Part shown: one piece after another, positions 1 through 64,000 of the stretch
How positions within the stretch are numbered: the stretch's first letter is position 1
Layout: each line of letters starts with the position of its first letter
Assembly: GCF_024372725.1 (NCBI RefSeq)
Contig: NZ_VOUA01000008.1
Coordinates: forward strand, 1 to 64,000
Length of the DNA stretch: 64,000 nt
Direction of reading: 5' to 3'
Origin: Methanosarcina sp. KYL-1
GTDB taxonomy: Archaea > Halobacteriota > Methanosarcinia > Methanosarcinales > Methanosarcinaceae
Translations under genes and position numbers: made by a program
Notes under the pieces: generated by a model
Database searches by the model: none
What the model saw: the letters and a program-made list of their open reading frames with translations, nothing else
What the model was told of the DNA's origin: nothing

Positions 1-405
1 AGTTTCAGACAAATTCAGAAGTTCTGCCCGAAATCATGTACTTTGCCTCCCGATCAGGAAAGATCGGATCATGGACCTTTGCTCACACAATTGAGCTGTG
101 TGAGGGATTGCTAACATAGCATTCTTGATATATAAAGGTTTTGATTCTGGCAATTTCGTATATAGATTTTAGACAAAAACTGAATTTTGTCAGAATCAAT
201 ATAAATTGCCTTTCCGACTCCCGTATAACCGAGACTCGGACCCTTGCTCACACATTTGAGCTGTGTGAGGGGATTCCTTAACATATCAGTATTAATATAT
301 AAAGGTTTTCGTTGAGCAATTTTTATGCATATAGAGCCTTTGCAAAAATAGATTTTTGCCAGAATCTATAGATTTATTGCCCCCTGATCCCGCTTGATCA
401 GGGAA
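1..405. repeat. Tandem array of ~165-bp units with palindrome, TATA box and stem-loop
   Basis: Two full units and the tail of a third run from the left edge. Each has the same order: a palindrome CTCACACA-n7-TGTGTGAG (82-104 and 247-269), a TATA-like ATATATAAAGG about 30-50 nt later (129-138 and 295-305), a region whose ends pair (GGCAATTT at 149-156 with AAATTGCC at 203-210 in unit one, a weaker version in unit two), and a GC-rich hairpin closing the unit (about 50-68, 215-239 and 381-402). Bases 1-70 align with the 3' part of the other units, so the array continues outside the window. The order palindrome, TATA, stem-loop looks like repeated small RNA genes, but transcription is inferred. 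Confidence 0.75.
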
Positions 406-1133
406 GTACCAAGAGGCATCACCGGTATAAATACTTTCTGGTGAGCTGTGCCCAACAGAAGTATTTTATGAAAAAAGTAACCCAAATTCCTGCACAAAAA
501 GGATCAATAAATCACGAATACACACTACAATGAATAGAGATAGGCGTTGAAAGAAGATTTACAGATCTTAAAAAATATAGCAGAACGTATATTAATGCTC
601 GAATCAAAGGCACGGAATCCCGATGATTGAGGAATCAATGCACGTGAACTAACCCTCCCTAAAACCTTCGCCTGAAGGTTCAGGTTTTCATACTTGCATT
701 TAAAGAGGAATTTCGGTTCAATAATATATAAAAAAAGAAGAAATCATGTTATGTAACCGCATCAACAAACTTAGAAAAAAGACTAAGATAAGCACCTATT
801 TCAGTGCGATCCAAACTCTATTTTTAATAAATAGCTGAACTTTTGCTTTTTAATAACTTTTAAATTTTCCCGTGAAATATATATATCGCGAATTCCATTT
901 AATAGAAGGGGAGTTAAAATCCCTTTTGGAAGTTGGGAAGAATTTTGGGAATTTATACCTAATTTAGATCTTATTTAGCTGGGGCTGTGTAAAATAAGGG
1001 AGAAATTAGACAGCATGGACAGCGAAATCCATAAGGTCTTTTTATAGGTGCTTTTGGCTTTTAGCCCGATTTTGGCCCCTGAATAGAATCAGGGATTGTT
1101 TGCTCCTCAAATGCCAAAATGGAGGTTAGATAT
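406..1133 (+). other. Non-coding region and probable long leader upstream of mtaC
   Basis: No convincing gene lies here. Visible are an inverted repeat at about 427-471 (AATACTTTCTG pairing with CAGAAGTATT), an orphan IS end at 643-690, and an AT-rich stretch with TATA-like AAATATATATAT near 876-888 that may be the mtaCB promoter. Known mtaCB operons of Methanosarcina have long untranslated leaders, which would fit the roughly 230 nt between this box and the mtaC start. The promoter position is inferred. Confidence 0.4.
643..690 (-). mobile_element. Orphan IS1341/IS605-type right-end fragment
   Basis: The stretch beginning CGTGAACTAACCCTCCC and running through a CCTTCGCCTGAAGG hairpin matches the right end next to the TnpB gene at 23010-23055 almost base for base. 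No transposase lies beside it, so it looks like the remnant of a lost element. Confidence 0.6.
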
Positions 1134-1901
1134 TTGATAGACATAGATCCCAGTGCAATTCTGGTACGCTACAACGTGGCTCTGGAAAAGGAAATGACAC
1201 CTGAAGAGGCCGCAGAAGAGTTATATCCTAAAGACTCGGCAATTTATCCGATTGCAAAGGCCATCTTCGAGGGGGAAGAAGACGATGTGGTGGAAGGCCT
1301 GGAAAAAGCCATTGCTACGGGAAAGGATCCGATCTCCCTCATCAATGGAGCCCTGATGCCTGGAATGGCTGTCGTTTCCAAACTATACGATGACGGCGTT
1401 ATTTTCCTGCCAAACGTAATGATGTCCGCAGATGCAATGCTTGAAGGTATCGAATTCCTGAAGAAAAAAGCAGGAAAAGCACCCGAAGTTAAAGGGAGAA
1501 TCGTCTGCCATGTTGCAGAAGGGGACGTGCATGACATTGGGAAGAACATTGTTGTCGCACTTTTAAGAGCCAACGGTTATGACGTCGTGGACCTTGGAAG
1601 AGATGTACCTGTCGACGAAGTCATTGAAGCCGTGGAGAAAGAAAACCCACTCATGCTCACCGGAACTGCGCTCATGACCACAACCATGTATGCCTTTAAG
1701 GAGATCAACGACAAGCTAATGGAGAAGGGCTACAGGATCCCCTTCGCATGTGGTGGCGGTGCTGTGAACCAGGACTTCGTGTCCCAGTATGAACTCGGCG
1801 TGTATGGTGAAGAGGCATCCGACGCTCCAAAAATGGCCGATTTCATCAAGGCAAATGGGGACAACGTTGTTAAACTGAGGGAGAAATTCCACAAACACTG
1901 A
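1134..1901 (+). CDS. mtaC: MtaC, methanol corrinoid protein
   Basis: Carries the methyl group as methyl-cobamide between MtaB and MtaA in methanol-dependent methanogenesis (cytoplasmic). A helical cap domain fills the first ~120 residues; the Rossmann-like B12 domain has the motif GDVHDIGKN, whose His binds cobalt from below, followed by the LTGTALMTTT and ACGGGAVNQ segments of the family. I chose TTG at 1134 because a strong GGAGGT (1121-1126) sits 7 nt upstream; an ATG at 1119 overlaps that site and would give 260 instead of 255 residues. MtaB follows after 13 nt, so the two are co-transcribed. Identification is firm; only the start is open. Confidence 0.97.
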   Translation: MIDIDPSAILVRYNVALEKEMTPEEAAEELYPKDSAIYPIAKAIFEGEEDDVVEGLEKAIATGKDPISLINGALMPGMAVVSKLYDDGVIFLPNVMMSADAMLEGIEFLKKKAGKAPEVKGRIVCHVAEGDVHDIGKNIVVALLRANGYDVVDLGRDVPVDEVIEAVEKENPLMLTGTALMTTTMYAFKEINDKLMEKGYRIPFACGGGAVNQDFVSQYELGVYGEEASDAPKMADFIKANGDNVVKLREKFHKH

Positions 1902-1914
1902 GGAGGTGAAGTAG

Positions 1915-3300
1915 ATGGCAGTAAACAGATTCACTAAAATGGCTTATGCAAAAGCAGATGACATGGTCTTCGGAAAATCCGTCAAGCCCGTCAAAGCAGG
2001 ACTGGGACTTGAAATCGGTGCTGGCTACACAACCCCTGAAGTGAACTATGCTCCCAGGCCTGAAGCCGGAGCATCCAAGGAAAAGCTCGTAAAGGAATAC
2101 GAGAGGATCACCACTGACATCATGGCAAGGATGGTCCAGATCGGAGCTCCCTCCGTTGTCCTTGAAACCGAACACGTTCAGCAGATGTCCAACCACCCTG
2201 ACTGGGGAGCAGCTGTTGCCCACGCCCAGAAAGCTATCATGGAAGACTACCATGATGAGTACGGCATCAAGTGCGCGCTCAGACACACCATAGGAGACAT
2301 CCGTGAAGACCGTGACTACCTCAAACTCCAGGACAAGTTCCCGCTGCTTATGGAAGCCTTCGAGCAGTGCGCCCAGAACGGAGCAGACCTTCTTGCAATC
2401 GAAACAATGGGTGGCAAGGAAGTCTTCGACTACGCCATCCTGAGGAACGACATGGCCGGCGTGCTCTACGGTATCGGGTGCCTGGGCTCCATGGACATGG
2501 AACTGGTCTGGCAGGGCATCGTAGACGTCGCAAAGAAGAACAAGGTGGTAGCAGCCGGTGACACGGACTGTGCCCAGGCAAACACCGCAATGTTCATTGC
2601 CGGCGGCCTTCTGGACAAGAACCTCGCCCACACCCTGGCGATCATCGCAAGGTCAATTTCTGCCGCCAGGTCCCTTGTGGCCTACGAATGCGGTGCAACC
2701 GGCCCTGGCAAGGACTGCGGATACGAAAACACAATCGTAAAGTCCATTGCAGGCGTACCGATTGCCCAGGAAGGAAAGACATCCACCTGTGCCCACTCCG
2801 ACCTGATGGGCAACCTGGTCATGCAGTGCTGTGACCTCTGGTCCAACGAATCCGTGGAATACCATGGTGAATTCGGCGGTACCACCGTGCAGTGCTGGTC
2901 CGAGACCCTGGCCTATGACTGTTCCCTTATGAACGTTGCCCTCGAATCAGGTAACGAAAAGGTTCTCAGGGACATGTTCGTAGCATCCGACATGTACAGG
3001 GACCCGCAGGGCTACGTCCTCGCATACCCGCACGCCTACAGAGTCGGACAGGCAATCGCAAAAGACGGAAACAACATCTATCTCCGTGCCAAGAACGCCG
3101 CAATCGAATGCATCAACATCGTCGAAGAAGGAGCAAAAGGCAAGCTCTCCCTTTCAAGGTTCGAAGCCAAGGCCCTTGCAGACGCAAAGTCAGCCTTTGA
3201 AGCCCTCACCGATGACAAGGACAAGTTCATGAGCGACTGCCTTGACAAGTATAAAAAGGAAGTCAAAGTCTTCCTGCCAAAGGAGAACTACGGTCTCTGA
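1915..3300 (+). CDS. mtaB: MtaB, methanol:corrinoid methyltransferase
   Basis: Cleaves the C-O bond of methanol and methylates the corrinoid of MtaC. The 461-residue length is normal. The zinc ligands of the M. barkeri enzyme (Glu164, Cys220, Cys269) correspond here to Glu163 in AIETMGG, Cys219 in DTDCA and Cys268 in GKDCGY, so the enzyme should be active. ATG at 1915 has an excellent AGGAGGTGA site 6 nt upstream. It is the second gene of the mtaCB operon and ends just before a hairpin plus T-tract. The gene has strong codon bias toward C-ending codons, as expected for a highly expressed catabolic enzyme. Confidence 0.98.
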   Translation: MAVNRFTKMAYAKADDMVFGKSVKPVKAGLGLEIGAGYTTPEVNYAPRPEAGASKEKLVKEYERITTDIMARMVQIGAPSVVLETEHVQQMSNHPDWGAAVAHAQKAIMEDYHDEYGIKCALRHTIGDIREDRDYLKLQDKFPLLMEAFEQCAQNGADLLAIETMGGKEVFDYAILRNDMAGVLYGIGCLGSMDMELVWQGIVDVAKKNKVVAAGDTDCAQANTAMFIAGGLLDKNLAHTLAIIARSISAARSLVAYECGATGPGKDCGYENTIVKSIAGVPIAQEGKTSTCAHSDLMGNLVMQCCDLWSNESVEYHGEFGGTTVQCWSETLAYDCSLMNVALESGNEKVLRDMFVASDMYRDPQGYVLAYPHAYRVGQAIAKDGNNIYLRAKNAAIECINIVEEGAKGKLSLSRFEAKALADAKSAFEALTDDKDKFMSDCLDKYKKEVKVFLPKENYGL

Positions 3301-3301
3301 T

Positions 3302-3330
3302 CGAGGAAGTTCTTCCTTTTTCTCTTTTTT
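3302..3330 (+). terminator. Terminator of mtaCB
   Basis: GAGGAAG-TT-CTTCC followed by two pyrimidine tracts rich in T directly after the mtaB stop. Confidence 0.6.
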
Positions 3331-3635
3331 TCAGGATTTTTTCAGTTAAGGATTTTTTCAGAATTCTTTTGGATATTTCAGGATTTCTCAGGATTTTCTC
3401 AGGCATCACGGATCATTTTAGCCAGAGGCAGCCACAATTGGGACTGAGAACGAAATAAAGAGTCAAAAAAGAGTAGAAAAAGAGTTAAAAATGAGTAAAA
3501 AAAGAGTCGGAACCGGAAAAAACTCCGAAAACTGATTTAAAAAAAATTAAACCCTCGTTTTTAAAAAGGAAAAATTAAGTTAAAAAATAGAGAGAAGATG
3601 TTTTGTATATCAGCTTTTTATTCATCAGTTTTTAT
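3331..3635. other. Convergent intergenic region between mtaB and mtaA
   Basis: Holds only degenerate short repeats (TTTCAGGAT-type motifs at 3331-3410, then AAAGAGT-type motifs at 3460-3515). No gene seen. Confidence 0.5.
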
Positions 3636-4655
3636 TCAAGCATAATACTCGTCCCTTGCTGCGACCATGGCTTTGATGTTCTCAAGAGGAGTCATGGGGG
3701 CAATTCCACAGCCCGGAGCAAGTACATCCACACCGTCCGCAAGGGCCTGTTTGGATTCGGTCTTGATCTTTTCGATAGGACCTGGCAGCAGGGTGAAGGG
3801 GCTGGATATGTTTCCGACGAGCCTTGCTCTTGTCCCGATAACTTCCTTTGCCTTCTTGACGCTGCCTATCTTTTCTTCGACGCTCAAGCCCTCAAAGCCG
3901 CAGTCTGCCATGTAGTCCAGGACCGGGTTCACGTTTCCGCAAATGTGCAGGACGGTTACGGAATTTACATCGGCAGAGAACTTCTGCAGCCTGGGCTGGA
4001 GGTACTGCTTGAAGGAGTCGGGGCTCATGAGGTCAGGGGATGCGACAGGGTCAGCCACGGAAATGACATCTGCCCCTGCTTCGACCATTGCGTTTGCATA
4101 TTTGATTGTAGCTTCGGTGGCAAGGTCAAGGACCTGTTCGAAAAGGTCTGGTTTCTTGATGGACCATTTCATGAAGGACTTTACACTTGCAAGGTCGGAG
4201 GCAACGGTGATCGGGCCTTCCATACCGCCGATGATGGGCACATCGGGACCGACCTTTCCCCTGATGATCTTAATCGCTTCAAGCACAGCAGGAATCCTGC
4301 CCCTCTGCAACAGGTCCTCTGGGATTGATGCGCCTTCAAGGTCTTTTGGGTACGGATGCCCGGTAACCGATGGCTGCCTGTTCTTTGTACCCATGTTGAT
4401 TTCACAGCCCATGCCTTCGACAAGCACGGTCAGGCAGTAGGGGACCCTCACAGCCTCAAGCCCGCTGAGTTCATGGTTGGCAATTGCCAGCTTTGCCATC
4501 AGCCCTGCATCGGAGTGAGCTTCCGGCCAGGGTGCCCCCACTTCATCCATGAGTTCTACAATCCCGGTCTGGGTGACGGAACAAACAGGCGTTTTGTCAA
4601 CTGTCTTGCCTTCGAGGGCATTTAAAAGCCTCTCCTTAAGTGTCATATTACTCAT
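3636..4655 (-). CDS. mtaA: MtaA, methylcobamide:coenzyme M methyltransferase
   Basis: Transfers the methyl group from methyl-MtaC to coenzyme M, giving methyl-CoM for methane formation. It is a 339-residue uroporphyrinogen decarboxylase-fold protein. The zinc ligands are exactly where they are in the characterised enzyme: His237 and Cys239 in the HICGN motif and Cys316 in APGCGIAP. The gene faces mtaCB from the opposite strand, so the complete methanol-activating set lies within 3.5 kb. An ATG three codons downstream (MTLKERL) is an alternative start. The isozyme MtbA (methylamine-specific) is related, but the sequence around the ligands and the neighbours point to MtaA. Confidence 0.95.
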   Translation of the reverse strand: MSNMTLKERLLNALEGKTVDKTPVCSVTQTGIVELMDEVGAPWPEAHSDAGLMAKLAIANHELSGLEAVRVPYCLTVLVEGMGCEINMGTKNRQPSVTGHPYPKDLEGASIPEDLLQRGRIPAVLEAIKIIRGKVGPDVPIIGGMEGPITVASDLASVKSFMKWSIKKPDLFEQVLDLATEATIKYANAMVEAGADVISVADPVASPDLMSPDSFKQYLQPRLQKFSADVNSVTVLHICGNVNPVLDYMADCGFEGLSVEEKIGSVKKAKEVIGTRARLVGNISSPFTLLPGPIEKIKTESKQALADGVDVLAPGCGIAPMTPLENIKAMVAARDEYYA

Positions 4656-5091
4656 CTTTTATCTCCCCTTACGTTTAGTTTCCTGAATAGGAAGTTCTTT
4701 GAAATGTTTGTTTATAGGATAGCCTAATTAAACTTATATCAAATTTATTCCACAAGTTCGCCTCATTGACCCCCTTAGAGGCACATCAAGGTTTCAGAGC
4801 TGTCCTGAATGGCTATATCACCAGCAGGGTACTGAAAGCCCCGGGTCAGGATTGACTAGTATAATCTCTATTTTATGCTATATCATTGTTTGGGATTGTA
4901 CAAACCCGAAGCTGTAACCCGTACATAAGCCGTTATAAAAACAAATAAGAACACGCCATCCAAATAATTGCAGGAACATTTCCGGGAACAAAGCAAACAA
5001 TCAAGCAAAAAACCGCTCAAAAGAAAATCCCGCTCAAAAGAAAATCTCGATCAACCACATAAACAGAAAAAACCAGAAACGGAGCCAGACC
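4656..5091. other. Intergenic region with divergent promoters (mtaA and macro-domain gene)
   Basis: AT-rich near mtaA (4680-4750), with a TATA-like stretch on the minus strand around 4720-4745. No open frame or strong secondary structure found. Confidence 0.35.
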
Positions 5092-5616
5092 ATGCTGCAA
5101 ATTTCGGAGAAAATAAAGGTAATTGAAGGCGACATTACAAAACTGGAAGTCGATGCCATAGTAAATGCCGCAAACCCCACACTTCTGGGAGGCGGAGGCG
5201 TGGACGGGGCCATCCACAGGGCTGCAGGCCCGGAACTGCTGGAAGAGTGCAGGCACCTCAACGGCTGCCCCACCGGTGAAGCCAGGATCACTAAAGGATA
5301 TCGACTGCTCGCAAAATGGGTGATCCACACAGTGGGCCCGGTCTGGCAAGGGGGCAGGAAAGGCGAAGACGAACTGCTGGCTTCCTGCTACCGGAAGAGC
5401 CTGGTACTTGCCAGGGAATACTCCGTAAGGACCATTGCCTTTCCGGCCATCAGCACGGGAGTTTATGGCTTTCCTTTGGAGAGGGCTGCAGGGATTGCGG
5501 TTTCCGAAGTAAGGAACTTTATGAAGGAAAATGAACTGCCCGAAACTGTGTTTCTGGTCTGCTTTAACAGAGAAGCCTGCAGGCACCTTCGAAAAGCTAT
5601 TGCTGAAAATCTTTAA
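5092..5616 (+). CDS. Macro-domain protein (ADP-ribose/O-acetyl-ADP-ribose hydrolase type)
   Basis: A single macro domain fills the 174 residues. The ligand-binding loops are clear: [16 protein letters not shown] near the N-terminus, [14 protein letters not shown], and the second loop [15 protein letters not shown]. The Asn of NAAN and the VDGAI segment match MacroD-type enzymes that remove ADP-ribose from proteins or deacetylate O-acetyl-ADP-ribose. It stands alone between mtaA and the TPR gene, so context gives no partner. No SirTM-type sirtuin lies beside it, so a housekeeping role in ADP-ribose turnover is the simplest guess. Confidence 0.92.
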
Positions 5617-6072
5617 AAGCCTGGTTGTGACTTTAGAATATCTTTTTATATCTCGTTTTATAATTTAGGGTGCCTGCGAAGGAGACACAGGGAAATTTGC
5701 AATCTCCTGTAAACAAAACCCCAAAGAAAACAGGAGAAGAAGCTAATGTTTCCCTTCTCATTTCTTGAGGATCGTTTATATATTATGTTAGAAAATTAGA
5801 TTCTAAATAAAAATTAATAATGACAATAGATTACAGGCATCACAAGAAAAAGCTGACCTGATGAAATATGACCAGATGAAATCGTCTGGTTTTATGCCAG
5901 GTATTGCAAACCTCATATAGTCCACTAAACTAAACTGTAAAATTTACGAACTAAACCAACATGTTCACTAAACTAAAATGTTCACCAAATCAACATGCTC
6001 AATAAACTAATATACACATAAATACGCCTATTTTCACACCTGAACCTGCAGTAGTAGACCTGAAAAAAGGGA
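5617..6072. other. Intergenic region upstream of the TPR gene
   Basis: Contains a TATA-like TTTATATCTCG near 5645, a second near 5775 (TTTATATATTATG), and degenerate repeats of the form ACTAAACTAAA/ATGTTCACCAAA at 5925-6030. No gene seen. Confidence 0.35.
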
Positions 6073-9000
6073 TTGGAGGAGTTGCTTATCAGTCACGATG
6101 AAGCCTTTCAAAGAGGCCTTGACCTGTTTAACCGCAAAAGGTACGAAAAAGCGATTAACGTTTTCAACAAAATTCTTAATCGGGACCCCGGGCACACGGG
6201 AGCCCTTTTCAACAGGGGACTCGCTCTCCTGAAACTTGGGAAAAACGAAGAAGCCCTTAACTCTTTTGAAGAAGTCCTGCAGCTCGACTCCGGAAATCCC
6301 GATGCCTGGTACAGGAAAGGGCTTGCCCTGGCCTCCATGAGGGAGTTTGAAGCTGCCCTGGAAGCCTTCGGGCGGTCACTTGAGATAAAGCTAGGTGCAA
6401 CGGAAGGCTGGTACAGGAAAGGACTCATACTCGCCGAACTGGACAGGACTGAGGAGTCCCTGCACTGTTTTGAAGAAGCCCTGAAGCTTGAACCGGGATG
6501 TGCGGATGCCTGGTATGCCAGGGGGACAGTAGAAGGAAGGGAAGACAGGTATGAAGAAGCCCTGGAAAGTTTCGGGCACGCCCTTGAAATAAACCCGAAG
6601 CACGCCGAGGCCTGCTATGCCAGCGGGCTGGTCCTTGCAAAGCTCGGAAACTGCGAAAAAGCTGTGGAATGCTTTGACTCACTGATCCGGGAAAACCCGA
6701 AACATACGGACGCCTGGGAACAGAAGTGCCTGGCCCTGGCAAAGCTCGGGAAAGACGAAGAAGCCCTGGAATGTCTCGATTCCTTTTTGAAGATAGCCCC
6801 GAACAGCGAGACTGCCCTCTACAGCAAGGGAGTCCTCTTAAGCGAGCTTGCCCGTTATGAGGAAGCCGAAAAAGCCTTTTCTAAAATGCTGAAACTCAAC
6901 CCCGGAAATAAGGAAGCCTGGCTCAGGAAAGGTTTTGCCCTGCTCCAGCTCCTCCGGCTCAACGAAGCCATTGATTCTTTTGAAGAAGCCATCCGGCTGG
7001 ACCCCACCTATTTCGAAGCCTGGAACCACAAGTGTTTTGCCCTCATGAAACTGGAGGTCTACGAAGAAGCCCTGGAAGCCTTCGATTCCCTCCTTGAACT
7101 CTATCCTGAAATGAAAGAGCTCTGGTACAACCGGGCCCTTGCCCTCCTGAAACTGCAGCGCTTTGAAAAAGCGGCCGACTCCTTTGGCAGGGTGACCGGC
7201 CTGGACCCGGGTTACGGGGACGCCTGGTTCCAGCAGGGGCGCCTGTATGCCAGGACCGGGAAATACGAAAAATCCCTCAAAGCTTTTGAGAAAGTGCTTG
7301 AAATCGACACCAACTCGGCTGATGCCCAGAAGTTCAGGGGCACGGTGCTTGTAGGGCTCGGCCGCTTCGAAGAAGCCCTGGACTCCCTTGCAAAAAGCCT
7401 GGAAAAAGAACCCGAAAACTACAAACTCTGGTTCCAGAAAGGGCTCATCCTCCTGGACAGCGGGAAATTTGAAGAGGCCCTCAAAGCTTTTGAAAAAACC
7501 GTGGAGCTGAACCCTGAATACGAAACCGCCTGGATGAACAGGGGCTTTACCCTCTATTCCCTGAAACGATATGAAGAAGCCCTCTCAGCCTTTGAGGAGG
7601 GCCTGCAGCTGAACCCATTCCAGGAAAAAGGCTGGAACAAAAAAGGAATCGTTCTTGGAAAGCTCAAAAGGCAGGAAGATGCCCTCAAAGCTTTCGACGA
7701 AGCCTTAAAGCTCAGGCCTGACTTTGAGGACGCCTTAAAAAATAGGGCGCTCATCCTGCTTGAGACAGGAGAGAACGAAAAAGCCGAAGAAGCCTTTTCC
7801 GAAGTCCTGAAAACAAACCCTGAAGACCCTGGCTCCCTTTACAACCGGGGAAAAGCCCTTCTCAGGCTCGGGAGAAAAGAAGAAGCCCTTGAATGCTTTG
7901 AAAAAGTCCTGGCCCTGGACCCCGATTACCCCGAACTCTGCTATACGCTTGGAACTGCACAGCTTGAACTGGGGAAGCGGGAAAAAGCCCTGGAGACCTT
8001 CGAGAAACTTGCAGCAAACCACCCCCTTGACGTTGAAATCCAGTGCAAGAAAGGGACCCTTGCAATGGACCTGGGAAAGTTTGAATCCGCCCTGCAGGCT
8101 TTTGAGCAGGTGCTCCGCAGGAGACCCGGGTCAAAAGAGGCCTGGTACAGGAAAGGGCTTGCCCTCCTAAAGCTGGAACACTTCGAGGACGCAATAAAAG
8201 CCTTTGACGAAGTGATTGTAAAGGACGCAAATTACAAAGATGTCTGGACCCACAAAGGTTTTGCCCAGATGAAGCTCGGGAAATACGTCCCTGCCCTGGA
8301 AACCTTTGAGAGCGTCCTTAAGGAAAAGCCGGAGTCCGACCTTACCTGGTACTGTAAAGGCCTTACCCTGCGCAAACTGCACAGGCCGGAAGAGGCTGCA
8401 GCGGCTTTCGGAACTGCCATCCGCCTTAACCCCGAACACAGGGATGCCCCTGAGCACAGGGCCTTCTGCCTCTTTGAAGTAAAACAATATGAAGAAGCCC
8501 TGGAAGCTTTTGATGCCATACTTGGAAAAGACCCTGAAAACCCCTCAGCACTCGAACACCGGGCCCTTTCCCTCCTGAAGCTGAAGAAGTATGAAGAAGC
8601 GGCTGAGGCTTTTTCCAGGCTGCTGGAACTTGACCCGGGCAGGGAAGAAGCAAGGTTCAACCTGGGAGTTGCCCGCTTCGAACTTGGCCAGTATGAGGAA
8701 GCCCTTTCCATTTTTGAAGGAATGGGCGAAGACCCCCAGAAAGCCTCCCCCGCCCTTTACTGGAAGGGGCTCGTGTTTATCCGCCAGGAAGCTTACGATT
8801 CTGCCCTTGGGGTTTTTTCCAGACTTGCCGAACAGAACCCCTGGTTTGCAGATGCCTGGTACTACAGGGGCCTGGCTCTTTCAAAGCTAGGACAGCAGGA
8901 GGAAGCCTCAGAGGCCTTTAAGAAAGTCCTGGAAATCGACCCGGGCTTTCAGGACACCTATTACCGGCTCGGGCTTGCCTGCTTTGCCCTGGGCAGTTTT

Positions 9001-11448
9001 GAAGCTGCAGCAGGAGCTTTTGAGGCTGCACTGAAAGCCTCTCCCGAAAATCCGGACGCCCTGTACAGGAAAAGCCTCTCCCTTTTCAGGCTTGGCAAAT
9101 ACGAGGAGGCCATTGCAGGGTTTATTGGGTTCCTTGCCTCAGAACCTGCGGATGAGCAGGCCCTCGAACACCTGGGCTCAGCCTACCTGAAACTCGAAAG
9201 GTATGAAGAAGCCCTGGAAGCCTTTGACAGGGCTCTCCTGCAAAACTCCGAAAAAATAACTGTCCTGTTTGAAAAGGGGCTCGCCTTAAAAGCCCTGGAA
9301 AAAACCCGGGAAGCTGCATCTGCCTTTGACGAAGTCCTCAGGCTGAAACCCGACTGCAGCCCTGCTACCGAGCAAAAAGCGTACGCCCTTTTCAAGCTGG
9401 GGCAGTATGAGGAAGCCGGGGAAGCCTTTAAAGAGGCTCTTGGGCACTTCCCGGAAAAAGAAGACCTGCATTACTGCCTGGCCCTTGCCCTTTTCAGGCA
9501 GGGGAACTTCAAGGATGCTGCGACTGCTTTTGAAAAAGTAAGGGGACCCGGAAACTCCAGGCCCGAACTTCCCTATTACCTCGGGCTTGCCTGCTTCGAA
9601 CTCAAAGAATACGAAAAAGCCCTGGAAGCCATTGATGAGGCACTTAAGGCCGGGACCCTGAACCCCGAACTCCTTCAAAAGAAAGCCCTTGCCCTGTTCG
9701 AGCTTGGAAAGGCGGAAGAAGCAGTCTCGGCGGTTGACAGCTTGCTTGAACTTGTTTCCGAAAACTTTTCTGACGTAGAGACCTTCGCCTTCCCCACGGA
9801 CTTCAATGAGCTCCTTGAAAAGTTTGCTTTTGCTCTGATGGAACTCGGACAGTACGAAAAAGCCCTGCTGCATTTTGAAAAGCTTGCCTCAAAGGGGATT
9901 GCGTCCGAGGACACCCTGTACAATCAAGGGATGGCGCTCCTGAAACTGGATAGGCCCGAAGAAGCCCTTCAGGCGTTTTCCACACTCCTTGAACGTTACC
10001 CTGGCTGTGGGAAAGCCGGAAAAGCCCTTTACAGGAAAGGACTTGTCCTCTTTTCCATGGAACGTTATGAGGAAGCTCTGCAGGCCTTTGAGCAGGCAGT
10101 TTCCGAAAGCCAGGAAATCCCGGAAAACCAGGGAGGAAACGACCCTGAGTACGAAGATGCCCGGATAAAGCTCGGGCTTGCCCAGCTCAAACTTGAACGC
10201 TATGAAGCAGCCCTCGAGACCTTCGGAAAGACCCTGGCAAAAAAACCGAAATCTGCCGATGCCTGGTACAGCAAGGGGATTGCCCTGAGGGGGCTTGACC
10301 GGGAGCAAAAGGCCGTGGAAGCTTTCGAAAGGGCCCTTGAACTCAACTCTGCCCTGGAAGCTGCCTGGGAACAGAAAGGGCTTGCCCTCCTGAAGCTGGA
10401 GAGGCTTGAAGAAGCCCACCAGGCCTTCAATTCCGTCCTTATCCTGAACCCGGAGAACACAGATGCCCTGTACAGCCGGGCTGCGGCCAATTTCAAGCTC
10501 CTCCACTTCAAGGAAGCTGCAAGAGACCTCGAAAGGGTGCTCCTCTTTGCCCCGGACTTCCCGGATTACACGGAAGCCTGCTACAGGCTCGGGCTTGCCC
10601 GGATAGAGTACCAGGACTACGAAAAAGCCCTGCAGGCCTTTGAAATGGCCCTGAAGCACGACCCCTCCCACAGGGAAGCCCTCTACCACAGGGCCCTTGT
10701 GCTCTTCAACCTTGAGGAGTACGAAGAAGCCGCCGGGAACTTCGGAACCCTGCTTGAGATTTTCCCCGAGGACCCGGAGAGCCTGAACTACCTGGGCCTC
10801 TGCAAAATTGAACTCGGAAAAACCGAAGAAGCCCTCAAAGCCTTCGAGCGGGCCGTCCTCTTCAACCCCAAAGACGAAGAAGCCCTCTACAACACGGCAA
10901 CAACCCTGATAGAGCTTGACCGGGTGGAAGAAGCCCTGGGCTACTTCGACCGCATTCTTGCAGTCTCCCCTGAAAACTGCGATGCCCTAAACTACAGGGG
11001 AATTGCCTTCTGCAGGCTTGAAAAATACCGGGAAGCCCTGAAGTCTTTTGACCTTGTGCTCCAGAAAGACCCTGAAAACATCAAAGCCCTCTATAACGTG
11101 GGCATCGTCTGCTTCAAACAGAAGCTCTACGAAACCGCGGCAAAGGCTTTCAAGGAAGTCCTTTCCTTAAACCCCTGGCATGAGCCATCCCTCAAGTACC
11201 TGGGAATCTCCCTTGCAAAAACCGAAGAGTATGAAGAAGCCCTCAAAGCCTTCGACAAACTCCTCAAAATAAACCCCCGCGATGTCCAGTCCATGAACTA
11301 TCGCGGCGTAATCCTCGGGAAGATGGGAAAATATGGGGAAGCCATAAAGACCTTCAACGAGATCCTCCGCCTCTACCCCGACCTGGCCGATGCGAAGGAA
11401 AAACTGGAGGTATTAAAAAGCCTTGAAAATGAGGAAGGTTCCCGCTAA
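6073..11448 (+). CDS. Giant tetratricopeptide-repeat protein (1791 aa)
   Basis: The protein is TPR from end to end: about fifty 34-residue units of the pattern W/L-Y-x-K/R-G-x-A-L-x-K-L-x-x-Y-E-E-A-L-x-A-F-D-x-x-L-x-x-x-P. There is no signal peptide, membrane segment, enzymatic domain or coiled coil, so it should form a very long soluble superhelix for protein-protein contacts. The acidic YEEALEAFE units are close to each other at DNA level, which suggests growth by repeat duplication. The listed TTG start is weak because its purine-rich site overlaps it; no ATG in frame lies nearby. No operon partner. Function unknown beyond scaffolding. Confidence 0.93.
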   Translation: MEELLISHDEAFQRGLDLFNRKRYEKAINVFNKILNRDPGHTGALFNRGLALLKLGKNEEALNSFEEVLQLDSGNPDAWYRKGLALASMREFEAALEAFGRSLEIKLGATEGWYRKGLILAELDRTEESLHCFEEALKLEPGCADAWYARGTVEGREDRYEEALESFGHALEINPKHAEACYASGLVLAKLGNCEKAVECFDSLIRENPKHTDAWEQKCLALAKLGKDEEALECLDSFLKIAPNSETALYSKGVLLSELARYEEAEKAFSKMLKLNPGNKEAWLRKGFALLQLLRLNEAIDSFEEAIRLDPTYFEAWNHKCFALMKLEVYEEALEAFDSLLELYPEMKELWYNRALALLKLQRFEKAADSFGRVTGLDPGYGDAWFQQGRLYARTGKYEKSLKAFEKVLEIDTNSADAQKFRGTVLVGLGRFEEALDSLAKSLEKEPENYKLWFQKGLILLDSGKFEEALKAFEKTVELNPEYETAWMNRGFTLYSLKRYEEALSAFEEGLQLNPFQEKGWNKKGIVLGKLKRQEDALKAFDEALKLRPDFEDALKNRALILLETGENEKAEEAFSEVLKTNPEDPGSLYNRGKALLRLGRKEEALECFEKVLALDPDYPELCYTLGTAQLELGKREKALETFEKLAANHPLDVEIQCKKGTLAMDLGKFESALQAFEQVLRRRPGSKEAWYRKGLALLKLEHFEDAIKAFDEVIVKDANYKDVWTHKGFAQMKLGKYVPALETFESVLKEKPESDLTWYCKGLTLRKLHRPEEAAAAFGTAIRLNPEHRDAPEHRAFCLFEVKQYEEALEAFDAILGKDPENPSALEHRALSLLKLKKYEEAAEAFSRLLELDPGREEARFNLGVARFELGQYEEALSIFEGMGEDPQKASPALYWKGLVFIRQEAYDSALGVFSRLAEQNPWFADAWYYRGLALSKLGQQEEASEAFKKVLEIDPGFQDTYYRLGLACFALGSFEAAAGAFEAALKASPENPDALYRKSLSLFRLGKYEEAIAGFIGFLASEPADEQALEHLGSAYLKLERYEEALEAFDRALLQNSEKITVLFEKGLALKALEKTREAASAFDEVLRLKPDCSPATEQKAYALFKLGQYEEAGEAFKEALGHFPEKEDLHYCLALALFRQGNFKDAATAFEKVRGPGNSRPELPYYLGLACFELKEYEKALEAIDEALKAGTLNPELLQKKALALFELGKAEEAVSAVDSLLELVSENFSDVETFAFPTDFNELLEKFAFALMELGQYEKALLHFEKLASKGIASEDTLYNQGMALLKLDRPEEALQAFSTLLERYPGCGKAGKALYRKGLVLFSMERYEEALQAFEQAVSESQEIPENQGGNDPEYEDARIKLGLAQLKLERYEAALETFGKTLAKKPKSADAWYSKGIALRGLDREQKAVEAFERALELNSALEAAWEQKGLALLKLERLEEAHQAFNSVLILNPENTDALYSRAAANFKLLHFKEAARDLERVLLFAPDFPDYTEACYRLGLARIEYQDYEKALQAFEMALKHDPSHREALYHRALVLFNLEEYEEAAGNFGTLLEIFPEDPESLNYLGLCKIELGKTEEALKAFERAVLFNPKDEEALYNTATTLIELDRVEEALGYFDRILAVSPENCDALNYRGIAFCRLEKYREALKSFDLVLQKDPENIKALYNVGIVCFKQKLYETAAKAFKEVLSLNPWHEPSLKYLGISLAKTEEYEEALKAFDKLLKINPRDVQSMNYRGVILGKMGKYGEAIKTFNEILRLYPDLADAKEKLEVLKSLENEEGSR

Positions 11449-11738
11449 ATACGGGAGCCTTTACCCATTTCCATGAAGACCGCATTCCCGTGAGAAGTTT
11501 CTGCAGGGATTTTGAGGGATTCCTGTTAGGAGAACAGTTCCTGTTAGGAGAACAGTTCCTGCAAGGAAAGCAGTTCCTGCAAGGAAAGCAGTTCCTGTTG
11601 AAGACGCTGGGAGCACCTGTTGGAGATACCTGAAACTGTCTCCAAACCTTTTTTTCTAAACATTGCTTCCCAAAAGTATATGCCCTTTTAAAAGAATCGG
11701 AATTTAAAATCTATTTTGCAAGGTGGGGTGTCAGACAA
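11449..11738. repeat. Intergenic region with an 18-bp tandem repeat
   Basis: Five imperfect copies of an 18-nt unit (GGAGAACAGTTCCTGTTA and AGGAAAGCAGTTCCTGCA variants) lie at 11519-11600. Each carries AACAGTTCCTGTT-like dyad symmetry. The rest is unremarkable. Confidence 0.7.
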
Positions 11739-12158
11739 GTGATATTCATGGATATTGTTTCCTGGGAACCGGAAGATAGTGTAAGAGTGGGAGAAATTTT
11801 CTCAACATACGAATACCCGAAAGGCATCAAAGTGATTGACGAGTGGGTCGACCTCTCAGGCTGCCGATCATTCATCATCTACGAAACCGACGACCCGGAA
11901 GCTTACATAGCTTCGATTCAGCCGTTCATGGAACTGTGCTGGTTCGAAACCTTCCCGATCATGAAGGCGAAAAAGTACATGCAAACGGTCATGAAACCTG
12001 CAGGAAAATCCGGGGTAAAAGGACATGGGGAAGCCGCAAAACTTGAAGGGGCTGCAGAAGAGGAAATCCTGAAGCAGATAGAAGGGCTTGAAAAAAGGGT
12101 CCACCGCCTGGAACACCACTCTTTCCTCAAGCAGGAGGACACGCCTGAGAAAGTATGA
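11739..12158 (+). CDS. DUF3303-like small protein
   Basis: The first ~90 residues resemble DUF3303, a ferredoxin-like-fold domain of unknown function: a strand (IFMDIVSW), YPKGIKVIDEWVDLSGCRSFIIYETDDPEA and a second half ending CWFETFPIM. The C-terminal ~45 residues are charged and probably form a coiled coil (EEEILKQIEGLEKRVHRLE). The frame starts with GTG at 11739, 12 nt after AGGTGGGG; an ATG three codons later is the alternative. Methanosarcina genomes carry similar single-domain proteins, some near one-carbon genes, but nothing in this neighbourhood fixes a role. The domain call is from memory of the family pattern. Confidence 0.75.
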   Translation: MIFMDIVSWEPEDSVRVGEIFSTYEYPKGIKVIDEWVDLSGCRSFIIYETDDPEAYIASIQPFMELCWFETFPIMKAKKYMQTVMKPAGKSGVKGHGEAAKLEGAAEEEILKQIEGLEKRVHRLEHHSFLKQEDTPEKV

Positions 12159-12900
12159 AGAATAACTGAAGTAGACTGCAAAAAGAAAAAAGGAAATTGA
12201 AATTTCAATCTACACGGAAAGGGCCTGGTCTGCACAAAAAAGGTGGAATCTAAACATTCAGTTGGCCGGACTTACACCCTTCCACTTATCCCCAAAAACC
12301 TTTTTTGACCTGCTTTTCAAGTACCGACGCTCTCACCGCCCGAGTTCCGTTTCGGGAGCACGGGGTCCGTTTCGCTCGCGTTGCTCGCTCAAGCGGACTC
12401 GTATAAAGGATAATTGCAGCTCTAAAAACAGATTTTCGAGTCTTACTTTTTATAGAGTACCGACGCTCTCAGCGGCCGCTCGTCAAGATATAAAATATAA
12501 TTGACCAGATCTTAAAATAATAGTCCTCTTGAGGGAGCAAAGCGACCGAAAAGGACCGCGCACTGCAGAGCCGCAACTCTGCTGACGAAGGAGGCCGGCC
12601 TCTTCCTTAATATATATTGGAATGAACATAAGTATATCCCAATGGCTGTAGACTGTGTTAAGATATTGCAGTGACTATAAAGTACATCCCAATGACTGTG
12701 CAAAGATATTGAAAGTAACTTGAAAGTTATTGCAATGATACTGACAAAAAGAATTGAGATGGCTAAAAAGTACAATCAGATTAACTAAGAACCCGCCCGG
12801 CAATTTCTGTTGAAGGCATTTTTTCTCAGTGAATTCGGAAAAGGCCGCCCGCTGAGGCGGGCGGTGAGAGTCCCGGGAACGATATTGGGCTAGAGATCTA
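12159..12900. other. Long non-coding region with GC-rich repeats and hairpins
   Basis: No gene seen. Two copies of GTACCGACGCTCTCA (about 12322 and 12457) bracket a GC-rich stretch with short inverted repeats (GGTCCG with CGGACT). At 12584-12606 the palindromic GAAGGAGGCCGGCCTC recurs at 40101. At 12618-12740 short degenerate repeats contain ATCCCAATG and AAGATATTG. A perfect hairpin GCCGCCCGC-TGAG-GCGGGCGGT lies near 12844-12866. Confidence 0.55.
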
Positions 12901-12981
12901 CCGGATTTGAAAACCAGAGTTGAGCTCGGACATAACTCGGGGAGCTTTTCCGAAATATAACAGAATTTCTGCGGAGCGAAG

Positions 12982-13099
12982 GATAGAAGATAGAAGAATT
13001 GAAGATAGAAGAATTGAAGATAGAAGAATTGAAGATAGAAGAATTGAAGATAGAAGAATTGAAGATAGAAGAATTGAAGATAGAAAAATAGAAGATAAA
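12982..13099. repeat. 15-bp minisatellite
   Basis: About seven copies of GAAGATAGAAGAATT in perfect or near-perfect tandem array. The open frames through it on both strands are by-products of the 15-nt period and are not genes. Confidence 0.9.
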
Positions 13100-13104
13100 A
13101 TAAG

Positions 13105-13133
13105 AGGGGATTTGAAGAAAAATCCCCTCAACC
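13105..13133 (-). terminator. Terminator of the GNAT gene
   Basis: GAGGGGATTT-n7-AATCCCCTC is a perfect stem just past the minus-strand stop. Confidence 0.65.
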
Positions 13134-13631
13134 TTATTTTTCAAGCGCACTTTCAAATTTATCTTCGGTCATGCGGTAGATGTGCCAGCCTTCAACAGGC
13201 CCGGCCCCGAAGTACTCGTAGAACTCCCGTGCAGGGTTCCAGTCAAGTACAGTCCATTCCATCCTGCCGCAGTTCCTCTCTTTTGCAAGTTTCACGCAGT
13301 GGAGGAACATGGCTTTTCCTATTCCTTTTCCCCGGAATTCGGGTTTTACGTAGATGTCTTCGATGTAGAAGCCCTGCTTTCCGACAAAGGTAGAGAAGTT
13401 GTGGAAAAAGACAGTAAAGCCTGCAGGCACGCCGTCCATTTCGGCAAAAAAGACCTCGGCATAGGGCCTTTCCCCGAACATGGACTCCAGAAGGGTTTCT
13501 TCGGTGGCAGTGACCATGTGGGAGAGCTTTTCGAACTCGGCAATGCCTTTGATGAAATCAAGGATGAGGGAAACGTCTTCTTTTTCTGCGATACGGATGT
13601 TTAAGCCGGATTTTTTCTCATTCTCTGTCAT
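13134..13631 (-). CDS. GNAT N-acetyltransferase, diamine/SSAT-like
   Basis: A 165-residue single GNAT domain. The acetyl-CoA pyrophosphate loop is seen in RGKGIGKAMF (motif A), preceded by YIEDIYVKPEFRG. The C-terminal WTVLDWNPAREFYEYFGA segment, ending in YRM, is characteristic of the spermidine/spermine N1-acetyltransferase-like branch, and the LSHMVTATEETL stretch also fits. Substrate specificity cannot be read from sequence; polyamines or a thialysine-like amine are plausible. Monocistronic with its own terminator downstream. Confidence 0.9.
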   Translation of the reverse strand: MTENEKKSGLNIRIAEKEDVSLILDFIKGIAEFEKLSHMVTATEETLLESMFGERPYAEVFFAEMDGVPAGFTVFFHNFSTFVGKQGFYIEDIYVKPEFRGKGIGKAMFLHCVKLAKERNCGRMEWTVLDWNPAREFYEYFGAGPVEGWHIYRMTEDKFESALEK

Positions 13632-13967
13632 TTTTATTCCTTTATTAAATCGATAAGTTTAGATAATCCTAACAGGTTTGATGAGGCTGAATATACTTGA
13701 TTTCACCCTTCAAGTGCGTAAGTCCTATTAGATTGAAGTTAGTATTTTAATGTAATTTATAGAAGTAAGTGCAATTTATAGAAGTAAGTTTCATCCACGT
13801 AAAGTTTCATCCATGTAAACCCTGATGGATAAATGATTATAATCCTGATGGGTAAATGGTTAAACCCTGATAGATAAATGATTATAATCCATGGGTAAAT
13901 GATAAAATCCTGAGAGGTAAACGATTATTTAGTGAAATGTTATTAGTTAGAGAATAATTGACTGACC
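13632..13967. repeat. Intergenic region with degenerate 20-25-bp repeats
   Basis: Imperfect copies of ATAAATGATTATAATCC with CCTGATGG interspersed fill 13790-13930. AT-rich; no gene seen. Confidence 0.5.
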
Positions 13968-14018
13968 GTGCACGGTTTTATAAAAATTATTAAAACCCAA
14001 ATGAAAGTCTTGTTTGAA

Positions 14019-14906
14019 ATGCTGAACCTGGAAGATTTCAAACCGGTCACTCTTGCCGACCGGGCCTTTTTTGAGCGCCATTATGCGCTCTACCCGCAGA
14101 CCCATAGTAGCAACACTTTTACGAACATCGTCTGCTGGAACCGTTTTGCGCAGTACCGGTATGCGTATGTGAACGGGAACTTGCTTCTAGCATTCACCAC
14201 CGCGGGGGTTACCCGGTTCCACCCGCCGATCGGCCCCCGGGACCCTGCGCTTATGCGTGAGCTCATACGGCTGGCGCTGGACGTGAGCGACGACACGCCC
14301 CTTATGTTCATCGATCCGGATACTGCACGGTGGATTCAGGAACTCGATCCCGGTCTCGTGCTGGTGCCGGACAGGGACCAATTCGAGTACATGTACAGGG
14401 CTGCCGACCTTGCGGAACTCCCGGGAAAGAAATACCTCAAGATCCGCAGCCACCTCAACAGGTTCCGGAAGAACTGCCTGTATGCGGTCGAGACGATCAC
14501 ACCCGGAAACCTGGAAGAGGTGATGGAATTCCTGAAGAAGTGGTGCGAGTGGAAGGGGTGCAAAAAAAATTTAGTCCTTGCCCACGAGATAGAAGCAGCC
14601 ATCTATGCGATAGAGCATTTCACCGAACTTCCCCTGCAGGGTCTTTTGGTCCGGGTCGATTCGCAGGTAGGAGCCTTCTCCCTCTATGAGCGCCTCAACG
14701 CGGATACGGCGCTCATCCACTTCGAGAAAGGACTGCCTGACTGCAAAGGGATCTATAAGGAGATAAATGCGGAGACGGCATCGGTTCTTGCCGGAGAAGT
14801 GGAATACATAAACCGGGAAAGCGATCTCGGGGTCGGCGGCCTTCGGGAAGCAAAGCTGCGGTACCACCCACACCATATGGTAGAAGTGTATTCGCTCAAA
14901 CGTTGA
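14019..14906 (+). CDS. DUF2156 / lysyltransferase-C-like acyltransferase
   Basis: The protein matches the DUF2156 family (phosphatidylglycerol lysyltransferase C-terminal fold, two GNAT-like lobes). It has no membrane segments, so it is the soluble form. Family-like stretches are HSSNTFTNIVCWN near the N-terminus, FEYMYRAADLAELPGKKYLKIRSHLNRF mid-protein, and the C-terminal INRESDLGVGGLREAKLRYHPHHMVE, which resembles aminoacyl/GNAT substrate-binding ends. The substrate is unknown. An open frame continues back to GTG 13968, but alignment logic favours ATG 14019 (or ATG 14001). Codon use is somewhat more GC-rich than its flanks. Confidence 0.85.
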   Translation: MLNLEDFKPVTLADRAFFERHYALYPQTHSSNTFTNIVCWNRFAQYRYAYVNGNLLLAFTTAGVTRFHPPIGPRDPALMRELIRLALDVSDDTPLMFIDPDTARWIQELDPGLVLVPDRDQFEYMYRAADLAELPGKKYLKIRSHLNRFRKNCLYAVETITPGNLEEVMEFLKKWCEWKGCKKNLVLAHEIEAAIYAIEHFTELPLQGLLVRVDSQVGAFSLYERLNADTALIHFEKGLPDCKGIYKEINAETASVLAGEVEYINRESDLGVGGLREAKLRYHPHHMVEVYSLKR

Positions 14907-14939
14907 ACCCGCTCAAACGTTGAACCTTTTCTCTCACTG

Positions 14940-15026
14940 GATAAAAGTTAAAAGAAAGAGTTGAAAGAAGAAAGGAATTGAAAGAAAGAGTTGAAAGAAA
15001 GAGTTGAAAGAAAGAAATGAAAGAAT
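14940..15026. repeat. Short purine-rich repeats after the DUF2156 gene
   Basis: Degenerate tandem GTTGAAAGAAAGA units between the convergent genes; no clear hairpin terminator. Confidence 0.6.
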
Positions 15027-16313
15027 TCACTCTTCCTTCTTCTTTTCCCCGAAGGCTTCCTTTACGATCTTTACGGCGCAGAGTTCCCCGCACATGGAGC
15101 AGGCTTCGCTTTCGGTCTTCCTGGAATCACGGATCTTTCTGGCCCGTTCGCCGTCGATGGCAAGTTCGAACTGTTTTTCCCAGTCAAGGTCCCGGCGGGC
15201 GTAGGCCATGGCAAGGTCCTGCTTCCAGGCGCGTTCGCGCTGGCCTTCTTTTAAAAGGTCGATGGTGTGGGCTGCGATTTTTGTTACGAGCACGCCTTCT
15301 TTGATGTCCTCGAGGGTCGGGAGGGCGAGGTGTTCCGAGGGGGTCACCATGCAGAGGAAGTCCGTGCCGTACATCCCGGCAACTGCCCCTCCGATTGCGC
15401 CGGTGATGTGGTCGAAGCCGGGAGCGATGTCGGTTACCAGAGGGCCCAGCAGGTAGAGGGGAGCGCCGTCACAGAGCTCCTTCATGCCCCGGACGCTGAG
15501 CTCGATCTCGTTTAAGGGGACGTGTCCCGGGCCTTCCACAAAGGTCTGGACGTCTGCGGCCCGGGCGCGTTTCACGAGTTCGCCCAGGGTGATGAATTCC
15601 ATGAACTTGGGGCGGTCGGAGGCGTCGGCGATACAGCCGGGGCGCATGCTGTCTCCCAGGCTCAGGGTGAGGTCGTATTCCTTTGCGATTTCAATGAGGT
15701 AGTCGAATTCGGCATAGAAGGGGTTGTCTTCCCCGTTGTGGAGCATCCAGGCCAGGGTGAAAGAGCCCCCGCGGCTGACCACGTTCATGATCCGGTCGCT
15801 CTGGCGCAGGCGTTCAAGGGAGTTTAAGTTGACCCCGGCGTGCACGGTCACGAAGTCCACGCCCTGCTCGGCATGTTTCCGGACGGCGTTGAACATGTCG
15901 TCGGAAGTCATCTCGACCACGGCTTTCTGAGAGGCTGCAGCCTGGTAGATGGGAACGGTACCCACAGGGATTTCCACGGCCTTGAGGATGCGGGTCCGGA
16001 TCTCGTCCAGGTCGCCTCCGGTGGAGAGGTCCATTACGGCATGGGCCCCGAAGGCTTCGGCAGCCTTTGCCTTCTCGACTTCGGCCTCGATGTCGACATA
16101 GTCCCTGGAGGTGCCAACGTTGGCGTTGATCTTCGTGCTCATGTATTTGCCAATCCCTACAGGCCTGGTCTCCCTCCTGTTATTCCGGGGGATGGCTATC
16201 AGGCCCTTTGCCACGCAGGAGCGGACAGTCTCGGGGTCGATTCCTTCGGCTTTTGCCACGGCTTCTATGTAGGGGGTGACGATTCCCTTTTTCGCATCTT
16301 CCATCAGCGTCAT
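15027..16313 (-). CDS. thiC: ThiC, phosphomethylpyrimidine synthase
   Basis: Radical SAM enzyme that rearranges aminoimidazole ribotide to HMP-phosphate, the pyrimidine half of thiamine. The 428-residue length fits the short archaeal/anaerobic form. Family signatures seen are [19 protein letters not shown], the SRGGSF loop, [20 protein letters not shown] and [15 protein letters not shown]. The C-terminal cluster reads C-x2-C-x3-C (CSMCGELC), one residue tighter than the bacterial C-x2-C-x4-C. Methanosarcina usually has more than one thiC paralogue. I looked for a TPP riboswitch upstream and did not see one. Confidence 0.96.
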
Positions 16314-17006
16314 TGTTACTCCTTATGATGAGGGGATGAGGGTAATAATAAGGACATATCAATTAAGAATTTACCAGTAAGAATGTACCAATCAGGATAT
16401 ACCATTTAGGGACATACCGTTTGGGGACATGCCGTTTGGGGACATGCCGTCGTACAAACAAGAAATATCAAATCATATAAACTGACCAAACTTTAATGAT
16501 TGATTATAATGATTAGTATCTATGTTTCCGGTTTGCAAAGTAGAACAAACAGTATACTGATATATAGCTTTTCATATGGAAAAAAGTCGCCCAATAATTA
16601 ATAAATGAGGAAATATATAAATTATGTACCTGAGATTTCAGGATTTTGCCATAAAGGATTTTGCCATAAAGGATTTTGCTGTAAGAAAAGCTAAGTAAAG
16701 CAAGATAAGTCGCGAAAGACAAGTTCACGGCAACTATTTTATAAAGGCCCGGGGTTTTTACAGTAGAACCCGCAAGCAAAGCCTTGCAAGGGAGAAGTAA
16801 GATAGAAATAAAAGAAGATTAAGGGTACACTTCCTTGTTAGGCCCTTTATCCCAAGCTATCAAACTAACTCATAATAACTCATCAAATCAATTAATTTGA
16901 CCCTTTGTCCGATTGATATTTGGCCCATTATCCGATTAATATTTGACCCATTATCCGATTAATCATCAAACTAACTCATAAATGACAGGAACTCAGGTTT
17001 TTCACC
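16314..17006. repeat. Intergenic region between thiC and topA with three repeat patches
   Basis: At 16395-16453 a 17-18-nt unit (GGGGACATGCCGTTT) repeats three to four times, close upstream of thiC. At 16645-16682 GGATTTTGCCATAAA repeats. At 16890-16965 three copies of a 25-nt unit (TTTGACCCATTATCCGATTAATA) sit directly upstream of topA. No gene seen. Confidence 0.7.
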
Positions 17007-19553
17007 ATGACCGTAGTCGCATTTGCAGAAAAGAACAAGGCAGCAGCCCAGATAGCCAGCATCCTGGGCGAGGGGGAGGTAGAGAAGATTTCAGTCGAGG
17101 GGCTGCCTGCATACGAGTTCAAGTGGAAAGGGGAAGAGTGGTTCGTGATGGGGCTTTCGGGGCACATCATGAACTATGACTTCCCGGAGCAGTATAACAA
17201 ATGGAACGAGGTTGACCCGGGGGTGCTCCTGGGAGTGGACCCTGAAAAGTTCGTGACCAGGGCAGAGTATGCGTCTGCCATAAAAAAGCTGGCTAAACGG
17301 GCGGACAAAATCATCCTTGCATGCGACTACGACAGGGAAGGGGAAAACATAGGCTTTGAGGCCAAGACCCTGGCCGAGGAGGTCACTAACGTGCCGGTTT
17401 CCAGGGCGCGTTTTTCGGCGCTTTCCCCAAAGGAGGTCAGGAAGGCCTTTGAAACTCCCAACGAACCTGACTATAACATGGCCATGGCTGCGGAAGCCAG
17501 GCAGATCCTGGACCTGAAGATGGGGGCAGCTTTTACCCGTTTCGTTACGCTCTCGGTCCGGGAGCGGGCAAGGACAAAGGACGTGCTTTCCATCGGGCCC
17601 TGCCAGACCCCCACCTGCGGGTTCGTGTACGAGCGGGAAAAGGCAATCCGGGCTTTCGAGGCAAAGGACTTCTGGAAGATTACGGCAATTTTTGCCGCAA
17701 ACGGCGGGGAGTTTGAGGGTACCCACAGGGCAGGAAACATACATGATAAGGAAAAAGCCGCAGAGATTTTCAAGCGGGTGAAAGGGGCAAAAGAAGGGCT
17801 TGTGTTGAAAAAGACGGTCAAGGAATCAAAGACCAGTCCCCCTAACCCTCTCAACACCACAGAGTTTCTGAAACGGGCCTCAAAGTTCCTGGGAGTCAGT
17901 CCGGAAGTAGCCCTGGAAGTGGCCGAGCAGCTTTACCTTGCCGGGTTTACCAGCTACCCCAGGACCGAGACCAACAGGTATGCCGATGACTTCGATTTCA
18001 AGACCCTTGTAACGGAGTTTTCCCGGCAGAAGGAGTACAAACCCTTTGCCGAATCCATCCTCTCAGCCCCGATTGTCCCGAAAAACGGGGAGAAAGACGG
18101 CCACGACCACCCCCCGATCCACCCTATCCGGGGAGCGTCCAGGGGCGAGGTCAGCGGGGCCGTAAACATCCCGCATGCGTCAGAGGTGTACGACCTGATC
18201 GCAAGGCACTTCCTGGCAAACCTGATGCCTGCAGCTACTTTTGAAAAGACCCACCTGCACCTGCTTGTGCAGGACGAGCCTTTCGACTCATCGGGGACGG
18301 TCCAGAAGGACGCGGGCTGGCTCGACGTTTACCCCTTCGAAAATAAAAAGGACAAACTCCTCCCCTATGTGGAGGAGAGGGATAAGCCTGGCATAAAAAA
18401 GCTCAGCAACACAAAGTCAAAGACAAGCCCCCCCAAGAAACTGACCGAAGCCGAACTCCTGACTCTCATGGACAAGAACGGGATAGGGACAAAGGCAACG
18501 GCCCCCACACACATCGAGACCAACAAGAAGCGCGGGTATTTCGAGACCAAAGGAAAGACGGTCTCGATCCTGGACACCGGCTTTACCCTGATGGAGGGCC
18601 TCTCCCTGACCGTGCCCATCCTGGTCAGGCCCGATATCCGGGCGAAGATCGAAGCCCTGATCCAGGAAGTAGAAGACGGGAAAAAGGAGTTCGAAGCAGC
18701 CCTCTCCGAGGGCACGGCCCTGATAAGGGAGATGTACGCCCAGCTTGAGGCAAACAAAAAAGAGCTGACAGCAAGCATTGCGGGCACGATCAAAGATGAA
18801 GCGGCCCTCGAGGACAAGAAAAACTATATCGGGACCTGCAAGGCCTGCGGGCACGTGCTCAAGATCGTGCAGACGGACACCGGCAGGTTCGTGGGCTGCA
18901 CAGGCTACCCCGACTGCAGGAACTCCTACCCCCTCCCGAAAACCGGGGCTCTCTCGATGCTCAGGAGCAAGGAATGCAAAAAAGAAGGGGCTGCGGTCCT
19001 GAAGGTAGGGACAAAGTACAACTGGGCTGTGGGGATCGGGCCCTGCTTTACCTGCGACCTCGAAAAAGAATGCTACCCTCCAGAGATAGTCGGCCCCTGC
19101 CCGAAATGCGACGGGAGCATGTTCCTGCTCACCCTGAAAGACACCCGTTTCCTGGGCTGCACTAAACGCTGCGGGTACTCCCAGTCCGTTCCCAAGACCG
19201 GCAGGCTTACCATGCTCGAAAAGGCCTGCGAGAGCTGCGGCTGGAAACTGTTCAGGCTAAAAGAGCAGGAAGAAGACTCCGAAGAGTTCTGTGTGAACCG
19301 GCGCTGCGAAGAAGGCAGGAAATACTGGAAAAAAGCCGGCCCTGCGGCTCCGGCCGGAACAGGAACATCCGCCAGGCCCGCATCCTCAGCCTCCACCAGG
19401 CCGGCTGCAGGAAAAGCAGCCCCCTTGGGAAGAACGGTAGCAGGAAGAACAGCTGCAGGAAGGACAGCTGCAGGAAGAACAGCTGCAGGCAGAGCAAACT
19501 CAGAAGGGACAAACTCAAGCAGGACAACTACAAGCAGAAAAGAAGACAAATAA
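17007..19553 (+). CDS. topA: DNA topoisomerase I, type IA
   Basis: Relaxes negatively supercoiled DNA by cutting one strand through a tyrosyl phosphodiester. The Toprim domain opens the protein (AFAEKNKAAAQIA with the catalytic Glu; ILACDYDREGENIG with the acidic triad). The active tyrosine lies in AGFTSYPRTETNRY. The 848 residues end with several zinc-ribbon units (C-x2-C...C-x4-5-C pairs from about 610 to 780) and a low-complexity tail with four TAAGR-like repeats encoded by a 15-bp DNA repeat. ATG 17007 overlaps no strong ribosome site. The layout is that of euryarchaeal TopA, not of reverse gyrase or Top3. Confidence 0.95.
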   Translation: MTVVAFAEKNKAAAQIASILGEGEVEKISVEGLPAYEFKWKGEEWFVMGLSGHIMNYDFPEQYNKWNEVDPGVLLGVDPEKFVTRAEYASAIKKLAKRADKIILACDYDREGENIGFEAKTLAEEVTNVPVSRARFSALSPKEVRKAFETPNEPDYNMAMAAEARQILDLKMGAAFTRFVTLSVRERARTKDVLSIGPCQTPTCGFVYEREKAIRAFEAKDFWKITAIFAANGGEFEGTHRAGNIHDKEKAAEIFKRVKGAKEGLVLKKTVKESKTSPPNPLNTTEFLKRASKFLGVSPEVALEVAEQLYLAGFTSYPRTETNRYADDFDFKTLVTEFSRQKEYKPFAESILSAPIVPKNGEKDGHDHPPIHPIRGASRGEVSGAVNIPHASEVYDLIARHFLANLMPAATFEKTHLHLLVQDEPFDSSGTVQKDAGWLDVYPFENKKDKLLPYVEERDKPGIKKLSNTKSKTSPPKKLTEAELLTLMDKNGIGTKATAPTHIETNKKRGYFETKGKTVSILDTGFTLMEGLSLTVPILVRPDIRAKIEALIQEVEDGKKEFEAALSEGTALIREMYAQLEANKKELTASIAGTIKDEAALEDKKNYIGTCKACGHVLKIVQTDTGRFVGCTGYPDCRNSYPLPKTGALSMLRSKECKKEGAAVLKVGTKYNWAVGIGPCFTCDLEKECYPPEIVGPCPKCDGSMFLLTLKDTRFLGCTKRCGYSQSVPKTGRLTMLEKACESCGWKLFRLKEQEEDSEEFCVNRRCEEGRKYWKKAGPAAPAGTGTSARPASSASTRPAAGKAAPLGRTVAGRTAAGRTAAGRTAAGRANSEGTNSSRTTTSRKEDK

Positions 19554-20103
19554 AAAGAGAATCAATAAAATAGAAACACGTACAGCCTGAAAGATACCCA
19601 TTTTCAGATCTCTTTTTTATTTATTGTTGGGAGGCACCGCCAGGCAAGCTGGCTGAGGCACTTTATAAAGCCCGGATTGAAGAACGGTTTCCGGGGTCAA
19701 GGGAAATATTTCTCGGGAAAGGAGAGCCACGGGAAGTTAAGAGCCGAAAAAAATGGCTGAAAAGTAGCAGGTCAAGAAAAGTTGGAGGAAAAGTAGCGGG
19801 TCAAGAAAAGTTAGAGGAAAAGTAGCGGGTCAAGAAAAATTGGAGGAAAAGCAGAGGGTCGGAAAAATTGGAGGAAAAGCAGAGGGCCAGGAAAGGATAG
19901 GCTGAAAGTAGAGCGTCAGGAAAAATTGGCTGGGAAACGGGGAGCCAGGAAAAAAACCAGACTCTAAAGTATCAACTCAAAGCAATGAATGCATAGCTAA
20001 TGGCTGAAAAACGGAGTGCTCTTCCGGCACTTAAGCTAGAGAAAAGAAAGGTTAGAAAATCCTTGCGGATTTTCCCCTGCTTTTGGTATTCGAAACAGAA
20101 AGA
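19554..20103. repeat. Intergenic region with ~30-bp tandem repeat
   Basis: About six degrading copies of a 30-nt purine-rich unit (AAAAGTAGCGGGTCAAGAAA core) run from 19755 to 19950. Between 19950 and 20103 nothing recognisable is seen. Confidence 0.7.
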
Positions 20104-20727
20104 TTATGCTTCGGCAGCTGCGGGTGCTGGTGCAGGTGCTGCTGCGGGCATGAATTCTACTTCGGTCTTCCTGATCTCGACCCTGCGGAGAGGGTAGATG
20201 AACTTGGCCTGTCTGTAGATGCCGGCAGAGAGCCTGCCGAGAATGGCCTCTTCCATGAAGGTTTCGAAGTCTGTTTCGGCTGCACGCCTGATAACGATGT
20301 CAACCATCATTTCCCTGATGGCTTTGATCTGGCTTGAGCGTGCTCTCTTGATGGTGAAGCAGGTGGGCTTTACGCGAATACGGTACCCGTCCTTTGTCTT
20401 GACCTCGACGTTGGCGTCGATCCTGGAGGTCTGCCTCTTCACGATAGAGCGGACGTAGTCCGTGGTGAGTTCGTGGCCGATAAGGCTGGTAGTTGCGGTG
20501 TCCCCGACAACGTTGCTGACCTTGAGAATTACCTTGGTGTTGTTCTTGGTGATGTCGTTGGTGAGTTCCCCAACAGTGGTCTCAACAATGCGCCCCATGA
20601 GCAGGGACGGGTCGCCGGCCATGGTGTTCCCGACAATTGTCCTGTTTAAATAAGAGGGTGCTTCGATGTTGTACCATTCCTTCAATTTCCAGCTGTCAAG
20701 CTTTCTTTGTACTTTCTTCCTTGCCAA
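20104..20727 (-). CDS. rps3ae: Ribosomal protein eS1 (S3Ae)
   Basis: Small-subunit protein shared by archaea and eukaryotes that lies near the mRNA exit channel. The 207 residues match throughout: the basic N-terminus [40 protein letters not shown] and the [19 protein letters not shown] segment. The tail ends in an Ala/Pro-rich run ([13 protein letters not shown]), which is normal for archaeal eS1. In many euryarchaea this gene sits next to uS15, recJ and pcc1; here recJ and pcc1 are 25 kb away. Confidence 0.96.
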
Positions 20728-21325
20728 GTGATTCCTCCGAATTGATATTGGATTTTTTATTATTTGATTTACTTAATTTAATTTCAGGTTGGCCCTGTTG
20801 ATCCCTATTTATCCCCTGAAAAAAGGGGCATTGAGTCAGTTCTCTCGTAAGCGATGAGTGTGAACGGTTTGCGATCCGGCGCGATTTGACCGCTGCAAAG
20901 CGCCGCCCTCGCTTAGTTTTCCGCATTGGTTCCGCTAAGGTCCCGCTTAATTCCCATATAAATCCCAGAATCTCCGAGCGTTTCCTCACTCTGATCCCTG
21001 TCTCCCGACAGTTCATGGACACCTGACCGCAAAAATAGGATCCCGAAAAAGACCAGAAGTAGACTCAGAAATTTGCGGATTCTAGCTAGTTAATGGCTCT
21101 CTATACACATCATTTCAGTATATAAAGAAATCGGTCAAAACCCTCTCTCCGACTGTCCGCCGAAGCGGGAACAGGGCCAGGAAAGAAAAAACGGATTTAA
21201 AGGAAAAAAGCCGCCTGGCTTAAAGCAAGCAGCCAGGGGCAAACTGATGGCCAGGGCAAACAGGCGGCTTAAGGCAAACCAGCTGCCTGGCAACCGGCTG
21301 CCTGAAGTACACCTGTCCTGACGGC
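20728..21325. other. Upstream region of eS1 and downstream region of serS
   Basis: A GC-rich block at about 20815-20960 contains several short inverted repeats (for example CGGCGCGATTTGACCGCTGC-type pairing) and may be a structured leader of the eS1 mRNA. At 21211-21268 GCCGCCTG and CAGGCGGC enclose degenerate CCAGG repeats just past the serS stop, possibly a terminator. An open frame at 20696-21022 looks non-coding in composition. Confidence 0.35.
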
Positions 21326-22840
21326 TTAGAGGAAGCGGATCCCCTTCGGCAGTTCGCCCAGTCTCTTCCTGAATTCTTCAGGCCAGTTCTCAGGGTCAAG
21401 CCCCTTCTGGGCCAGGAATACGGCAGCCCAGCGTTCGAGCCCGACACCCGAGCAGCCGGACCAGAGTTCTTCTCCGGACTGCAGTTTTACGTTGAAGCCC
21501 TTGGGGTACTTGTCCCCGTTGATACTCACATTCTGGAACTCGAGCCATTCCCCGTCCTCCCCGCGGTAGGGAAGGCAAGCCTCGTAGTCGGTAGTCCCTA
21601 CGACATTGCCTTCGGCAAGGCCGAGCAGCCCTTCCTGGGCCATGAACCAGGGAGTAACTTTTGCTTTCCTCCACTCGATGTCCAGGATCTCGTTGAAAAT
21701 GTGCATGTAGCGCTCGTGGAGCTCTTCTGCGGCCTTTACGACCTGCTCTTTTGTGCCGAGCCAGAGGATCTCGACCCTGTGGAACTCGTCCACCCGCTCG
21801 ATCCCGTGGATGCCTCCGCTCTCGTACCTGTGGGAGGTCCCGGACCGGTCAAAGACCCTGATAGGGATTTCTTCGTTCGGAAGGGTCTCTCCTGCCACAA
21901 AGCCCCAGAAAGGCGGGCACTGGGCATAGCACATGCCGCCGATAGGCTCGCCAATCTTTTCCTTGATGAGCTTGGTCGGCACCTCGTGGGTTACCTTGTA
22001 GTAGTCGGCGACCTCTTCCCAGTACTCGGGGTCCCTGGTCTGCGGGGGGCATACATAATATATCTCAGGATAGACACCCTTGGCGTGCCCGGACTTCATC
22101 CAGACGTCCCAGGTGACCATCTTCGGGAAGATCATTTCCCTGTACCCGAGGGGCTGCAGGAGTTCCTCGTACACGATCTTCTCGAAAGTCCTGAACACTT
22201 TCGTGGACTGCGGCCCGTGGATCCACTGCCCGCGGCTCGACCCTCTCTTGAGCCAGCCTTCCTTCATCATGGCCTGGGTCGGGTCTTCCGTGAAGGGGTG
22301 CTCCATTGGCTCCCTCTGCCAGAGCAGGTTCCAGTGCTCGGCCTTTGCCCCGTACTTCGCAGCCTCGATCTTCTCTTCAAGGAGCGTGAGAATCCTGTCA
22401 GGTACGCGGTTCTTCATATCCGCCTCCCCTACCTCAAGCTCAAGGACAATTCCGCCCTCAACGTTCTGCATGCTCCTTATATACGGGACCTTAAGTTCCT
22501 TTAACTCCCGTTCCGAAGGCACCTGGATGACAAAAGACTCGACCTCAATGCCCCGGATCCCTATCTTGAAATCCTTTCCGAGCTTTTCAGCAAGCGCCTT
22601 CTTGAGCCTGAACACGGCATCGTGCACCCTCACATACCTTCCGGAGTCAAGGGTAAGCTCGATCCTGTCTTCCCCGAGCTGCCATTCAGTAACCAGCGCT
22701 CCCTGTCCTTCAGGCGCCCCTTTTGTGAGAAGTGTCCTGTTTGCCTCTTCAAATAACGCAGCCACAGCTTCCATTGCGGGGGCCGGGTCTGCACTTGTTT
22801 TAAAATAAGCTTTGAGATTGAACTCTAATTCCAAAGTCAT
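21326..22840 (-). CDS. serS: Seryl-tRNA synthetase, methanogen type (SerRS2)
   Basis: Charges tRNA-Ser with serine. The 504-residue protein is the rare zinc-dependent class II form found only in some methanogens. The three zinc ligands of M. barkeri SerRS (Cys306, Glu355, Cys461) map with a constant +2 shift to Cys308 (YAQCPPFW), Glu357 (FHRVEILW) and Cys463 ([11 protein letters not shown]). The last segment is also motif 3, and [23 protein letters not shown] is motif 2. The idiosyncratic N-terminal tRNA-binding domain occupies roughly residues 1-165. Monocistronic. Confidence 0.97.
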
Positions 22841-23008
22841 GGCCTCTTCTGTAGTGGTTAGTTGGATAAGTTGGAGAATTATATTAGTGTAAATAATATG
22901 TATGGGGTTTATAGTTTGCTATTTTTTGGTGAATTTCGTGTTTTGATGGAGTTGGAGGTTTAAAAATGTTGTCATGGATAGGCAGGTAGCAGGAGATAAA
23001 AGGAGATA

Positions 23009-23131
23009 CGTGAACTACCCCTCCCTAAAACCTTTGCCTGACGGCTCAGGTTTTTAAGGAAGGGGCTTCCTGCTTCATTCCCCGGAGTAAGCTCCGCAAG
23101 TCCACAGGCTCTTCCCCACGTTCCGCAGGTG
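23009..23131 (-). ncRNA. Candidate omega RNA (TnpB guide RNA) scaffold
   Basis: The sequence from the tnpB stop to the right end can fold into consecutive hairpins and ends at the element border, as in characterised IS605 elements, where the guide segment lies just beyond the end (here about 22985-23008). Assigned by position and shape only. Confidence 0.5.
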
Positions 23132-24247
23132 TCAAGTTACAATCAGATTTTGAGCTTGAAGTGCAAATTTTTTGATATTAATAGCGGCATTTATGTCCCT
23201 GTCATGTTTTGTTTTACACCCAGGGCACTCCCATTCTCTAACATCCAGAGTTATTTTTGAATTGTGATACCCGCAAACGTTACAAAGCTTTGTTGATGGC
23301 TCAAATCTCCCTATCCTTAACAGGGTTTTTCCGAACCATTCAGCTTTATACACTAACTTTGTAACAAAACTGCTCCATGAAGAATCACTTATTGCCTGTG
23401 CAAGATGATGGTTTTTAAGCATACCGTTAACGTTTAACGTTTCCACAGCTATTGCTTGGTTCTCGCATATAAGTTTAGAGGAAAGTTGGTGCTGGAAATC
23501 GTTTCGCTGGTTGCGGATTTTTTCGTGGAGTTTGGCAAGCCTTAATCTGGCTTTTTCCCTGTTCTTTGAACCTTTCGGTTTTTTGCTTACTCTTTTTTGC
23601 AGGACTTTCAGGCGTTTCAGAGAGTTTTTCAGGTACTCAGGATTCTCTATTTTTTCTCCTGTTGAGAGAACTGCAAAATCCTTGATACCCACGTCAACCC
23701 CTACAGTTGTATCAGCAGAAAATTCCTGTTTTTCGGGCAACTCTTCACCATTATCCACAAGAATACTGATATAGTAGATTTCAGTGGAGGTTCTGGAAAC
23801 AGTTGCTGTTTTTAGTTTTCCCTCAAACCTCTGGTGGAGAACTGCTTTAACTTTACCGATTTTAGGGAGTTTGACAACGTTATTCTCAAAATCGACAGTG
23901 TAGTGTTGAAGGATAGGAAAAGACTGTATGGGGTTCTTTCTTGATTTGAAATTAGGAAAACCATTATTTTCCCTGAAAAACCTAGTAAAGGCGGAATCTA
24001 AGTTTTTCGTCATTCCCTGCAATGACTGTGAATTTACTTTCTTAAGCCATTCATGTTCTTTTTTCAGTTCACGAAGCCGTTTGTTCAGGTCATACTGGGA
24101 TAGGGATTTCCCGTCCTGCTCGTAAGATTTGATTTTCTGTTCTAAAGCCCAGTTATAGACGAACCTGCAGCTACCAATATGGTTAGCTATCATGGTTTTT
24201 TGTTCGGCTGCAGGATACAACCTGAATTTATAGGCTTTTAACATCAT
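23132..24247 (-). CDS. tnpB: TnpB, RNA-guided endonuclease of an IS1341-type element
   Basis: A 371-residue OrfB/TnpB with helix-turn-helix N-terminus (AYKFRLYPAAEQ) and a RuvC nuclease split by a zinc finger. The catalytic triad is complete: Asp185 in VGVDVGIKDFAV, Glu269 in AIAVETLNV and Asp351 in HDRDINAA. The zinc ligands are CNVC (322, 325) and CPGC (341, 344). Length and residue spacing agree with ISDra2 TnpB (Asp191, Glu278, Asp361), so this copy looks active. It acts as an RNA-guided DNA nuclease that helps the element persist. The intact frame and residues imply recent arrival or selection. Confidence 0.95.
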   Translation of the reverse strand: MMLKAYKFRLYPAAEQKTMIANHIGSCRFVYNWALEQKIKSYEQDGKSLSQYDLNKRLRELKKEHEWLKKVNSQSLQGMTKNLDSAFTRFFRENNGFPNFKSRKNPIQSFPILQHYTVDFENNVVKLPKIGKVKAVLHQRFEGKLKTATVSRTSTEIYYISILVDNGEELPEKQEFSADTTVGVDVGIKDFAVLSTGEKIENPEYLKNSLKRLKVLQKRVSKKPKGSKNREKARLRLAKLHEKIRNQRNDFQHQLSSKLICENQAIAVETLNVNGMLKNHHLAQAISDSSWSSFVTKLVYKAEWFGKTLLRIGRFEPSTKLCNVCGYHNSKITLDVREWECPGCKTKHDRDINAAINIKKFALQAQNLIVT

Positions 24248-24627
24248 ATTACCAAACGTTTTACGAATTTATATGTATATAGGCAAGTTAACTAATCGTA
24301 GTGCCGGGAAGTGGACGGCTTTCATCCCCTCCCTGCCATTTCCGGCAAAGCCGGAACTAACGAGGAAGGGGCCTTCTCGCCTTAAGAGATAAAAGACAGA
24401 GTTGAAAGATAAACATCATCCGGATTCCACAAGGATTCCACATGGATTCAGGGAACGGGCACGACCCGGGATTTTCAAAGTTCTCAGCAGGCGTTTTCAG
24501 ATCTCTGCATTTCATTTTTGCAGCCAACCCGGAGATAAATGCTAAAAAATATAAATCATAAACGTGATTCGTGTCCTAACCCTCAAGTATATTTTACAAG
24601 TAATTATTATCGCGTTACCGGGATTCG
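24248..24627. other. Region upstream of tnpB with a scaffold-like hairpin
   Basis: At 24331-24377 a stem CCCCTCCCT...AGGAAGGGG encloses TTCCGGC-AAA-GCCGGAA, followed by CCTTCTCGCC. The outer stem copies that of the right end at 23021-23065. The rest (24380-24627) holds GGATTCCACA direct repeats and AT-rich sequence before the helicase gene. Confidence 0.5.
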
Positions 24628-27600
24628 ATGATAAAACACAACTTAAGCCCCTCACTGATTGCCAGGTTTTTTTACCACAACTGCGAACGCTATCTCCGAT
24701 TCCACGCTACACCCCTGCAGGCACGGGAGAGAGCAGGAATCCCGAAAGCCGACCAGAACCGGAACCCTGTTACAAAAGCCCTCCTGGAGGCAGGGAACAG
24801 ATGGGAAGAAACTGTAATTCTCAACAAACTGAAGGACAATGTAATAATTCCGGCAGGTGAAGGGGCCCTTCATGAAAGGTCGCACCCGATAGGAACAAGC
24901 CTTGAAATTTTCAGGAAACTGAAGAAGGGAGATTCAGTTTACCAGCCGACAATTTCGGTTTCTCCCCGGTTCTACCGGAAGTATGATTTATCGCCCGATA
25001 CCTGCCATTTCTCCGCCTGCAGGCCTGACCTGATCAGGGTTGTCGAAAAAAAGCCTGAGGGGCTTTGCCTGCAGGTAATTGACGTAAAGGCAAGCGAGGA
25101 ACTGAGTACAAGCCACAGGATCCAGGCTACCCTGTACGCCCTGATGATGAAGGACGTGCTGGAAACAAACGATACCGGTGTGGAGGTGGACCTGGACCGG
25201 GCAGGGATCTGGCTTTCCGGGCAGGACGAGCCGGAACTTTTCAGGCTGGACTTCAACATCAGGATAATTGAGGAGTTTTTGCACTCCCGCCTGCCAAAAA
25301 TCCTCAACTCTCCCCTCAAAAACATACCCTGGCACGTCTATTCCCGCTGCGAATTATGCGATTTTTACGAATACTGCAGGAAAGAGGCTGAAGAGGCTAA
25401 TTCAGTATCCCTGGTGCCTTACCTTTCGGTCAGCGGGAGAAACTACCTCCGGGAAGCTGAGTGGGAGCGGGATAACTCTGCTTCAAACAAAAAAACCTCA
25501 AACAAACAGCCCTCAAACGACCAGCCCTCAAACAAACAGCCCTCAAACAAACAAACCTCAAACAAACAGCCCTCAAACAAACAAACCTCAAACAACCTAA
25601 CTTCAAACAACCTAACTTCAATTAACTCCCTGGATGAACTGGAAACTTTTCTGAACAAACAGGGTTCCGACGAGATCCTGGATAAATGCGGGTCCCTGCG
25701 AAACAAAGGGGATTTTTTGCGTAATACGGTTAAAGCCCTGAAAGAAAAGGAAGTCGTACTCAACAGGGGAGTTTCCCTTGCCCTCCCCAAGAACGAGGAC
25801 GTAAGCATTTTCATAACCCTTCAAAAAGACCCTGTTTCAGGCCAGGTCTATACCGCCGGGTTCAGGCGCTTCAAGGGAAAAGCCGTTTACGGAAATGCAG
25901 TGAACGAGCGCATCTATGTGGCGGAAAGCCCTGAAAAATGCGCCGAGGTCCAGAGGAATTTCCTGACGGATTTGTTTGAGGAACTGAGAACCCTTCACGA
26001 CTACAACGACAATTACAACGATGAACTTGACTGGAAAGAGCAAAAATCCCTGCAAACCTACGTTTATGACGGCTATGAACTTGACCTCTTCAGGGAACTG
26101 CTCAAGGAAGCCGTAAAAAATGCAGAGCTTGCGCCAACCGCCCTTGAGCTGCTCTTCTATTTCCAGGACCCTGCCCTGTCCGGAGGAAAGAAACACCCCT
26201 TTTCCGGAGTGTCTTTCCCGCTTATCGTGCTGACAAATGAGGTACGGAAACTTGTAAGCCTTCCAATTCCGTTTTCCCTCCGGCTCCCGGAAGTTGCCGA
26301 AGCCCTGCCTGCACCGGGCCTGGACTTTAAAATCAACCCGAGCAACCTCTTCTGGTTTGAGCACAGCAACGCCATGAAAAGCGACGCGATCTCGATGGCC
26401 TGGGAAGGCAGCCGGCCCGAAGCCGTGGACTGGGTCAAAAAGGAACTCTCGATGAGGCTTCTAGCTGCAAGCAGCGTCCTTGACGGGCTCCGCGCAAAAG
26501 CCGGGGCTTCCCTGGTCTCCTGGGCTTCGAAGTTCCGGATCCCTGCAGCCCGGAAGTACAACTACCCCGAAGTTTCGCAGATGACTTTCATCACCCGCTA
26601 CGAATCCTACCTCAGGAACCTGGAGACCCGGGAAAGGCGCAGCCTGCCCCCGGAAGAAAGGATAAAAGAAGGGATCAGCGTCCCCCTCCAGTATCTTGAG
26701 CAAAACTTATGGAAGGTAACTTCGGACCTGGACTCCTCCGTATTCGAACAAAACGAAAACATCAGCTACCTCCTCGTCCCCAGGGGCGAAGCCGGCGAAA
26801 AAGCCCAGCTCACCTTTGACGACTACAAATACAGGACAAACCTCAGGAACCCACCCAAAGGCGAAATCTGCTTTGCAGCGGTGAACAGGAAAATCAAAAA
26901 CGAAAAGACCGGGAAATTAACGGGCCTCTTCCTTGAGGTCTCATATAACGATTCTTATAACACCACATTTAACGACTTCTCAAATGGCTCTTCGAATGGC
27001 TCTTCGAATGGTTCTTTTAATGGTTCTTTTAATGGCTTCTCGAATGGCTCCTCTAAAGAAGCCAGGAAGCCCTTCAAAACAGGGGACGAAGCCGTACTCC
27101 ATATCCGGTTTACCGACTTTTCCTCGGAAAGGATAATTGACCGGCTCACCGAACTCGACGAACAGCTGGAGCACGACTTTATCCGCCTCCTCCGGGACCC
27201 CAAAAAGTTTGCAGCCCGAATCCGTGAGCCAGGCCCGTTTTTCGAAAACGCCCGGAACTACGCTGCCGAATCAGGCTTTACGGACAGCCAGAAAAAAACC
27301 TTTGGCCACATGCTCGAAAACCGCCTAACGCTGGTATGGGGCCCCCCGGGCACAGGGAAAACCTACTTCCTTGCCAGGGCAATCCTCAACATCATCAAAG
27401 CAAAAATGGAGCAGGGAGAAAAGGTCCACGTTGCCGTTACAGCCTTTACCCACTCCGCAATCGAAAACCTGCTCATAAAAATCCAGGAATTTGCAGAAGG
27501 TGAAGGGATTGCAGGGAAACTTGAGATTTACAAATTGAAAGACATAAAGACCGGCAGAGGCCAGAAAACCTTAAAAGTCCAGTCCGAATACGAAATCCAG

Positions 27601-28905
27601 GACAAGATAGACTCCCCATTCCTGATACTTGGCGGCACGGTCAACAGCTTCAACAAAATAAAAAGGAAAATGGACCCCTTTGACATCCTTATCGTTGACG
27701 AAGCCTCCCAGATGAAGCCCGCCGAACTGGCCCTCGGGATGTCAGCTTTAGGGGAAGGAAAAAGGCTTATCCTGGCCGGAGACGACCTGCAGCTCCCCCC
27801 GATCATAGCCGGAAAATACCCGGAAACCGAAGACGGCCTCCCCGGCCTGTACGATTCGATATTCTCATACCTGCGGCACAGGGATTCCCCCGAAAAACCC
27901 GAAGACCCCAAAGAGCCCAGAAACCTCAAAGTTTCCAAAGACCCAAAAGTCCCCAAAGACCCAAAAGTCCCCGAAGATCCGGCGTACACCTGCCAGCTCC
28001 TTGAAAACTGGAGGATGAATGAAACATTGTCCCGGTTTTCTTCGGCAGCCCTTTACGGGAAAGGATACAGGCCGGCTACCGAGGCGATTTCAGGGCAAAA
28101 ACTGAAACTCCTGCCTGTAACCGGCCATAAGAAAGAACCTGAACCCGGACCGAAGCCTGAACCGAAAGCCGGACAGGGATCCGAACAGAAACCCGAACAG
28201 AAACCCGAACAGAAACCCGAACAGAAACCCGAACAGAAACCCGAACAGGATCACATTTTTAGTTTCTTAAAATGGGCGCTGGACCCGGATTACCCGTTAA
28301 CCGTAATAATCCTTGAAAACACCCGGGCAACGATAGAAAACGAAATAGAAGCCGAACTGGCTGCAAAACTTGCCATACACTTAAGGCAAACCCTGTCCCG
28401 GGAAGGAGCTGGCAGCCCCTACCCGGACAATGAAGAAGGCGACTCCGAGTTCTGGAAATCCGGCCTCTTTATCGTAAGTCCCCACCGCGCCCAGATACGC
28501 ACGATCCAGGCCCACCTGAGCAAACTTAGGGCCTGCCACACCCGTCCTTTTGTAGACACAGTGGATAAAACCCAGGGCCAGGAAGCCGAAGCCGTGATAG
28601 TCAGCTACGGGGTCAGCGACACCGATACCGCAATGAACGAAGCGGAGTTCATTTACAGTTTGAACAGGCTGAACGTGTCGGTTACCAGGGCAAAGTCCAA
28701 GTGCGTGGTTTTCCTGCCGAGGCCGCTGCTGGAACCTCCCCTGGAAATTTTGCAAAATAAGGAGGCTGCTGAGGGGCTCAACCACATGCTTAACCTGGTG
28801 GAGTTCTGCAGGGAGAACGGGGAGGAGAGAGGGTTTGAGATGGAGCCGGGTTATGGGGGGGTTTGCAGGTTGACGGGGATCAGGGCGAAGAGTGAAACTA
28901 AATGA
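24628..28905 (+). CDS. PD-(D/E)XK nuclease fused to a superfamily 1 helicase
   Basis: The N-terminal ~330 residues are a RecB/Cas4-like (TM0106-type) nuclease: catalytic LQVIDVKASEE, QATLYALMM, and a late cysteine set C-x2-C-x5-C (CELCDFYEYC) that, with an early Cys near FYHNCERY, could hold an iron-sulfur cluster. The C-terminal half is a Dna2/Upf1-like SF1 helicase: GPPGTGKT, IVDEASQM, GDDLQLPPI, NWRMNE, DKTQGQEAEAV and NVSVTRAKS. Four unrelated in-frame low-complexity repeats interrupt it (SNKQP, SNGS, KDPKVP and EQKP units). A role in DNA repair or defence is plausible; no partner gene is adjacent on either side. Confidence 0.93.
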   Translation: MIKHNLSPSLIARFFYHNCERYLRFHATPLQARERAGIPKADQNRNPVTKALLEAGNRWEETVILNKLKDNVIIPAGEGALHERSHPIGTSLEIFRKLKKGDSVYQPTISVSPRFYRKYDLSPDTCHFSACRPDLIRVVEKKPEGLCLQVIDVKASEELSTSHRIQATLYALMMKDVLETNDTGVEVDLDRAGIWLSGQDEPELFRLDFNIRIIEEFLHSRLPKILNSPLKNIPWHVYSRCELCDFYEYCRKEAEEANSVSLVPYLSVSGRNYLREAEWERDNSASNKKTSNKQPSNDQPSNKQPSNKQTSNKQPSNKQTSNNLTSNNLTSINSLDELETFLNKQGSDEILDKCGSLRNKGDFLRNTVKALKEKEVVLNRGVSLALPKNEDVSIFITLQKDPVSGQVYTAGFRRFKGKAVYGNAVNERIYVAESPEKCAEVQRNFLTDLFEELRTLHDYNDNYNDELDWKEQKSLQTYVYDGYELDLFRELLKEAVKNAELAPTALELLFYFQDPALSGGKKHPFSGVSFPLIVLTNEVRKLVSLPIPFSLRLPEVAEALPAPGLDFKINPSNLFWFEHSNAMKSDAISMAWEGSRPEAVDWVKKELSMRLLAASSVLDGLRAKAGASLVSWASKFRIPAARKYNYPEVSQMTFITRYESYLRNLETRERRSLPPEERIKEGISVPLQYLEQNLWKVTSDLDSSVFEQNENISYLLVPRGEAGEKAQLTFDDYKYRTNLRNPPKGEICFAAVNRKIKNEKTGKLTGLFLEVSYNDSYNTTFNDFSNGSSNGSSNGSFNGSFNGFSNGSSKEARKPFKTGDEAVLHIRFTDFSSERIIDRLTELDEQLEHDFIRLLRDPKKFAARIREPGPFFENARNYAAESGFTDSQKKTFGHMLENRLTLVWGPPGTGKTYFLARAILNIIKAKMEQGEKVHVAVTAFTHSAIENLLIKIQEFAEGEGIAGKLEIYKLKDIKTGRGQKTLKVQSEYEIQDKIDSPFLILGGTVNSFNKIKRKMDPFDILIVDEASQMKPAELALGMSALGEGKRLILAGDDLQLPPIIAGKYPETEDGLPGLYDSIFSYLRHRDSPEKPEDPKEPRNLKVSKDPKVPKDPKVPEDPAYTCQLLENWRMNETLSRFSSAALYGKGYRPATEAISGQKLKLLPVTGHKKEPEPGPKPEPKAGQGSEQKPEQKPEQKPEQKPEQKPEQDHIFSFLKWALDPDYPLTVIILENTRATIENEIEAELAAKLAIHLRQTLSREGAGSPYPDNEEGDSEFWKSGLFIVSPHRAQIRTIQAHLSKLRACHTRPFVDTVDKTQGQEAEAVIVSYGVSDTDTAMNEAEFIYSLNRLNVSVTRAKSKCVVFLPRPLLEPPLEILQNKEAAEGLNHMLNLVEFCRENGEERGFEMEPGYGGVCRLTGIRAKSETK
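25484..25622 (+). repeat. In-frame 15-bp repeat in the nuclease-helicase gene
   Basis: Nine or so copies of AACAAACAGCCCTCA variants encode an Asn/Gln/Ser-rich linker between the nuclease and middle region. Confidence 0.9.
26976..27056 (+). repeat. In-frame 12-bp repeat in the nuclease-helicase gene
   Basis: About six GGCTCTTCGAAT-like units encode Ser-Asn-Gly linker residues just before the helicase domain. Confidence 0.9.
27893..27984 (+). repeat. In-frame repeat (KDPKVP) in the helicase domain
   Basis: AAAGACCCAAAAGTCCCC units insert a charged Pro/Lys linker between the GDDLQLPPI motif and NWRMNE. Confidence 0.85.
28175..28250 (+). repeat. In-frame 12-bp repeat (EQKP) in the helicase domain
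   Basis: Six perfect GAACAGAAACCC units, preceded by related EPGPKPEP codons. Confidence 0.9.
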
Positions 28906-29360
28906 GGAATAAAATCGCAATTCTGGCCGCCAGTTTTTGTGAAGATTTCTCTGGAAATGAAATTGCGCTTTTTGTTTTACTGAATCAAAACCCACGGCCC
29001 TCACGACTTCTTTGACCCCGACAGCGGCCCCCGTTTCGCAGCAAACGGCCTTTTCCTTGAATTTAATGAAGAAGATGAAGATGAAGAATAAAATAAAGAA
29101 GGTGAGGAAAAAAATAAAGAAGGTGAAGATGAAGATGAAGATGAAAATGAAGATGAAAAAGTGTCAGCTGCTTACATAACAGCTGCGTATATATTTCATC
29201 TATCATATCGTATATTATATAGATGGCTGAGATTCAAGCAGGGATGAGATTTCCAGTTTAGTTGAGATTTCCAGTCTGGCTGAGATTTCCAATCGGGTGT
29301 AACGCAGGCCTGAGCGTTTAAAAATACGGGACGAACTCTATGGAAGACAGAGAACCACAC
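28906..29360. other. Intergenic region with gene fragment and GAAGATGAA minisatellite
   Basis: A short frame at about 28989-29090 reads HGPHDFFDPDSGPRFAANG then an acidic tail; it looks like the C-terminal end of a lost gene but I cannot name it. 29066-29160 is a purine-rich GAAGATGAA repeat. A GTCAGCTGC/CAGCTGC hairpin lies near 29163, and GAGATTTCCAG occurs four times at 29245-29300. Confidence 0.45.
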
Positions 29361-30002
29361 ATGGACGTTTAGCAGATCCGGCTTCTTATCGCAGAAAGAA
29401 AGGGTGAAATAAAGGAGAAATTCAAAGCAGAAGTAATGGATATCTTCGGTTCATACGCACGCGGGAAGGAAAAAGAAGGAAGCGATATTGATGTCCTTGT
29501 GAGGTTCGGGGAAGGAGCAGGCCTTTTTGATTATACCGGGCTTGAGTTCTATCTCGAAGACCTGTTTGGAGTTCCGGTGGATGTTGTTTCGGAAAGGGAC
29601 CTTCATCCGATAGTTAGAGCTGATATATTGAAGGGAACTGCCGGGGGCATAAAATCCCCTCTGCTTTACCTGTGCGAGATGCTCAAAGCTGCCAGAAATA
29701 TAAAAAAGTTCACTGAAGGGGTGGACAAGGACACTTTTCTGGAGGACAATCTAACAAAGGATGCAGTTGTACTCCAGCTGGAGATCGCAGGTAAAGCCGC
29801 AAAATCCGTTTCTGCCGATATACGGTCAAAGGCTCCGGAAGTAGATTGGGAGGGTCTGATGGGAATGGGAGACCGCCTGATATCGGCTTATTTTGATGTA
29901 GATTATGACCATGTCTGGGATGCCGCAATAAAAGACGTCCCGGTGATTGAACGGGCTATTGGAAGATTGATTAACGAATTGAATTCCGGCAAGCAGGGAT
30001 AA
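29361..30002 (+). CDS. MNT nucleotidyltransferase-HEPN fusion with in-frame amber codon
   Basis: A single chain joining MntA (residues ~1-95) to HepT (~100-210), normally two proteins of a toxin-antitoxin pair. The MNT part has GSYARGKEKEGSDIDVLV and the third Asp in PVDVVSE. The HEPN part matches HepT in order, but its R-x4-H RNase motif reads MGDRLISAY, with Gly and Ser for Arg and His; the Tyr that MntA AMPylates remains. The family's N-terminal helix is encoded upstream of ATG 29436, in frame with ATG 29361 (or 29340) but with TAG as codon 4. Pyrrolysine readthrough, or use of ATG 29436 (188 residues), would both give protein. The zinc-finger gene follows after 35 nt. Confidence 0.75.
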
Positions 30003-30037
30003 GCAGGGAATATAATATATGATATGGGGGAAAAGAA

Positions 30038-30442
30038 ATGAAGCCGGACAGGTGCACATTCTGCAGGGGAAAAATCTCCGAAGGCAAAGCTGAGTTCCTG
30101 GGAAAAGTCGGGCAGAAAGTCCTCGTCATTAAAGGTATTCCCGCGTATGTCTGCGAAGACTGCGGGGAGGCCTATTACACACCTGAGGTTTCCGGAATAA
30201 TTGACGGGATCAGGAAGGACTTCAGCGAATCGAAGCTGCTCTTGCGTCCCATTGCAGCCGGGGAACTGAGCTTTGACGAATATGCCTCCGCAGACGACGG
30301 TAGAGACGACGGTAGAACGGATCCTGAATGCGAAGAATTCATGGAAAAGCAGTACAAAAAACTTGAAGAGAGGAAAAAATTTGTCCCTTTCGAGAACCTT
30401 GATGTCGGGTATCGGAAAAAGCATCAGGGAAGAAGTAATTGA
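30038..30442 (+). CDS. YgiT/MqsA-type zinc finger protein
   Basis: The N-terminus carries the MqsA-like zinc site: Cys6-x2-Cys9 (CTFC) and Cys39-x2-Cys42 (CEDC) with the family's PAYVCEDCGEAYYTPE. The remaining 80 residues are acidic and then basic, with no helix-turn-helix that I can recognise. Members usually act as antitoxins or regulators beside MqsR or DUF4258 toxins; no such toxin is here. Its partner by position is the MNT-HEPN gene 35 nt upstream, and a GGGGGA site 7 nt before ATG supports the start. A short DDGR duplication is seen near residue 90. Confidence 0.85.
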   Translation: MKPDRCTFCRGKISEGKAEFLGKVGQKVLVIKGIPAYVCEDCGEAYYTPEVSGIIDGIRKDFSESKLLLRPIAAGELSFDEYASADDGRDDGRTDPECEEFMEKQYKKLEERKKFVPFENLDVGYRKKHQGRSN

Positions 30443-31216
30443 GATTTGATCAGGATTCAAGCTTCCTGGTTGGGAAGGATTTTCAGGGGACTCTGCCGGT
30501 TAAATCTTTTTTGCTTCTTTTTTTTGCATTATTTTTGGGGCAGGCATGGAATAGCCGCACTGCGTGCGGACAGGAACGGTTAAGGACGGTATTACGGTTG
30601 CCCTGTTTTCCAGCTTACGGATCATCAAGCAGACTCTGGTTTTTTATGCTGAACTGCAGCCCGAGTTCTGCGTAGGGAGTTTTAAGACACAATAATTATA
30701 TTTATTCTCCCGCCACATCTCCGCATATTCCGGACCACCCAAGCAAGCCGAACCCAAGCAATCTGAGGGACTGGAGAGACTGTCCTTTTGCAGACCCAGA
30801 GGGTAACCTGCATTTTTCTGACTAACTTCAGTAAAGAAGTAAAAAGAGCCTGTTTGATGAGCTCAAGAGGAATAACATAAATCTGAAAGTCACTTTATTT
30901 TTATAGGAAGAATTTCATATGGATACCATGCTTGAATTCAAATAATTTACAAAAGAAATTTAATTAAGCCTTTGAGAATCCCGAATAAGAAAACTTTTCA
31001 CGTATTTTATTAGTCTGGATTAGTATTTGAAGGCCCTTCCAGGTGGAGGATATGCAAAGCGCACTTCTGGGAAAAGCGGCTCTTCCAGAAAAGACCCGGG
31101 TAAGATGCGGATTATGTCGGAGTGAAAATTTAAGGGCACTGGAATCATAACTGGATATGGAAACCCAACAGGCGTGGAAACCCAACAGGTATAAAATATC
31201 AGGAACTATGGTCACT
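30443..31216. other. Long intergenic region with one copy of a duplicated block
   Basis: A perfect hairpin CCGCAC-TGC-GTGCGG is at 30553-30567. 30675-30797 aligns with 33487-33614 (shared GGGAGTTTTAAGAC, ATTATATTT, CAAGC and CTTTTGCAG in the same order). TATA-like sequence and a weak 32-codon frame (31052-31150, with one CxxC) precede the ATPase gene. Confidence 0.5.
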
Positions 31217-32575
31217 ATGAAGGTTAAGAAAGTGAGTCTGACAAATTACCGGGGTGCTCAGGACCTTTCCATGGACTTAAATCCACAACTTAATGTTTTT
31301 GTTGGTGTAAATGGTTCCGGTAAATCAACGGTCCTGGATGCAATAGCCATCATGCTTTCATGGGCTGTCAGCAGGATTAACCGTGCGGGAGCAGCGGGCA
31401 GGCCTATCGTTGAAAGTGATATTAGCAATGGTAAGTCTACGGCGTCCATTGAGTTATCCTGCGAAACTGAGGGCAGGACTGTTGGGTGGAAGTTGTCAAA
31501 AGTCAGAAAGGGGTATGCTGCGGAAGACAGGACTAACCTTCAGGAACTGAATGAATATGCAAAAGAAATTCAGAATAGGATCTCCGAAACTTCTGAAAAT
31601 GTAAACCTTCCAATATTCGACTATTACCCGGTGAACCGTGCCGTGCTGGATATCCCTTTGAGGATACGCGGAAGGCACAGCTTTGGCTTGCTTGCAGCTT
31701 ATGAAGGTGCTTTGACCAGCGGGGCAGATTTCAGGACCTTTTTTGAGTGGTTCCGCGAGAGGGAAGACCTTGAAAACGAGATCCTGAGACATCGAAGGGA
31801 TCAGGAGACTCAATTGGATCAGAAGACCCGATTAACTCTTCGGGACTATGAACTGCACTATGGAAACGAAAACACAAAGAATGCAGCTGTTAAACCGGGG
31901 GAGTGCCGGTTCCCGGACCCGCAGCTGGAAGCTGTCCGTACTGCCCTGAGCAGGTTCTTGCCGGAATTTTCAAACCTGACCGTACGCAGGCAGCCTTTGC
32001 GTATGGAAGTTGAGAAAAACGGCAAACCTTTTACTGTGAACCAGCTTTCCGATGGGGAAAAGTGCCTGATTGCATTGATCGGAGACCTGGCGAGAAGGCT
32101 GGCAATTTTGAACCCTGTCTCCGCAAACCCGCTGGAGGGCACGGGTATTGTCCTTATAGACGAAATCGACCTCCACCTGCACCCAAAATGGCAGAGGATG
32201 GTGGTTCCTAAATTACTGGACGTTTTTCCGAACTGCCAGTTTATCGTATCTACCCATTCCCCAAGTGTTATCACCCACGTGCAGCATGAGAGTTTGTTCC
32301 TCCTCAAGCAAACGGACTCAGGAATTGTTGCTGAAAAGCCAGGAGAGTCCTACGGGAAAACCGTGGACAGGGTACTTGAAGACCTTATGGGCCTGGAAAC
32401 GACAAGACCGAATGAGGTAGAGTCGGACCTTGATACTATTTTTGAGACTATCAATGCCGGTAAAATAGAAGAAGCAAGAAACCTGATTTCAGCCCTGAAG
32501 GAAAAAATCGGAGCTGACCCTGAACTTGTGAAAGCCGAGGTCCTGATAAAAAGGAAAGAGCTGATCGGCAAGTGA
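31217..32575 (+). CDS. ptuA: PtuA-like AAA ATPase (Septu-type defence)
   Basis: An RecF/OLD-like ABC-type ATPase of about 452 residues. Walker A is GVNGSGKST, the signature LSDGEKCLIALIGDLARR, Walker B IVLIDEIDLHLHP, and the H-loop STHSPSVI. No TOPRIM follows, so it is not OLD. Its stop overlaps the GTG start of an HNH gene (GTGA), the gene pair of Septu anti-phage systems, where PtuA binds nucleotide and controls the PtuB nuclease. I chose ATG 31217 because homology starts at MKVKKVSLTNYRG; ATG 31208 and 31157 are upstream options. No reverse transcriptase is near, so it is not a retron-linked version. Confidence 0.85.
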   Translation: MKVKKVSLTNYRGAQDLSMDLNPQLNVFVGVNGSGKSTVLDAIAIMLSWAVSRINRAGAAGRPIVESDISNGKSTASIELSCETEGRTVGWKLSKVRKGYAAEDRTNLQELNEYAKEIQNRISETSENVNLPIFDYYPVNRAVLDIPLRIRGRHSFGLLAAYEGALTSGADFRTFFEWFREREDLENEILRHRRDQETQLDQKTRLTLRDYELHYGNENTKNAAVKPGECRFPDPQLEAVRTALSRFLPEFSNLTVRRQPLRMEVEKNGKPFTVNQLSDGEKCLIALIGDLARRLAILNPVSANPLEGTGIVLIDEIDLHLHPKWQRMVVPKLLDVFPNCQFIVSTHSPSVITHVQHESLFLLKQTDSGIVAEKPGESYGKTVDRVLEDLMGLETTRPNEVESDLDTIFETINAGKIEEARNLISALKEKIGADPELVKAEVLIKRKELIGK

Positions 32576-33207
32576 AGCATATTGTCAAAAACCGGGAACC
32601 CCTGGAACTCACCACATGGAAGGCTTTGTCCAGCCCGGACTGGGACCCGGACTACTAAACCCTCAGCGGCAAGGAAAAAAAAGCCGTAAAAACTTCCCTG
32701 ATGGAGGAGCAGGGTTACATCTGCTGCTACTGTGAACGGCGGCTTACAGATGACGATTCCCATATCGAGCATTTCAGGCCCCAGAGTGACCCCTCTGTCG
32801 ACCCCCTGGATTACTCCAACATGCTCTGTTCCTGCCAGAACCAGCTGAAACAGGGAGAACCCCGGCACTGCGGAAACCTGAAAGGCAACTGGTTTGACCC
32901 CCTCCTCCTGGTCTCCCCCCTTGACCCGGCCTGCGAGGCACGTTTTACTCACACCGCAGACGGCAAAATCCGCCCTGCCAGCGAATCCGACGATGCAGCA
33001 AGGGCAACAATCGAAAAACTGGGCCTAAACATCCCGAAATTGAACAACCTCCGCAAAAAAGCAATAGAACCATTCCTGGACGAAACCCTGGAAGCCCGGG
33101 AGTTTTCCCTCTTCGTAACCGGCTACCTCAGAAAAAGCCGCGAAGGAACGTTCGGTGAATTCTGGACAACTATCAATTTCCTTTTCGGGCAATTAGCGGC
33201 TCAGTAA
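32572..33207 (+). pseudogene. ptuB: PtuB-like HNH nuclease interrupted by an ochre codon
   Basis: The frame beginning with GTG 32572 reads VKHIVKNREPLELTTWKAL as in PtuB/TIGR02646 proteins, meets TAA at 32656-32658 (codon 29), and continues in the same frame through the HNH core: CCYCERR, HIEHFRPQ, YSNMLCSC and HCGNLKGN. One base change (AAA to TAA) explains the break. A restart at ATG 32701 would yield 168 residues with the whole zinc/HNH centre but no N-terminal region; no ribosome site precedes it. Translationally coupled to ptuA by the GTGA overlap. The system is either recently disabled or uses the short form. Confidence 0.8.
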
Positions 33208-33851
33208 AAGGCAAGGTTAGCAAGTTCAGGAGAAAAGTACCACGGAAGTTACCACGGAAGTTACCACGGAAGTTACCACGGAAGTTACCACGGAAGCCAT
33301 CCCTTGTGGAAGTAAGTAGGACCATGTCGGGACCAAGTCGGGACTATGTTGGGACCAAGTTTTAGGCAGATACTCCTTTCAAGCGGCACAGCATAACTTC
33401 TTTTTTATATTTAGCCGGCGGGCGGGCGCCCCACCCGTACCCCGCACAACCGGCAGACCCCGTGCAGAACTCCACCCCCCTCAACCGGGAGTTTTAAGAC
33501 TCGATTATTATATTTCTCCACCCACCGTACCCGCCTCCACTCACCCCGTACCCACCCGAGCAACCTTCCCCCGAGCAAGCCGAGGGCCTGGCGCGCCTGT
33601 GCTTTTGCAGGCGCTGGATAAAATCCAGGGCAGGGGAGATGAAAAAGTGAGCGCTGGCTGAGGGGGGGTCGACGGTGGTGGGACAGCGAGGGGGCGGAGG
33701 GGAGTTTGCTGCAGTTTGAAAGGGGCGGATGAGTCGGTTGCCTCAAAAAGTTAGTACAACTCTATTTTGATATTTAGCCGGCGGGCGGGCACCCCACCCC
33801 CCGCACAACCTTCAGTCTAGAAGCGGAATCACTCTTACGGAGCCGAAGTTT
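33208..33851. repeat. Repeat-rich intergenic region
   Basis: 33238-33297 carries five copies of the 12-nt TTACCACGGAAG. 33320-33360 has GGGACCAAGT repeats. 33487-33614 is the second copy of the block seen at 30675. TATTTAGCCGGCGGGCGGGC occurs at about 33408 and again at 33772, marking a ~360-bp direct repeat end. No gene seen. Confidence 0.75.
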
Positions 33852-34190
33852 TTATTCTTCCCTCTCCTCATAAACCCCGGTAAGCAATATTCTCTTCTCA
33901 AAACCCCCTCTCTCTTCCCTCTTCTTCTCCTGGACCCTCAGCACATCCTCGAACCCCCTGATGCGGGAAAGGGTATCAATGACCTCCTTTACGTCAGCCA
34001 GCTCCTCTACACAGGGATCTTCCGTAAACTCGGCTACCTCTTCATGGAGCTTCTTAACAAGGTATCTCAGATATTCCCGGTCCCCGTCAAGAATTTTGCA
34101 CTCCGGGGTCCGGTTTGAGGTCTTTATGATTTCGGGAATTTTGTCGCGGACGAGTTTGTCATGGGATGTGAAGGTGGGTTTTTCGGGCAT
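33852..34190 (-). CDS. MazG-like NTP pyrophosphohydrolase (COG4997), intact copy
   Basis: All-alpha house-cleaning nucleotide pyrophosphatase of 112 residues. The family start DKLVRDKIPEII is followed by the metal-binding helices: LHEEVAEFTEDP (E-x2-E) and VEELADVKEVIDTL (E-x2-D). It would hydrolyse non-canonical NTPs to NMP and pyrophosphate. The C-terminus (KKREERGGFEKRILLTGVY) is also conserved in the family. This is the only full-length copy of four in 6 kb; the others are at 35685, 38836 and 39959. Its upstream 250 bp is also duplicated. Confidence 0.9.
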   Translation of the reverse strand: MPEKPTFTSHDKLVRDKIPEIIKTSNRTPECKILDGDREYLRYLVKKLHEEVAEFTEDPCVEELADVKEVIDTLSRIRGFEDVLRVQEKKREERGGFEKRILLTGVYEEREE

Positions 34191-34455
34191 TTTGAACCTC
34201 GGGTTGCTGTGTTGGGGTCCGGTTAGCTATTGGTATCTATCAGATATTTGTTATGGTTTTTAAAAGGACCACCTTAAAAGGACCACCTGTATCAGGACCT
34301 TCAGTATCCTTGATGAGGAAGATCCCCTTTCCCGGATTGAATTTATGAGGGGGATTTTGAGATCCGGTTACAGGGGAAAAATAATAGAGAGAAAGGTAAA
34401 CGGTTGATGGGGAGAAAAGGGTGAGCAGCCTGCCGGGAGAAATATAATAAAAAAC
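33960..34455. repeat. Direct repeat copy 1 (MazG-like gene plus upstream region)
   Basis: Aligns with 35725-36225 in the same orientation, including TTGCTGTGTTGGGGTCCGG, GATTTTGAGATCCGG and GGTAAACGGTTGATGGGGAG. The two copies bracket the GNAT/antitoxin pair. Confidence 0.85.
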
Positions 34456-34585
34456 TAAGTTTAAAGCCCCATAACCCCGGGATACAATAAATTTTTAACA
34501 AAGTGTTCGTTACCCTTCGCCTGATAAGTGTTCAGAAACTCCCTGATTATCGGATTCACGACAAAGATCTGGATAATCAGGACTT

Positions 34586-35122
34586 TTAATCTTCAGTCTC
34601 AGTATTCATTTCAGCAATTATCGGCTGCATGTTAAGATACATTGGAACAAATTCTCGGTTTTTGTATTTCTCTACAAGTTTGAATTCATTCAGTTGATAG
34701 AAGCCGATTGAATTTCTTTTGGAATCAACAAGAATATATCTGCACCCTATACTATCGCAAACAGATAATGTTTTACCTATGGCTGCAAGCAACAGGTATG
34801 TACCTATCCCTCTTCTTTCAAATCTGGAATCTACCGCAAGTCTTGCAATTTTGACTCCAGGATACTTGCGGTATTCGTAATGTTCAAGTCCGTCTATTAC
34901 AGCCTTAGCTTCGATTGTATCTGCTATAAGGGTAAAAAATCCTACTAGTTCATTCTTCCAAAAGCACAAACTGGTCCTGCTTATCAAATTATTTTGATCA
35001 TTAAGAGCATCGTTTTTCAGAAAATCATTCAATTCCCTGCTTAAACAGCTAAAAGAAGAAATATTGTGGTTTTTATTAAGAGGGATTGTATGAAGTTCAG
35101 AGTCTGGAATTATGAAACTCAA
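34586..35122 (-). CDS. GNAT-family acetyltransferase toxin
   Basis: A 178-residue GNAT resembling the TacT/AtaT-type toxins that acetylate aminoacyl-tRNA. It opens with the family FSCLSRELNDFLKNDAL stretch; the acetyl-CoA loop is RFERRGIGTYLL, preceded by KIARLAVDSRF, and a late NSIGFYQLNEF carries the Tyr typical of GNATs. It starts with TTG two nucleotides after the stop of a 48-residue gene, the expected place for an antitoxin. The pair lies between two direct repeats. A truncated second copy is at 38349. Confidence 0.88.
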   Translation of the reverse strand: MSFIIPDSELHTIPLNKNHNISSFSCLSRELNDFLKNDALNDQNNLISRTSLCFWKNELVGFFTLIADTIEAKAVIDGLEHYEYRKYPGVKIARLAVDSRFERRGIGTYLLLAAIGKTLSVCDSIGCRYILVDSKRNSIGFYQLNEFKLVEKYKNREFVPMYLNMQPIIAEMNTETED

Positions 35123-35124
35123 GC

Positions 35125-35271
35125 TTAAAACCTGTTATTCTCATGTATTTTCTTTGCGCGCTTGAACATTCCCACTATTTTCTTTGAAACTACAGGATTT
35201 TTTTCGTTCCTGAAAAACTCCTTTGCATCTTCTCCTTCAAGAACAAGACCAAGTTCTATAGGCTTTGCCAT
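35125..35271 (-). CDS. Tiny antitoxin partner of the GNAT toxin (48 aa)
   Basis: Reads MAKPIELGLVLEGEDA, then a charged middle and MFKRAKKIHENNRF at the end. An AAGGA site lies 8 nt before ATG. It is closely similar to the 47-residue product at 38203, which also precedes a GNAT gene by two nucleotides, so selection has kept the pair together. It does not look like the usual DUF1778 (ribbon-helix-helix) antitoxins, being much shorter. The antitoxin role is inferred from position and duplication. Confidence 0.8.
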   Translation of the reverse strand: MAKPIELGLVLEGEDAKEFFRNEKNPVVSKKIVGMFKRAKKIHENNRF

Positions 35272-35456
35272 TGTCAATTCCTTCTTTTTTATTATCAAAT
35301 AATCTATGCTAGCTTATATATAATCTTATTGCAGATGTTAACCACCATTACAAATAACGTAACATTTTGATTTCATTGCTGAGAATTACTCTACCTCTTC
35401 AACTGCCCGGTACTTCACAATGGGTTGCTCCTTTAAGGGTTGCCTTTTTTGGTGAC

Positions 35457-35655
35457 TGAATTGAAATCGAGAACCCTGGAATCTTGCTTTCTGGTCGAAC
35501 AGTTGAGGACATGTTCCAAGGCGTATGAAAGATACACAACCATGTTATTGCCCCTGTTTTCCGGGAACTAACCCTGTCGAGCAGTGGGGCAGCGGTGTCC
35601 GGCGCATGTTCAAGAAGCAGAGGCTCTTGGGCTTCCCGAACAGGAGAACAACTTA
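35457..35655 (+). pseudogene. Remnant of an AlbA_2/ATPase regulator gene (COG2865)
   Basis: Reads IEIENPGILLSGRTVEDMFQGV, a stop, then HNHVIAPVFRELTL and, after a frame change, EQWGSGVRRMFKKQRLLGFP. These are the C-terminal ATPase-like motifs of COG2865 proteins. One stop codon and one frameshift show it is dead. Confidence 0.75.
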
Positions 35656-35684
35656 AAATAAGCCGGTTTCACTACGGGTTGCCT

Positions 35685-35966
35685 TTAAATCGACTTATGT
35701 TCCAGACGCACCCTCAAAACGTCCTCAAACCCCAGGATCCCCAAAAGCGCATCAATGACCTCCATCACATCAGCCAGTTCCTCAACACAGGGGTCCTCCG
35801 TAAATTCCAGTGCTTCCTCCTGAAGCTTTTTAATGAGGTAGCGCAGGTATTCCCGGTCCTCATCGAGGGTCCTGCATTCTGGGATTCGGTTTGAGGTTTT
35901 CATGATTTCGGGGATTTTGTCGCGGACCAGTTTGTCATAGGGTATGAAGGTGGGTTTTTCGGGCAT
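35685..35966 (-). pseudogene. MazG-like NTP pyrophosphohydrolase, C-terminally truncated copy
   Basis: Residues 1-86 match the intact copy at 33852 nearly one for one (DKLVRDKIPEIM, LQEEALEFTEDP, VEELADVMEVIDAL). It then ends after FEDVLRV with the unrelated RLEHKSI, losing the last ~25 residues. The metal-binding residues survive, so the 93-residue product could still fold. The upstream region is duplicated too. Whether it is expressed is unknown. Confidence 0.75.
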
Positions 35967-36225
35967 TTTGAACCTCTAATTGCTGTGTTGGGGTCCGGTT
36001 GGCTATCGGTATCTATCAGATATATGGTGTTATGGTTTTTAAAAGGACCGACTGTAAAAATTTTCAACCAGGGAAAGGGGATCTTCTTATCGAGGAAACT
36101 GATGGTCCTGAGGAGGGGATTTTGAGATCCGGCTACAGGGGAAAATTAGTAGAGAGAATGGTAAACGGTTGATGGGGAGAGGAGGGAGAGCAGTCCGCCG
36201 GGGGAAATATAATAAAAAAGTAATA
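35725..36225. repeat. Direct repeat copy 2
   Basis: Counterpart of 33960-34455, same orientation, with scattered substitutions and small indels. Confidence 0.85.
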
Positions 36226-36256
36226 TTTAGACAGCTCCACAGGTGGCTTCCAGTTC

Positions 36257-37630
36257 TCATTCTTCAATGATTTGCCAGTGTCCACCTCTGGCTGGCCCGA
36301 CTCTTTTGAGGAAACCTTTTTTCTTTAAGGTGTTCAGATTCTTTTGGACTGCAGATGGATTTATACCAAGTTTGTCGGCAAGTTCTGTTTTTGCAATTGC
36401 CGGATTATTTTGTACTAAAATCAGGATCTTACGCTGGCTTTCGTTGATTTCAGACCACCTTTCAGACCACCTTTCAGACCACCCTTCTACCTTCTTCTCT
36501 TCCACTTTTTCTTCACTTTCTTCAAAGTACTTTCTTTTGAAAGTAACAATAAACTGGGTCCCGATCTCCTTGAAATCAGCATCTTGTTCCATTGAAAGGA
36601 TCAGGCTTATTCCCCTGCCCCATTTTTCAATCCAGTGAATTTCATGGAAGATTTCAGCTATCAGTTCATTCCTTCTCTCAGAAACCATTTCGGTCTTGAT
36701 CTGTTCGATTGTGAGCCCGCCGTAAAGGAGACCCTTATTTCTAATTTCCACGCGGTTTTTGAATATAGCCACATTTACGGAATCGTATTCATAGTAGTCC
36801 CGGTGGCAAAAGGCGTTTATGATGGCTTCTCGTATTGCTTCTTTTGCGATTTCCGGGACGTCGATTCTCTTGAGGCCTTCCAGCCGCATTCCAATGTGGA
36901 TGTTCCTGAGGATGTACTTTTCAGCCTCACCGATCAGATAGAACAGGTCTCCTGTGTAGTCCTGCATGTCAATGATATATGAAGTGTCATTTGTAGCAAA
37001 AACAGCGCACCTGAGTCTTGCATTCGGGAAAAAATCCTCGGGTTTCTTTCCGAAGAGAATTACTGCCGCATTTGTCAACTTTCCGGCATCAATAAGCTTC
37101 AACTTTTTCAGGGAATTTTCAAGGCCACTGAATTCTCTTCCCGCTTCCTTCAAGAAAAAACGTACCTTTTGCTCATCGATATCTCCTAAAACTGCTTCCT
37201 TGCAAATAGACCTGTCCCACTTCAATTGATCCTTATTTTTTCTGAGTATGAGGTTTTCGAGTTCCTTTACACTCAGGGGCATATCTTCATCGGAAGTCCG
37301 GATGTAAGCCTTTCCGTATGCAAAATATGGCACCTCATTTCCCCGGAACTCAAGTTCTATGCAGGTTTTTCCTTGAAGGGTTACCTGCTTTATTGCCGGA
37401 TATATCCTGGGTTCAATATGAGCAGAGATTGCCTGAGAAATGGCCCTCAAAGTATCATTACCAATTTCCTGTCCTACAATAGTCCCGTCGTCCTTGACCC
37501 CGAAATACAATTTGCCTTCCTGGTGTTTGTTGAGCATGGCAACTATGGAAATTACTGCCGGTTTTAATTGCGCAGTGGATTTTTTCAGTTCAAGTGTCTC
37601 GGATTCTTTCAACTTGAAATAGGAGTTCAT
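36257..37630 (-). CDS. AlbA_2-ATPase-wHTH regulator (COG2865 type)
   Basis: Three parts are visible. Residues ~5-130 form the AlbA_2 (Schlafen-like) domain: ESETLELKKSTAQLKPAV, FGVKDDGTIVG, YIRTSDED. The middle is an HATPase_c_4-type GHKL domain: EAIINAFCHRDYYE, IFKNRVEIRNKG, RRNELIAEIF, WGRGI. The end is a winged helix (KTELADKLGINPSAVQKNLNTLKKKG). A GWSERWSERWSE triplet marks the linker. Members are regulators or stress/defence factors of unknown mechanism. The frame opens at 37645, but ATG 37630 begins the homology. Monocistronic, intact, with two decayed relatives nearby. Confidence 0.88.
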   Translation of the reverse strand: MNSYFKLKESETLELKKSTAQLKPAVISIVAMLNKHQEGKLYFGVKDDGTIVGQEIGNDTLRAISQAISAHIEPRIYPAIKQVTLQGKTCIELEFRGNEVPYFAYGKAYIRTSDEDMPLSVKELENLILRKNKDQLKWDRSICKEAVLGDIDEQKVRFFLKEAGREFSGLENSLKKLKLIDAGKLTNAAVILFGKKPEDFFPNARLRCAVFATNDTSYIIDMQDYTGDLFYLIGEAEKYILRNIHIGMRLEGLKRIDVPEIAKEAIREAIINAFCHRDYYEYDSVNVAIFKNRVEIRNKGLLYGGLTIEQIKTEMVSERRNELIAEIFHEIHWIEKWGRGISLILSMEQDADFKEIGTQFIVTFKRKYFEESEEKVEEKKVEGWSERWSERWSEINESQRKILILVQNNPAIAKTELADKLGINPSAVQKNLNTLKKKGFLKRVGPARGGHWQIIEE

Positions 37631-38202
37631 GACCAGGACCTGCAAGCCATTCTTGCGTCTTTAAGATAATATCCAAGTCTTATAAAGGATATGGATTTTA
37701 GTTTCTTTAAAAATATTTGAACAAATCGGCACTACAGGAAAAGGAACAGAATATGTTCTAGCAGGAACTACAGGTGAAAATGAAGATACTTTCTAAAGGA
37801 GACATAGGGGACATAAAGGGGACATAAAGGGGACAAACACGCCATAATTACGCCAAAGTTGTTATGATCAAAGATGTTTAAAAAACTATAATCAAGCCAA
37901 CTGCACCAGAAACAAAGCCGCCTTCAAAATTCTATAGAGGCGCCACAAAGCCGCACTAAAGCCGCATAAGCCGCACTAAAGAAAGGTCGTGGGATTCATG
38001 AATGCGATGCCTTCCCGGGCGGCATCCCTGACGAGATCTGGAAAGGTGACAACGATGACACAAATCTTTGCCCCGGAGATCACGGCATCGGATTTTAAAA
38101 AGTAAATTGAGCAATGTTTTTTGTATTACGAGCTGATAATAATCAATTAAGATAGTTACTTATATTCTATAATTCTGTTCTGCAGATGCGGAGGAAACAA
38201 TT
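37631..38202. other. Intergenic region with GGGGACATAAA and GCCGCACTAAA repeats
   Basis: GGACATAAAGG repeats at 37797-37835 and AAGCCGCATAAGCCGCACTAAA at 37955-37982 both recur at 40195-40275. 37991-38091 reads GIHECDAFPGGIPDEIW...PGDHGIGF and a stop, probably the C-terminal remnant of a small conserved protein that I cannot name. Confidence 0.5.
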
Positions 38203-38346
38203 GTGGCAAAGCCAATTGAACTGGGTCTTGTCCTGGAAGGTGAGGATGCCAGGGAATTCTGGGAAAACGAGAAGAAGCCTGCAACCGAACAACAAATAGA
38301 AATGTTTAAGCGGGCAAGGAAACTTGCAAGTACAGTCAGGTTGTAA
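38203..38346 (+). CDS. Tiny antitoxin, second copy (47 aa)
   Basis: Reads MAKPIELGLVLEGEDA like the 35125 gene, then REFWENEKKP and a basic end. GTG start with a GCGGAGGA site 7 nt upstream. The following TAAGCTTG junction to the toxin start is identical to the other copy. The frame is intact although its toxin is truncated, as expected if the antitoxin outlives its partner or guards against the other copy. Confidence 0.8.
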   Translation: MAKPIELGLVLEGEDAREFWENEKKPATEQQIEMFKRARKLASTVRL

Positions 38347-38348
38347 GC

Positions 38349-38594
38349 TTGCCGCATAAAATACCGGATCTTGAACTTGTTACTTATTCGCTTTCCAGGA
38401 GAAACGATTTTTCATCTTTTTGCTGTGAAAACACCGACCTTGACGATTTTTTAAAAAACGATGCCATGATAAATCAAGAACAGCTAATCAACAGGCAAAA
38501 TCAATTTATAATTCCGAGGGCTCTTATAACCTTTTTTCCGGAAACCGAAGGCAATTTAGCCAACCGGGACCTCCACCGTGGCAATTTCACCTAG
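38349..38594 (+). pseudogene. Truncated GNAT toxin, second copy
   Basis: Starts with TTG and matches the first ~45 residues of the toxin at 34586 (SSFCCENTDLDDFLKNDA, INQEQLINR), then diverges, and the acetyl-CoA binding half is missing. Its end overlaps the 3' end of the HicB gene on the other strand. Confidence 0.8.
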
Positions 38595-38762
38595 CACCTG
38601 AGCCTGTTCCCTCGTTACTTCCAGAACAAGCTGGATAGCTTCCTTAATGTTTTCAAGTGCCTCTTCCTTAGTATCCCCTTCGCTGATAGCGGCAGGAATT
38701 TCAAGGCACTGGGCGGTATAGCCTCCCTCCTCAGACTCTTCAAGTTTAATTGTGAACCGCAT
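38556..38762 (-). CDS. HicB-like antitoxin, orphan
   Basis: A 68-residue HicB-type partial RNase H fold: MRFTIKLEESEEGGYTAQCLEIPA, then SEGDTKEEALENIKEAIQLVLE. HicB proteins neutralise the HicA mRNA interferase. No HicA frame is found on either side, and the expected downstream space is taken by the truncated GNAT gene. The C-terminal DNA-binding domain of longer HicBs is absent, as is usual for this short type. Confidence 0.85.
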   Translation of the reverse strand: MRFTIKLEESEEGGYTAQCLEIPAAISEGDTKEEALENIKEAIQLVLEVTREQAQVLGEIATVEVPVG

Positions 38763-38835
38763 AAAGATTAATTGGTGATTTTGATATTAATATACTCTGC
38801 CTCCGAAACCCTATTTCCTCACCCAAACACTCCCT

Positions 38836-39139
38836 TCACTCTTCCCTCCCCTCAAAAACCCCCGTAAGCAAAACCCTCCCCGAAAATCCCCCTCTCTCCT
38901 CCCTCTTCCTCTCCTGCACCCTCAGAACATCCTCAAACCCCCTGATCCCGGAAAGCGCATCAATGACCTCCCTCACATCAGCCAGTTCCTCAACACAGGG
39001 GTCCTCCGTAAATTCCAGGGCTTCCTCCTGAAGCTTTTTAATGAGGTAGCGCAGGTATTCCTGGCCCTCATCGAGGGTCCTGCACTCCGGGGTCCGGTTT
39101 GAGGTCTTTATGATTTCGGGGATTTTGTCGCGGACGAGC
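38836..39139 (-). pseudogene. MazG-like pyrophosphohydrolase, 5'-truncated copy
   Basis: Read on the minus strand it matches the intact copy from about the RDKIPEI region to the C-terminus (LQEEALEFTEDP, ELADVREVID, GGFSGRVLLTGVFEG, stop). The beginning is cut at 39139, where a fragment of another gene is joined directly. Confidence 0.8.
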
Positions 39140-39432
39140 TACGGCCCGAGTTGAGGCCCGAGTTACGGCCCGAGTTACGGCCCGAGTCACCGCTTGCTAC
39201 TAAAGTGCTCGTTCTTTTAATGGAAAATGATGCCGGGAAGGCAGAACTAGCTTCTGGATTGGGGCACAAGACAGTATCAGGAGAGCTTAAAAAACAAATC
39301 AAGAACCTTCTGGAACTTGATTATATTGAAATGACAATCCCCGACAAACCCCACGGCAGCAAGCAGAAATACCGCCTGACAGCCAAAGGTAGGGCATTCT
39401 TAGCCAAAGAAGGTCGGGAAGACGCTGAATGA
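39140..39432 (+). pseudogene. C-terminal winged-helix remnant of a COG2865-type gene
   Basis: Begins at the junction with the MazG-like fragment. It reads LRPE repeats (12-nt DNA repeat CGGCCCGAGTTA) then VLVLLMENDAGKAELASGLGH, LELDYIEMTIPDKPHGSKQKYRLTAKGRAF. This is the usual end of AlbA_2/ATPase regulators. TTG 39151 could start a 93-residue product, but without the N-terminal domains it is best seen as debris. Confidence 0.7.
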
Positions 39433-39559
39433 GCACAGCGCCTCTTTCATATTTTGAAAAAATCTATGAAACTGAAGATAGGTTCCAGAGGGCTGGAAAA
39501 ACATATTTCAGGCACCCTAATTTCCACCCTTTGCCCTAAAAAGTCAACCAGTGACAGAT

Positions 39560-39862
39560 TTACATCATTTCTTTTTCTTTATTCATTTCATCTATTTTTG
39601 CACGTATCTTATCCATTTCCTGTTTGTACCTAACTTTGATTTCTTTAACTTCTTTGTAGATAAGCAGGCTTTCATCACTGATTCCTTTCATTGACTCTAT
39701 ATGTGCTACGAATTCATCTCTGCCTTCATCCAGTCGCGGTTCTACTTTCCGCCATTCAGCATACTTAATATCCAGCTCTTCTTTCCTTTTGTCTTCAAGC
39801 GTAAAGATCTCATCCCAGAGGTCCATAATCTGGCTTTCTATCTCTTCTTTTGCAGGCATCAT
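39560..39862 (-). CDS. Small coiled-coil protein, unknown function
   Basis: About 100 residues, highly charged, probably one long helical hairpin (IMDLWDEIFTLEDKRKEELDIKYAEW and VKEIKVRYKQEMDKIRAKIDEMNKE). Start at ATG 39862 or 39859, with GGGGGAAG directly upstream; an open frame runs further back but enters the fourth MazG-like fragment. No family recognised. Its context among toxin-antitoxin debris suggests accessory DNA. Confidence 0.6.
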   Translation of the reverse strand: MMPAKEEIESQIMDLWDEIFTLEDKRKEELDIKYAEWRKVEPRLDEGRDEFVAHIESMKGISDESLLIYKEVKEIKVRYKQEMDKIRAKIDEMNKEKEMM

Positions 39863-39956
39863 CTTCCCCCGTTCGTTAAATCTTATTATAAGAGCGTTCC
39901 TATTAATTCCTTTCAGTAACTTTTTTTCTGTCAGCTGCCATGCCAGCTTCTTCAAC

Positions 39957-40020
39957 CGGAGATCCCGGTCCTCATCGAGGGTCCTGCACTCCCGGGTCCT
40001 GTTTGGGGCTTTTATGATTT
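39957..40020 (-). pseudogene. MazG-like pyrophosphohydrolase, short fragment
   Basis: GATCCCGGTCCTCATCGAGG and the following 40 nt repeat the part of the intact gene that encodes IIKTSNRTPEC...DGDREY. Nothing else of the gene remains here. Confidence 0.7.
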
Positions 40021-40533
40021 ACGAACAGGTGTTCTTTTTTGAAAAAAATGCTGGTTAATAGCCATAGCAACCTTATTAGTCGTATCCGGGTCGTTCTTGT
40101 ACGGCCGACGAAGGAGGCCGGCCTTTTCCAAATGTAAATTGATCAGGAACCGAATAGAAAGTGGAATTGGAATCATAGAGGGTACAAACGGGGCATAATG
40201 GGACATAAAGGGGACATAAAAGTGACAAACGGGATTAAAGACTTACTTAAGCCGCATAAGCCGCACTAAAGCCGCAAAAATAGATGCCGAACAGGTAACC
40301 GAACAAGTACGAAGATTGCTCTTCTGTTTGCACGTGGTATTCACAGCGTATTGAGGATCAGCTTCTCAATGAAAATGGTTCTGCTCACCAGCTTTGACAT
40401 CATATTTGAAAATATGATAATCGAAATTATCATATAACTCAAAAATATGCTAATTAAGACTATCATATTATGCAGAAATCTGATATACCAGTCGAGCGTA
40501 AATTTAAGATAAGAAAACCTCAAAACTGCACGG
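40021..40533. other. Intergenic region with hairpin and repeats
   Basis: GACGAAGGAGGCCGGCC (40099-40115) forms a palindrome also present at 12586. 40195-40275 repeats motifs of 37797-37982. 40385-40470 is AT-rich with ATATTTGAAAATATGATAAT dyads. No gene seen. Confidence 0.5.
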
Positions 40534-41178
40534 TCAATCTTCTTCTTCCTCGCCTCCCAGCAGCCTCTCATTTGCGGTCAGGATCTCAACTCCCAGGTCC
40601 CTGAAGTCCTTATCATGGGTCACGAAGACCATGTCCTTTGCGCGGCAGATCTCAGCAAAGACCAGGTCGTTAAAGTCGTATTTTCCCTGCTCGAAAATTT
40701 CCATGATTTCCGGGAGGTTTACTTCCTGCATTTCCGGGTCGCAGGTCAGGGTACTTCTCAGGATCTTTTTTAAGTTGTGAGAGATGTCCTGGGCAACAGG
40801 CCGGAACCCGGGAGAGTTTCGAAACTCCTTGTACTTCGAAAACTCGGACTGCTGCTTGAACTCTATCCTGGCAAAAGCATTGATGAACTCCGAAATGATC
40901 AGGCAATTTATGTAGATGCTGCTGTTTGAGGCCCGTATCTCTTTTAAAACCCTGGAATAGAGATCCGACCTGGGGTCCGAAAAACCGATCGGGCCGTAGA
41001 TATAGAGCCAGATGTTCGTGTCAAAGAAAAAGAGCTGCTCCCTGGAAAAATCATAGCCTTCAACGGAATGGACCTTTACGGGGAGGGCTTTTCCAGGATG
41101 GGCTTTTACCGGCCGGACCTTTGCATGGCGCTTTAAAGGATAGACCTTTGCAGCATGGACCTTCTTACGCATCCTCAT
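40534..41178 (-). CDS. PIN-domain ribonuclease (VapC-like toxin)
   Basis: PIN domain with all four acidic positions visible: FDTNIWLY, SEFINAF, YDFNDLVFAEI and THDKDFRDLG. Such proteins cut RNA as toxins. The first ~40 residues are a basic, repetitive extension (KVRPVKAHPGKALPVKVH) that is unusual; a start closer to the domain, for example at GTG or ATG codons inside it, cannot be excluded. It overlaps by 14 nt the upstream STAS-like gene, so the two form an operon and probably a toxin-antitoxin pair. Confidence 0.88.
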   Translation of the reverse strand: MRMRKKVHAAKVYPLKRHAKVRPVKAHPGKALPVKVHSVEGYDFSREQLFFFDTNIWLYIYGPIGFSDPRSDLYSRVLKEIRASNSSIYINCLIISEFINAFARIEFKQQSEFSKYKEFRNSPGFRPVAQDISHNLKKILRSTLTCDPEMQEVNLPEIMEIFEQGKYDFNDLVFAEICRAKDMVFVTHDKDFRDLGVEILTANERLLGGEEEED

Positions 41179-41536
41179 CTCCTATCACCTCCCGAAACGC
41201 CTGCCTGTAGGAATCGGCATGCTCGAAATAGCCCTTTGCCCGCTCCACAACCCTTTTAAGAATAAGCTCGTCTTCAGGGGCGACACCCGTAAAAAACAGG
41301 TTCTCTTCAACGAACTCCCCGGGAAAACTCCCGTACAGCTGCCCCAGAGCCGCATTCAAAAAAGCCGGCGTCAGGTCATCGGTATCCTCAAAGGAGAGTT
41401 CTACCCTCTTATTCTCCCGGAAAGCTCCCGCAATCCTGTCATGCACCTTCTGCCCATCACAGGCGGCAACGCAACAGATGCCTTCGGTAACCTCAATAAC
41501 CCTGATTTTTATCGTCTCGGTCGTAACAATCCCCAT
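41165..41536 (-). CDS. STAS-like DUF4325 protein, partner of the PIN gene
   Basis: 123 residues. The core RVELSFEDTDDLTPAFLNAALGQLYGSF is the signature of the STAS-like DUF4325 fold, preceded by strands around VAACDGQKVHDRI. The family often sits beside GHKL-ATPase or PIN proteins and is thought to act as a regulator or antitoxin. The 14-nt overlap with the PIN gene shows coupling. Its antitoxin role is inferred from this arrangement; classical VapB DNA-binding motifs are absent. Confidence 0.82.
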   Translation of the reverse strand: MGIVTTETIKIRVIEVTEGICCVAACDGQKVHDRIAGAFRENKRVELSFEDTDDLTPAFLNAALGQLYGSFPGEFVEENLFFTGVAPEDELILKRVVERAKGYFEHADSYRQAFREVIGDEDA

Positions 41537-41715
41537 ATGATATTCTCACAATAGCTTAAAAAGGTCAGGCCTGAGTGGGGGACGGGCCGGAAAACCTGAA
41601 CAAATAGATTGGGGTTTAAACAAGCAACTTGGAGGAAAAGCCTCAAACATTAAACAAGCAGCTTGAAGCAATAAGAAGGCCGGCTGAAAAACTTCCTTCG
41701 AATACGGTTTGCCTC

Positions 41716-42174
41716 TCAGTCCGTCTTTTTCTTAAAAAACAGCCACCCTTTTCCCTCATTCCCATACTTTGTCCGGATAAGGACATAGTCCCCCTGCAGC
41801 TCCTTCCCCTCAAGCGTCACAATGATCTCCTTTTCTTCATACTTCCTGAGCTCAAAAGTCCCCCTGTCCCAGATCTCAACTTTGCCAGCCCCATATTCCC
41901 CTTCAGGGATCTCCCCTTCGAAATCCGCGTATTCCAGGGGGTGGTCCTCGGTCAGGATGGCAAGCCTTTTTATGCCGGCTTTTTTTGGCGGCTCTTTTGG
42001 CACGGCCCAGCTTTTCAGGACCCCATCGACCTCCAGGCGGAAATCGTAATGGAGAGTGCTTGCATCATGCTTCTGGATTACAAAAATAGGCTTTTTTGAA
42101 CCCTTTTTCGAACCGCCTCCAGGAGGTTCGGGGGTCTTTTCAAAATCTCTCTTCTTCTCATATTCTTCAAGCAT
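41716..42174 (-). CDS. Stand-alone LigD-type 3'-phosphoesterase
   Basis: Matches the phosphoesterase domain of bacterial ligase [33 protein letters not shown] holds the first His and Asp, [24 protein letters not shown] the next conserved His and acidic residues, and GWLFFKK closes the domain. It removes 3' phosphates or ribonucleotides at DNA ends before joining. Archaeal stand-alone versions are known, with the ligase and polymerase encoded elsewhere. An AGGTGA site precedes ATG 42174. The first 25 residues are a charged tail rich in Gly, Lys and Pro. Confidence 0.95.
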
Positions 42175-42323
42175 GGAAGATCACCTAAAGATATGCTGGC
42201 GGCAGGTATTAAGGGTCAAAGGTCATTCAAAAAGGTTATCCGGCCTTAAAATACCTCAATAAAGCCGCTTACAGGAAAAGGAAGCAGTAGAGGTTGAATT
42301 TTACCGGGTTTTGCAGCGTTCTT

Positions 42324-42608
42324 TTACCTTCTCGCAAGGGCATAGTCGATATAGACCTGCAAAAACTCCTCGTCCGCCTGCAGGAGCACGGTCTCGAACA
42401 TGGCAACGTGGATCTTTTCCTCTCTGGCAATGTCCAGGAGGACTTTTCTTATCTCCTCACTTTTAGTAAGGTTGGACATCTGTTCATAGATGTTGACGGC
42501 ATCCAGTTCTGCAATCATGGCAGCTCTGAGGATTTCTTTATCAAGGTCTTCAGGTCTGGTTTTTTCAAGGTCTGCAAGGACTTCCGAAAGCAAATTCTCT
42601 ACCCCCAT
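42324..42608 (-). CDS. Ferritin-like (encapsulated-ferritin/rubrerythrin type) protein
   Basis: Two helices carry the metal motifs: AAMIAELDAVNIYEQM and LLDIAREEKIHVAMFETVL (E and E-x2-H). The ~95-residue length equals the short encapsulated-ferritin group, which dimerises to form a four-helix di-iron centre. No encapsulin gene or targeting peptide is near. Start is ATG 42608 with GTTCATTCAATTA upstream, or TTG 42623. Likely role: iron oxidation or peroxide defence. Confidence 0.82.
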   Translation of the reverse strand: MGVENLLSEVLADLEKTRPEDLDKEILRAAMIAELDAVNIYEQMSNLTKSEEIRKVLLDIAREEKIHVAMFETVLLQADEEFLQVYIDYALARR

Positions 42609-42623
42609 TAATTGAATGAACAA

Positions 42624-42914
42624 GTAAAAGCAAGTAAAAGTAAGGCTCTTTTCCGATAAGTAGTAAGGCGCTTTTCCGATAAGTAACTGCCTTTTCTCCG
42701 GAGGCGAGAGGAAGGAGTTACCCTTCTCCCCATATTTACCGGCCTGGCTTTTTTGATTAAAACCTTATTTTTGCCATACATAGTTCAAAAATTTATACAC
42801 TACTCTTACAAAAATATATAAATAATTTTGGAGTCTTAATAAAATTAATTACTTCAAAAACCCGAGATTCCCACAAAAATCCTTACCCTCCAGAACCCCA
42901 GAGAGGAAACTCCA
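42624..42914. promoter_or_regulatory. Intergenic region with promoter of the protease gene
   Basis: AAAATATATAAATA at about 42810-42824 is a good archaeal TATA box roughly 95 nt upstream of the protease start. TAAGGCGCTTTTCCGATAAGTA occurs twice in imperfect form at 42643-42685. Confidence 0.45.
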
Positions 42915-45122
42915 TTGAAAAAAAATATAACCCTTTTTTTTGCGTTACTGTTTCTATTTATGGTGAATTTGATTGCTTTTACCGGAGAAGCTGCCCCAGG
43001 TCCTGAAACACTTCAGGCTAACGAAACGGCCTCTCAGGTACATGAATTTGCAGTTACACCTCTTAACCCCGAATTTGTGGAATACCAGCAGTTAAGGTCC
43101 ATGGAACCTGTTTCTACCCAGGACGAATACGGGTATGCCTCCGGGCTCGGGTACATCCCTTCCCCTGTGGACCTCTCCGGGCTTTCAAAACCCGAAAGTG
43201 AAAGAAATGAGAGGTTGCTGTGGGCTTTCGAACCCGAACTCCCCGCTGTCTACGACCTCCGCTCGGAAGGCCTGGTAACACCTGTGAAGAACCAGGGAAA
43301 TACGGGAAGCTGCTGGGCCTTTGCGAGCACGGCTTCCCTTGAATCTTACCTTCTGGGAACAGCAGGGGAAAGCAGGGACTTTTCCGAAAACAACATGAAA
43401 AACCTTGTTAGTGTGGCTTATCCCGAAGGTTTTGACATGACTCCTGCCGAAGGCGGAAATGCCTTCATGTCTGCGGCATACCTTGCCCGCTGGACAGGGC
43501 CCGTAAACGAGTCCGATGACCCCTACAATGATGCATCGGCGTATTCGCCCCAGGGGCTTCCCGTGCAAAAACATACCCAGGAGATTCTCTTCTTACCGGG
43601 CAGGACCGAATCCCCGGACAATGAATACATCAAAAGGGCGATTATGGAATACGGAGCAGTATACTCCGCTTTTTACTGGGCTTTGGCTAATTACAATGCA
43701 GAAAACCACAGTTATTACTATACTACAAGCAGATCCCCGCAAGGTGCAAACCATGCAATAACCCTTGTGGGATGGAACGATTCCTTTGACATGAACAGAT
43801 TTTCCCAGATTCCTCCGGGAGATGGGGCTTTTATCGTGAAAAACAGCTGGGGAGAAGACTGGGGTGAGGAAGGATATTTCTACATATCCTATTATGACTT
43901 GAAGCTCGGCTACGACGAAAATGCCGTGTTTACAACCGGGCCCCGGGACAACTATGACTATATCTACCAGTATGACCCCCTGGGCTGGGTCGGCAACACG
44001 GGGTACGGAAGTACAGGCGCCTGGGGAGGCAATGTCTTTTCCTCGGAAGGAAACGAGACCCTGAGGGCAGTGGGGTTCTATACGACCGACCTGGATACGG
44101 AGTATGAAATATACATCTACAGGGACCCACTTTCCGGGCCCGTTAATTCCGAAGGTGTTTATGCTGTTCGGGAAAACGGCACTTCTCCCCTTCCTGGCTA
44201 CCATACCCATGTGCTGAATTCCCCGGTAACCCTCAGCCCCGGAGAGAATTTCTCAGTTGTTATAAAGTTCAGCAACCCCTCAGAAGAAAACCCCCTTGCT
44301 ATTGAAAAGCCCCTGAGGGACTACAGCAGCAGGGCGCAGTCCAATCCCGGGGAAAGTTACATGAGCCCGGACGGAAACAGCTGGGAAGACCTGAACTCAA
44401 GGATTGCGGAAGCAAACCTCTGCATAAAAGCCTTCACAACAACCGACGAGCTCCCTGAAGCTAAGTTCTCGGCCAGTGCAACCAGCGGCGTATCTCCCCT
44501 TACAGTTGAGTTTACGGACCTCTCGGAAAACGCCTTTTCCCTGGAATGGGACCTGGACGGAGACGGTGAAGTTGACTCCACAACCCGGAACCCTGTGTAC
44601 ACTTACGAGCTCCACGGCAGTTACAACGTCTCGCTGAAAGTGAACAACCGTAACGGATTTGATTCCGAAACAAAGAACTCTTATATAACAGTCGAATCCC
44701 TTTCAATCCTTTCTACAGAACCCGAGAGGGACGTTTTGACCTTTGAAGACGAAATGCAAAACTTCAGCATCACGACAAGCCACCCCTGTACGATAAGCTG
44801 GTACCTGAACGGCATGAAAAAGGAATCAGGAACAGGAATAACTGCAAGTTCATATCTGGAAGGCAGCCTTTACCCCGGTTCCTATAACGTCACAGCAAAT
44901 GCCGCGGCAGGAGCCGAAACTGTCCCGCATTCCTGGAACTGGACCGTCAGCTACTGGAACCCCTGGGACAATTCAACGTCCCATGAAGGAGAAAACATAA
45001 GCACTGAGGAACTGCAGGAAGCCATCCACTGTCAGCTAAATGGGCTTACCTTCCCTTATACCGGGGCAAACGCCACAGATGATAGGTTCGACCGGCTTAT
45101 CCGGAGCTGGCTTGGAGAGTGA
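42915..45122 (+). CDS. Secreted papain-family (C1) cysteine protease with PKD domain
   Basis: A signal peptide (KKNITLFFALLFLFMVNLIAF) is followed by a papain-like domain: KNQGNTGSCWAFAS with catalytic Cys near residue 134, NHAITLVGW with His near 282, and VKNSWGEDWGEEGYFYISY with Asn near 310. Then come a beta-rich lectin-like domain (~350-515), a PKD domain (~520-595, WDLDGDGEVDSTTRNPVYTY) and a last Ig-like segment. No membrane anchor or sorting signal is seen at the C-terminus. TTG start with GAGAGG 8 nt upstream. It would act outside the cell on envelope or foreign proteins. Confidence 0.94.
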   Translation: MKKNITLFFALLFLFMVNLIAFTGEAAPGPETLQANETASQVHEFAVTPLNPEFVEYQQLRSMEPVSTQDEYGYASGLGYIPSPVDLSGLSKPESERNERLLWAFEPELPAVYDLRSEGLVTPVKNQGNTGSCWAFASTASLESYLLGTAGESRDFSENNMKNLVSVAYPEGFDMTPAEGGNAFMSAAYLARWTGPVNESDDPYNDASAYSPQGLPVQKHTQEILFLPGRTESPDNEYIKRAIMEYGAVYSAFYWALANYNAENHSYYYTTSRSPQGANHAITLVGWNDSFDMNRFSQIPPGDGAFIVKNSWGEDWGEEGYFYISYYDLKLGYDENAVFTTGPRDNYDYIYQYDPLGWVGNTGYGSTGAWGGNVFSSEGNETLRAVGFYTTDLDTEYEIYIYRDPLSGPVNSEGVYAVRENGTSPLPGYHTHVLNSPVTLSPGENFSVVIKFSNPSEENPLAIEKPLRDYSSRAQSNPGESYMSPDGNSWEDLNSRIAEANLCIKAFTTTDELPEAKFSASATSGVSPLTVEFTDLSENAFSLEWDLDGDGEVDSTTRNPVYTYELHGSYNVSLKVNNRNGFDSETKNSYITVESLSILSTEPERDVLTFEDEMQNFSITTSHPCTISWYLNGMKKESGTGITASSYLEGSLYPGSYNVTANAAAGAETVPHSWNWTVSYWNPWDNSTSHEGENISTEELQEAIHCQLNGLTFPYTGANATDDRFDRLIRSWLGE

Positions 45123-45324
45123 GCCAGAAAGAAAAAAATTCAGGTGGAAGGAAAACTTGTGCGGAACCTCAAACTCCCGTGGAACCACAAACTCGTGTGA
45201 AACAAAAAACTCAGGTTCCCGTAGAACCAAAAATCCTGTGAAATGAAAAATTCATGTGGAATGAAAAAATCAGGTAAAAACGGGGAGCAAACAGTTTTGC
45301 TTCCCGGAAACTTATTTTTGCAGC
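45123..45324. repeat. Short degenerate repeats after the protease gene
   Basis: Units like TGTGGAACCACAAACTC repeat imperfectly from 45158 to 45280. Confidence 0.5.
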
Positions 45325-45564
45325 TTATTTTTCCTTTTTCAGGGCTTCTCCGACCCCTTCCCCGATTTTAACATTCATAAGGAAATCGTCAACTGTCGCA
45401 AGAAGGGACCCGATTTTTTCAGACTGAAAGCGAACAGCAACCCTGTCCTCGCTGATTTCACTTTCCATGCTCCTGAGGTTATCCGGGGCAAGAGCTTGCA
45501 GGATCCTTGCGGCAGACTCCCTTGATTCGGGGTCCGGAAATTCAATTGTACCGGTGATTTTCAT
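45325..45564 (-). CDS. pcc1: KEOPS complex subunit Pcc1
   Basis: A 79-residue Pcc1: ITGTIEFPDPESRESAARILQALAPDN, then VRFQSEKIGSLLATVDDFLMNVKIGEGV. Pcc1 is the dimerisation subunit of KEOPS, which makes N6-threonylcarbamoyl-adenosine on tRNA with Kae1, Bud32 and Cgi121. It lies 129 nt downstream of the RecJ-like gene on the same strand, a common archaeal neighbourhood. Confidence 0.85.
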   Translation of the reverse strand: MKITGTIEFPDPESRESAARILQALAPDNLRSMESEISEDRVAVRFQSEKIGSLLATVDDFLMNVKIGEGVGEALKKEK

Positions 45565-45693
45565 AAATGTCCCTCACACGTTTTGCCATATCAAACTTAT
45601 CCTTTTCAATACAAGCTTAAAATAATACCAGCTTAAAATTATTCTCTACTCATTTTCCCTTATCAGGCACATCATTTTCCCTTATCAGGTACT

Positions 45694-47037
45694 TTATTTT
45701 CCTTTCCCTTTGCCTTTCCTGTCTTTCCGGAGCTGTTCACCTATGATCTGGTCTGCGATGCTCAGGAACTCCACGGTATTTCCCAGGGGAATTGAGGCTC
45801 CGGAGGCAACACTGTGCCCGCCTCCGTTCCCGCCAACAGCTCCTGCGGCTTCCCGCATGGTAAAGGCAAGGTCAAGGCCTTTTGAGACGAGTTCGCGGGT
45901 GCCCCGGGAAGAAATTTTAAGGATGCCTTCGGACTCGTTTAAGCAGATGAAAGGAAGTTCGGGGTGGAGGTAGCGGACCACAGTGCTTGCAAGGCTCCCC
46001 GTGGAGAGGGCATCAACAGTATTGATGTACCAGATGTTTTCCCCTTTACTGATTTTTTCCACGTTTTCCCTGATGTCCAGGGCCAGGTTTTTCTCGTGTT
46101 CCCTGGTAAGGGCGAGGGCTTCATCCACAACTCCCGGGTCTTTCAGGCAGAGGGCAAGGGCAAGCCCGTAGAGTTTCAGTTTTCCGCAGGTGTTGAGGAT
46201 AGAGATGAAATCGTAGACGTTGTGCACAAGCTCCCGGTCCAGGAGGTAGATGTCCCCGATGACGGCTTCGACAGCTTCCGGGCTTGCCTGCCTGGCCAGT
46301 TTCAGGGCAACGGCGTTGACCAGCTTTGAGACCCCTTCATCGGACAGGTCTTCGATCTTTCCGGAAAGCTCCAGCTTTTCCAGGAACTCTTTAACTCTCT
46401 CAGGATAAGCGGTGATGTCTAAGAAAGGCTCGGTGCTGTAGGCGAGCACCTCGGCAAGGTCCCCGTCCCCTACTTTCAGCCCTTTTCTGACGGACACTAC
46501 TCCGGCTTTTATGGCTTCTTCCAGGATCAGGGCGTTGGCCGTTTGAAAGAGCTGCCTGTCCCCTACGGCACCTGCAATCGCAAGCCCTGCAAGGTCGATG
46601 TTGCCGGGCCCGAGTTCCCGGGCTACCAGGTAGCAGGTGCCCGACGCCGAGATGTCCGTAGCCCCGTCGATTCCCACCATGTGGGCGTTTACAACAGCTT
46701 TTGCAGGGGACTCTCCCACAGGCTGGTGGTGGTCAAGGACAACGACATCGGCTGATACCTTCCCGATAAGTTCCGGCTGCCCGCTACCCATATCGCAGAA
46801 GATGACAAGCTCCCCCGGAGAAATGCTCCTGTTTACCTCTTCGACGACACCTCCGTCCAGCTTTGCAGCTATGGAAAGCTGGAAAGGGATGCCTGCCCGG
46901 AGCAGGGCCTGGGCCATGATCCCGGCCGAAGTCAGCCCGTCCGCATCATTGTGGGAAATCAGGCGCACAAACCGGTATTTCCGGATTTTATCTGCTGCAT
47001 TTTTTGCAAGGTTTGTCAGTTTGTTAAGCTCGCTCAA
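45694..47037 (-). CDS. RecJ-like DHH-family single-strand exonuclease
   Basis: 447 residues with the DHH motifs in order: SHNDADGLTSAGI, IFCDMGSG, VVLDHHQP, and GATDISASGTCYLVA, then a DHHA1 domain ending GGNGGGHSVASGASIPLG. These are the manganese ligands and substrate loop of archaeal RecJ proteins (GAN/RecJ1/RecJ2 group) that work with GINS/CMG or in RNA and DNA end processing. The DHHA1-type GGGH signature is intact. The paralogue type cannot be told from the sequence alone. Probably co-transcribed with pcc1. Confidence 0.93.
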   Translation of the reverse strand: MSELNKLTNLAKNAADKIRKYRFVRLISHNDADGLTSAGIMAQALLRAGIPFQLSIAAKLDGGVVEEVNRSISPGELVIFCDMGSGQPELIGKVSADVVVLDHHQPVGESPAKAVVNAHMVGIDGATDISASGTCYLVARELGPGNIDLAGLAIAGAVGDRQLFQTANALILEEAIKAGVVSVRKGLKVGDGDLAEVLAYSTEPFLDITAYPERVKEFLEKLELSGKIEDLSDEGVSKLVNAVALKLARQASPEAVEAVIGDIYLLDRELVHNVYDFISILNTCGKLKLYGLALALCLKDPGVVDEALALTREHEKNLALDIRENVEKISKGENIWYINTVDALSTGSLASTVVRYLHPELPFICLNESEGILKISSRGTRELVSKGLDLAFTMREAAGAVGGNGGGHSVASGASIPLGNTVEFLSIADQIIGEQLRKDRKGKGKGK

Positions 47038-47423
47038 AACCCATCACTCGTAAATTTCATAGTAAAGTCAGGGAGCCGGCATAAATATTTAGCTGCCAGG
47101 CTCAGAGGCTGCCAGTCTATACAGGCTTGATGATATAAAACACAATACCCCGGGAAAGAGGTCCAGGTGCCCTGCAGCAGAGCATACCCCGCAAGAAGAC
47201 TGTCTGGAAACCCGAGAAAGATATGATAACAGAAAAGAATATGATAATAAAGGGGAAAAACAGACAAAAAACATTGGCTACATATAAAAAAATTAATCAT
47301 TTGGCATTAAATAATAGTACAGTTTTTCAGGACTTGAGGCATACAAAATCTCTCCGGGGGTCAAATTAATTAATGAGAAAATACTATATTTAGAAATGCG
47401 GCAGGGCGCCCTGCCAGCTTCGG
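47038..47423. other. Intergenic region with tRNA-Gly promoter
   Basis: No gene seen. TACTATATTTAG at about 47383-47394 is a TATA box about 30-40 nt before the tRNA. A perfect palindrome GGCAGGGCGCCCTGCC (47401-47416) lies between them, so it would be in the tRNA precursor leader or block it. Confidence 0.45.
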
Positions 47424-47495
47424 ACATCAGTAGTGTAGCGGTCATCACCGGGCGTTGCCAACGCTCGAACCCGGGTTCGAATCCCGGCTGATGTA
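47424..47495 (+). tRNA. tRNA-Gly (GCC)
   Basis: Acceptor stem ACATCAG pairs with CTGATGT; D arm GTG/CAC; anticodon arm GGGCG-TTGCCAA-CGCTC with anticodon GCC; T arm CCGGG-TTCGAAT-CCCGG. CCA is not encoded. The A1-U72 pair is unusual for tRNA-Gly. Confidence 0.92.
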
Positions 47496-47643
47496 TACCT
47501 TTCTTACACATACTTTTTTCATGCTTTTTGCAGGCATGTTTTTTGTGAATTTCTTTCTTCTGGCAGTTTGGTTTTTTGTGAATTTCTTTCGCTCCACACA
47601 ATCATCTAAAAGTTTTTAAGTTAACAAGCTTAAAAAGGAGTTA

Positions 47644-47658
47644 ACTCTAATTTAGAGT
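47644..47658. promoter_or_regulatory. Palindromic site CTCTAA-n-TTAGAG
   Basis: ACTCTAA-T-TTAGAGT lies 30 nt before the start of the coiled-coil gene; the same 6-1-6 palindrome is at 53226-53238. A shared operator is possible. Confidence 0.35.
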
Positions 47659-47688
47659 AAAGAGCATTTCTTACGTAGGGGGATTCAA

Positions 47689-48819
47689 GTGAAATACACC
47701 TATCAGGATTCTACCGAATTTCCGGTCCAGAGGGATTTTATTCAGGACCTGCAGGATTTCTTAAAAGTTTCAAAGGAGGTAATACCTCTTGAGAATTCAG
47801 CGGTCAAGATAAAACAGGAGAAAAAGGAAGAGACTGCGGTCCTGGAGAAAAGAATCCAAGATATAGACCAGTACCTGAAAGATATGACCGATTACATAGA
47901 GGAACGTACGCTGGGGGTAGATGCAGAAGAGATCCTTGAAATCAAAATGAAAACCCTTGAAGCCATTTCAACAACAGCTTCCGCAAAAAAGGATGAAGCT
48001 TTTGAGGAGCTTGAAACAAAGGCAGGAACGGCCAGGATGGAGCTGCATCAGCTTGAAACGAAGATGCTTTCGATCCTGAGCCCTTTTTTCGAAGCAGGAA
48101 TTTACGAGGCAAAACATGCGTACTCGGCTTCCGTTGAGGAGAAGAAGCTGAAAGGTAAGCAGGCAAGTTCCTTTGACGGGATGAAGTACGAGTTTGACCT
48201 GATTTTCACGCAGGACATGCTAAAAGTAGAAGACCTGCACGAACTTGTCCTGCCGGTCTGGGTAAAAAGCGGGATACTTCGTAAGGAAGAAAAAATAAAG
48301 AAACTGGATGTGTCCGACTTCCACGTAATGTCTGCGGAATACGAAGGGGACAGCCTCAAGACCGTATTCGAAGATAAGGATGCCGAACACCGGTTCACAG
48401 TCTCGGCTGATGAGAAGGCCTTCCTGATCCAGTACGGGGACTATGAGATAACGGGGGATGAGGAGCTGGCTGCTTCCATAAATATGGACTCCCTACATGC
48501 AGTCGTAAAAAAGCTCAAAGATTTTTTCAGGGAATCCGTAAAATCCAGGAAACTCACACGGATTCTCCTGGAAGGAGAAAATGCAGTTGAAGAAAACAGG
48601 GTCATGGACTCCCTCAAGTTAATTGCCGGAACCTACGGAAAACTGGTAAGGGAATGCATCGACAGGGGCTATACAAATGGTGAGATCACCATAAAAATCG
48701 AAGAGCAGGGGATCAGAACAGAAAAATACATCGGAACTTCTGAAGTTTTAAGCCAGCTTACGGACCTTGGAAGCGAGGGGCTGGAACTTGCAAAAATCCT
48801 GGGGGTAGCAAAGACCTGA
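47689..48819 (+). CDS. Coiled-coil protein of unknown function (376 aa)
   Basis: No known family recognised. Residues ~35-125 form a long coiled coil (KIKQEKKEETAVLEKRIQDIDQYLKDM and on to ARMELHQLETKM). The middle has a globular part with FDGMKYEFDLIFTQDML and LPVWVKSGILRKEEKIKKLDVSDF, and the end is helical. There is no signal or membrane segment, and no catalytic motif. GTG start with TAGGGGGA 6 nt upstream. It stands alone downstream of a tRNA gene and a short palindrome. Confidence 0.85.
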   Translation: MKYTYQDSTEFPVQRDFIQDLQDFLKVSKEVIPLENSAVKIKQEKKEETAVLEKRIQDIDQYLKDMTDYIEERTLGVDAEEILEIKMKTLEAISTTASAKKDEAFEELETKAGTARMELHQLETKMLSILSPFFEAGIYEAKHAYSASVEEKKLKGKQASSFDGMKYEFDLIFTQDMLKVEDLHELVLPVWVKSGILRKEEKIKKLDVSDFHVMSAEYEGDSLKTVFEDKDAEHRFTVSADEKAFLIQYGDYEITGDEELAASINMDSLHAVVKKLKDFFRESVKSRKLTRILLEGENAVEENRVMDSLKLIAGTYGKLVRECIDRGYTNGEITIKIEEQGIRTEKYIGTSEVLSQLTDLGSEGLELAKILGVAKT

Positions 48820-49182
48820 AGGTATGGATAGGGAAGAATGAAAAACAGGCAAGAAGGAAACACCTCCGGGACATCAGGTCCATCCGCAGGTTCATGATGA
48901 CATAAGGCACCAGGAGCCTGGAAGGAGCTTGAAGTTTGACTGCATGATCTGAAGGACCTGAAGGACCTGAAGGACCTTTGGGGTGCTGTACACCCTTACG
49001 GCTGGAACAGTGAAGAAGATTTTCCATTAAAAAGTGAAATTTTGAGATCTGCCCGGCACTCCGGCCGGAACCGGATCCTGGCCCGGACCGGAAGATGCGA
49101 AATCATCCGGAGTCATAATTCCGGGTATAAGCAACCGGATTCAAGCATCCGGGTTCAACCAGCCGTATTTAACAAGTCTTGA
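48820..49182. repeat. Intergenic region with short repeats
   Basis: AAGGACCTG repeats four times at 48951-48978. CCGG-rich dyads lie at 49050-49080 (GGCCGGAACCGG, GGCCCGGACCGG) and CATCCGG occurs repeatedly to 49155. No gene seen. Confidence 0.5.
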
Positions 49183-49410
49183 TCAGTCCTCTTCATACGT
49201 ATTCCGGATTTCGATCTCCTCGCACTTTTTCCCGTCCGGCAAAAAAGGCGTGAAAAGGATTACTGAAAAAAGAAGTAAAAATGTCCCCCACATCCTGGGC
49301 CCTGCCTCAAAGGTAACATAAAAAATGAGAATAAACAGCACAATCCAGACAATAAAACTCAACTGAAGCGCAATCTTTACTCTGTATAGATATTCCGTGC
49401 TCTCGCTCAA
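49183..49410 (-). CDS. Small two-helix membrane protein (75 aa)
   Basis: Two hydrophobic segments (IALQLSFIVWIVLFILIFYV and MWGTFLLLFSVILFTPFL) joined by a short loop, with an acidic C-terminal tail after DGKKCEE. No family recognised. Monocistronic. The reading frame is plausible by hydrophobic pattern, but nothing else supports a role. Confidence 0.65.
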   Translation of the reverse strand: MSESTEYLYRVKIALQLSFIVWIVLFILIFYVTFEAGPRMWGTFLLLFSVILFTPFLPDGKKCEEIEIRNTYEED

Positions 49411-49753
49411 AAAATTCCCCCTTCAAAAATCCCCAATTAAAATAATTCCCGCTAGAATAAATAATTGTTTATTTTAGAAACAATTATTTATTATAGACAC
49501 GGGATGGTCTAATTTTGAGACGGATGAAGTAAAAATATACAAAACAAGACCTGATTAAGAGAAGGAGAATTCAATAACAGGAGAATTCAAAAAAATAATT
49601 ATTTCGTACGGCCGTTCCATCCGAGAAGGCTCCCGGGAAGCAGCCCAACTTCAAAATACCAGGACCTAATGCCCTTCTTCTAACCCTCTTCTAACCCTCT
49701 TCTAACCCACTTCAACCTTCTTCTAACCCTCTTCTAACCCTCTTCTAACCCTC
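49411..49753. repeat. Intergenic region with 12-bp repeat
   Basis: 49674-49753 holds about seven copies of CTCTTCTAACCC. Upstream 49450-49500 has an inverted AATAATTGTTTATTTT/AAACAATTATTTATT pair. No gene seen. Confidence 0.75.
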
Positions 49754-49893
49754 TTCTAACCTTCTTCCATATACCTGGCAACGGAAAGGTGCCCCATCAT
49801 CCCTTTGCAGATAGGAAGCCCCCAGGTTTTAGCACTCTCAAGTGTGCCCTTGTTACTTGCGCACTGCTTGCAGACGCAATCTATGAGCCCTTC
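49754..49893 (-). pseudogene. C-terminal fragment of a DsrE-like protein
   Basis: Reads GLIDCVCKQCASNKGTLESA, then GLPICKGMMGHLSVARYMEEG and TAG. It resembles the end of small DsrE/DsrF-like archaeal proteins. The frame is closed upstream by TGA where a 13-bp repeat begins, and no start is present. Confidence 0.5.
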
Positions 49894-49901
49894 CTTTTTT
49901 A

Positions 49902-49998
49902 TTCAAGATCAGAATTCAAGATCAGAATTCAAGATCAGAATTCAAGATCAGAATTCAAGATCAGAATTCAAGATCAGAATTCAAGATCAGAATTCAAG
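49902..49998. repeat. 13-bp minisatellite
   Basis: Seven and a half perfect copies of ATTCAAGATCAGA, reaching into the last codons of the radical SAM gene. No spacers, so it is not CRISPR. Confidence 0.95.
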
Positions 49999-51714
49999 AT
50001 ATCTGAGCAGTTTTTCTCCTTCACTCACACGCCTGAGAAAATCTTCCCTATCAGCATATGGGACCCCTGCCGCCACGGCATCCGCAGCTTTCCTGCCAAG
50101 CCCCGGGAGTTCCCTGATAAGGGCATTAGATGCGGAATTAATCCTGAGTGGGTAAGGAATCCCGGTGATCGAGCGCATGCCGTGCCCGGTCACGGTTACG
50201 TCCGTGAAGGTCCGGAGGGGGAGGGAGGAGGGGATCCCTACCAGCAGGGGATAAGAGCCCAGCTGCCTTCCGAAGGTGGTCCCGTTCTCGTGCACCTCGC
50301 ACATCACGTCCCTGAGCACCGTCCCTTCGGGCACAACCCGGCGCAGCATGGGGAGGTCTATGTTTTTCCGGACCTGGTCTTTGTAATTCAAAAAGAGCTT
50401 CTTGTGCTTTTGGGCAGCCTCATCCCTCCCGTACATCGGGGTCCCGGGGAAAGCCATGACCTGCCGGATGTTGATCCTCCGGAGGAGGAGGCCGGAATCG
50501 AGCACCAGGGAGAGGAAGTCGTAGTTCAGCTGGAAGGTCTTTTTTGTCTCTCCCATAAGCCCATGCACGAAGTTCAGGCCGGGAAGGATTTCAGGGAGCC
50601 CGTTTGCCCCGCGGACGGCTCCAAGGCTGTTTACGAGCCTTATAGCCTCGAAAACCTCTTCGGAAGTAGCCTTGAGGTTATTTGCGGAAATGACCTTCGG
50701 GTCAGCACTTTCCATCCCGAAAGCCGTTACATCCCCGGAGGTGTGGTATTTGATAATCGTCCTGAGGATTTGTTCGGACTCTTCCGGGTAGGCTGCAATG
50801 GTGATCGGGTTTGCATTGTCCATGTGGAGCACGGAAAGGTCCGGGGCGACGTTGCGAATTCCCCGGTAGAGCCTTTCGAGAACTTCAGGTTCGGGTTTCG
50901 GGACAGGCCCGCCTGCATCGGTCCCGTGGTAAGACAGGAGATCAGGCTGCCTCCCAATCCTGAAATACCGGGCTCCGTGGGAATAGAGGCAGGAGACCTC
51001 GGAGACCACGTCCTCCACGGGCCGGTAGTCCGAAGCCCCGTAAAAGGGCTCGGTACAGAAGGAGCAGTGGACAGGCCGACCGCAGCCCCTGTAGGTCTCA
51101 AGCTCGCACATGCAGTAAGGGTAATCCGGGTGCTGCCTGACCAGGAATGCCCCTTTTTGTCCCCAGCGCCCGATCTCGGCAGTCGTCCTGAAGCGGTGCT
51201 CCACGTTTTCCGGGGCTTTCAATTTACTTTCCGGCTGCATCCCCTTACCGGGCTGCTTCCCCCTGCCCTCTTCAAAGAGGTCAAAGACAAAAGCCTCGAT
51301 GTCCATCCGGGCAAGCACGGCATCCCCGAGGGAAAGCCCGCTTTCTGCGCCCTTTGCGGCTTTTCCGCCTTCACAGCTAAAGCCGAGCCTTATAGGGCCG
51401 CCTATGACTTTTACGCCGCCCGAAACCCTGAAAAGAGCCTCGATTTCCCCGGGGGTGATGGGAGATGCCCTGAGATATTTCCCGGGCACGGTCATGCCTG
51501 CAATAACGATTAGAAGGTCTGCCTTTTTGACCAGTTCCCCGGCCCCCGGCGGGTTTTCCCTCAGGCGGTCAATGGTCAGGTAGTGGATGTCTTTTTCGGA
51601 AAGCCCCCGCTCCCGGAGCGCGCCTGCTATGTACCTCGGATAGGGGGAAATGTAGGGAGGGACCCCCAGGCAGGCGGGTTCGTCCACGTAGCCGTCGATA
51701 ATCAGTGCTTTCAT
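49987..51714 (-). CDS. Radical SAM protein with C-terminal helix-hairpin-helix (COG1031 type)
   Basis: A ~575-residue archaeal protein. The N-terminal ~170 residues resemble a cobalamin-binding-like fold without the His-loop (IDGYVDEPACLGVPPYISPYPRYIAGAL). The radical SAM core has the cluster motif RGCGRPVHCSFC, spaced C-x5-C-x2-C instead of C-x3-C-x2-C. The end carries HhH motifs (IRELPGLGRKAADAV). The combination suggests a nucleic acid substrate, perhaps RNA modification; the reaction is unknown. Start ATG 51714 follows GAGG. The last codons enter a 13-bp repeat, so the C-terminus may have been altered. Confidence 0.88.
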   Translation of the reverse strand: MKALIIDGYVDEPACLGVPPYISPYPRYIAGALRERGLSEKDIHYLTIDRLRENPPGAGELVKKADLLIVIAGMTVPGKYLRASPITPGEIEALFRVSGGVKVIGGPIRLGFSCEGGKAAKGAESGLSLGDAVLARMDIEAFVFDLFEEGRGKQPGKGMQPESKLKAPENVEHRFRTTAEIGRWGQKGAFLVRQHPDYPYCMCELETYRGCGRPVHCSFCTEPFYGASDYRPVEDVVSEVSCLYSHGARYFRIGRQPDLLSYHGTDAGGPVPKPEPEVLERLYRGIRNVAPDLSVLHMDNANPITIAAYPEESEQILRTIIKYHTSGDVTAFGMESADPKVISANNLKATSEEVFEAIRLVNSLGAVRGANGLPEILPGLNFVHGLMGETKKTFQLNYDFLSLVLDSGLLLRRINIRQVMAFPGTPMYGRDEAAQKHKKLFLNYKDQVRKNIDLPMLRRVVPEGTVLRDVMCEVHENGTTFGRQLGSYPLLVGIPSSLPLRTFTDVTVTGHGMRSITGIPYPLRINSASNALIRELPGLGRKAADAVAAGVPYADREDFLRRVSEGEKLLRYLEF

Positions 51715-52033
51715 TTTAGCCTCTAATTGCCCCTTAAATGTTACCATTTAAAAACTGCCCTTTCTGGAAAAGGATTCGGATAGCAGTTACAATGGTAGCA
51801 GTTGCAATGGTAGCAGTTACAATGGTAAGATAGTAGATAATTATGGTTCAGATAAAAGGGTAGATGCAAGATACGATATAAAAAGGATACTGAAACCATG
51901 TACATAGTAAAACCGTATAAGGAAGAACAGGATGTACAAAGAACATATACGGAAGAAGGCAAACCATCCACAGAAGTAACCGCAAAAGGACACAAATGGT
52001 AAGCGTAAAAACCATGAAATGAAAAGAAAATAA
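51715..52033. repeat. Intergenic region with GTAGCAGTTACAATG repeats
   Basis: Three copies of GGTAGCAGTTACAAT at 51780-51830 lie between the radical SAM gene and tRNA-His. No gene seen. Confidence 0.6.
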
Positions 52034-52110
52034 TGGGGCCGGGACCGAGAATCGAACTCGGGTCGTAGCCTCCACAGGGCCACAGGATGGACCTCTACCC
52101 TACCCCGGCC
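52034..52110 (-). tRNA. tRNA-His (GTG)
   Basis: Has an encoded G at -1, acceptor GCCGGGG pairing with TCCCGGC, anticodon loop CTGTGGA with GTG, T arm CCGAG-TTCGATT-CTCGG, discriminator C73 and an encoded CCA. The G-1:C73 pair is the tRNA-His identity element. Confidence 0.95.
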
Positions 52111-52274
52111 ACAGGGTCTGGTGCTTCAGGTTTGAAGCAACCTATAGAAGGATTTTTTTTATATAAAGTTTTTGCTGTGAAAGACAGGAAACTCTTCTTT
52201 GGAAAAGGGAGTTACCTGCTTTCCGGCATTCAAGGGGGGTAAAAACCCGGGTTTGGACCGGGTTCCGGAGGGTT

Positions 52275-53063
52275 TCAGAGGGTTTTGAGCTTTTCAAGGG
52301 CAAGTTTTGCGGCCTTTTCCCCGGAAAGGAGCATGCCTCCGAAGACCGGGCCCATACGCGGGGCGCGAGTTGCGGCATTTGCGGCCATGCCGGCAACGAT
52401 CAGGCCGGGGTAGATCTCCTGGGTGGCGTCCACAGCCAGGCGCTCGCCAATTTCGGACCACATGGGCTTTTCCCCGAGCATCCCGAGTTCCCCGATCTTT
52501 GAGTTGGGGATTTTCCGGAGGATCGTGTTGCAGACCACGGCGTCGTGCCCTGTCCCGTCGATCACGAGTTTTGTGCGGATCATAAGGGGGTCCACGTGGA
52601 GGCGCTGGGTGGTTACAGGCCCCCAGTTAATGACGATGCCCGTGACCCTGTCGTCTTCCCGGATCATGACATCTTCGAAACTGACAAGGTTAAAGACCTC
52701 GGCCCCTGCGGAAGTGGCGCCCGCAATCAGCTTTCCCACGGATTCCACGGAGTTTGCCACGTAATACCCGGGCTGGTACTCCTTATACCTGATCCCGAAA
52801 TCGTCCAGGATGCGGCAGGCCTCTTCCTGCACAACTATGCGGGGGAACATCATCCCGCCGGCCCACATGCCGCCCCCGAGGGAGAGCTTCTGCTCATATA
52901 GGGCGACCTTTACCCCGGCCTCAGCCAGGTACTTTGCAGCCACAAGGTTTGCAGGGCCTCCCCCGATAAGGGCCACGTCGATGTCCGTGTATTCAAGGAA
53001 AGTTTTAGAGTACTCTTCAAAAATTGCCCGTGTGATTATGACTTCATCAAGTTCCATTTTCAT
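52275..53063 (-). CDS. thi4: Thi4 thiazole synthase
   Basis: Makes the thiazole half of thiamine from NAD and glycine, with sulfide or an enzyme Cys as sulfur donor. The NAD/FAD fold starts VALIGGGPANLVAAKYLAEAG, followed by GGGMWAGGMMFPRI, DGTGHDAVVCN and the end GMAANAATRAPRMGPVFGGMLLSG. 262 residues, normal for archaea. Cys178 lies where the yeast suicide enzyme has Cys205 and M. jannaschii has His176, judged by position without an alignment. Ribulose-1,5-bisphosphate-forming relatives share the fold. No TPP riboswitch seen upstream. Confidence 0.95.
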   Translation of the reverse strand: MKMELDEVIITRAIFEEYSKTFLEYTDIDVALIGGGPANLVAAKYLAEAGVKVALYEQKLSLGGGMWAGGMMFPRIVVQEEACRILDDFGIRYKEYQPGYYVANSVESVGKLIAGATSAGAEVFNLVSFEDVMIREDDRVTGIVINWGPVTTQRLHVDPLMIRTKLVIDGTGHDAVVCNTILRKIPNSKIGELGMLGEKPMWSEIGERLAVDATQEIYPGLIVAGMAANAATRAPRMGPVFGGMLLSGEKAAKLALEKLKTL

Positions 53064-53679
53064 CTCTCATCAGGAGTTATAGGGATAGGAAATTCAACAG
53101 TAAACAAACCCGGTTTTTGCAAAAGACAGACCCCGGTTTTGTAAACCTTTTTTCGTGAGAATTGGAATTCACATTTCCATAATAGGCATTGTTTTTAAAC
53201 TTATTGGAGTCTGCAGGGAGGGGGGCTCTAAGTTAGAGTGAATTAGCGGTTTCTAAAAACACTGTCCTTCTTTCTTTTTGCTGGGATTTTTTCCGGCGAG
53301 TGGTAGCTTTCGGTTTACGCGGCGAAAGGGGAAGGAAGAGTGGGGAAAAATGGCCCTGGATTTTTTGGATGGATTGAACTTAGGTTTGGGGTGATTTATT
53401 CTGTTTTGTGCTTTGAACTGTACCGAAACAACGTTTAACAGCCAGATTCCATGCCCGGCCACGCTCGACGAAGTCGAGCGGCCTGCCCTTAAAGTTAATG
53501 AATAAAAAGAAGAGAGTGGAAAGGGAACTAAATTTTTGTTATTATTTTGCTCTCAAAAAATCGTAGGGATTCAATTCCATTGTTAAGATATGTTCCACTT
53601 AGATCAAATAGTGATAGAGTAATCAAAATCAAAACACAAAAACGTTAATCATTAAATAGTTTAGAAACTCAAACTGTTG
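53064..53679. other. Intergenic region with palindrome and hairpin
   Basis: CTCTAA-G-TTAGAG (53226-53238) repeats the palindrome of 47645. A stem GCTCGAC-GAA-GTCGAGC (53464-53480) lies inside a wider GGCC...GGCC pairing, and could be a terminator. From 53500 the base composition turns AT-rich. No gene seen. Confidence 0.5.
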
Positions 53680-54660
53680 ATGGATCTAATGAATTATACT
53701 ACCTTATCATATTACCCAATCGAATCACCTGAAGAGTTTATTCAAAATTTAATTTTACCAATATTTCAAATAGTTGTAACTGGAGTTATTTCTCCAGTAT
53801 TTGTGTACGTTCTGAAAAGAATATTTGATGAAAAATGGGCAAACAAGACGGAATACATTTGGAAGGAAATAATTCAAAGAAATAGATCTGTAAAGAATTG
53901 TCAAAAGGATTTTAGAAATTTAGGTGCCAAAAATTTTTGGTGGTTCATGTATATTTATGCAGGATTCTTTGGAGGCCTAATTTTTTTGATGGCTATCTTA
54001 TTTTTGTCATTTTTTTTAGCTAAATATTTAAGCTCAATAGATTTGTTAGATACTTATTTTAATGAACATGACAAAGAACTTGAAAGTTTGTTTTCCCTCT
54101 GTTTCTCAACAATTACATGTGTGTCTTCACTTGTTTTTCTGTACACCTCAGAAAAGATACACAATTATGGAAAATCTATTAATGAAGAAAACTTATTTAG
54201 AAAATATAATAACTTTATAAACTATTCTCTGGCTAATGCTTTAGCTATTGCAGTTTACTCTCTATTTTTATATCCACTTCTATTCATCATTTTGAAAGAT
54301 GAGATCGTACATAATTATTTATTATTTAATGCTTGTCTATCCATTTTTTCAATAGCAATCCCTATTTTTTCATTGTATAATTTATATTTAAGTAAAAAAG
54401 CATACATTCAAAGAGTAAAGAGTTATTTGAATTTCAAATATCATAGAACCTTTCCATATATCTTAATCCGAACATCGGTAGGAGGTGAAGTAGAAGGGAG
54501 ATTGGCAGATGTATTCAGCTCTAAATACATTTTGCTAAGTACAGAAAAAAATACAGAAATAACATTACTGAGATCGATTGACGTATTAAAGGTAAACTAT
54601 GGGAAAATGGGAAGCCCATCAAAACAGAAGAAATTAATTGATTTTCCCGAAAAGGAATAA
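53680..54660 (+). CDS. AT-rich membrane protein of unknown function (326 aa)
   Basis: Five or six membrane segments: LPIFQIVVTGVISPVFVYVL, MYIYAGFFGGLIFLMAILFL, LCFSTITCVSSLVFLY, ALAIAVYSLFLYPLLFIIL and LSIFSIAIPIFSLY. The C-terminal ~90 residues are soluble and beta-rich (ILIRTSVGGEVEGRLADVFSSKYILLSTEK), which looks like a small cytosolic domain. No family recognised. Codon use is strikingly A/T-rich compared with the genes around it, a sign of recent transfer. TTG 53677 directly precedes ATG 53680. A weak stem-loop after the stop (54669-54688) may terminate it. It may belong to a defence or stress function, but nothing shows it. Confidence 0.82.
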   Translation: MDLMNYTTLSYYPIESPEEFIQNLILPIFQIVVTGVISPVFVYVLKRIFDEKWANKTEYIWKEIIQRNRSVKNCQKDFRNLGAKNFWWFMYIYAGFFGGLIFLMAILFLSFFLAKYLSSIDLLDTYFNEHDKELESLFSLCFSTITCVSSLVFLYTSEKIHNYGKSINEENLFRKYNNFINYSLANALAIAVYSLFLYPLLFIILKDEIVHNYLLFNACLSIFSIAIPIFSLYNLYLSKKAYIQRVKSYLNFKYHRTFPYILIRTSVGGEVEGRLADVFSSKYILLSTEKNTEITLLRSIDVLKVNYGKMGSPSKQKKLIDFPEKE

Positions 54661-55006
54661 AAAATGCTGAAGTTTTAATAAACTTCATGCAGCTTTTTAA
54701 TTTTCCTTGTCAAAGTGAGCGGGCCTCACTTCGTTCGGAACAAGAACCACGGGAGACACCATTCCGGTTACATCGGAAACACTCACCAAACAATCGCTTG
54801 AAACCCCGCCAGAAACCCATCTACTTTCACAAAGCCTGCCATCCCATAGTCAAAAGGACTGAGCGATTCGACAGGGCGGGGACGAGGGGAGGAAGGGTTG
54901 AGAAAAGAGGGGGTCAAAGAATCTGTTTTTGCAGTAAAGTTAAGGTTGCTTTGGCAAAGTGAATGCAAGCGTCCCAAAACCGACAAAAAATAAAAAAGAA
55001 GAGATG
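54661..55006. other. Intergenic region after the AT-rich gene
   Basis: GAAGTTT-TAATA-AACTTC hairpin at 54669-54688. GC content returns to normal from 54715. No gene seen. Confidence 0.45.
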
Positions 55007-56377
55007 TTATAAATCACTAACTTCTTCAAGAAAAGCGGGCCGCTTCTTGAATTCGGATTTCAGGTCGGAAAAACGTTTTGTCCATCCTGCCTCATCATTT
55101 AAAACGTCAAGATAAATGTCTTTGACCTTTCCAAGGTACCTGGCTGCAATGCCGTAGGTCTTTCTGGTCCCGTTAGGTATGTTTCGATAGGCTTTTTGCC
55201 AGTAATATTCGAGGATTTTTTCCGGGAAATCTTTGTTCAGTTCATCTGCAAACTTATCGAAATTATCTTCAGTTGAATAACCGAACCTGCTTTTGGGAGG
55301 GTTTAGAATTGATTTGAGGACTGTATCTTTCATGCCCTTATCCAGGCATATCAGCAGATAATCGTGGAAGTCTTCTTCTTTGATCTTATCGAAGATTTCA
55401 GGCTCAACGGATTTCCAATCAGGCCCTTTGAAGAATCCTTTCAGCCTATTGTATTCGGCATAATATTTCTGTCTGGTAAACTCAAATGACTTTAAAAGAG
55501 CAGCTTTTGCACTCTCGTAGTCTCCTTTCGACCTATAATATTCGAACAACCTGTCCAGCATATTCTTCTCTTCGGTACTGCGAGATAATGCTGTCTGAAC
55601 AAGCCGCTCCAGGTTAGCGGTATCCCCTTTTTTGGAGAAGTGCTCCCATAAAAATTCAAACAACTCAGTAAGCCTGCCTTCCCCCTTTAAGATCCCTTCT
55701 TCTGCTGTTTCCAGAGCTTTTTCCAGATTTCCCTTCTCAGAATAGAATTTAACCAGGTCCCAGTAATCCATTCCATAACTAAGGATTTGCATGCGCTCCT
55801 GCAGGTAAGCTTCGTCGTCATGGAGGTATTCTTTCTGGATTCTCATTATCCTTTCTTTCCGCCACTTGGAAGGATGTTCATCAAGTTTTTTCACAAGATA
55901 TTCCCATTCTTCCTTTGTCTTGCAAATCTCGAAAAAAATCTCCATCAGGCCATCTTCAAAACCGGAATTGTGGACGTTATACTCCTCAAAGGCTTCGTCT
56001 AAAAATTCAAGCTTTGAGGAAGTTGACAGTTCTCCTTCCGTAATAAGTTTTAAAATCTGGTCAAGGTACTCGTATGCTTCTTCCTCATCTTCTTCAGGCC
56101 CACCGCCAAGCCTGTTAAACTCTGAGATTATATCCCTGGCATCTTCCCAGTATTCAAACAATAGCCCATCATTTATGGAGACTATATCGTCACATGTTAT
56201 GGTTTCCGGCATTGAACTCTGTTTTTCTTTGAACCATTCCAGAACCAGCTGGTGTAATTCGGGTTTTTTAACCAGCAGGGTGCTTACCAGATCGTAAAAG
56301 TCTGAGGTATTCAGAGACCGCAGGCGTTCATGTAATGAAAAAATTTCAGGTTGTGTATGGTTTTCTTCTGCCATCAT
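55007..56377 (-). CDS. Helical-repeat protein related to SWIM zinc-finger proteins
   Basis: 456 residues, nearly all helical, with TPR-like pairs (DLVKFYSEKGNLEKALETAEEGI, FEYYRSKGDYESAKAALLKSFEF). The last part (YRNIPNGTRKTYGIAARYLGKVKDIYLDVLND...WTKRFSDLKSEFKKRPAFLEEV) is the pattern seen at the end of SWIM zinc-finger proteins. The SWIM C-x-C...C-x-H site itself is absent, so this is either a degenerate or a SWIM-less version. Acidic. Monocistronic. The role is unknown; SWIM relatives contact DNA or protein partners. Confidence 0.8.
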   Translation of the reverse strand: MMAEENHTQPEIFSLHERLRSLNTSDFYDLVSTLLVKKPELHQLVLEWFKEKQSSMPETITCDDIVSINDGLLFEYWEDARDIISEFNRLGGGPEEDEEEAYEYLDQILKLITEGELSTSSKLEFLDEAFEEYNVHNSGFEDGLMEIFFEICKTKEEWEYLVKKLDEHPSKWRKERIMRIQKEYLHDDEAYLQERMQILSYGMDYWDLVKFYSEKGNLEKALETAEEGILKGEGRLTELFEFLWEHFSKKGDTANLERLVQTALSRSTEEKNMLDRLFEYYRSKGDYESAKAALLKSFEFTRQKYYAEYNRLKGFFKGPDWKSVEPEIFDKIKEEDFHDYLLICLDKGMKDTVLKSILNPPKSRFGYSTEDNFDKFADELNKDFPEKILEYYWQKAYRNIPNGTRKTYGIAARYLGKVKDIYLDVLNDEAGWTKRFSDLKSEFKKRPAFLEEVSDL

Positions 56378-56665
56378 TTTACCGCCTTTCTTACTATGGT
56401 ACTAAATTGCTACATTAAACTTGAATTGATTATTTATGATGATTGAAACTGCATTATAATATCTTATAGAAACTTAAACAAGTTTGCACAGTTGGCCCAA
56501 TTAAGGAGGTGACCCAATTAAGGACCTGACCCTGTCGGAGGTGGCCCAATTTAGGGGTGATTCGATTCAGTATTTGAATTCAGGAAATCAGATTCCTATA
56601 TATATATAACCAGCTTGAATGACCACATTGATTAACAATAAATACCCGAATTCGGGGGGAAAAGA
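56378..56665. repeat. Upstream region of the molbindin gene
   Basis: GACCCAATTAAGGA-type units repeat three times at 56490-56560. TATATATATAACC at about 56597 is a likely TATA box for the molbindin gene. Confidence 0.55.
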
Positions 56666-56875
56666 ATGAAAATAAGTGCAAGAAACGTCATGAAAGGAAA
56701 GGTAAAAAGCATAACCCACGGTGCGGTTAACTCGGAAATCATAGTTGAACTACCCGGCGGTGCAGAGATCGTATCCATAATAACGAAAAGTTCGGCTGAA
56801 CACCTGAACTTGAAAGAGGGACACGAAGTATATGCGGTTATCAAGGCCACGAATGTGATGCTGGCCACAGATTAA
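56666..56875 (+). CDS. mop: Molbindin (Mop/TOBE domain protein)
   Basis: A 69-residue single Mop domain: MKISARNVMKGKVKSITHGAVNSEIIVEL, then ITKSSAEHLNLKEGHEVYAVIKATNVML. It binds molybdate or tungstate as an oligomer, acting as a store or supply for molybdopterin enzymes such as formylmethanofuran dehydrogenase. Start ATG with GGGGGGAAA 5 nt upstream. It stands alone, without ModABC transporter genes nearby. Confidence 0.93.
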   Translation: MKISARNVMKGKVKSITHGAVNSEIIVELPGGAEIVSIITKSSAEHLNLKEGHEVYAVIKATNVMLATD

Positions 56876-57032
56876 CCGGCCAACTAATTTTTTTTGTAAA
56901 AGCAAAACCAGGCAATAACATTTTCCGGCCAAAACCCTGCATAATTCCCTCACCCTGAGAAACTCCACGTCAAACGGAAACTCCGTAATTCTTAATTTTT
57001 GTCCTTTTTTATATTATCTAATTTGAACCAGA

Positions 57033-57137
57033 CATGTACTGAGGAGGTATGTACTGAGGAAGCATGAACTGAGGAGGCATGTACTGAGGAGGCACTTACT
57101 GAGGAGGCACTTACTGAGGAAGCATGTACCGGGGTAT
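57033..57137 (+). repeat. 15-bp tandem repeat upstream of the TIR gene
   Basis: Seven units of CATGTACTGAGGAGG with variants. Four units contain ATG-(TAC/AAC)-TGA, a two-codon frame next to GGAGG-like sequence. It lies before the proline-rich micro-ORF. Confidence 0.9.
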
Positions 57138-57191
57138 ACTTTTATGTAGAAGAAATTTATAATTTATTAATGAAATAAGGGGGGGAATTGT

Positions 57192-57329
57192 TTGCAAAAG
57201 GATGAAAGAAAACCATCTTTTCAGCCGGAACCGATACCATCACCTGAACCTGGACCAGTTCCGTCTCCGGAGCCAGTACCGCACCCTGAGCCTACCGGAG
57301 AACCGGGAGACAAGAAGAAGAAAAATTAA
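57192..57329 (+). CDS. Proline-rich micro-protein (45 aa)
   Basis: TTG start with AAGGGGGGGA 6 nt upstream, then QKDERKPSFQPEPIPSPEPG followed by further PxPEP repeats and a GDKKKKN end. The Pro-Glu repeat would form an extended rod. It lies 78 nt before the TIR gene, so the two may share one transcript. No homologue recognised; the good ribosome site and intact frame argue that it is real. Confidence 0.6.
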   Translation: MQKDERKPSFQPEPIPSPEPGPVPSPEPVPHPEPTGEPGDKKKKN

Positions 57330-57407
57330 CTGCAGGCCGTATGCCGCTTTTCTGGCGGACACACGCCAGTGAAGCTTGCAACCGAACCCGGCGAGAGTTC
57401 AAAAACC

Positions 57408-57968
57408 ATGATCACCAGAGTCTACATCTCCCACTGTGAGCAGGACGAGCTCCTGGCTCAGGAAACGGCCCGGGCCCTCTGGGCTGTAGAGCTTGAGAGC
57501 TTTTCTTCCCTGTACAGGAAAGCCTGGGCCCTTTCCAGGGCAGAGAGGATACGCTTCGGGGTCCGGCAGTCGGACTGCGTAATTGCAATCCTCACCCCGG
57601 AAGGGGCGGCATCTCCCGAGGTGAACCAGGAAATAGGGCTGGCCGTGGGGACCGACCAGCTCGTAATCCCGCTGGTAGAGAGCGGGGTTGAGCTGCCAGT
57701 CCTGATCCGGCACCTGCAGCCAATCAGTTTTTCCCCGCATACTTATGAAGACGCCCTGGGAAAGCTGATCCAGAACATAAGGGAAATCACCCGGCTGGAC
57801 TGGCTGAAGATAAAATGCCCCTACTGCGGGGAAGAAATGACCCAGTACATCTCGCCCCAGGAAGAAGTGGAAAAAGCCCTTCTCAAGGGGATGCATCTGG
57901 AGACCATGTGCAGCTACTGCCAGAGAGCCATTTTCCTGGACCCCAGGACTTTCAGGCCCTTGCTCTGA
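57408..57968 (+). CDS. TIR-domain protein with C-terminal zinc ribbon
   Basis: The TIR-like domain opens TRVYISHCEQDELLAQETARAL, continues FGVRQSDCVIAILTPEGAASPEVNQEIGLAV, where the Glu of NQE is the likely NADase residue, and ends QLVIPLVESG. The last 60 residues form a zinc ribbon: CPYC and CSYC. TIR proteins of this kind degrade NAD or make signalling nucleotides in anti-phage systems. Start ATG 57408; GTG 57369 is an upstream option. A micro-ORF lies ahead and a repeat-tailed protein 150 nt downstream, all on the same strand. Confidence 0.85.
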   Translation: MITRVYISHCEQDELLAQETARALWAVELESFSSLYRKAWALSRAERIRFGVRQSDCVIAILTPEGAASPEVNQEIGLAVGTDQLVIPLVESGVELPVLIRHLQPISFSPHTYEDALGKLIQNIREITRLDWLKIKCPYCGEEMTQYISPQEEVEKALLKGMHLETMCSYCQRAIFLDPRTFRPLL

Positions 57969-58085
57969 ACCCGCTCTGAACCCGCTCTGAACCCGCTCTG
58001 AACCCGCTTTGAACTCACTATGAGCTGCTCTGAACTCACTATGAGCTGCTCTGAACTTGTTACAACCTTACTCTGACCTTACTTT
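57963..58085 (+). repeat. 11-bp and related repeats after the TIR gene
   Basis: CTCTGAACCCG repeats four to five times, then CACTATGAGCTGCTCTGAACT twice and CCTTACT(C/T)TGA twice. Confidence 0.85.
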
Positions 58086-58116
58086 GACAATCTGTTAACA
58101 GAAGGAGGCCAAAAAG

Positions 58117-58533
58117 ATGGAAGCTAAATTGAATCAACCTAAGGCGAATCAACATAAAGTGAGTCAACATAAGGTAAACCAGCCTGAAGCGGATCAACAT
58201 AAAGTGAGTCAACACAAAGTAAACCAGCCTGAAACGAGTCAACCAGAAATTCGCGAGTACGAAGTCAAAGGGATGAAGGAACTCTCCCAAATGGAAAAGA
58301 AGCATCTGGTTAAGCAGCTCGTTCGCGACAGGATTGAGAACCCTGAGTCCGGACCATGGGAAATCACCGATGTCCGGAGGGGAGACTGGGAAGCTATAGG
58401 GGATGCTCTAATTCAGCCCGTGGAAATTGACCTGAACGATAAGGGCAAGGACGCTCCCGTAAGGGTGTGGTTTGACATCACGCAAGTAGAAAGGCAGATC
58501 GAAGCAGGGACGATAGAATCTTCGCAAAGATGA
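58117..58533 (+). CDS. Repeat-tailed protein of unknown function (138 aa)
   Basis: GAAGGAGG 10 nt before ATG is a strong ribosome site. Residues 4-45 are low complexity, with QHKVSQHKVNQPEA repeats encoded by a 15-bp unit. The rest is a compact charged domain: KELSQMEKKHLVKQLVRDRIENPESGPWEITDVRRGDWEAIGDALI, then VRVWFDITQVERQIEAG. No family recognised. The stop TGA lies at the junction with an IS1 remnant, so the native C-terminus may be lost. It follows the TIR gene on the same strand. Confidence 0.7.
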   Translation: MEAKLNQPKANQHKVSQHKVNQPEADQHKVSQHKVNQPETSQPEIREYEVKGMKELSQMEKKHLVKQLVRDRIENPESGPWEITDVRRGDWEAIGDALIQPVEIDLNDKGKDAPVRVWFDITQVERQIEAGTIESSQR

Positions 58534-59146
58534 GATCCAGGTTAATAATTGATTTTATCATAGGTCCAAGAAAACAGTACGTTGCGGATGAATTAGTGAA
58601 GTTAACAGCTGATCGTCTTTCCGAAAATATACCTGTTTACGTCACAGATGGACTGGATTTTTACAGAGCAGCTCTTTTGAATCAATATGGGGAACGGATC
58701 GAGTATCCAAAAACAGGGAAAAGAGGTAGACCAAAGAACCCAAAGATTGTTCCCCCTGATGATTTGAAATACGCACAGGTAGTCAAAAAGAGAAAGGGGG
58801 GAAGCTCCAGAAGGTTACGAAAAAGGTCATATTTGGAGAAAACATCGAACAAAGTGAGATCTCAACAAACTTAATTGAAAGACAAAACCTGACCTTCAGG
58901 CAGGACAACAATAGAGTTTCAAGAAAAACAATAGGATTTTCTAAAGTGACAAAATGGTTAGTAAATCAAATGAAGCTCTACTGTGCCCACTTTAACTTCT
59001 GTAGAGAGCATGGTGGATTGAAGTACAAAGATGAAAGAGGCGTTAAATGTAGAAATACACCTGCAAGAGAATCAGGGATAACCGATTCAAAGTGGACACT
59101 ACGAGACCTTCTAACATTTAAGGGTTTCAAAACACCAATCATATAA
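58534..59146 (+). pseudogene. IS1-family transposase remnant with frameshift
   Basis: Read in order it matches the C-terminal two-thirds of archaeal IS1-family transposases: RSRLIIDFIIGPRKQYVADE, VYVTDGLDFYRAAL, GKRGRPKNPKIVPP, then after a frame change VIFGENIEQSEISTNLIERQ, NNRVSRKTIGFSK and CAHFNFCREHGGLKY. The break is at a G6 tract (58796-58801), one G short of the functional frame. The 5' part, including the zinc finger and first catalytic Asp, is gone. Confidence 0.9.
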
Positions 59147-59188
59147 CAATGGACGAACTACGCTGTGCCTTAAGTTTATTTTCTTCTT

Positions 59189-59848
59189 TCAGGCATATCT
59201 CCAGGCTTCGTGGATGTGCATCGCGTCCATCCCCAGGCTCCGGGGCGGGAATATGTCGTTTTCCGGGGTGTCTCCGATGGAAAGCACTTCCCAGGGCTCA
59301 AGCCCCATGCGGTCAAGTGCCATCCTGAAGAGCCGTGTATCCGGTTTCTTGATCCCGTGGTCCGAAGACATTATCACGAAGTTGAAGCGGTCATATAAGC
59401 CTAAGAAACGCAGTTCCTGTTCGGTAAAGACCCTCTGGGCGTTTGAGACGATGCACTTGGGTATGTCCCTGTATTTTTCAAGCAGGCGCAGGCTCTGTGG
59501 GTAGGCTTCCAGCCTCCTTAAGGAGGCAATCCGGAACATTTTTGCGGCTTCGATGCCCAGTCCTGAGGGGTCGATTTCTCGAAAGGCATTTTCGGCACAG
59601 ATCTCGGCAAAGATCTCTTCTATACGGATGTCGGGGTGCTGCTGGCCGGAGCTTTCCAGCCTGCCTACGACCTTCCACTTGTATTCTTCCCTGAGCCTGG
59701 CAGGGTCGATCCTAACACCCTGGTAGAGCAGCCACTGGCTGACCCGCTCATTCGTTTCCCGGCTTTTTTCGTCGGTCTTAATATCAATAAGGGTTTTGTA
59801 ACAGTCAAAGACTAAGCCTTTTATCTTTCCGTTTTGGAGCATATGCAA
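59189..59848 (-). CDS. HAD-family hydrolase (haloacid-dehalogenase type)
   Basis: 219 residues. Motif I is VFDCYKTLID, with DxY as in haloacid dehalogenases and not the DxD of most HAD phosphatases; motif II is IVSNAQ, motif III the Lys in HGIKKPD, motif IV SIGDTPENDI. A helical cap occupies residues ~25-115. It is nearly co-linear with the HAD protein at 60385, so the two arose by duplication. Substrate unknown; a phosphorylated metabolite is likely in spite of the DxY motif. Confidence 0.9.
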   Translation of the reverse strand: MHMLQNGKIKGLVFDCYKTLIDIKTDEKSRETNERVSQWLLYQGVRIDPARLREEYKWKVVGRLESSGQQHPDIRIEEIFAEICAENAFREIDPSGLGIEAAKMFRIASLRRLEAYPQSLRLLEKYRDIPKCIVSNAQRVFTEQELRFLGLYDRFNFVIMSSDHGIKKPDTRLFRMALDRMGLEPWEVLSIGDTPENDIFPPRSLGMDAMHIHEAWRYA

Positions 59849-60384
59849 CCCTCCATGATTTTCCCATAAGGGTATTTAGGATTGAATTCCTCTATACTAT
59901 TCTCTTCTAATATAGGATTAGATCGTTATTATATATATTTTATGTACATATCTATATAGTATATCCATAGTAATATATAGTTCATTTCTATATGGCATTA
60001 TTTTCACTCATAACTTCAGGGGACTATTTTTCCCCTGAGAGGGCTGCAGGGTTCTGAAATGGGAGGTCTCGGGAGACGCCGGGGCTGAGCCGTAAGGGCG
60101 GCAGATGGAGTTAAACATAAAACGTTATCTTCATGCCGGGTTCGGGGGGAGACATACCGTTATAGTATATGGGGTTCAGAACCTGAAAATATCAAACCAT
60201 TTTAAAAAGATTTCGGAATTATAATAAAAAAATTTAAAATGAATTTCTATGAAATATCAGAAACAAAAAGCAGAGTAAGCATCAAAGCAGTACAGGCGTT
60301 TTATCCAAAGCTACACATAATGAAAAATAAGTTGAGAAACAAGAAAAAGAAGATAAGAGGACTTAAATTCAAACAGGACTTAAC
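59849..60384. other. Intergenic region with GC-rich structured block
   Basis: 59900-60005 is very AT-rich with TATATAGT-like repeats. 60016-60110 is GC-rich and has nested stems (AGGGG/CCCCT, GTCTC-GG-GAGAC, GCCGGGGCT with GGGCGGC). It may be a structured RNA or mRNA leader of the 59189 gene. The rest is AT-rich with no gene. Confidence 0.45.
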
Positions 60385-61158
60385 TCAGTCCCTCAGTCCG
60401 TAAAAGTCCCAGGCTTCCTCTATGTGCATGGAACGCATCCCCAGTTTTTTTGCCGGGAGGATCTCATTTTCGTAGGAGTCCCCTATAGACATCACGCATT
60501 TAGGTTCCAGCTCAAGCCCCATTCTTTTCAGGGCGGTCATGAAAAGCCTGAGGTCCGGTTTTTTGTACCCGACGTCCGAGGAGAAAATTACGAAATCGAA
60601 ATAGTTGTAGAGCCCGAGGAAGCGCAGCTCCAGTTCGGAAAAGACCCGCTGCCCGTTGGAGATAACGCATTTGGGGATATTTATGCAGTGTTCTATTAGC
60701 TTTATGCTCTGGGGAAAGGGCCTGAGTTTCCGGATTGAAGCTGCCCGAAAAACCCTTGCCGTGTCCATTCCCAGGAGCTTTTCATTAATCTTCCAGACTG
60801 AGTTTTCCCTGCAGATATCGGCAAAGATCTCTTCTACCCTGACTTCCGGGTATATCTCCTGGGACTCGTCCATTCTTTCCCTTACTTTGAGCATATAGCT
60901 GTCTTTGAGTTTTTCGGGTTCGATTCTTACCCCCTGGTACGCAAGCCACCTGCCCACGGCCTCATAAGTTTCGATGCTGTGTTCGTCGGTCTCAATGTCT
61001 ATAAGGGTCTGGTAGCAGTCAAAGATGACCCCTTTGACCTGGCAGCTTTCAAACACTTCTTCTCCTTCTCCCGCCTCTTCGGCAGGATGGCTCAGGAATG
61101 TTACCTCTCCTTTCCATGTGTTCGGTTCATAGTTTTCTGGAATGTTTTCTTCCCCCAT
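60385..61158 (-). CDS. HAD-family hydrolase, second copy
   Basis: 257 residues. Same motifs as the neighbour: GVIFDCYQTLIDIETDEHS, VISNGQR, GYKKPD and SIGDSYENEI, again with DxY in motif I. An N-terminal extension of ~40 acidic residues precedes the domain. It starts 9 nt after the kinase gene stop, so the two are translated from one mRNA. The pair kinase plus HAD suggests opposing or consecutive steps on a phosphorylated compound. Confidence 0.9.
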   Translation of the reverse strand: MGEENIPENYEPNTWKGEVTFLSHPAEEAGEGEEVFESCQVKGVIFDCYQTLIDIETDEHSIETYEAVGRWLAYQGVRIEPEKLKDSYMLKVRERMDESQEIYPEVRVEEIFADICRENSVWKINEKLLGMDTARVFRAASIRKLRPFPQSIKLIEHCINIPKCVISNGQRVFSELELRFLGLYNYFDFVIFSSDVGYKKPDLRLFMTALKRMGLELEPKCVMSIGDSYENEILPAKKLGMRSMHIEEAWDFYGLRD

Positions 61159-61167
61159 TTCCGCTTT

Positions 61168-62109
61168 TTACCTGATGGCCCTCAAACATGCCATCGCTTC
61201 TTTGATCAGGTAATTCCGGTACTCCCCGTGGTGAAGTCTTGCCGAACGAAGCAATCCGATGCTCATGTAGAAGGGCAAAACTTTAGTAATCCGGGCAAAA
61301 TCTTCCCCTCCCAGGCTGTATTCCCAGAGAAAATGCCCTATATAGGGTTCGGCTTTCCAGCCTCCTCCTTTATGCAGCTCAAAATAGTTTTTAAGTTCCG
61401 CAGTGAGGACCCCCAGGTCCCTCACCGGATGTGCCTGGTACCAGGAGCTTTCAAAATCCAGGGCATAGGGTTTGCCCTTGCAAAAGATGTAATTGGATGG
61501 AGTTACGTCTCTGTGGACCATGCAGCCGTGTTCCCGGTCGAGCCAGGAACTGTACCACCATTCCCCAAGCAGTTTATTGAAGTTTTCTCGTGTGTCACGG
61601 TCAAGGTCCAGATGCCCGAGGACGTCATGGTAATTTCTAAATTCATTTTCTTTGTTATAGGAGGAAAGGGTATTGTCATGCAGTTTTCGGAGCATGTGGG
61701 CCACGGCCGAAAGCCTTTCATAAAGGTCTTTTTCGTGCTTGAAATACCAGCGAAGTGATTTTCCGGGGATGTGCTCGGTTATCAGTGCGCAGTTGAATTC
61801 CTCATTATATGCGAGAGGTCTTGCAACGTCTATTACATCCGCAGCTTTTTTCAGGTTATGGTACTCGTTTAGCATGCCTCTGCAAGGGTTGTAATCTTTC
61901 AGCCTGCCTGTGGGTTCGGCAAAAAATTTTGCCATCACACTGAAATGTTCTCCCTTGAACTGATACCTACAGACTGTGTGGGATGAATCGTATTTGAATA
62001 CTTCGACGCAACAGTGCCTGTTTCCTATCCGGTGCCCTACCACCTCTTCAATAAGCCAGTCTCTAAAAGGGTCTCCCGGGTTTAGTGTACTGACGTAATA
62101 CTGAGCCAA
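61168..62109 (-). CDS. APH/choline-kinase-like phosphotransferase
   Basis: 313 residues of the aminoglycoside phosphotransferase fold. The catalytic loop is CMVHRDVTPSNYIF (H-x-D-x4-N) and the metal-binding segment is YALDFESSW. The N-terminal lobe lacks a clear glycine loop, but the Lys and Glu positions around AKFFAEPTGRL and LITEHIPGKSLRWYFKHE fit. The family acts on small molecules or sugars. It is the first gene of the kinase-HAD operon. Substrate unknown; lipopolysaccharide-kinase-like proteins are an alternative. Confidence 0.87.
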   Translation of the reverse strand: MAQYYVSTLNPGDPFRDWLIEEVVGHRIGNRHCCVEVFKYDSSHTVCRYQFKGEHFSVMAKFFAEPTGRLKDYNPCRGMLNEYHNLKKAADVIDVARPLAYNEEFNCALITEHIPGKSLRWYFKHEKDLYERLSAVAHMLRKLHDNTLSSYNKENEFRNYHDVLGHLDLDRDTRENFNKLLGEWWYSSWLDREHGCMVHRDVTPSNYIFCKGKPYALDFESSWYQAHPVRDLGVLTAELKNYFELHKGGGWKAEPYIGHFLWEYSLGGEDFARITKVLPFYMSIGLLRSARLHHGEYRNYLIKEAMACLRAIR

Positions 62110-62493
62110 CTTTTATTTCCCCCGTTCCTTCCGGAACATTCCCCGCAAAGATATTTGTTGCTAAATTAAGCAGGTCCAGCGGCGCTGCAATATACTTCAT
62201 CTCACATTATACATTTGCAGCAAACTCATAAAAAATATTAACCATTTTATAAGTAACTTTTTGACAATACATTATAGTTTGGATACTTTATATTGTTGTT
62301 GGTTTTTCGTCCGTCGGAATTTCCACTCCTGGCAGCAATGCTTATCAGTGGAGCCTAACCGGGTATTCCAGTAGTGTATTCCAGTTGTGTATTCCAGTTG
62401 TGTATTCCAGTAGTGTATTCTATCAATGGAACCTGGCAGTGAGGTTACAAAGGACTTTCTCAGGCTACTGAATCCGGGGATACCTCCCTGACC
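62110..62493. repeat. Intergenic region with ~16-bp tandem repeat
   Basis: Four units of GTGTATTCCAGTTGT/AGT lie at 62363-62420. The AT-rich part at 62210-62300 probably contains the promoter of the kinase gene. No gene seen. Confidence 0.75.
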
Positions 62494-63165
62494 TCATCCC
62501 CTTCTCTCGAAGGCTGGCCCCCCTACGTCAGCGTTGTTGTTATATCCTCTCTCTTCCCAGTATCCCCTGTAAGGAGAATCGGTTAGTTCGATCCTTACTA
62601 TCCACTTTGCCCATTTGTACCCGTATTTGCCCTCGGCTACCAGTTGCAGGGGAAAACCCCTCTCAGGGGGAAGGGTCACGTCATTTATCCCGTAGGCCAG
62701 GATGATGTCGTTTTCAAGCAGGTAGTCCAGGTCCAGGCCGGTAGAATAGCCGTCGGCGCTGTAAAATATGGCCGTTGTGGCATTTTCCTTTATCCCCACT
62801 TCTTCAAAGAGATCGGCTGTACGTACCCCGGTCCATTTTGCGGTAAAACCCCAGCCTTCCACGCAGTCCAGGTCCACGACTTTCGAAGTCCTGGGGAGGG
62901 CCTTTATTTCTTCATAGCTGAACTCCCCGGGTTTTTCCACAAGACCGTCGACCTGCAGACGGTAACTCTCCCGGTCGATATACTGGGTCCCCTTAATGGC
63001 GTTGTTGCGCTGTTCCGATATCGGGGTGAGCGGTTCCCCCCGGTAAAGCAGGCTCTCAGTTTCATTGTTGTAGACTCCGGGGCCTTCATCTTCGGAAATA
63101 CAGCCTGAGAATGCGATGAAACTGAAAATGAGTATTAAGGTTGTAATTAGTAGGATTCTTTTCAT
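62494..63165 (-). CDS. YedY/sulfite-oxidase-like molybdopterin lipoprotein
   Basis: A lipoprotein signal (KRILLITTLILIFSFIAFSGC) anchors it outside the membrane with Cys21. The domain is the molybdopterin-binding fold: YRLQVDGLVEKPGEFSYEEI, then VVDLDCVEGWGFTAKWTGVRTADLFEEVG, where Cys near 100 would bind Mo, and the RGFPLQLV and YKWAKWIVRIELTD segments. 223 residues, as short MsrP-like archaeal proteins. MsrP partners (MsrQ haem protein) are not adjacent. Likely an extracytoplasmic oxidoreductase, possibly repairing oxidised methionine. Confidence 0.9.
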   Translation of the reverse strand: MKRILLITTLILIFSFIAFSGCISEDEGPGVYNNETESLLYRGEPLTPISEQRNNAIKGTQYIDRESYRLQVDGLVEKPGEFSYEEIKALPRTSKVVDLDCVEGWGFTAKWTGVRTADLFEEVGIKENATTAIFYSADGYSTGLDLDYLLENDIILAYGINDVTLPPERGFPLQLVAEGKYGYKWAKWIVRIELTDSPYRGYWEERGYNNNADVGGPAFERRG

Positions 63166-63332
63166 GATCTCCCTGCTCTCCCCTGCTTTTATCTTGCTAA
63201 AAAGATATTCCGACTCCGATAAAGCCTTATTCAGATAAGAAATTTTTCAGAGATTTAACTCAGGAAGTGAAGGACATCCGAAAAAGGAGAAAATATAAAC
63301 AAGAGATGTTCGATTTTCATAGAGGAGTTAGC

Positions 63333-64000
63333 GTGCTTGAAATCTGTAATGAAATACCTGATTCCTGTAAATGGAAAAGAATTGAGGCGATTAATAAGGG
63401 TTGGTCGGATGATAAGAAATATTATATCCGGACAACAGACGATAGAGAATTGTTACTCAGAATATCGGACATAAAGCAATATGAGAATAAGAAACGGGAT
63501 TTTGAAGCAATAAAACAACTTGATAAAATTGACATTTTAATCCCGCACCCGATTGATTTTGGAATTTGTAATAACGGTCAATCCGTGTATTTTTTACTGA
63601 CCTGGATTAAAGGAGAGGATGCAAGAACCGTTTTTCCAAAGCTAAGCAACAAAGAGCAATACCAGCTCGGTGTTAAAGCGGGAGAAGCATTGAGAATCAT
63701 GCATCAAATTCCCGCGGTAAAAAATCAGATGCCATGGTCGGAGCGTTTCAATCGCAAAATAAACAGAAATATTACTTATTATAAAGCCTGTGGAATTCAT
63801 CTCAGGGGAGCAGATAAAATAATCGAATACATCGAACAAAATCGATACCTGCTGGAAAATCGCCCCCAGTGTTTTCAACATGGTGACTACCATGTCGGAA
63901 ATATGATTGTTACAAAGCCCGGGGAACTGGGGATAATTGATTTTGACAGGCTTGATTATGGCGATCCGTGGGAGGAATTCAACCGCATTACCTGGTGTGC
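63333..64000 (+). CDS. APH-family phosphotransferase, cut by window edge
   Basis: GTG start with AGAGGAG 6 nt upstream; the frame is open to the end of the window. It reads INKGWSDDKKYYIRTTDDRELLLRISD (N-lobe), EDARTVFPKLSNKEQYQLGVKAGEALRIMHQI, CFQHGDYHVGNMIV (H-x-D-x4-N) and GIIDFDRLDYGDPWEEFNR. This is the aminoglycoside phosphotransferase-like family often annotated as antibiotic or macrolide kinases. The C-terminus is missing here. Confidence 0.88.
   Translation, partial: MLEICNEIPDSCKWKRIEAINKGWSDDKKYYIRTTDDRELLLRISDIKQYENKKRDFEAIKQLDKIDILIPHPIDFGICNNGQSVYFLLTWIKGEDARTVFPKLSNKEQYQLGVKAGEALRIMHQIPAVKNQMPWSERFNRKINRNITYYKACGIHLRGADKIIEYIEQNRYLLENRPQCFQHGDYHVGNMIVTKPGELGIIDFDRLDYGDPWEEFNRITWC

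Follow-up and report, generated by a model that had tools for sequence, protein, structure and literature searches.

What is a tandem array of palindromes, TATA boxes and stems doing beside the methanol genes mtaCB, at the very start of a contig? The array occupies positions 1 to ~440 of the window (the whole stretch of 64,000 nt that was analysed), and a first-pass annotation had assigned it to the methanol operon, possibly as serial small RNA genes. From sequence comparison we conclude that this region very probably (about 94%) belongs to an array of tandem promoters for an rRNA (rrn) operon, of which it would be the upstream portion, located on the minus strand and directed leftward, past the contig end and away from mtaCB.

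Layout and direction of the array

The elements described at first, a tandem repeat of ~165 bp with a palindrome, a TATA box and stems, are all present. Two complete units of ~166 bp and a third, degenerate one can be recognized. The repetition is apparent as direct repeats of 34 nt (94% identity, 73-106/238-271, spacing 165) and 46 nt (76% identity, 97-142/264-309, spacing 167), together with the palindromes CTCACACA-N7-TGTGTGAG at 82-104 and 247-269. The motif TATATAAA at 129-136 and 296-303 is the plus-strand reading of the TATA boxes, and stems are found at 50-67 (CCGATC/GATCGG), 213-240 (TCCGA..TCGGA) and 382-403 (CCCTGATC/GATCAGGG). In folding, all three 5' segments are more stable than their own mononucleotide shuffles (z -2.6, -4.9 and -3.3).

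The direction of the array is given by the BRE, since TTTTG at 139-143 on the plus strand is CAAAA on the minus strand, the direction of the rRNA gene, and the plus-strand reading has no comparable BRE. The TATA boxes had thus been assigned to the wrong strand, and the transcription starts near 157 and 322 that follow from a plus-strand reading are not to be expected. On the minus strand each unit has a characteristic order: BRE (CAAAA or GAAAA), CC, TTTATATA, ~22 nt, a first hairpin, a second hairpin (CCGATC.. or TCCGA..), an inverted repeat (GRCAAAA..TTTTGYC in the window) and the next BRE and TATA box. At least two BRE/TATA core promoters therefore stand in series, with TATA boxes at 136-129 and 303-296, a weak one at 433-426 and one more on another contig of the same genome (C26, see below), so that the idea of a serial array with a promoter for each unit was right. 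The published core promoter consensus of Methanosarcina, i.e., CAAAA, 2 bp, TTTATATA and a start ~23 bp further on (PMC11409679), covers promoters of protein-coding genes and makes no mention of rRNA. Each of the predicted promoters is presumably active.

Following the predicted direction of transcription, the distal promoter P1 (426-440) has a degenerate TATA box, TATTTATA, at 433-426 preceded by a purine-rich CAGAA at 440-436. Its transcript would start at ~406-410 and open with the hairpin CCCTGATC-N6-GATCAGGG (382-403, -14.9 kcal/mol, z -3.3), which is present in relatives too; at four loci of other Methanosarcina, the rrn operon linked to mtaC has GTATTTAT followed by ~25 nt and the CCCTGATC hairpin as well. 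Upstream of P2 lies the inverted repeat GCAAAAA-N4-TTTTTGC (342-359), within a longer imperfect one (CTATAGATT.. / ..CTATA), and a GCAAAA..TTTTGC repeat occupies the equivalent place in many long-spaced units of relatives. P2 (296-310) has the BRE GAAAA (310-306), CC and the TATA box TTTATATA (303-296), matching the consensus except for one BRE base (GAAAA for CAAAA), with a predicted start at ~279. Its first hairpin, CTCACACA-GCTCAAA-TGTGTGAG (247-269), is supported by covariation on 64 units, and its second, TCCGAGTCTCGG / CGGGAGTCGGA (213-240), by folding and by equivalent CCGATC..GATTGG hairpins in relatives. The inverted repeat GACAAAA-N6-TTTTGTC (172-191) separates it from P3 (129-143), an exact match to the consensus on the minus strand (BRE CAAAA 143-139, CC, TATA box TTTATATA 136-129), with a predicted start at ~109-112. 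The first hairpin of P3 is CTCACACA-GCTCAAT-TGTGTGAG (82-104), supported by the same covariation, and the second, recognized by sequence and folding, is CCGATC-N6-GATCGG (50-67). The repeats at 342-359 and 172-191 of the window represent a nested inverted repeat, CTATAGATTTTGCAAAA..TTTTGCAATAAAATCTATAG, that long-spaced rRNA promoter units carry directly before the TATA box, in relatives too (three loci and others); its wobble pairs, too few for a strand preference, are split 3 vs 3.

Association with rRNA operons

Position 1 of the window is also position 1 of contig C8, and the array has been cut there by the assembly. The first-pass annotation had stated that the array leaves the window; this exit reflects the position of the contig end, and the array can be followed further on C26, another contig from this genome. 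Positions 1-136 of the window (minus strand) have a second copy at the start of that contig (C26:272-407, 136 bp, 99% identity), from where C26 continues through one more promoter (C26:184-253) and then a conserved pre-16S leader of ~180 nt. The segment up to the 16S edge of the contig measures about 271 nt, and the contig ends beside the expected 16S start. All the Methanosarcina rrn copies examined share, with small changes, the leader (..GGAGTCAGGAGTTTTTTCCTGTCTGACGAGGATTTTGTCGGTTCGGTTAATTCTGG..) that follows the array. The 16S gene was not found in the assembly of this genome, which indicates that near-identical rrn copies broke or collapsed the contigs, and this is why the window begins at contig position 1. 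Since the adjoining 16S gene is unassembled, the linkage of the C8 copy to 16S rests on C26 and on synteny in the relatives. The upstream neighbour of the C26 array is a leuA/cimA-like gene (named from a reading of its sequence) instead of mta.

In the closed relative G004 an array of the same kind is flanked by mtaC on one side and, on the other, by the 5' end of the 16S gene, which lies on the strand of the array, and the same order (mtaC, array, 16S) and strand are found in closed relatives. Across the genus, one of three rrn operons has mtaC as its divergent neighbour. This divergent arrangement beside one rRNA operon was seen in many Methanosarcina (window 1-1901, at least 15 other loci).

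We collected 104 units, from 40 regions upstream of rrn operons, from the window and C26, and from the ends of draft contigs. The distances between them form two clusters, at 67-71 bp (31 cases) and at 157-174 bp (20 cases), the long spacing corresponding to a short unit plus the second hairpin and the inverted repeat. On the rRNA strand of 100 units from relatives, TTTATATA is preceded almost invariably by AAAGC. A covariance search, proposed in the first-pass annotation, was carried out with a model (R1) built from 64 units and 69 positions. It matched P2 (C8:242-313, E 1.9e-6), P3 (C8:77-146, E 9.7e-9) and 29 of the 31 Methanosarcina genomes. The 11 closed genomes have 70 matches with E<=0.01, and all 70 lie directly upstream of a 16S gene, at a distance of 196-633 nt and on the same strand, a target zone that makes up about 0.03% of the sequence of these genomes. 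A further class of rrn operons, seen at 14 loci, has another promoter set, AAAGCTTTATATACTAAAACT.. with one hairpin of the CCAGCATGA/TTGTGCTGG type and another, proximal one, TTCCTGCAT..ATGCAGCAA.

This distribution bears on the alternatives to an rrn promoter array. The divergent order of rrn and mtaC is kept across the genus and shared control is imaginable, so that the array could be a cis-regulatory region of mtaCB, with sites for Msr or other regulators repeated by chance. The units, however, track rrn operons, including those beside leuA-like and other genes away from mta, and mtaC is ~690 bp away from the distal promoter of the array and probably has a promoter and 5' UTR of its own at ~875-1118, ~440 bp to the right of the array. 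We found no evidence tying the array to methanol control; the assignment to the methanol operon was mistaken, and we have rejected an mtaCB (Msr) control region, given the genus-wide location of the array, as highly improbable. Just as improbable are small RNA genes arranged in series on the plus strand, each behind a TATA box of its own, in the methanol operon region. A TATA box can indeed be read in TATATAAA on the plus strand as well, and either strand allows the repeated stems to fold, but the BRE belongs to the minus strand, the units are confined to the upstream regions of 16S, and an Rfam search of window positions 1-6000 gave no match up to E = 5. Independent small RNA loci, with a plus-strand promoter and a terminator of their own, were rejected on these grounds, the units being read instead as the serial starts of one pre-rRNA leader. 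The distal promoters might additionally yield separate short stable RNAs (promoter-derived sRNAs) beside the pre-rRNA, as the two or three hairpins between promoters in long units would allow; we consider this unlikely, since no obvious U-run follows the hairpins in the sequence and Rfam has no match for such RNAs. The rrn promoter array thus remains our reading of the locus.

As a separate observation, a conserved block precedes mtaC (window ~875-930 and several relatives), with an AT-rich TATA-like run and then an inverted repeat (TTAAGAGGAGTTAGGAGTCCCTTTAA in L010, GGGGAGTTAAAATCCCTTTT in the window). It probably represents the promoter and 5' UTR of mtaCB.

Hairpin and palindrome at the predicted start

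Each promoter is followed by a hairpin at ~+5 to +30 of the predicted transcript. RNAalifold run on a MAFFT alignment of the units gave no consensus structure on either strand, probably because variable loop lengths shift the arms, and we have counted instead an explicit structure on 64 distinct units. In the 8-bp helix 82.4% of the cells are paired, vs 76.3% in shuffles, and helices slid along the units as controls reach only 22-55%. Changes on both sides (compensatory) are seen at 7 of the 8 pairs, with 32 such cells vs 10.5 in shuffles, which confirms the earlier remark that the stems keep their pairing though the bases differ. The arms are indeed variable (CTCACACA/TGTGTGAG, CTGCGCAA/TTGCGTAG, CTCGTACA/TGTGCGAG, CCAGCATGA/TTGTGCTGG and CCCGCAT/ATGCGGGG) and pairing persists in all of these. 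A structured segment is found at the equivalent place in other genera of the Methanosarcinaceae, in two Methanocella-like genomes and in two genomes of a further family (names of groups inferred). The 22 segments from outside the genus, chosen by eye from their position after the TATA box, have a mean z of -3 against mononucleotide shuffles. Variable arms, preserved pairing and a structured start in other groups taken together argue for an RNA structure in the nascent pre-rRNA, and we regard this role of the hairpin as somewhat more likely than not.

The alternative is that, within the same rrn promoters, CTCACACA..TGTGTGAG is a DNA operator, a dimer site directly downstream of the start. A half-site common to many copies within one genus would fit such an operator, and the rRNA strand has no advantage in folding energy (49 vs 47 of 96 units, and 11 of 22 outside the genus), so that a role at the DNA level has to be considered. 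Against an operator, the arm sequences change widely and stay paired, and on the rRNA strand G-U is more frequent than A-C at the seven interior pairs (65 vs 14, counts that are phylogenetically non-independent and include misaligned rows). We take the operator as a possible but rather doubtful explanation, and favor the RNA hairpin. From the serial promoters several RNA polymerases could load onto one 16S-23S operon, which would give a high and adjustable output of pre-rRNA. Whichever promoter is used, the primary transcript would open with a hairpin, situated about 5-10 nt downstream of the 5' end, and this would probably protect the triphosphate end from exonucleases or ease early elongation and promoter escape.

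The region between the TATA box and the start has its own signature. In relatives (rrn promoters L031-L062), the palindrome TATATACAAG-N6-CTTGTATRTA spans this interval. The exact form TACAAG-N6-CTTGTA has 34 copies in ten closed Methanosarcina genomes (the genome of the window is not among them), 32 of which are in rrn promoters as judged against 16S coordinates. In the genome of the window it has drifted (TCAAGAATGCTATGTTAGCA in P3, nearly identical in both C26 units), with TATA box, BRE and hairpin retained despite the drift. It is a candidate regulator site common to the rrn promoters.

Tandem rRNA promoters in archaea

Tandem promoters of archaeal rRNA operons are already known, and what this array adds is the hairpin at the start and the palindrome, both worth a bench test. 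By experiment, the rRNA operon of Halobacterium cutirubrum has five promoters, at least one of them growth-rate-dependent (Dennis 1985, cited in PMC4983044), and that of Haloferax volcanii has three transcription start sites, at 185, 293 and 444 nt (PMC4983044). As in these haloarchaea, serial TATA promoters within several hundred nt upstream of 16S serve one pre-rRNA. The sequence and spacing are different, with units of ~70 or ~165 bp and TTTATATA boxes in Methanosarcina, where in addition a hairpin follows each TATA box and the palindrome of relatives spans TATA box to start, a comparison made with only a few haloarchaeal leaders. Serial promoters on stable-RNA operons are familiar from bacteria as well. 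The rrn operons of Escherichia coli have tandem P1 and P2 promoters that depend on sigma-70, UP elements and Fis sites and are under ppGpp control. These are bacterial promoters with no homology to the Methanosarcina array (for the tandem arrangement see PMC5179076). Our literature search retrieved no description of Methanosarcina rRNA promoters, which is weak evidence as the subscription literature was mostly outside its reach.

For the annotation of such loci, adjacency to mtaCB at a contig end is no ground for assigning the array to methanol regulation. The control of rRNA output in archaea is poorly known, and about 100 homologous units now point to two elements that can be put to the test in methanogens amenable to genetics, namely the covarying hairpin with which pre-rRNA would begin and the palindrome, found almost only in rRNA promoters. 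A bolder and rather doubtful possibility is that a dedicated hairpin right at the 5' end of pre-rRNA is encoded by most rRNA promoters of the Methanosarcinales and Methanocellales, and that the Methanosarcina palindrome is bound by a rapidly evolving, undiscovered rRNA-specific regulator. If both parts hold, this would be an archaeal counterpart of the growth-rate control of rRNA synthesis.

What the first reader, a model, noticed from the sequence alone, without database searches (positions are those of the whole stretch)
29361..29435. In-frame amber codon in an MNT-HEPN gene: pyrrolysine or nonsense
The N-terminal helix of the nucleotidyltransferase is encoded without other stops between ATG 29361 and the core, except for TAG at codon 4. 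No start codon lies between the TAG and ATG 29436. Methanosarcina decode TAG as pyrrolysine, so this gene could make its full product only when pyrrolysine is available, coupling a toxin-type enzyme to the methylamine-linked code. A simple CAG to TAG mutation is the alternative.
Basis: partly seen in the sequence, partly recalled or inferred. Interest (0 to 1): 0.75.

Follow-up and report, generated by a model that had tools for sequence, protein, structure and literature searches.

The report
Leaky amber stop in tamed antitoxin
A Methanosarcina gene that joins an antitoxin enzyme to a dead toxin domain has picked up a stop codon near its start that every relative lacks; the cell can probably read through it some of the time with the rare amino acid pyrrolysine, but nothing shows that this is a designed switch.

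Summary
The in-frame TAG (29370-29372) is real, and no ATG/GTG/TTG lies between it and ATG 29436. The gene is misread in three ways. (1) By homology it starts at ATG 29340, so TAG is codon 11, not 4. (2) It is an MNT-HEPN fusion; in this family HEPN is the toxin and MNT the antitoxin, and here the HEPN RNase motif RX4HXY is dead: His is lost in all three fused orthologues, Arg too in the window. (3) All ten relatives examined have AAC, AAT or GAT there (Asn/Asp); none has TAG or CAG, so the change is confined to this lineage and needs two substitutions from Asn. The genome carries pylT, pylS and a TAG-containing mtmB, and M. acetivorans reads introduced ambers at about 20-30%, so some Pyl-containing full-length protein is plausible. 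Codons behind the TAG were under purifying selection for most of the window branch (omega 0.25, limits about 0.14-0.46), so TAG is recent or tolerated. Across 31 Methanosarcina genomes TAG is not enriched among stops interrupting MNT/HEPN genes (5 of 25). Best reading: a recent, leaky amber allele of a domesticated, non-toxic fusion. A Pyl-gated function is not excluded but has no support.

The parts
29340..30002 (+). Fused MNT-HEPN reading frame, 221 codons including the internal TAG and final TAA; start by homology
   Evidence: Collinear with the 221- and 222-aa fused orthologues in DH2 (L031) and STD2 (L032), 75-76% identical
29370..29372 (+). In-frame TAG, codon 11; Asn (AAC/AAT) or Asp (GAT) in ten relatives
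29373..29435 (+). 21 codons without a start codon, encoding the N-terminal helix and start of the first strand of MNT; protein-like substitution pattern
   Evidence: Codon score 0.287 per codon and no start codon; against DH2 two amino acid changes and six silent codon changes
29436..29438 (+). Internal ATG, start of the 188-residue ORF; that form would lack the MNT N-terminus
   Evidence: Truncated form matches PF01909 only from profile position 19 of 93, the full frame from position 5; nearest GGAG lies 18 nt upstream
29448..29492 (+). MNT adenylyltransferase motif GSX10DXD, intact (GSYARGKEKEGSDID)
   Evidence: motif definition from PMC7641770
29634..29657 (+). Linker where the two split genes became one frame (ILK-GTAGGI-KSP): block spacing 291 instead of 290 nt, HEPN start ATG changed to ATA
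29868..29891 (+). HEPN RNase motif position RX4HXY reads GDRLISAY: Arg and His lost, acceptor Tyr kept
   Evidence: Split relatives keep RDRLIHAY, RDRIIHAY or RDRMIHAY
30038..30442 (+). Neighbouring YgiT-type zinc-finger protein gene, also next to the fused gene in DH2 and STD2
   Evidence: TIGR03831 E 1.1e-8; tblastn

Best explanation
The gene is a domesticated MNT-HEPN fusion: a former toxin-antitoxin pair joined by a one-base frame change, with an intact adenylyltransferase motif and a HEPN domain that has lost its RNase residues and now probably serves as a binding or regulatory part. In the window's lineage the Asn codon at position 11 recently became TAG. Most ribosomes that start at ATG 29340 should stop after 10 codons; a minority insert pyrrolysine, because this organism carries tRNA-Pyl and PylS, giving a little full-length protein. 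This is a leaky, probably degenerating allele rather than an evolved switch. Shown: the TAG, the sense codon in relatives, the fusion, the lost RNase residues, the intact MNT motif, past purifying selection, presence of the Pyl genes. Inferred: readthrough at this codon, its level, and that the allele is recent and not selected for.
For: TAG in the window only; AAC/AAT/GAT in ten relatives. RNase His lost in all three fused orthologues, Arg also lost in the window. The fused clade has higher omega than split relatives (0.285 against 0.141, 2dlnL 11.4), mainly in HEPN (0.44 against 0.16; MNT 0.17 against 0.10). Window branch omega 0.25, limits about 0.14-0.46, omega 1 rejected (2dlnL 19.3). A paralogue of the fused gene in DH2 is already broken by several stops. 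Stops interrupting MNT/HEPN domains across the genus: 10 TGA, 10 TAA, 5 TAG. pylT, pylS and mtmB with TAG present. Literature: introduced amber read at an apparent 20-30% in M. acetivorans (PMC2933860); HEPN domains fused to MNT typically lack RNase residues and are seen as domesticated TA systems (PMC3710099).
Against: The frame behind TAG is open for 209 codons, with constraint no weaker on the window branch (0.25) than in the other fused branches (0.30), so degeneration is not visible beyond the TAG itself and the Arg-to-Gly change in HEPN. AAY to TAG needs two substitutions, so an intermediate (Lys AAG or Tyr TAY) was probably passed, which is less casual than one point mutation. TAG is avoided as a terminator here (5 of 203 ORFs), as expected if it is often read as sense.
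Confidence: 0.6

Rival explanations
1. Plain pseudogene: TAG ends translation, no useful full-length protein is made, and the gene has not yet had time to accumulate further lesions.
For: Orthologues have sense codons; about one in seven to eight HEPN matches in the genus carries a stop; the DH2 paralogue is a broken copy; the predicted ribosome-binding pairing before ATG 29340 is weaker than in DH2 and STD2 (-3.7 against -11.5 and -7.1 kcal/mol).
Against: Amber codons leak in Pyl-decoding Methanosarcina (PMC2933860), so complete loss is unlikely; omega on the window branch is not raised; G009, with an uninterrupted gene, has equally weak pairing (-3.3).
Confidence: 0.22
2. True Pyl-dependent gene: TAG 11 is retained and read as pyrrolysine, so the MNT enzyme is made only when Pyl-tRNA is charged, linking it to methylamine metabolism.
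For: Pyl genes present; coding constraint behind TAG; the 21 codons between TAG and ATG 29436 still look coding.
Against: TAG not shared by any relative; RNase toxin dead; TAG not enriched among interruptions of the family; only one genome with the codon, so no conservation can be shown.
Confidence: 0.08
3. The protein is made as the 188-residue form from ATG 29436, so the TAG is irrelevant.
For: ATG 29436 is in frame and a GGAG lies upstream.
Against: That form lacks the N-terminal helix and part of the first strand of the MNT fold; ATG 29436 is not conserved (DH2 GTT, STD2 GTA); GGAG is 18 nt away, too far for normal use; 29373-29435 evolves like coding sequence.
Confidence: 0.06
4. Sequencing or assembly error.
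For: No reads available to check.
Against: An error would have to change two of three bases of one codon (AAY to TAG); the contig is 122 kb and the rest of the gene is clean.
Confidence: 0.03

Closest known systems
HepT-MntA (type VII) toxin-antitoxin modules
   Same: PF01934 and PF01909 domains, GSX10DXD motif, split relatives in the same genus with RX4HXY
   Different: One fused protein; RNase His (and here Arg) lost, so no toxin activity expected; scores for the NCBIfam MntA and HepT models lie below their cut-offs
Domesticated MNT-HEPN fusions with inactive HEPN (kanamycin nucleotidyltransferase and glutamine synthetase adenylyltransferase type; described in PMC3710099)
   Same: MNT fused to a HEPN domain lacking RNase residues
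   Different: Fusion confined to three Methanosarcina species among the genomes held; HEPN still matches HepT-like PF01934; substrate unknown
Pyl-encoding genes with in-frame TAG (mtmB, mtbB, mttB; some transposases; Thg1)
   Same: In-frame TAG in a Pyl-decoding Methanosarcina, with the frame continuing
   Different: TAG not conserved in orthologues, near the N-terminus, not at an active site

Membership tests
HepT-MntA type VII toxin-antitoxin | MNT with GSX10DXD | tested here: met
   GSYARGKEKEGSDID at 29448
HepT-MntA type VII toxin-antitoxin | HEPN with RX4HXY | tested here: not met
   GDRLISAY in the window, RDHLICTY and RDRLISDY in the other two fusions
HepT-MntA type VII toxin-antitoxin | Two separate neighbouring genes | tested here: not met
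   Single frame in three genomes
HepT-MntA type VII toxin-antitoxin | Toxicity neutralised by adenylylation of the HEPN Tyr | not testable with these tools
   Acceptor Tyr is present; activity unknown
Domesticated MNT-HEPN fusion | Fusion with HEPN lacking RNase residues while the MNT motif is kept | tested here: met
   description in PMC3710099
Domesticated MNT-HEPN fusion | Nucleotidyltransferase activity on a new target | not testable with these tools
   Needs biochemistry
Pyrrolysine-encoded protein | Pyl decoding genes in the genome | tested here: met
   pylS E 5e-125, pylT 100% over 69 nt, mtmB with 1 TAG
Pyrrolysine-encoded protein | In-frame TAG conserved in orthologues | tested here: not met
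   AAC/AAT/GAT in all ten
Pyrrolysine-encoded protein | Pyl found in the protein | not testable with these tools
   Needs mass spectrometry

The most novel reading that the evidence does not exclude
An adenylyltransferase derived from a tamed toxin-antitoxin pair whose production depends on pyrrolysine, so that its activity follows methylamine metabolism.
Probability: 0.08. Interest if true: 0.6.

Novelty: new member of a known kind. Interest (0 to 1): 0.22.

Why it matters
It is a clear case of an amber arising inside a constrained gene in an organism where amber is partly sense, useful for asking how Pyl decoding buffers nonsense mutations. It also adds a young example of a toxin-antitoxin pair fused and stripped of its RNase residues while the antitoxin enzyme is kept. 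It is not evidence for a Pyl-controlled toxin.

Tried and rejected
CAG-to-TAG origin: rejected, no relative has CAG. TAG enrichment in the family as a sign of tolerated recoding: not seen (5 of 25; a crude mutational expectation was 36%, computed with a transition weight double the fitted kappa, and the share of TAG among all stop triplets is about 18%). Codon-score scan of 340 kb for other stop-interrupted genes: 3 TAG, 7 TGA, 0 TAA, most of them doubtful by eye; one other TAG case is a truncated MazG-like copy at about 39141. AlphaFold of the read-through protein with three sequences: MNT part unusable (pLDDT about 30-45), HEPN part fair (about 60-88), so no fold search was made. Viral contigs: no relatives. 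In-frame TAG in an own-genome HEPN match on C33: upstream of a truncated remnant, not a second case.

Full report
What is there. The frame beginning at ATG 29361 reads MDV*QIRLLIAERKGEIKEKF... with one TAG, then is open to the stop at 30000-30002. No ATG, GTG or TTG lies between TAG and ATG 29436, 21 codons on. The window lies in a 4.04 Mb Methanosarcina genome, contig C8, which has pylS (E 5e-125), a sequence identical over 69 nt to the pylT query (typed from my own knowledge of Methanosarcina pylT), and mtmB copies with one in-frame TAG. Pyl decoding is thus available.

What the gene is. The product has a PF01909 nucleotidyltransferase (MNT) and a PF01934 HepT-like HEPN domain in one chain. 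Two genomes of the genus hold full-length fused orthologues without stops, 75-76% identical: Methanosarcina sp. DH2 (L031) and the MAG STD2_179 (L032). DH2 also shares the neighbours: the YgiT-type zinc-finger gene and a MazG-like gene further on. Other Methanosarcina have the closest relatives as two overlapping genes. Between the two aligned blocks the split pairs have 290 nt and the fusions 291 nt, and the HEPN start ATG has become ATA: a net one-base change joined the genes.

Start and codon. DH2, STD2, G007 and G009 begin with ATG at the position of window 29340 (MENKETH-, MENKEVH-, MEDKEIH-); at 29361 DH2 and STD2 have Ile codons. The start is therefore most likely 29340 and TAG is codon 11. 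At this codon ten sequences have a sense codon: AAC in DH2, its broken paralogue, G003, G030 and G020; AAT in STD2, G009 and G007; GAT in G008 and G010. TAG is unique to the window, and reaching it from AAY takes two substitutions.

The toxin is dead. In HepT-MntA systems HEPN is the RNase toxin with RX4HXY and MNT is the antitoxin that adenylylates its Tyr through GSX10DXD (PMC7641770). Split relatives keep RDR(L/I/M)IHAY; the three fusions read GDRLISAY (window), RDHLICTY (DH2) and RDRLISDY (STD2). The catalytic His is lost in all three and the Arg also in the window, while the MNT motif is intact. That loss of these residues abolishes RNase activity is inferred from the family, not tested. 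A survey of the superfamily states that HEPN domains fused to MNT typically lack RNase residues and reflect domesticated TA systems (PMC3710099).

Selection. A codon model written here (GY94-type, eight sequences, stops masked) gives omega 0.141 for split genes and 0.285 for the fused clade (2dlnL 11.4); by domain MNT 0.10 against 0.17 and HEPN 0.16 against 0.44. The window branch has 0.25 (limits about 0.14-0.46), and omega 1 is rejected (2dlnL 19.3). If TAG abolished function, at most about a quarter of the branch can have been neutral (my arithmetic from the upper limit: (0.46-0.30)/(1-0.30)). The change is thus recent, or tolerated. These data cannot separate the two.

Is TAG special here? 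In 340 kb of the genome 5 of 203 long ORFs end in TAG, against a share of about 18% among stop triplets: TAG is avoided as a terminator. Among HEPN and MNT family matches in 31 Methanosarcina genomes the listed stops inside are 10 TGA, 10 TAA and 5 TAG (tallied by hand; the MNT list was cut off by the tool). TAG is not in excess, as it might be if amber were broadly tolerated in this family. About 18 of some 134 HEPN matches carry a stop, so decay in this family is common.

Mechanism. UAG serves as both sense and stop in Pyl archaea; an amber placed in uidA gave mostly terminated product but an apparent 20-30% full-length in M. acetivorans (PMC2933860), and insertion is thought to rest on competition with release factor, without a required cis element (PMC8211752). 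The simplest account is that codon 11 is a new amber in a non-toxic, domesticated gene, with low passive Pyl insertion. Predicted pairing of the upstream region with the 16S 3' end is weak (-3.7 kcal/mol against -11.5 in DH2 and -7.1 in STD2), but G009 is as weak (-3.3), so this is not decisive. Use of ATG 29436 is unlikely: it is not conserved, lacks a well-placed ribosome site, and would remove the first part of the MNT fold.

Verdict. The codon is real; the start, the ancestral codon and the toxin reading are wrong. A leaky amber allele is most likely (0.6); an outright pseudogene is the main rival (0.22) and overlaps with it; a Pyl-controlled enzyme is possible but unsupported (0.08).

Noticed in passing
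window 31157-33207 (+): PtuA-like ATPase (PADLOC PtuA E 2e-161) followed by a PtuB-like HNH protein (E 8e-79): a Septu-type defence pair directly downstream; not seen between the same neighbours in DH2.
   Followed up: partly
window 33855-34190, 35706-35966, 38839-39135 (-): Three copies of a MazG-like gene (79-82% identical to the first); the third lacks its start and has a TAG just upstream at about 39141 within GP*L repeats.
   Followed up: partly
L076:6616-7222 (DH2, G021:C26 26615-27221): Broken paralogue of the fused MNT-HEPN gene about 3 kb upstream of the intact one, with several stops and frame changes, and with an active-type RDRLTHAY motif in another frame.
   Followed up: partly
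L075 (G012:C57:6040-6297): HEPN gene of another subfamily with an in-frame TAG at a position that is Gln in relatives (NLV*DGTIRQ), a possible second amber case in the genus.
   Followed up: no
L074 (G008:C1 1502955-1503557): MNT-HEPN pair whose HEPN frame has TAG where relatives have Asp or Lys (RGI*IREAK), close to an unclear start.
   Followed up: no
window 24628-28905 (+): 1425-aa protein with a Cas4-like part and a helicase part, resembling DpdJ and MkoA defence profiles, just upstream of the fused gene.
   Followed up: no
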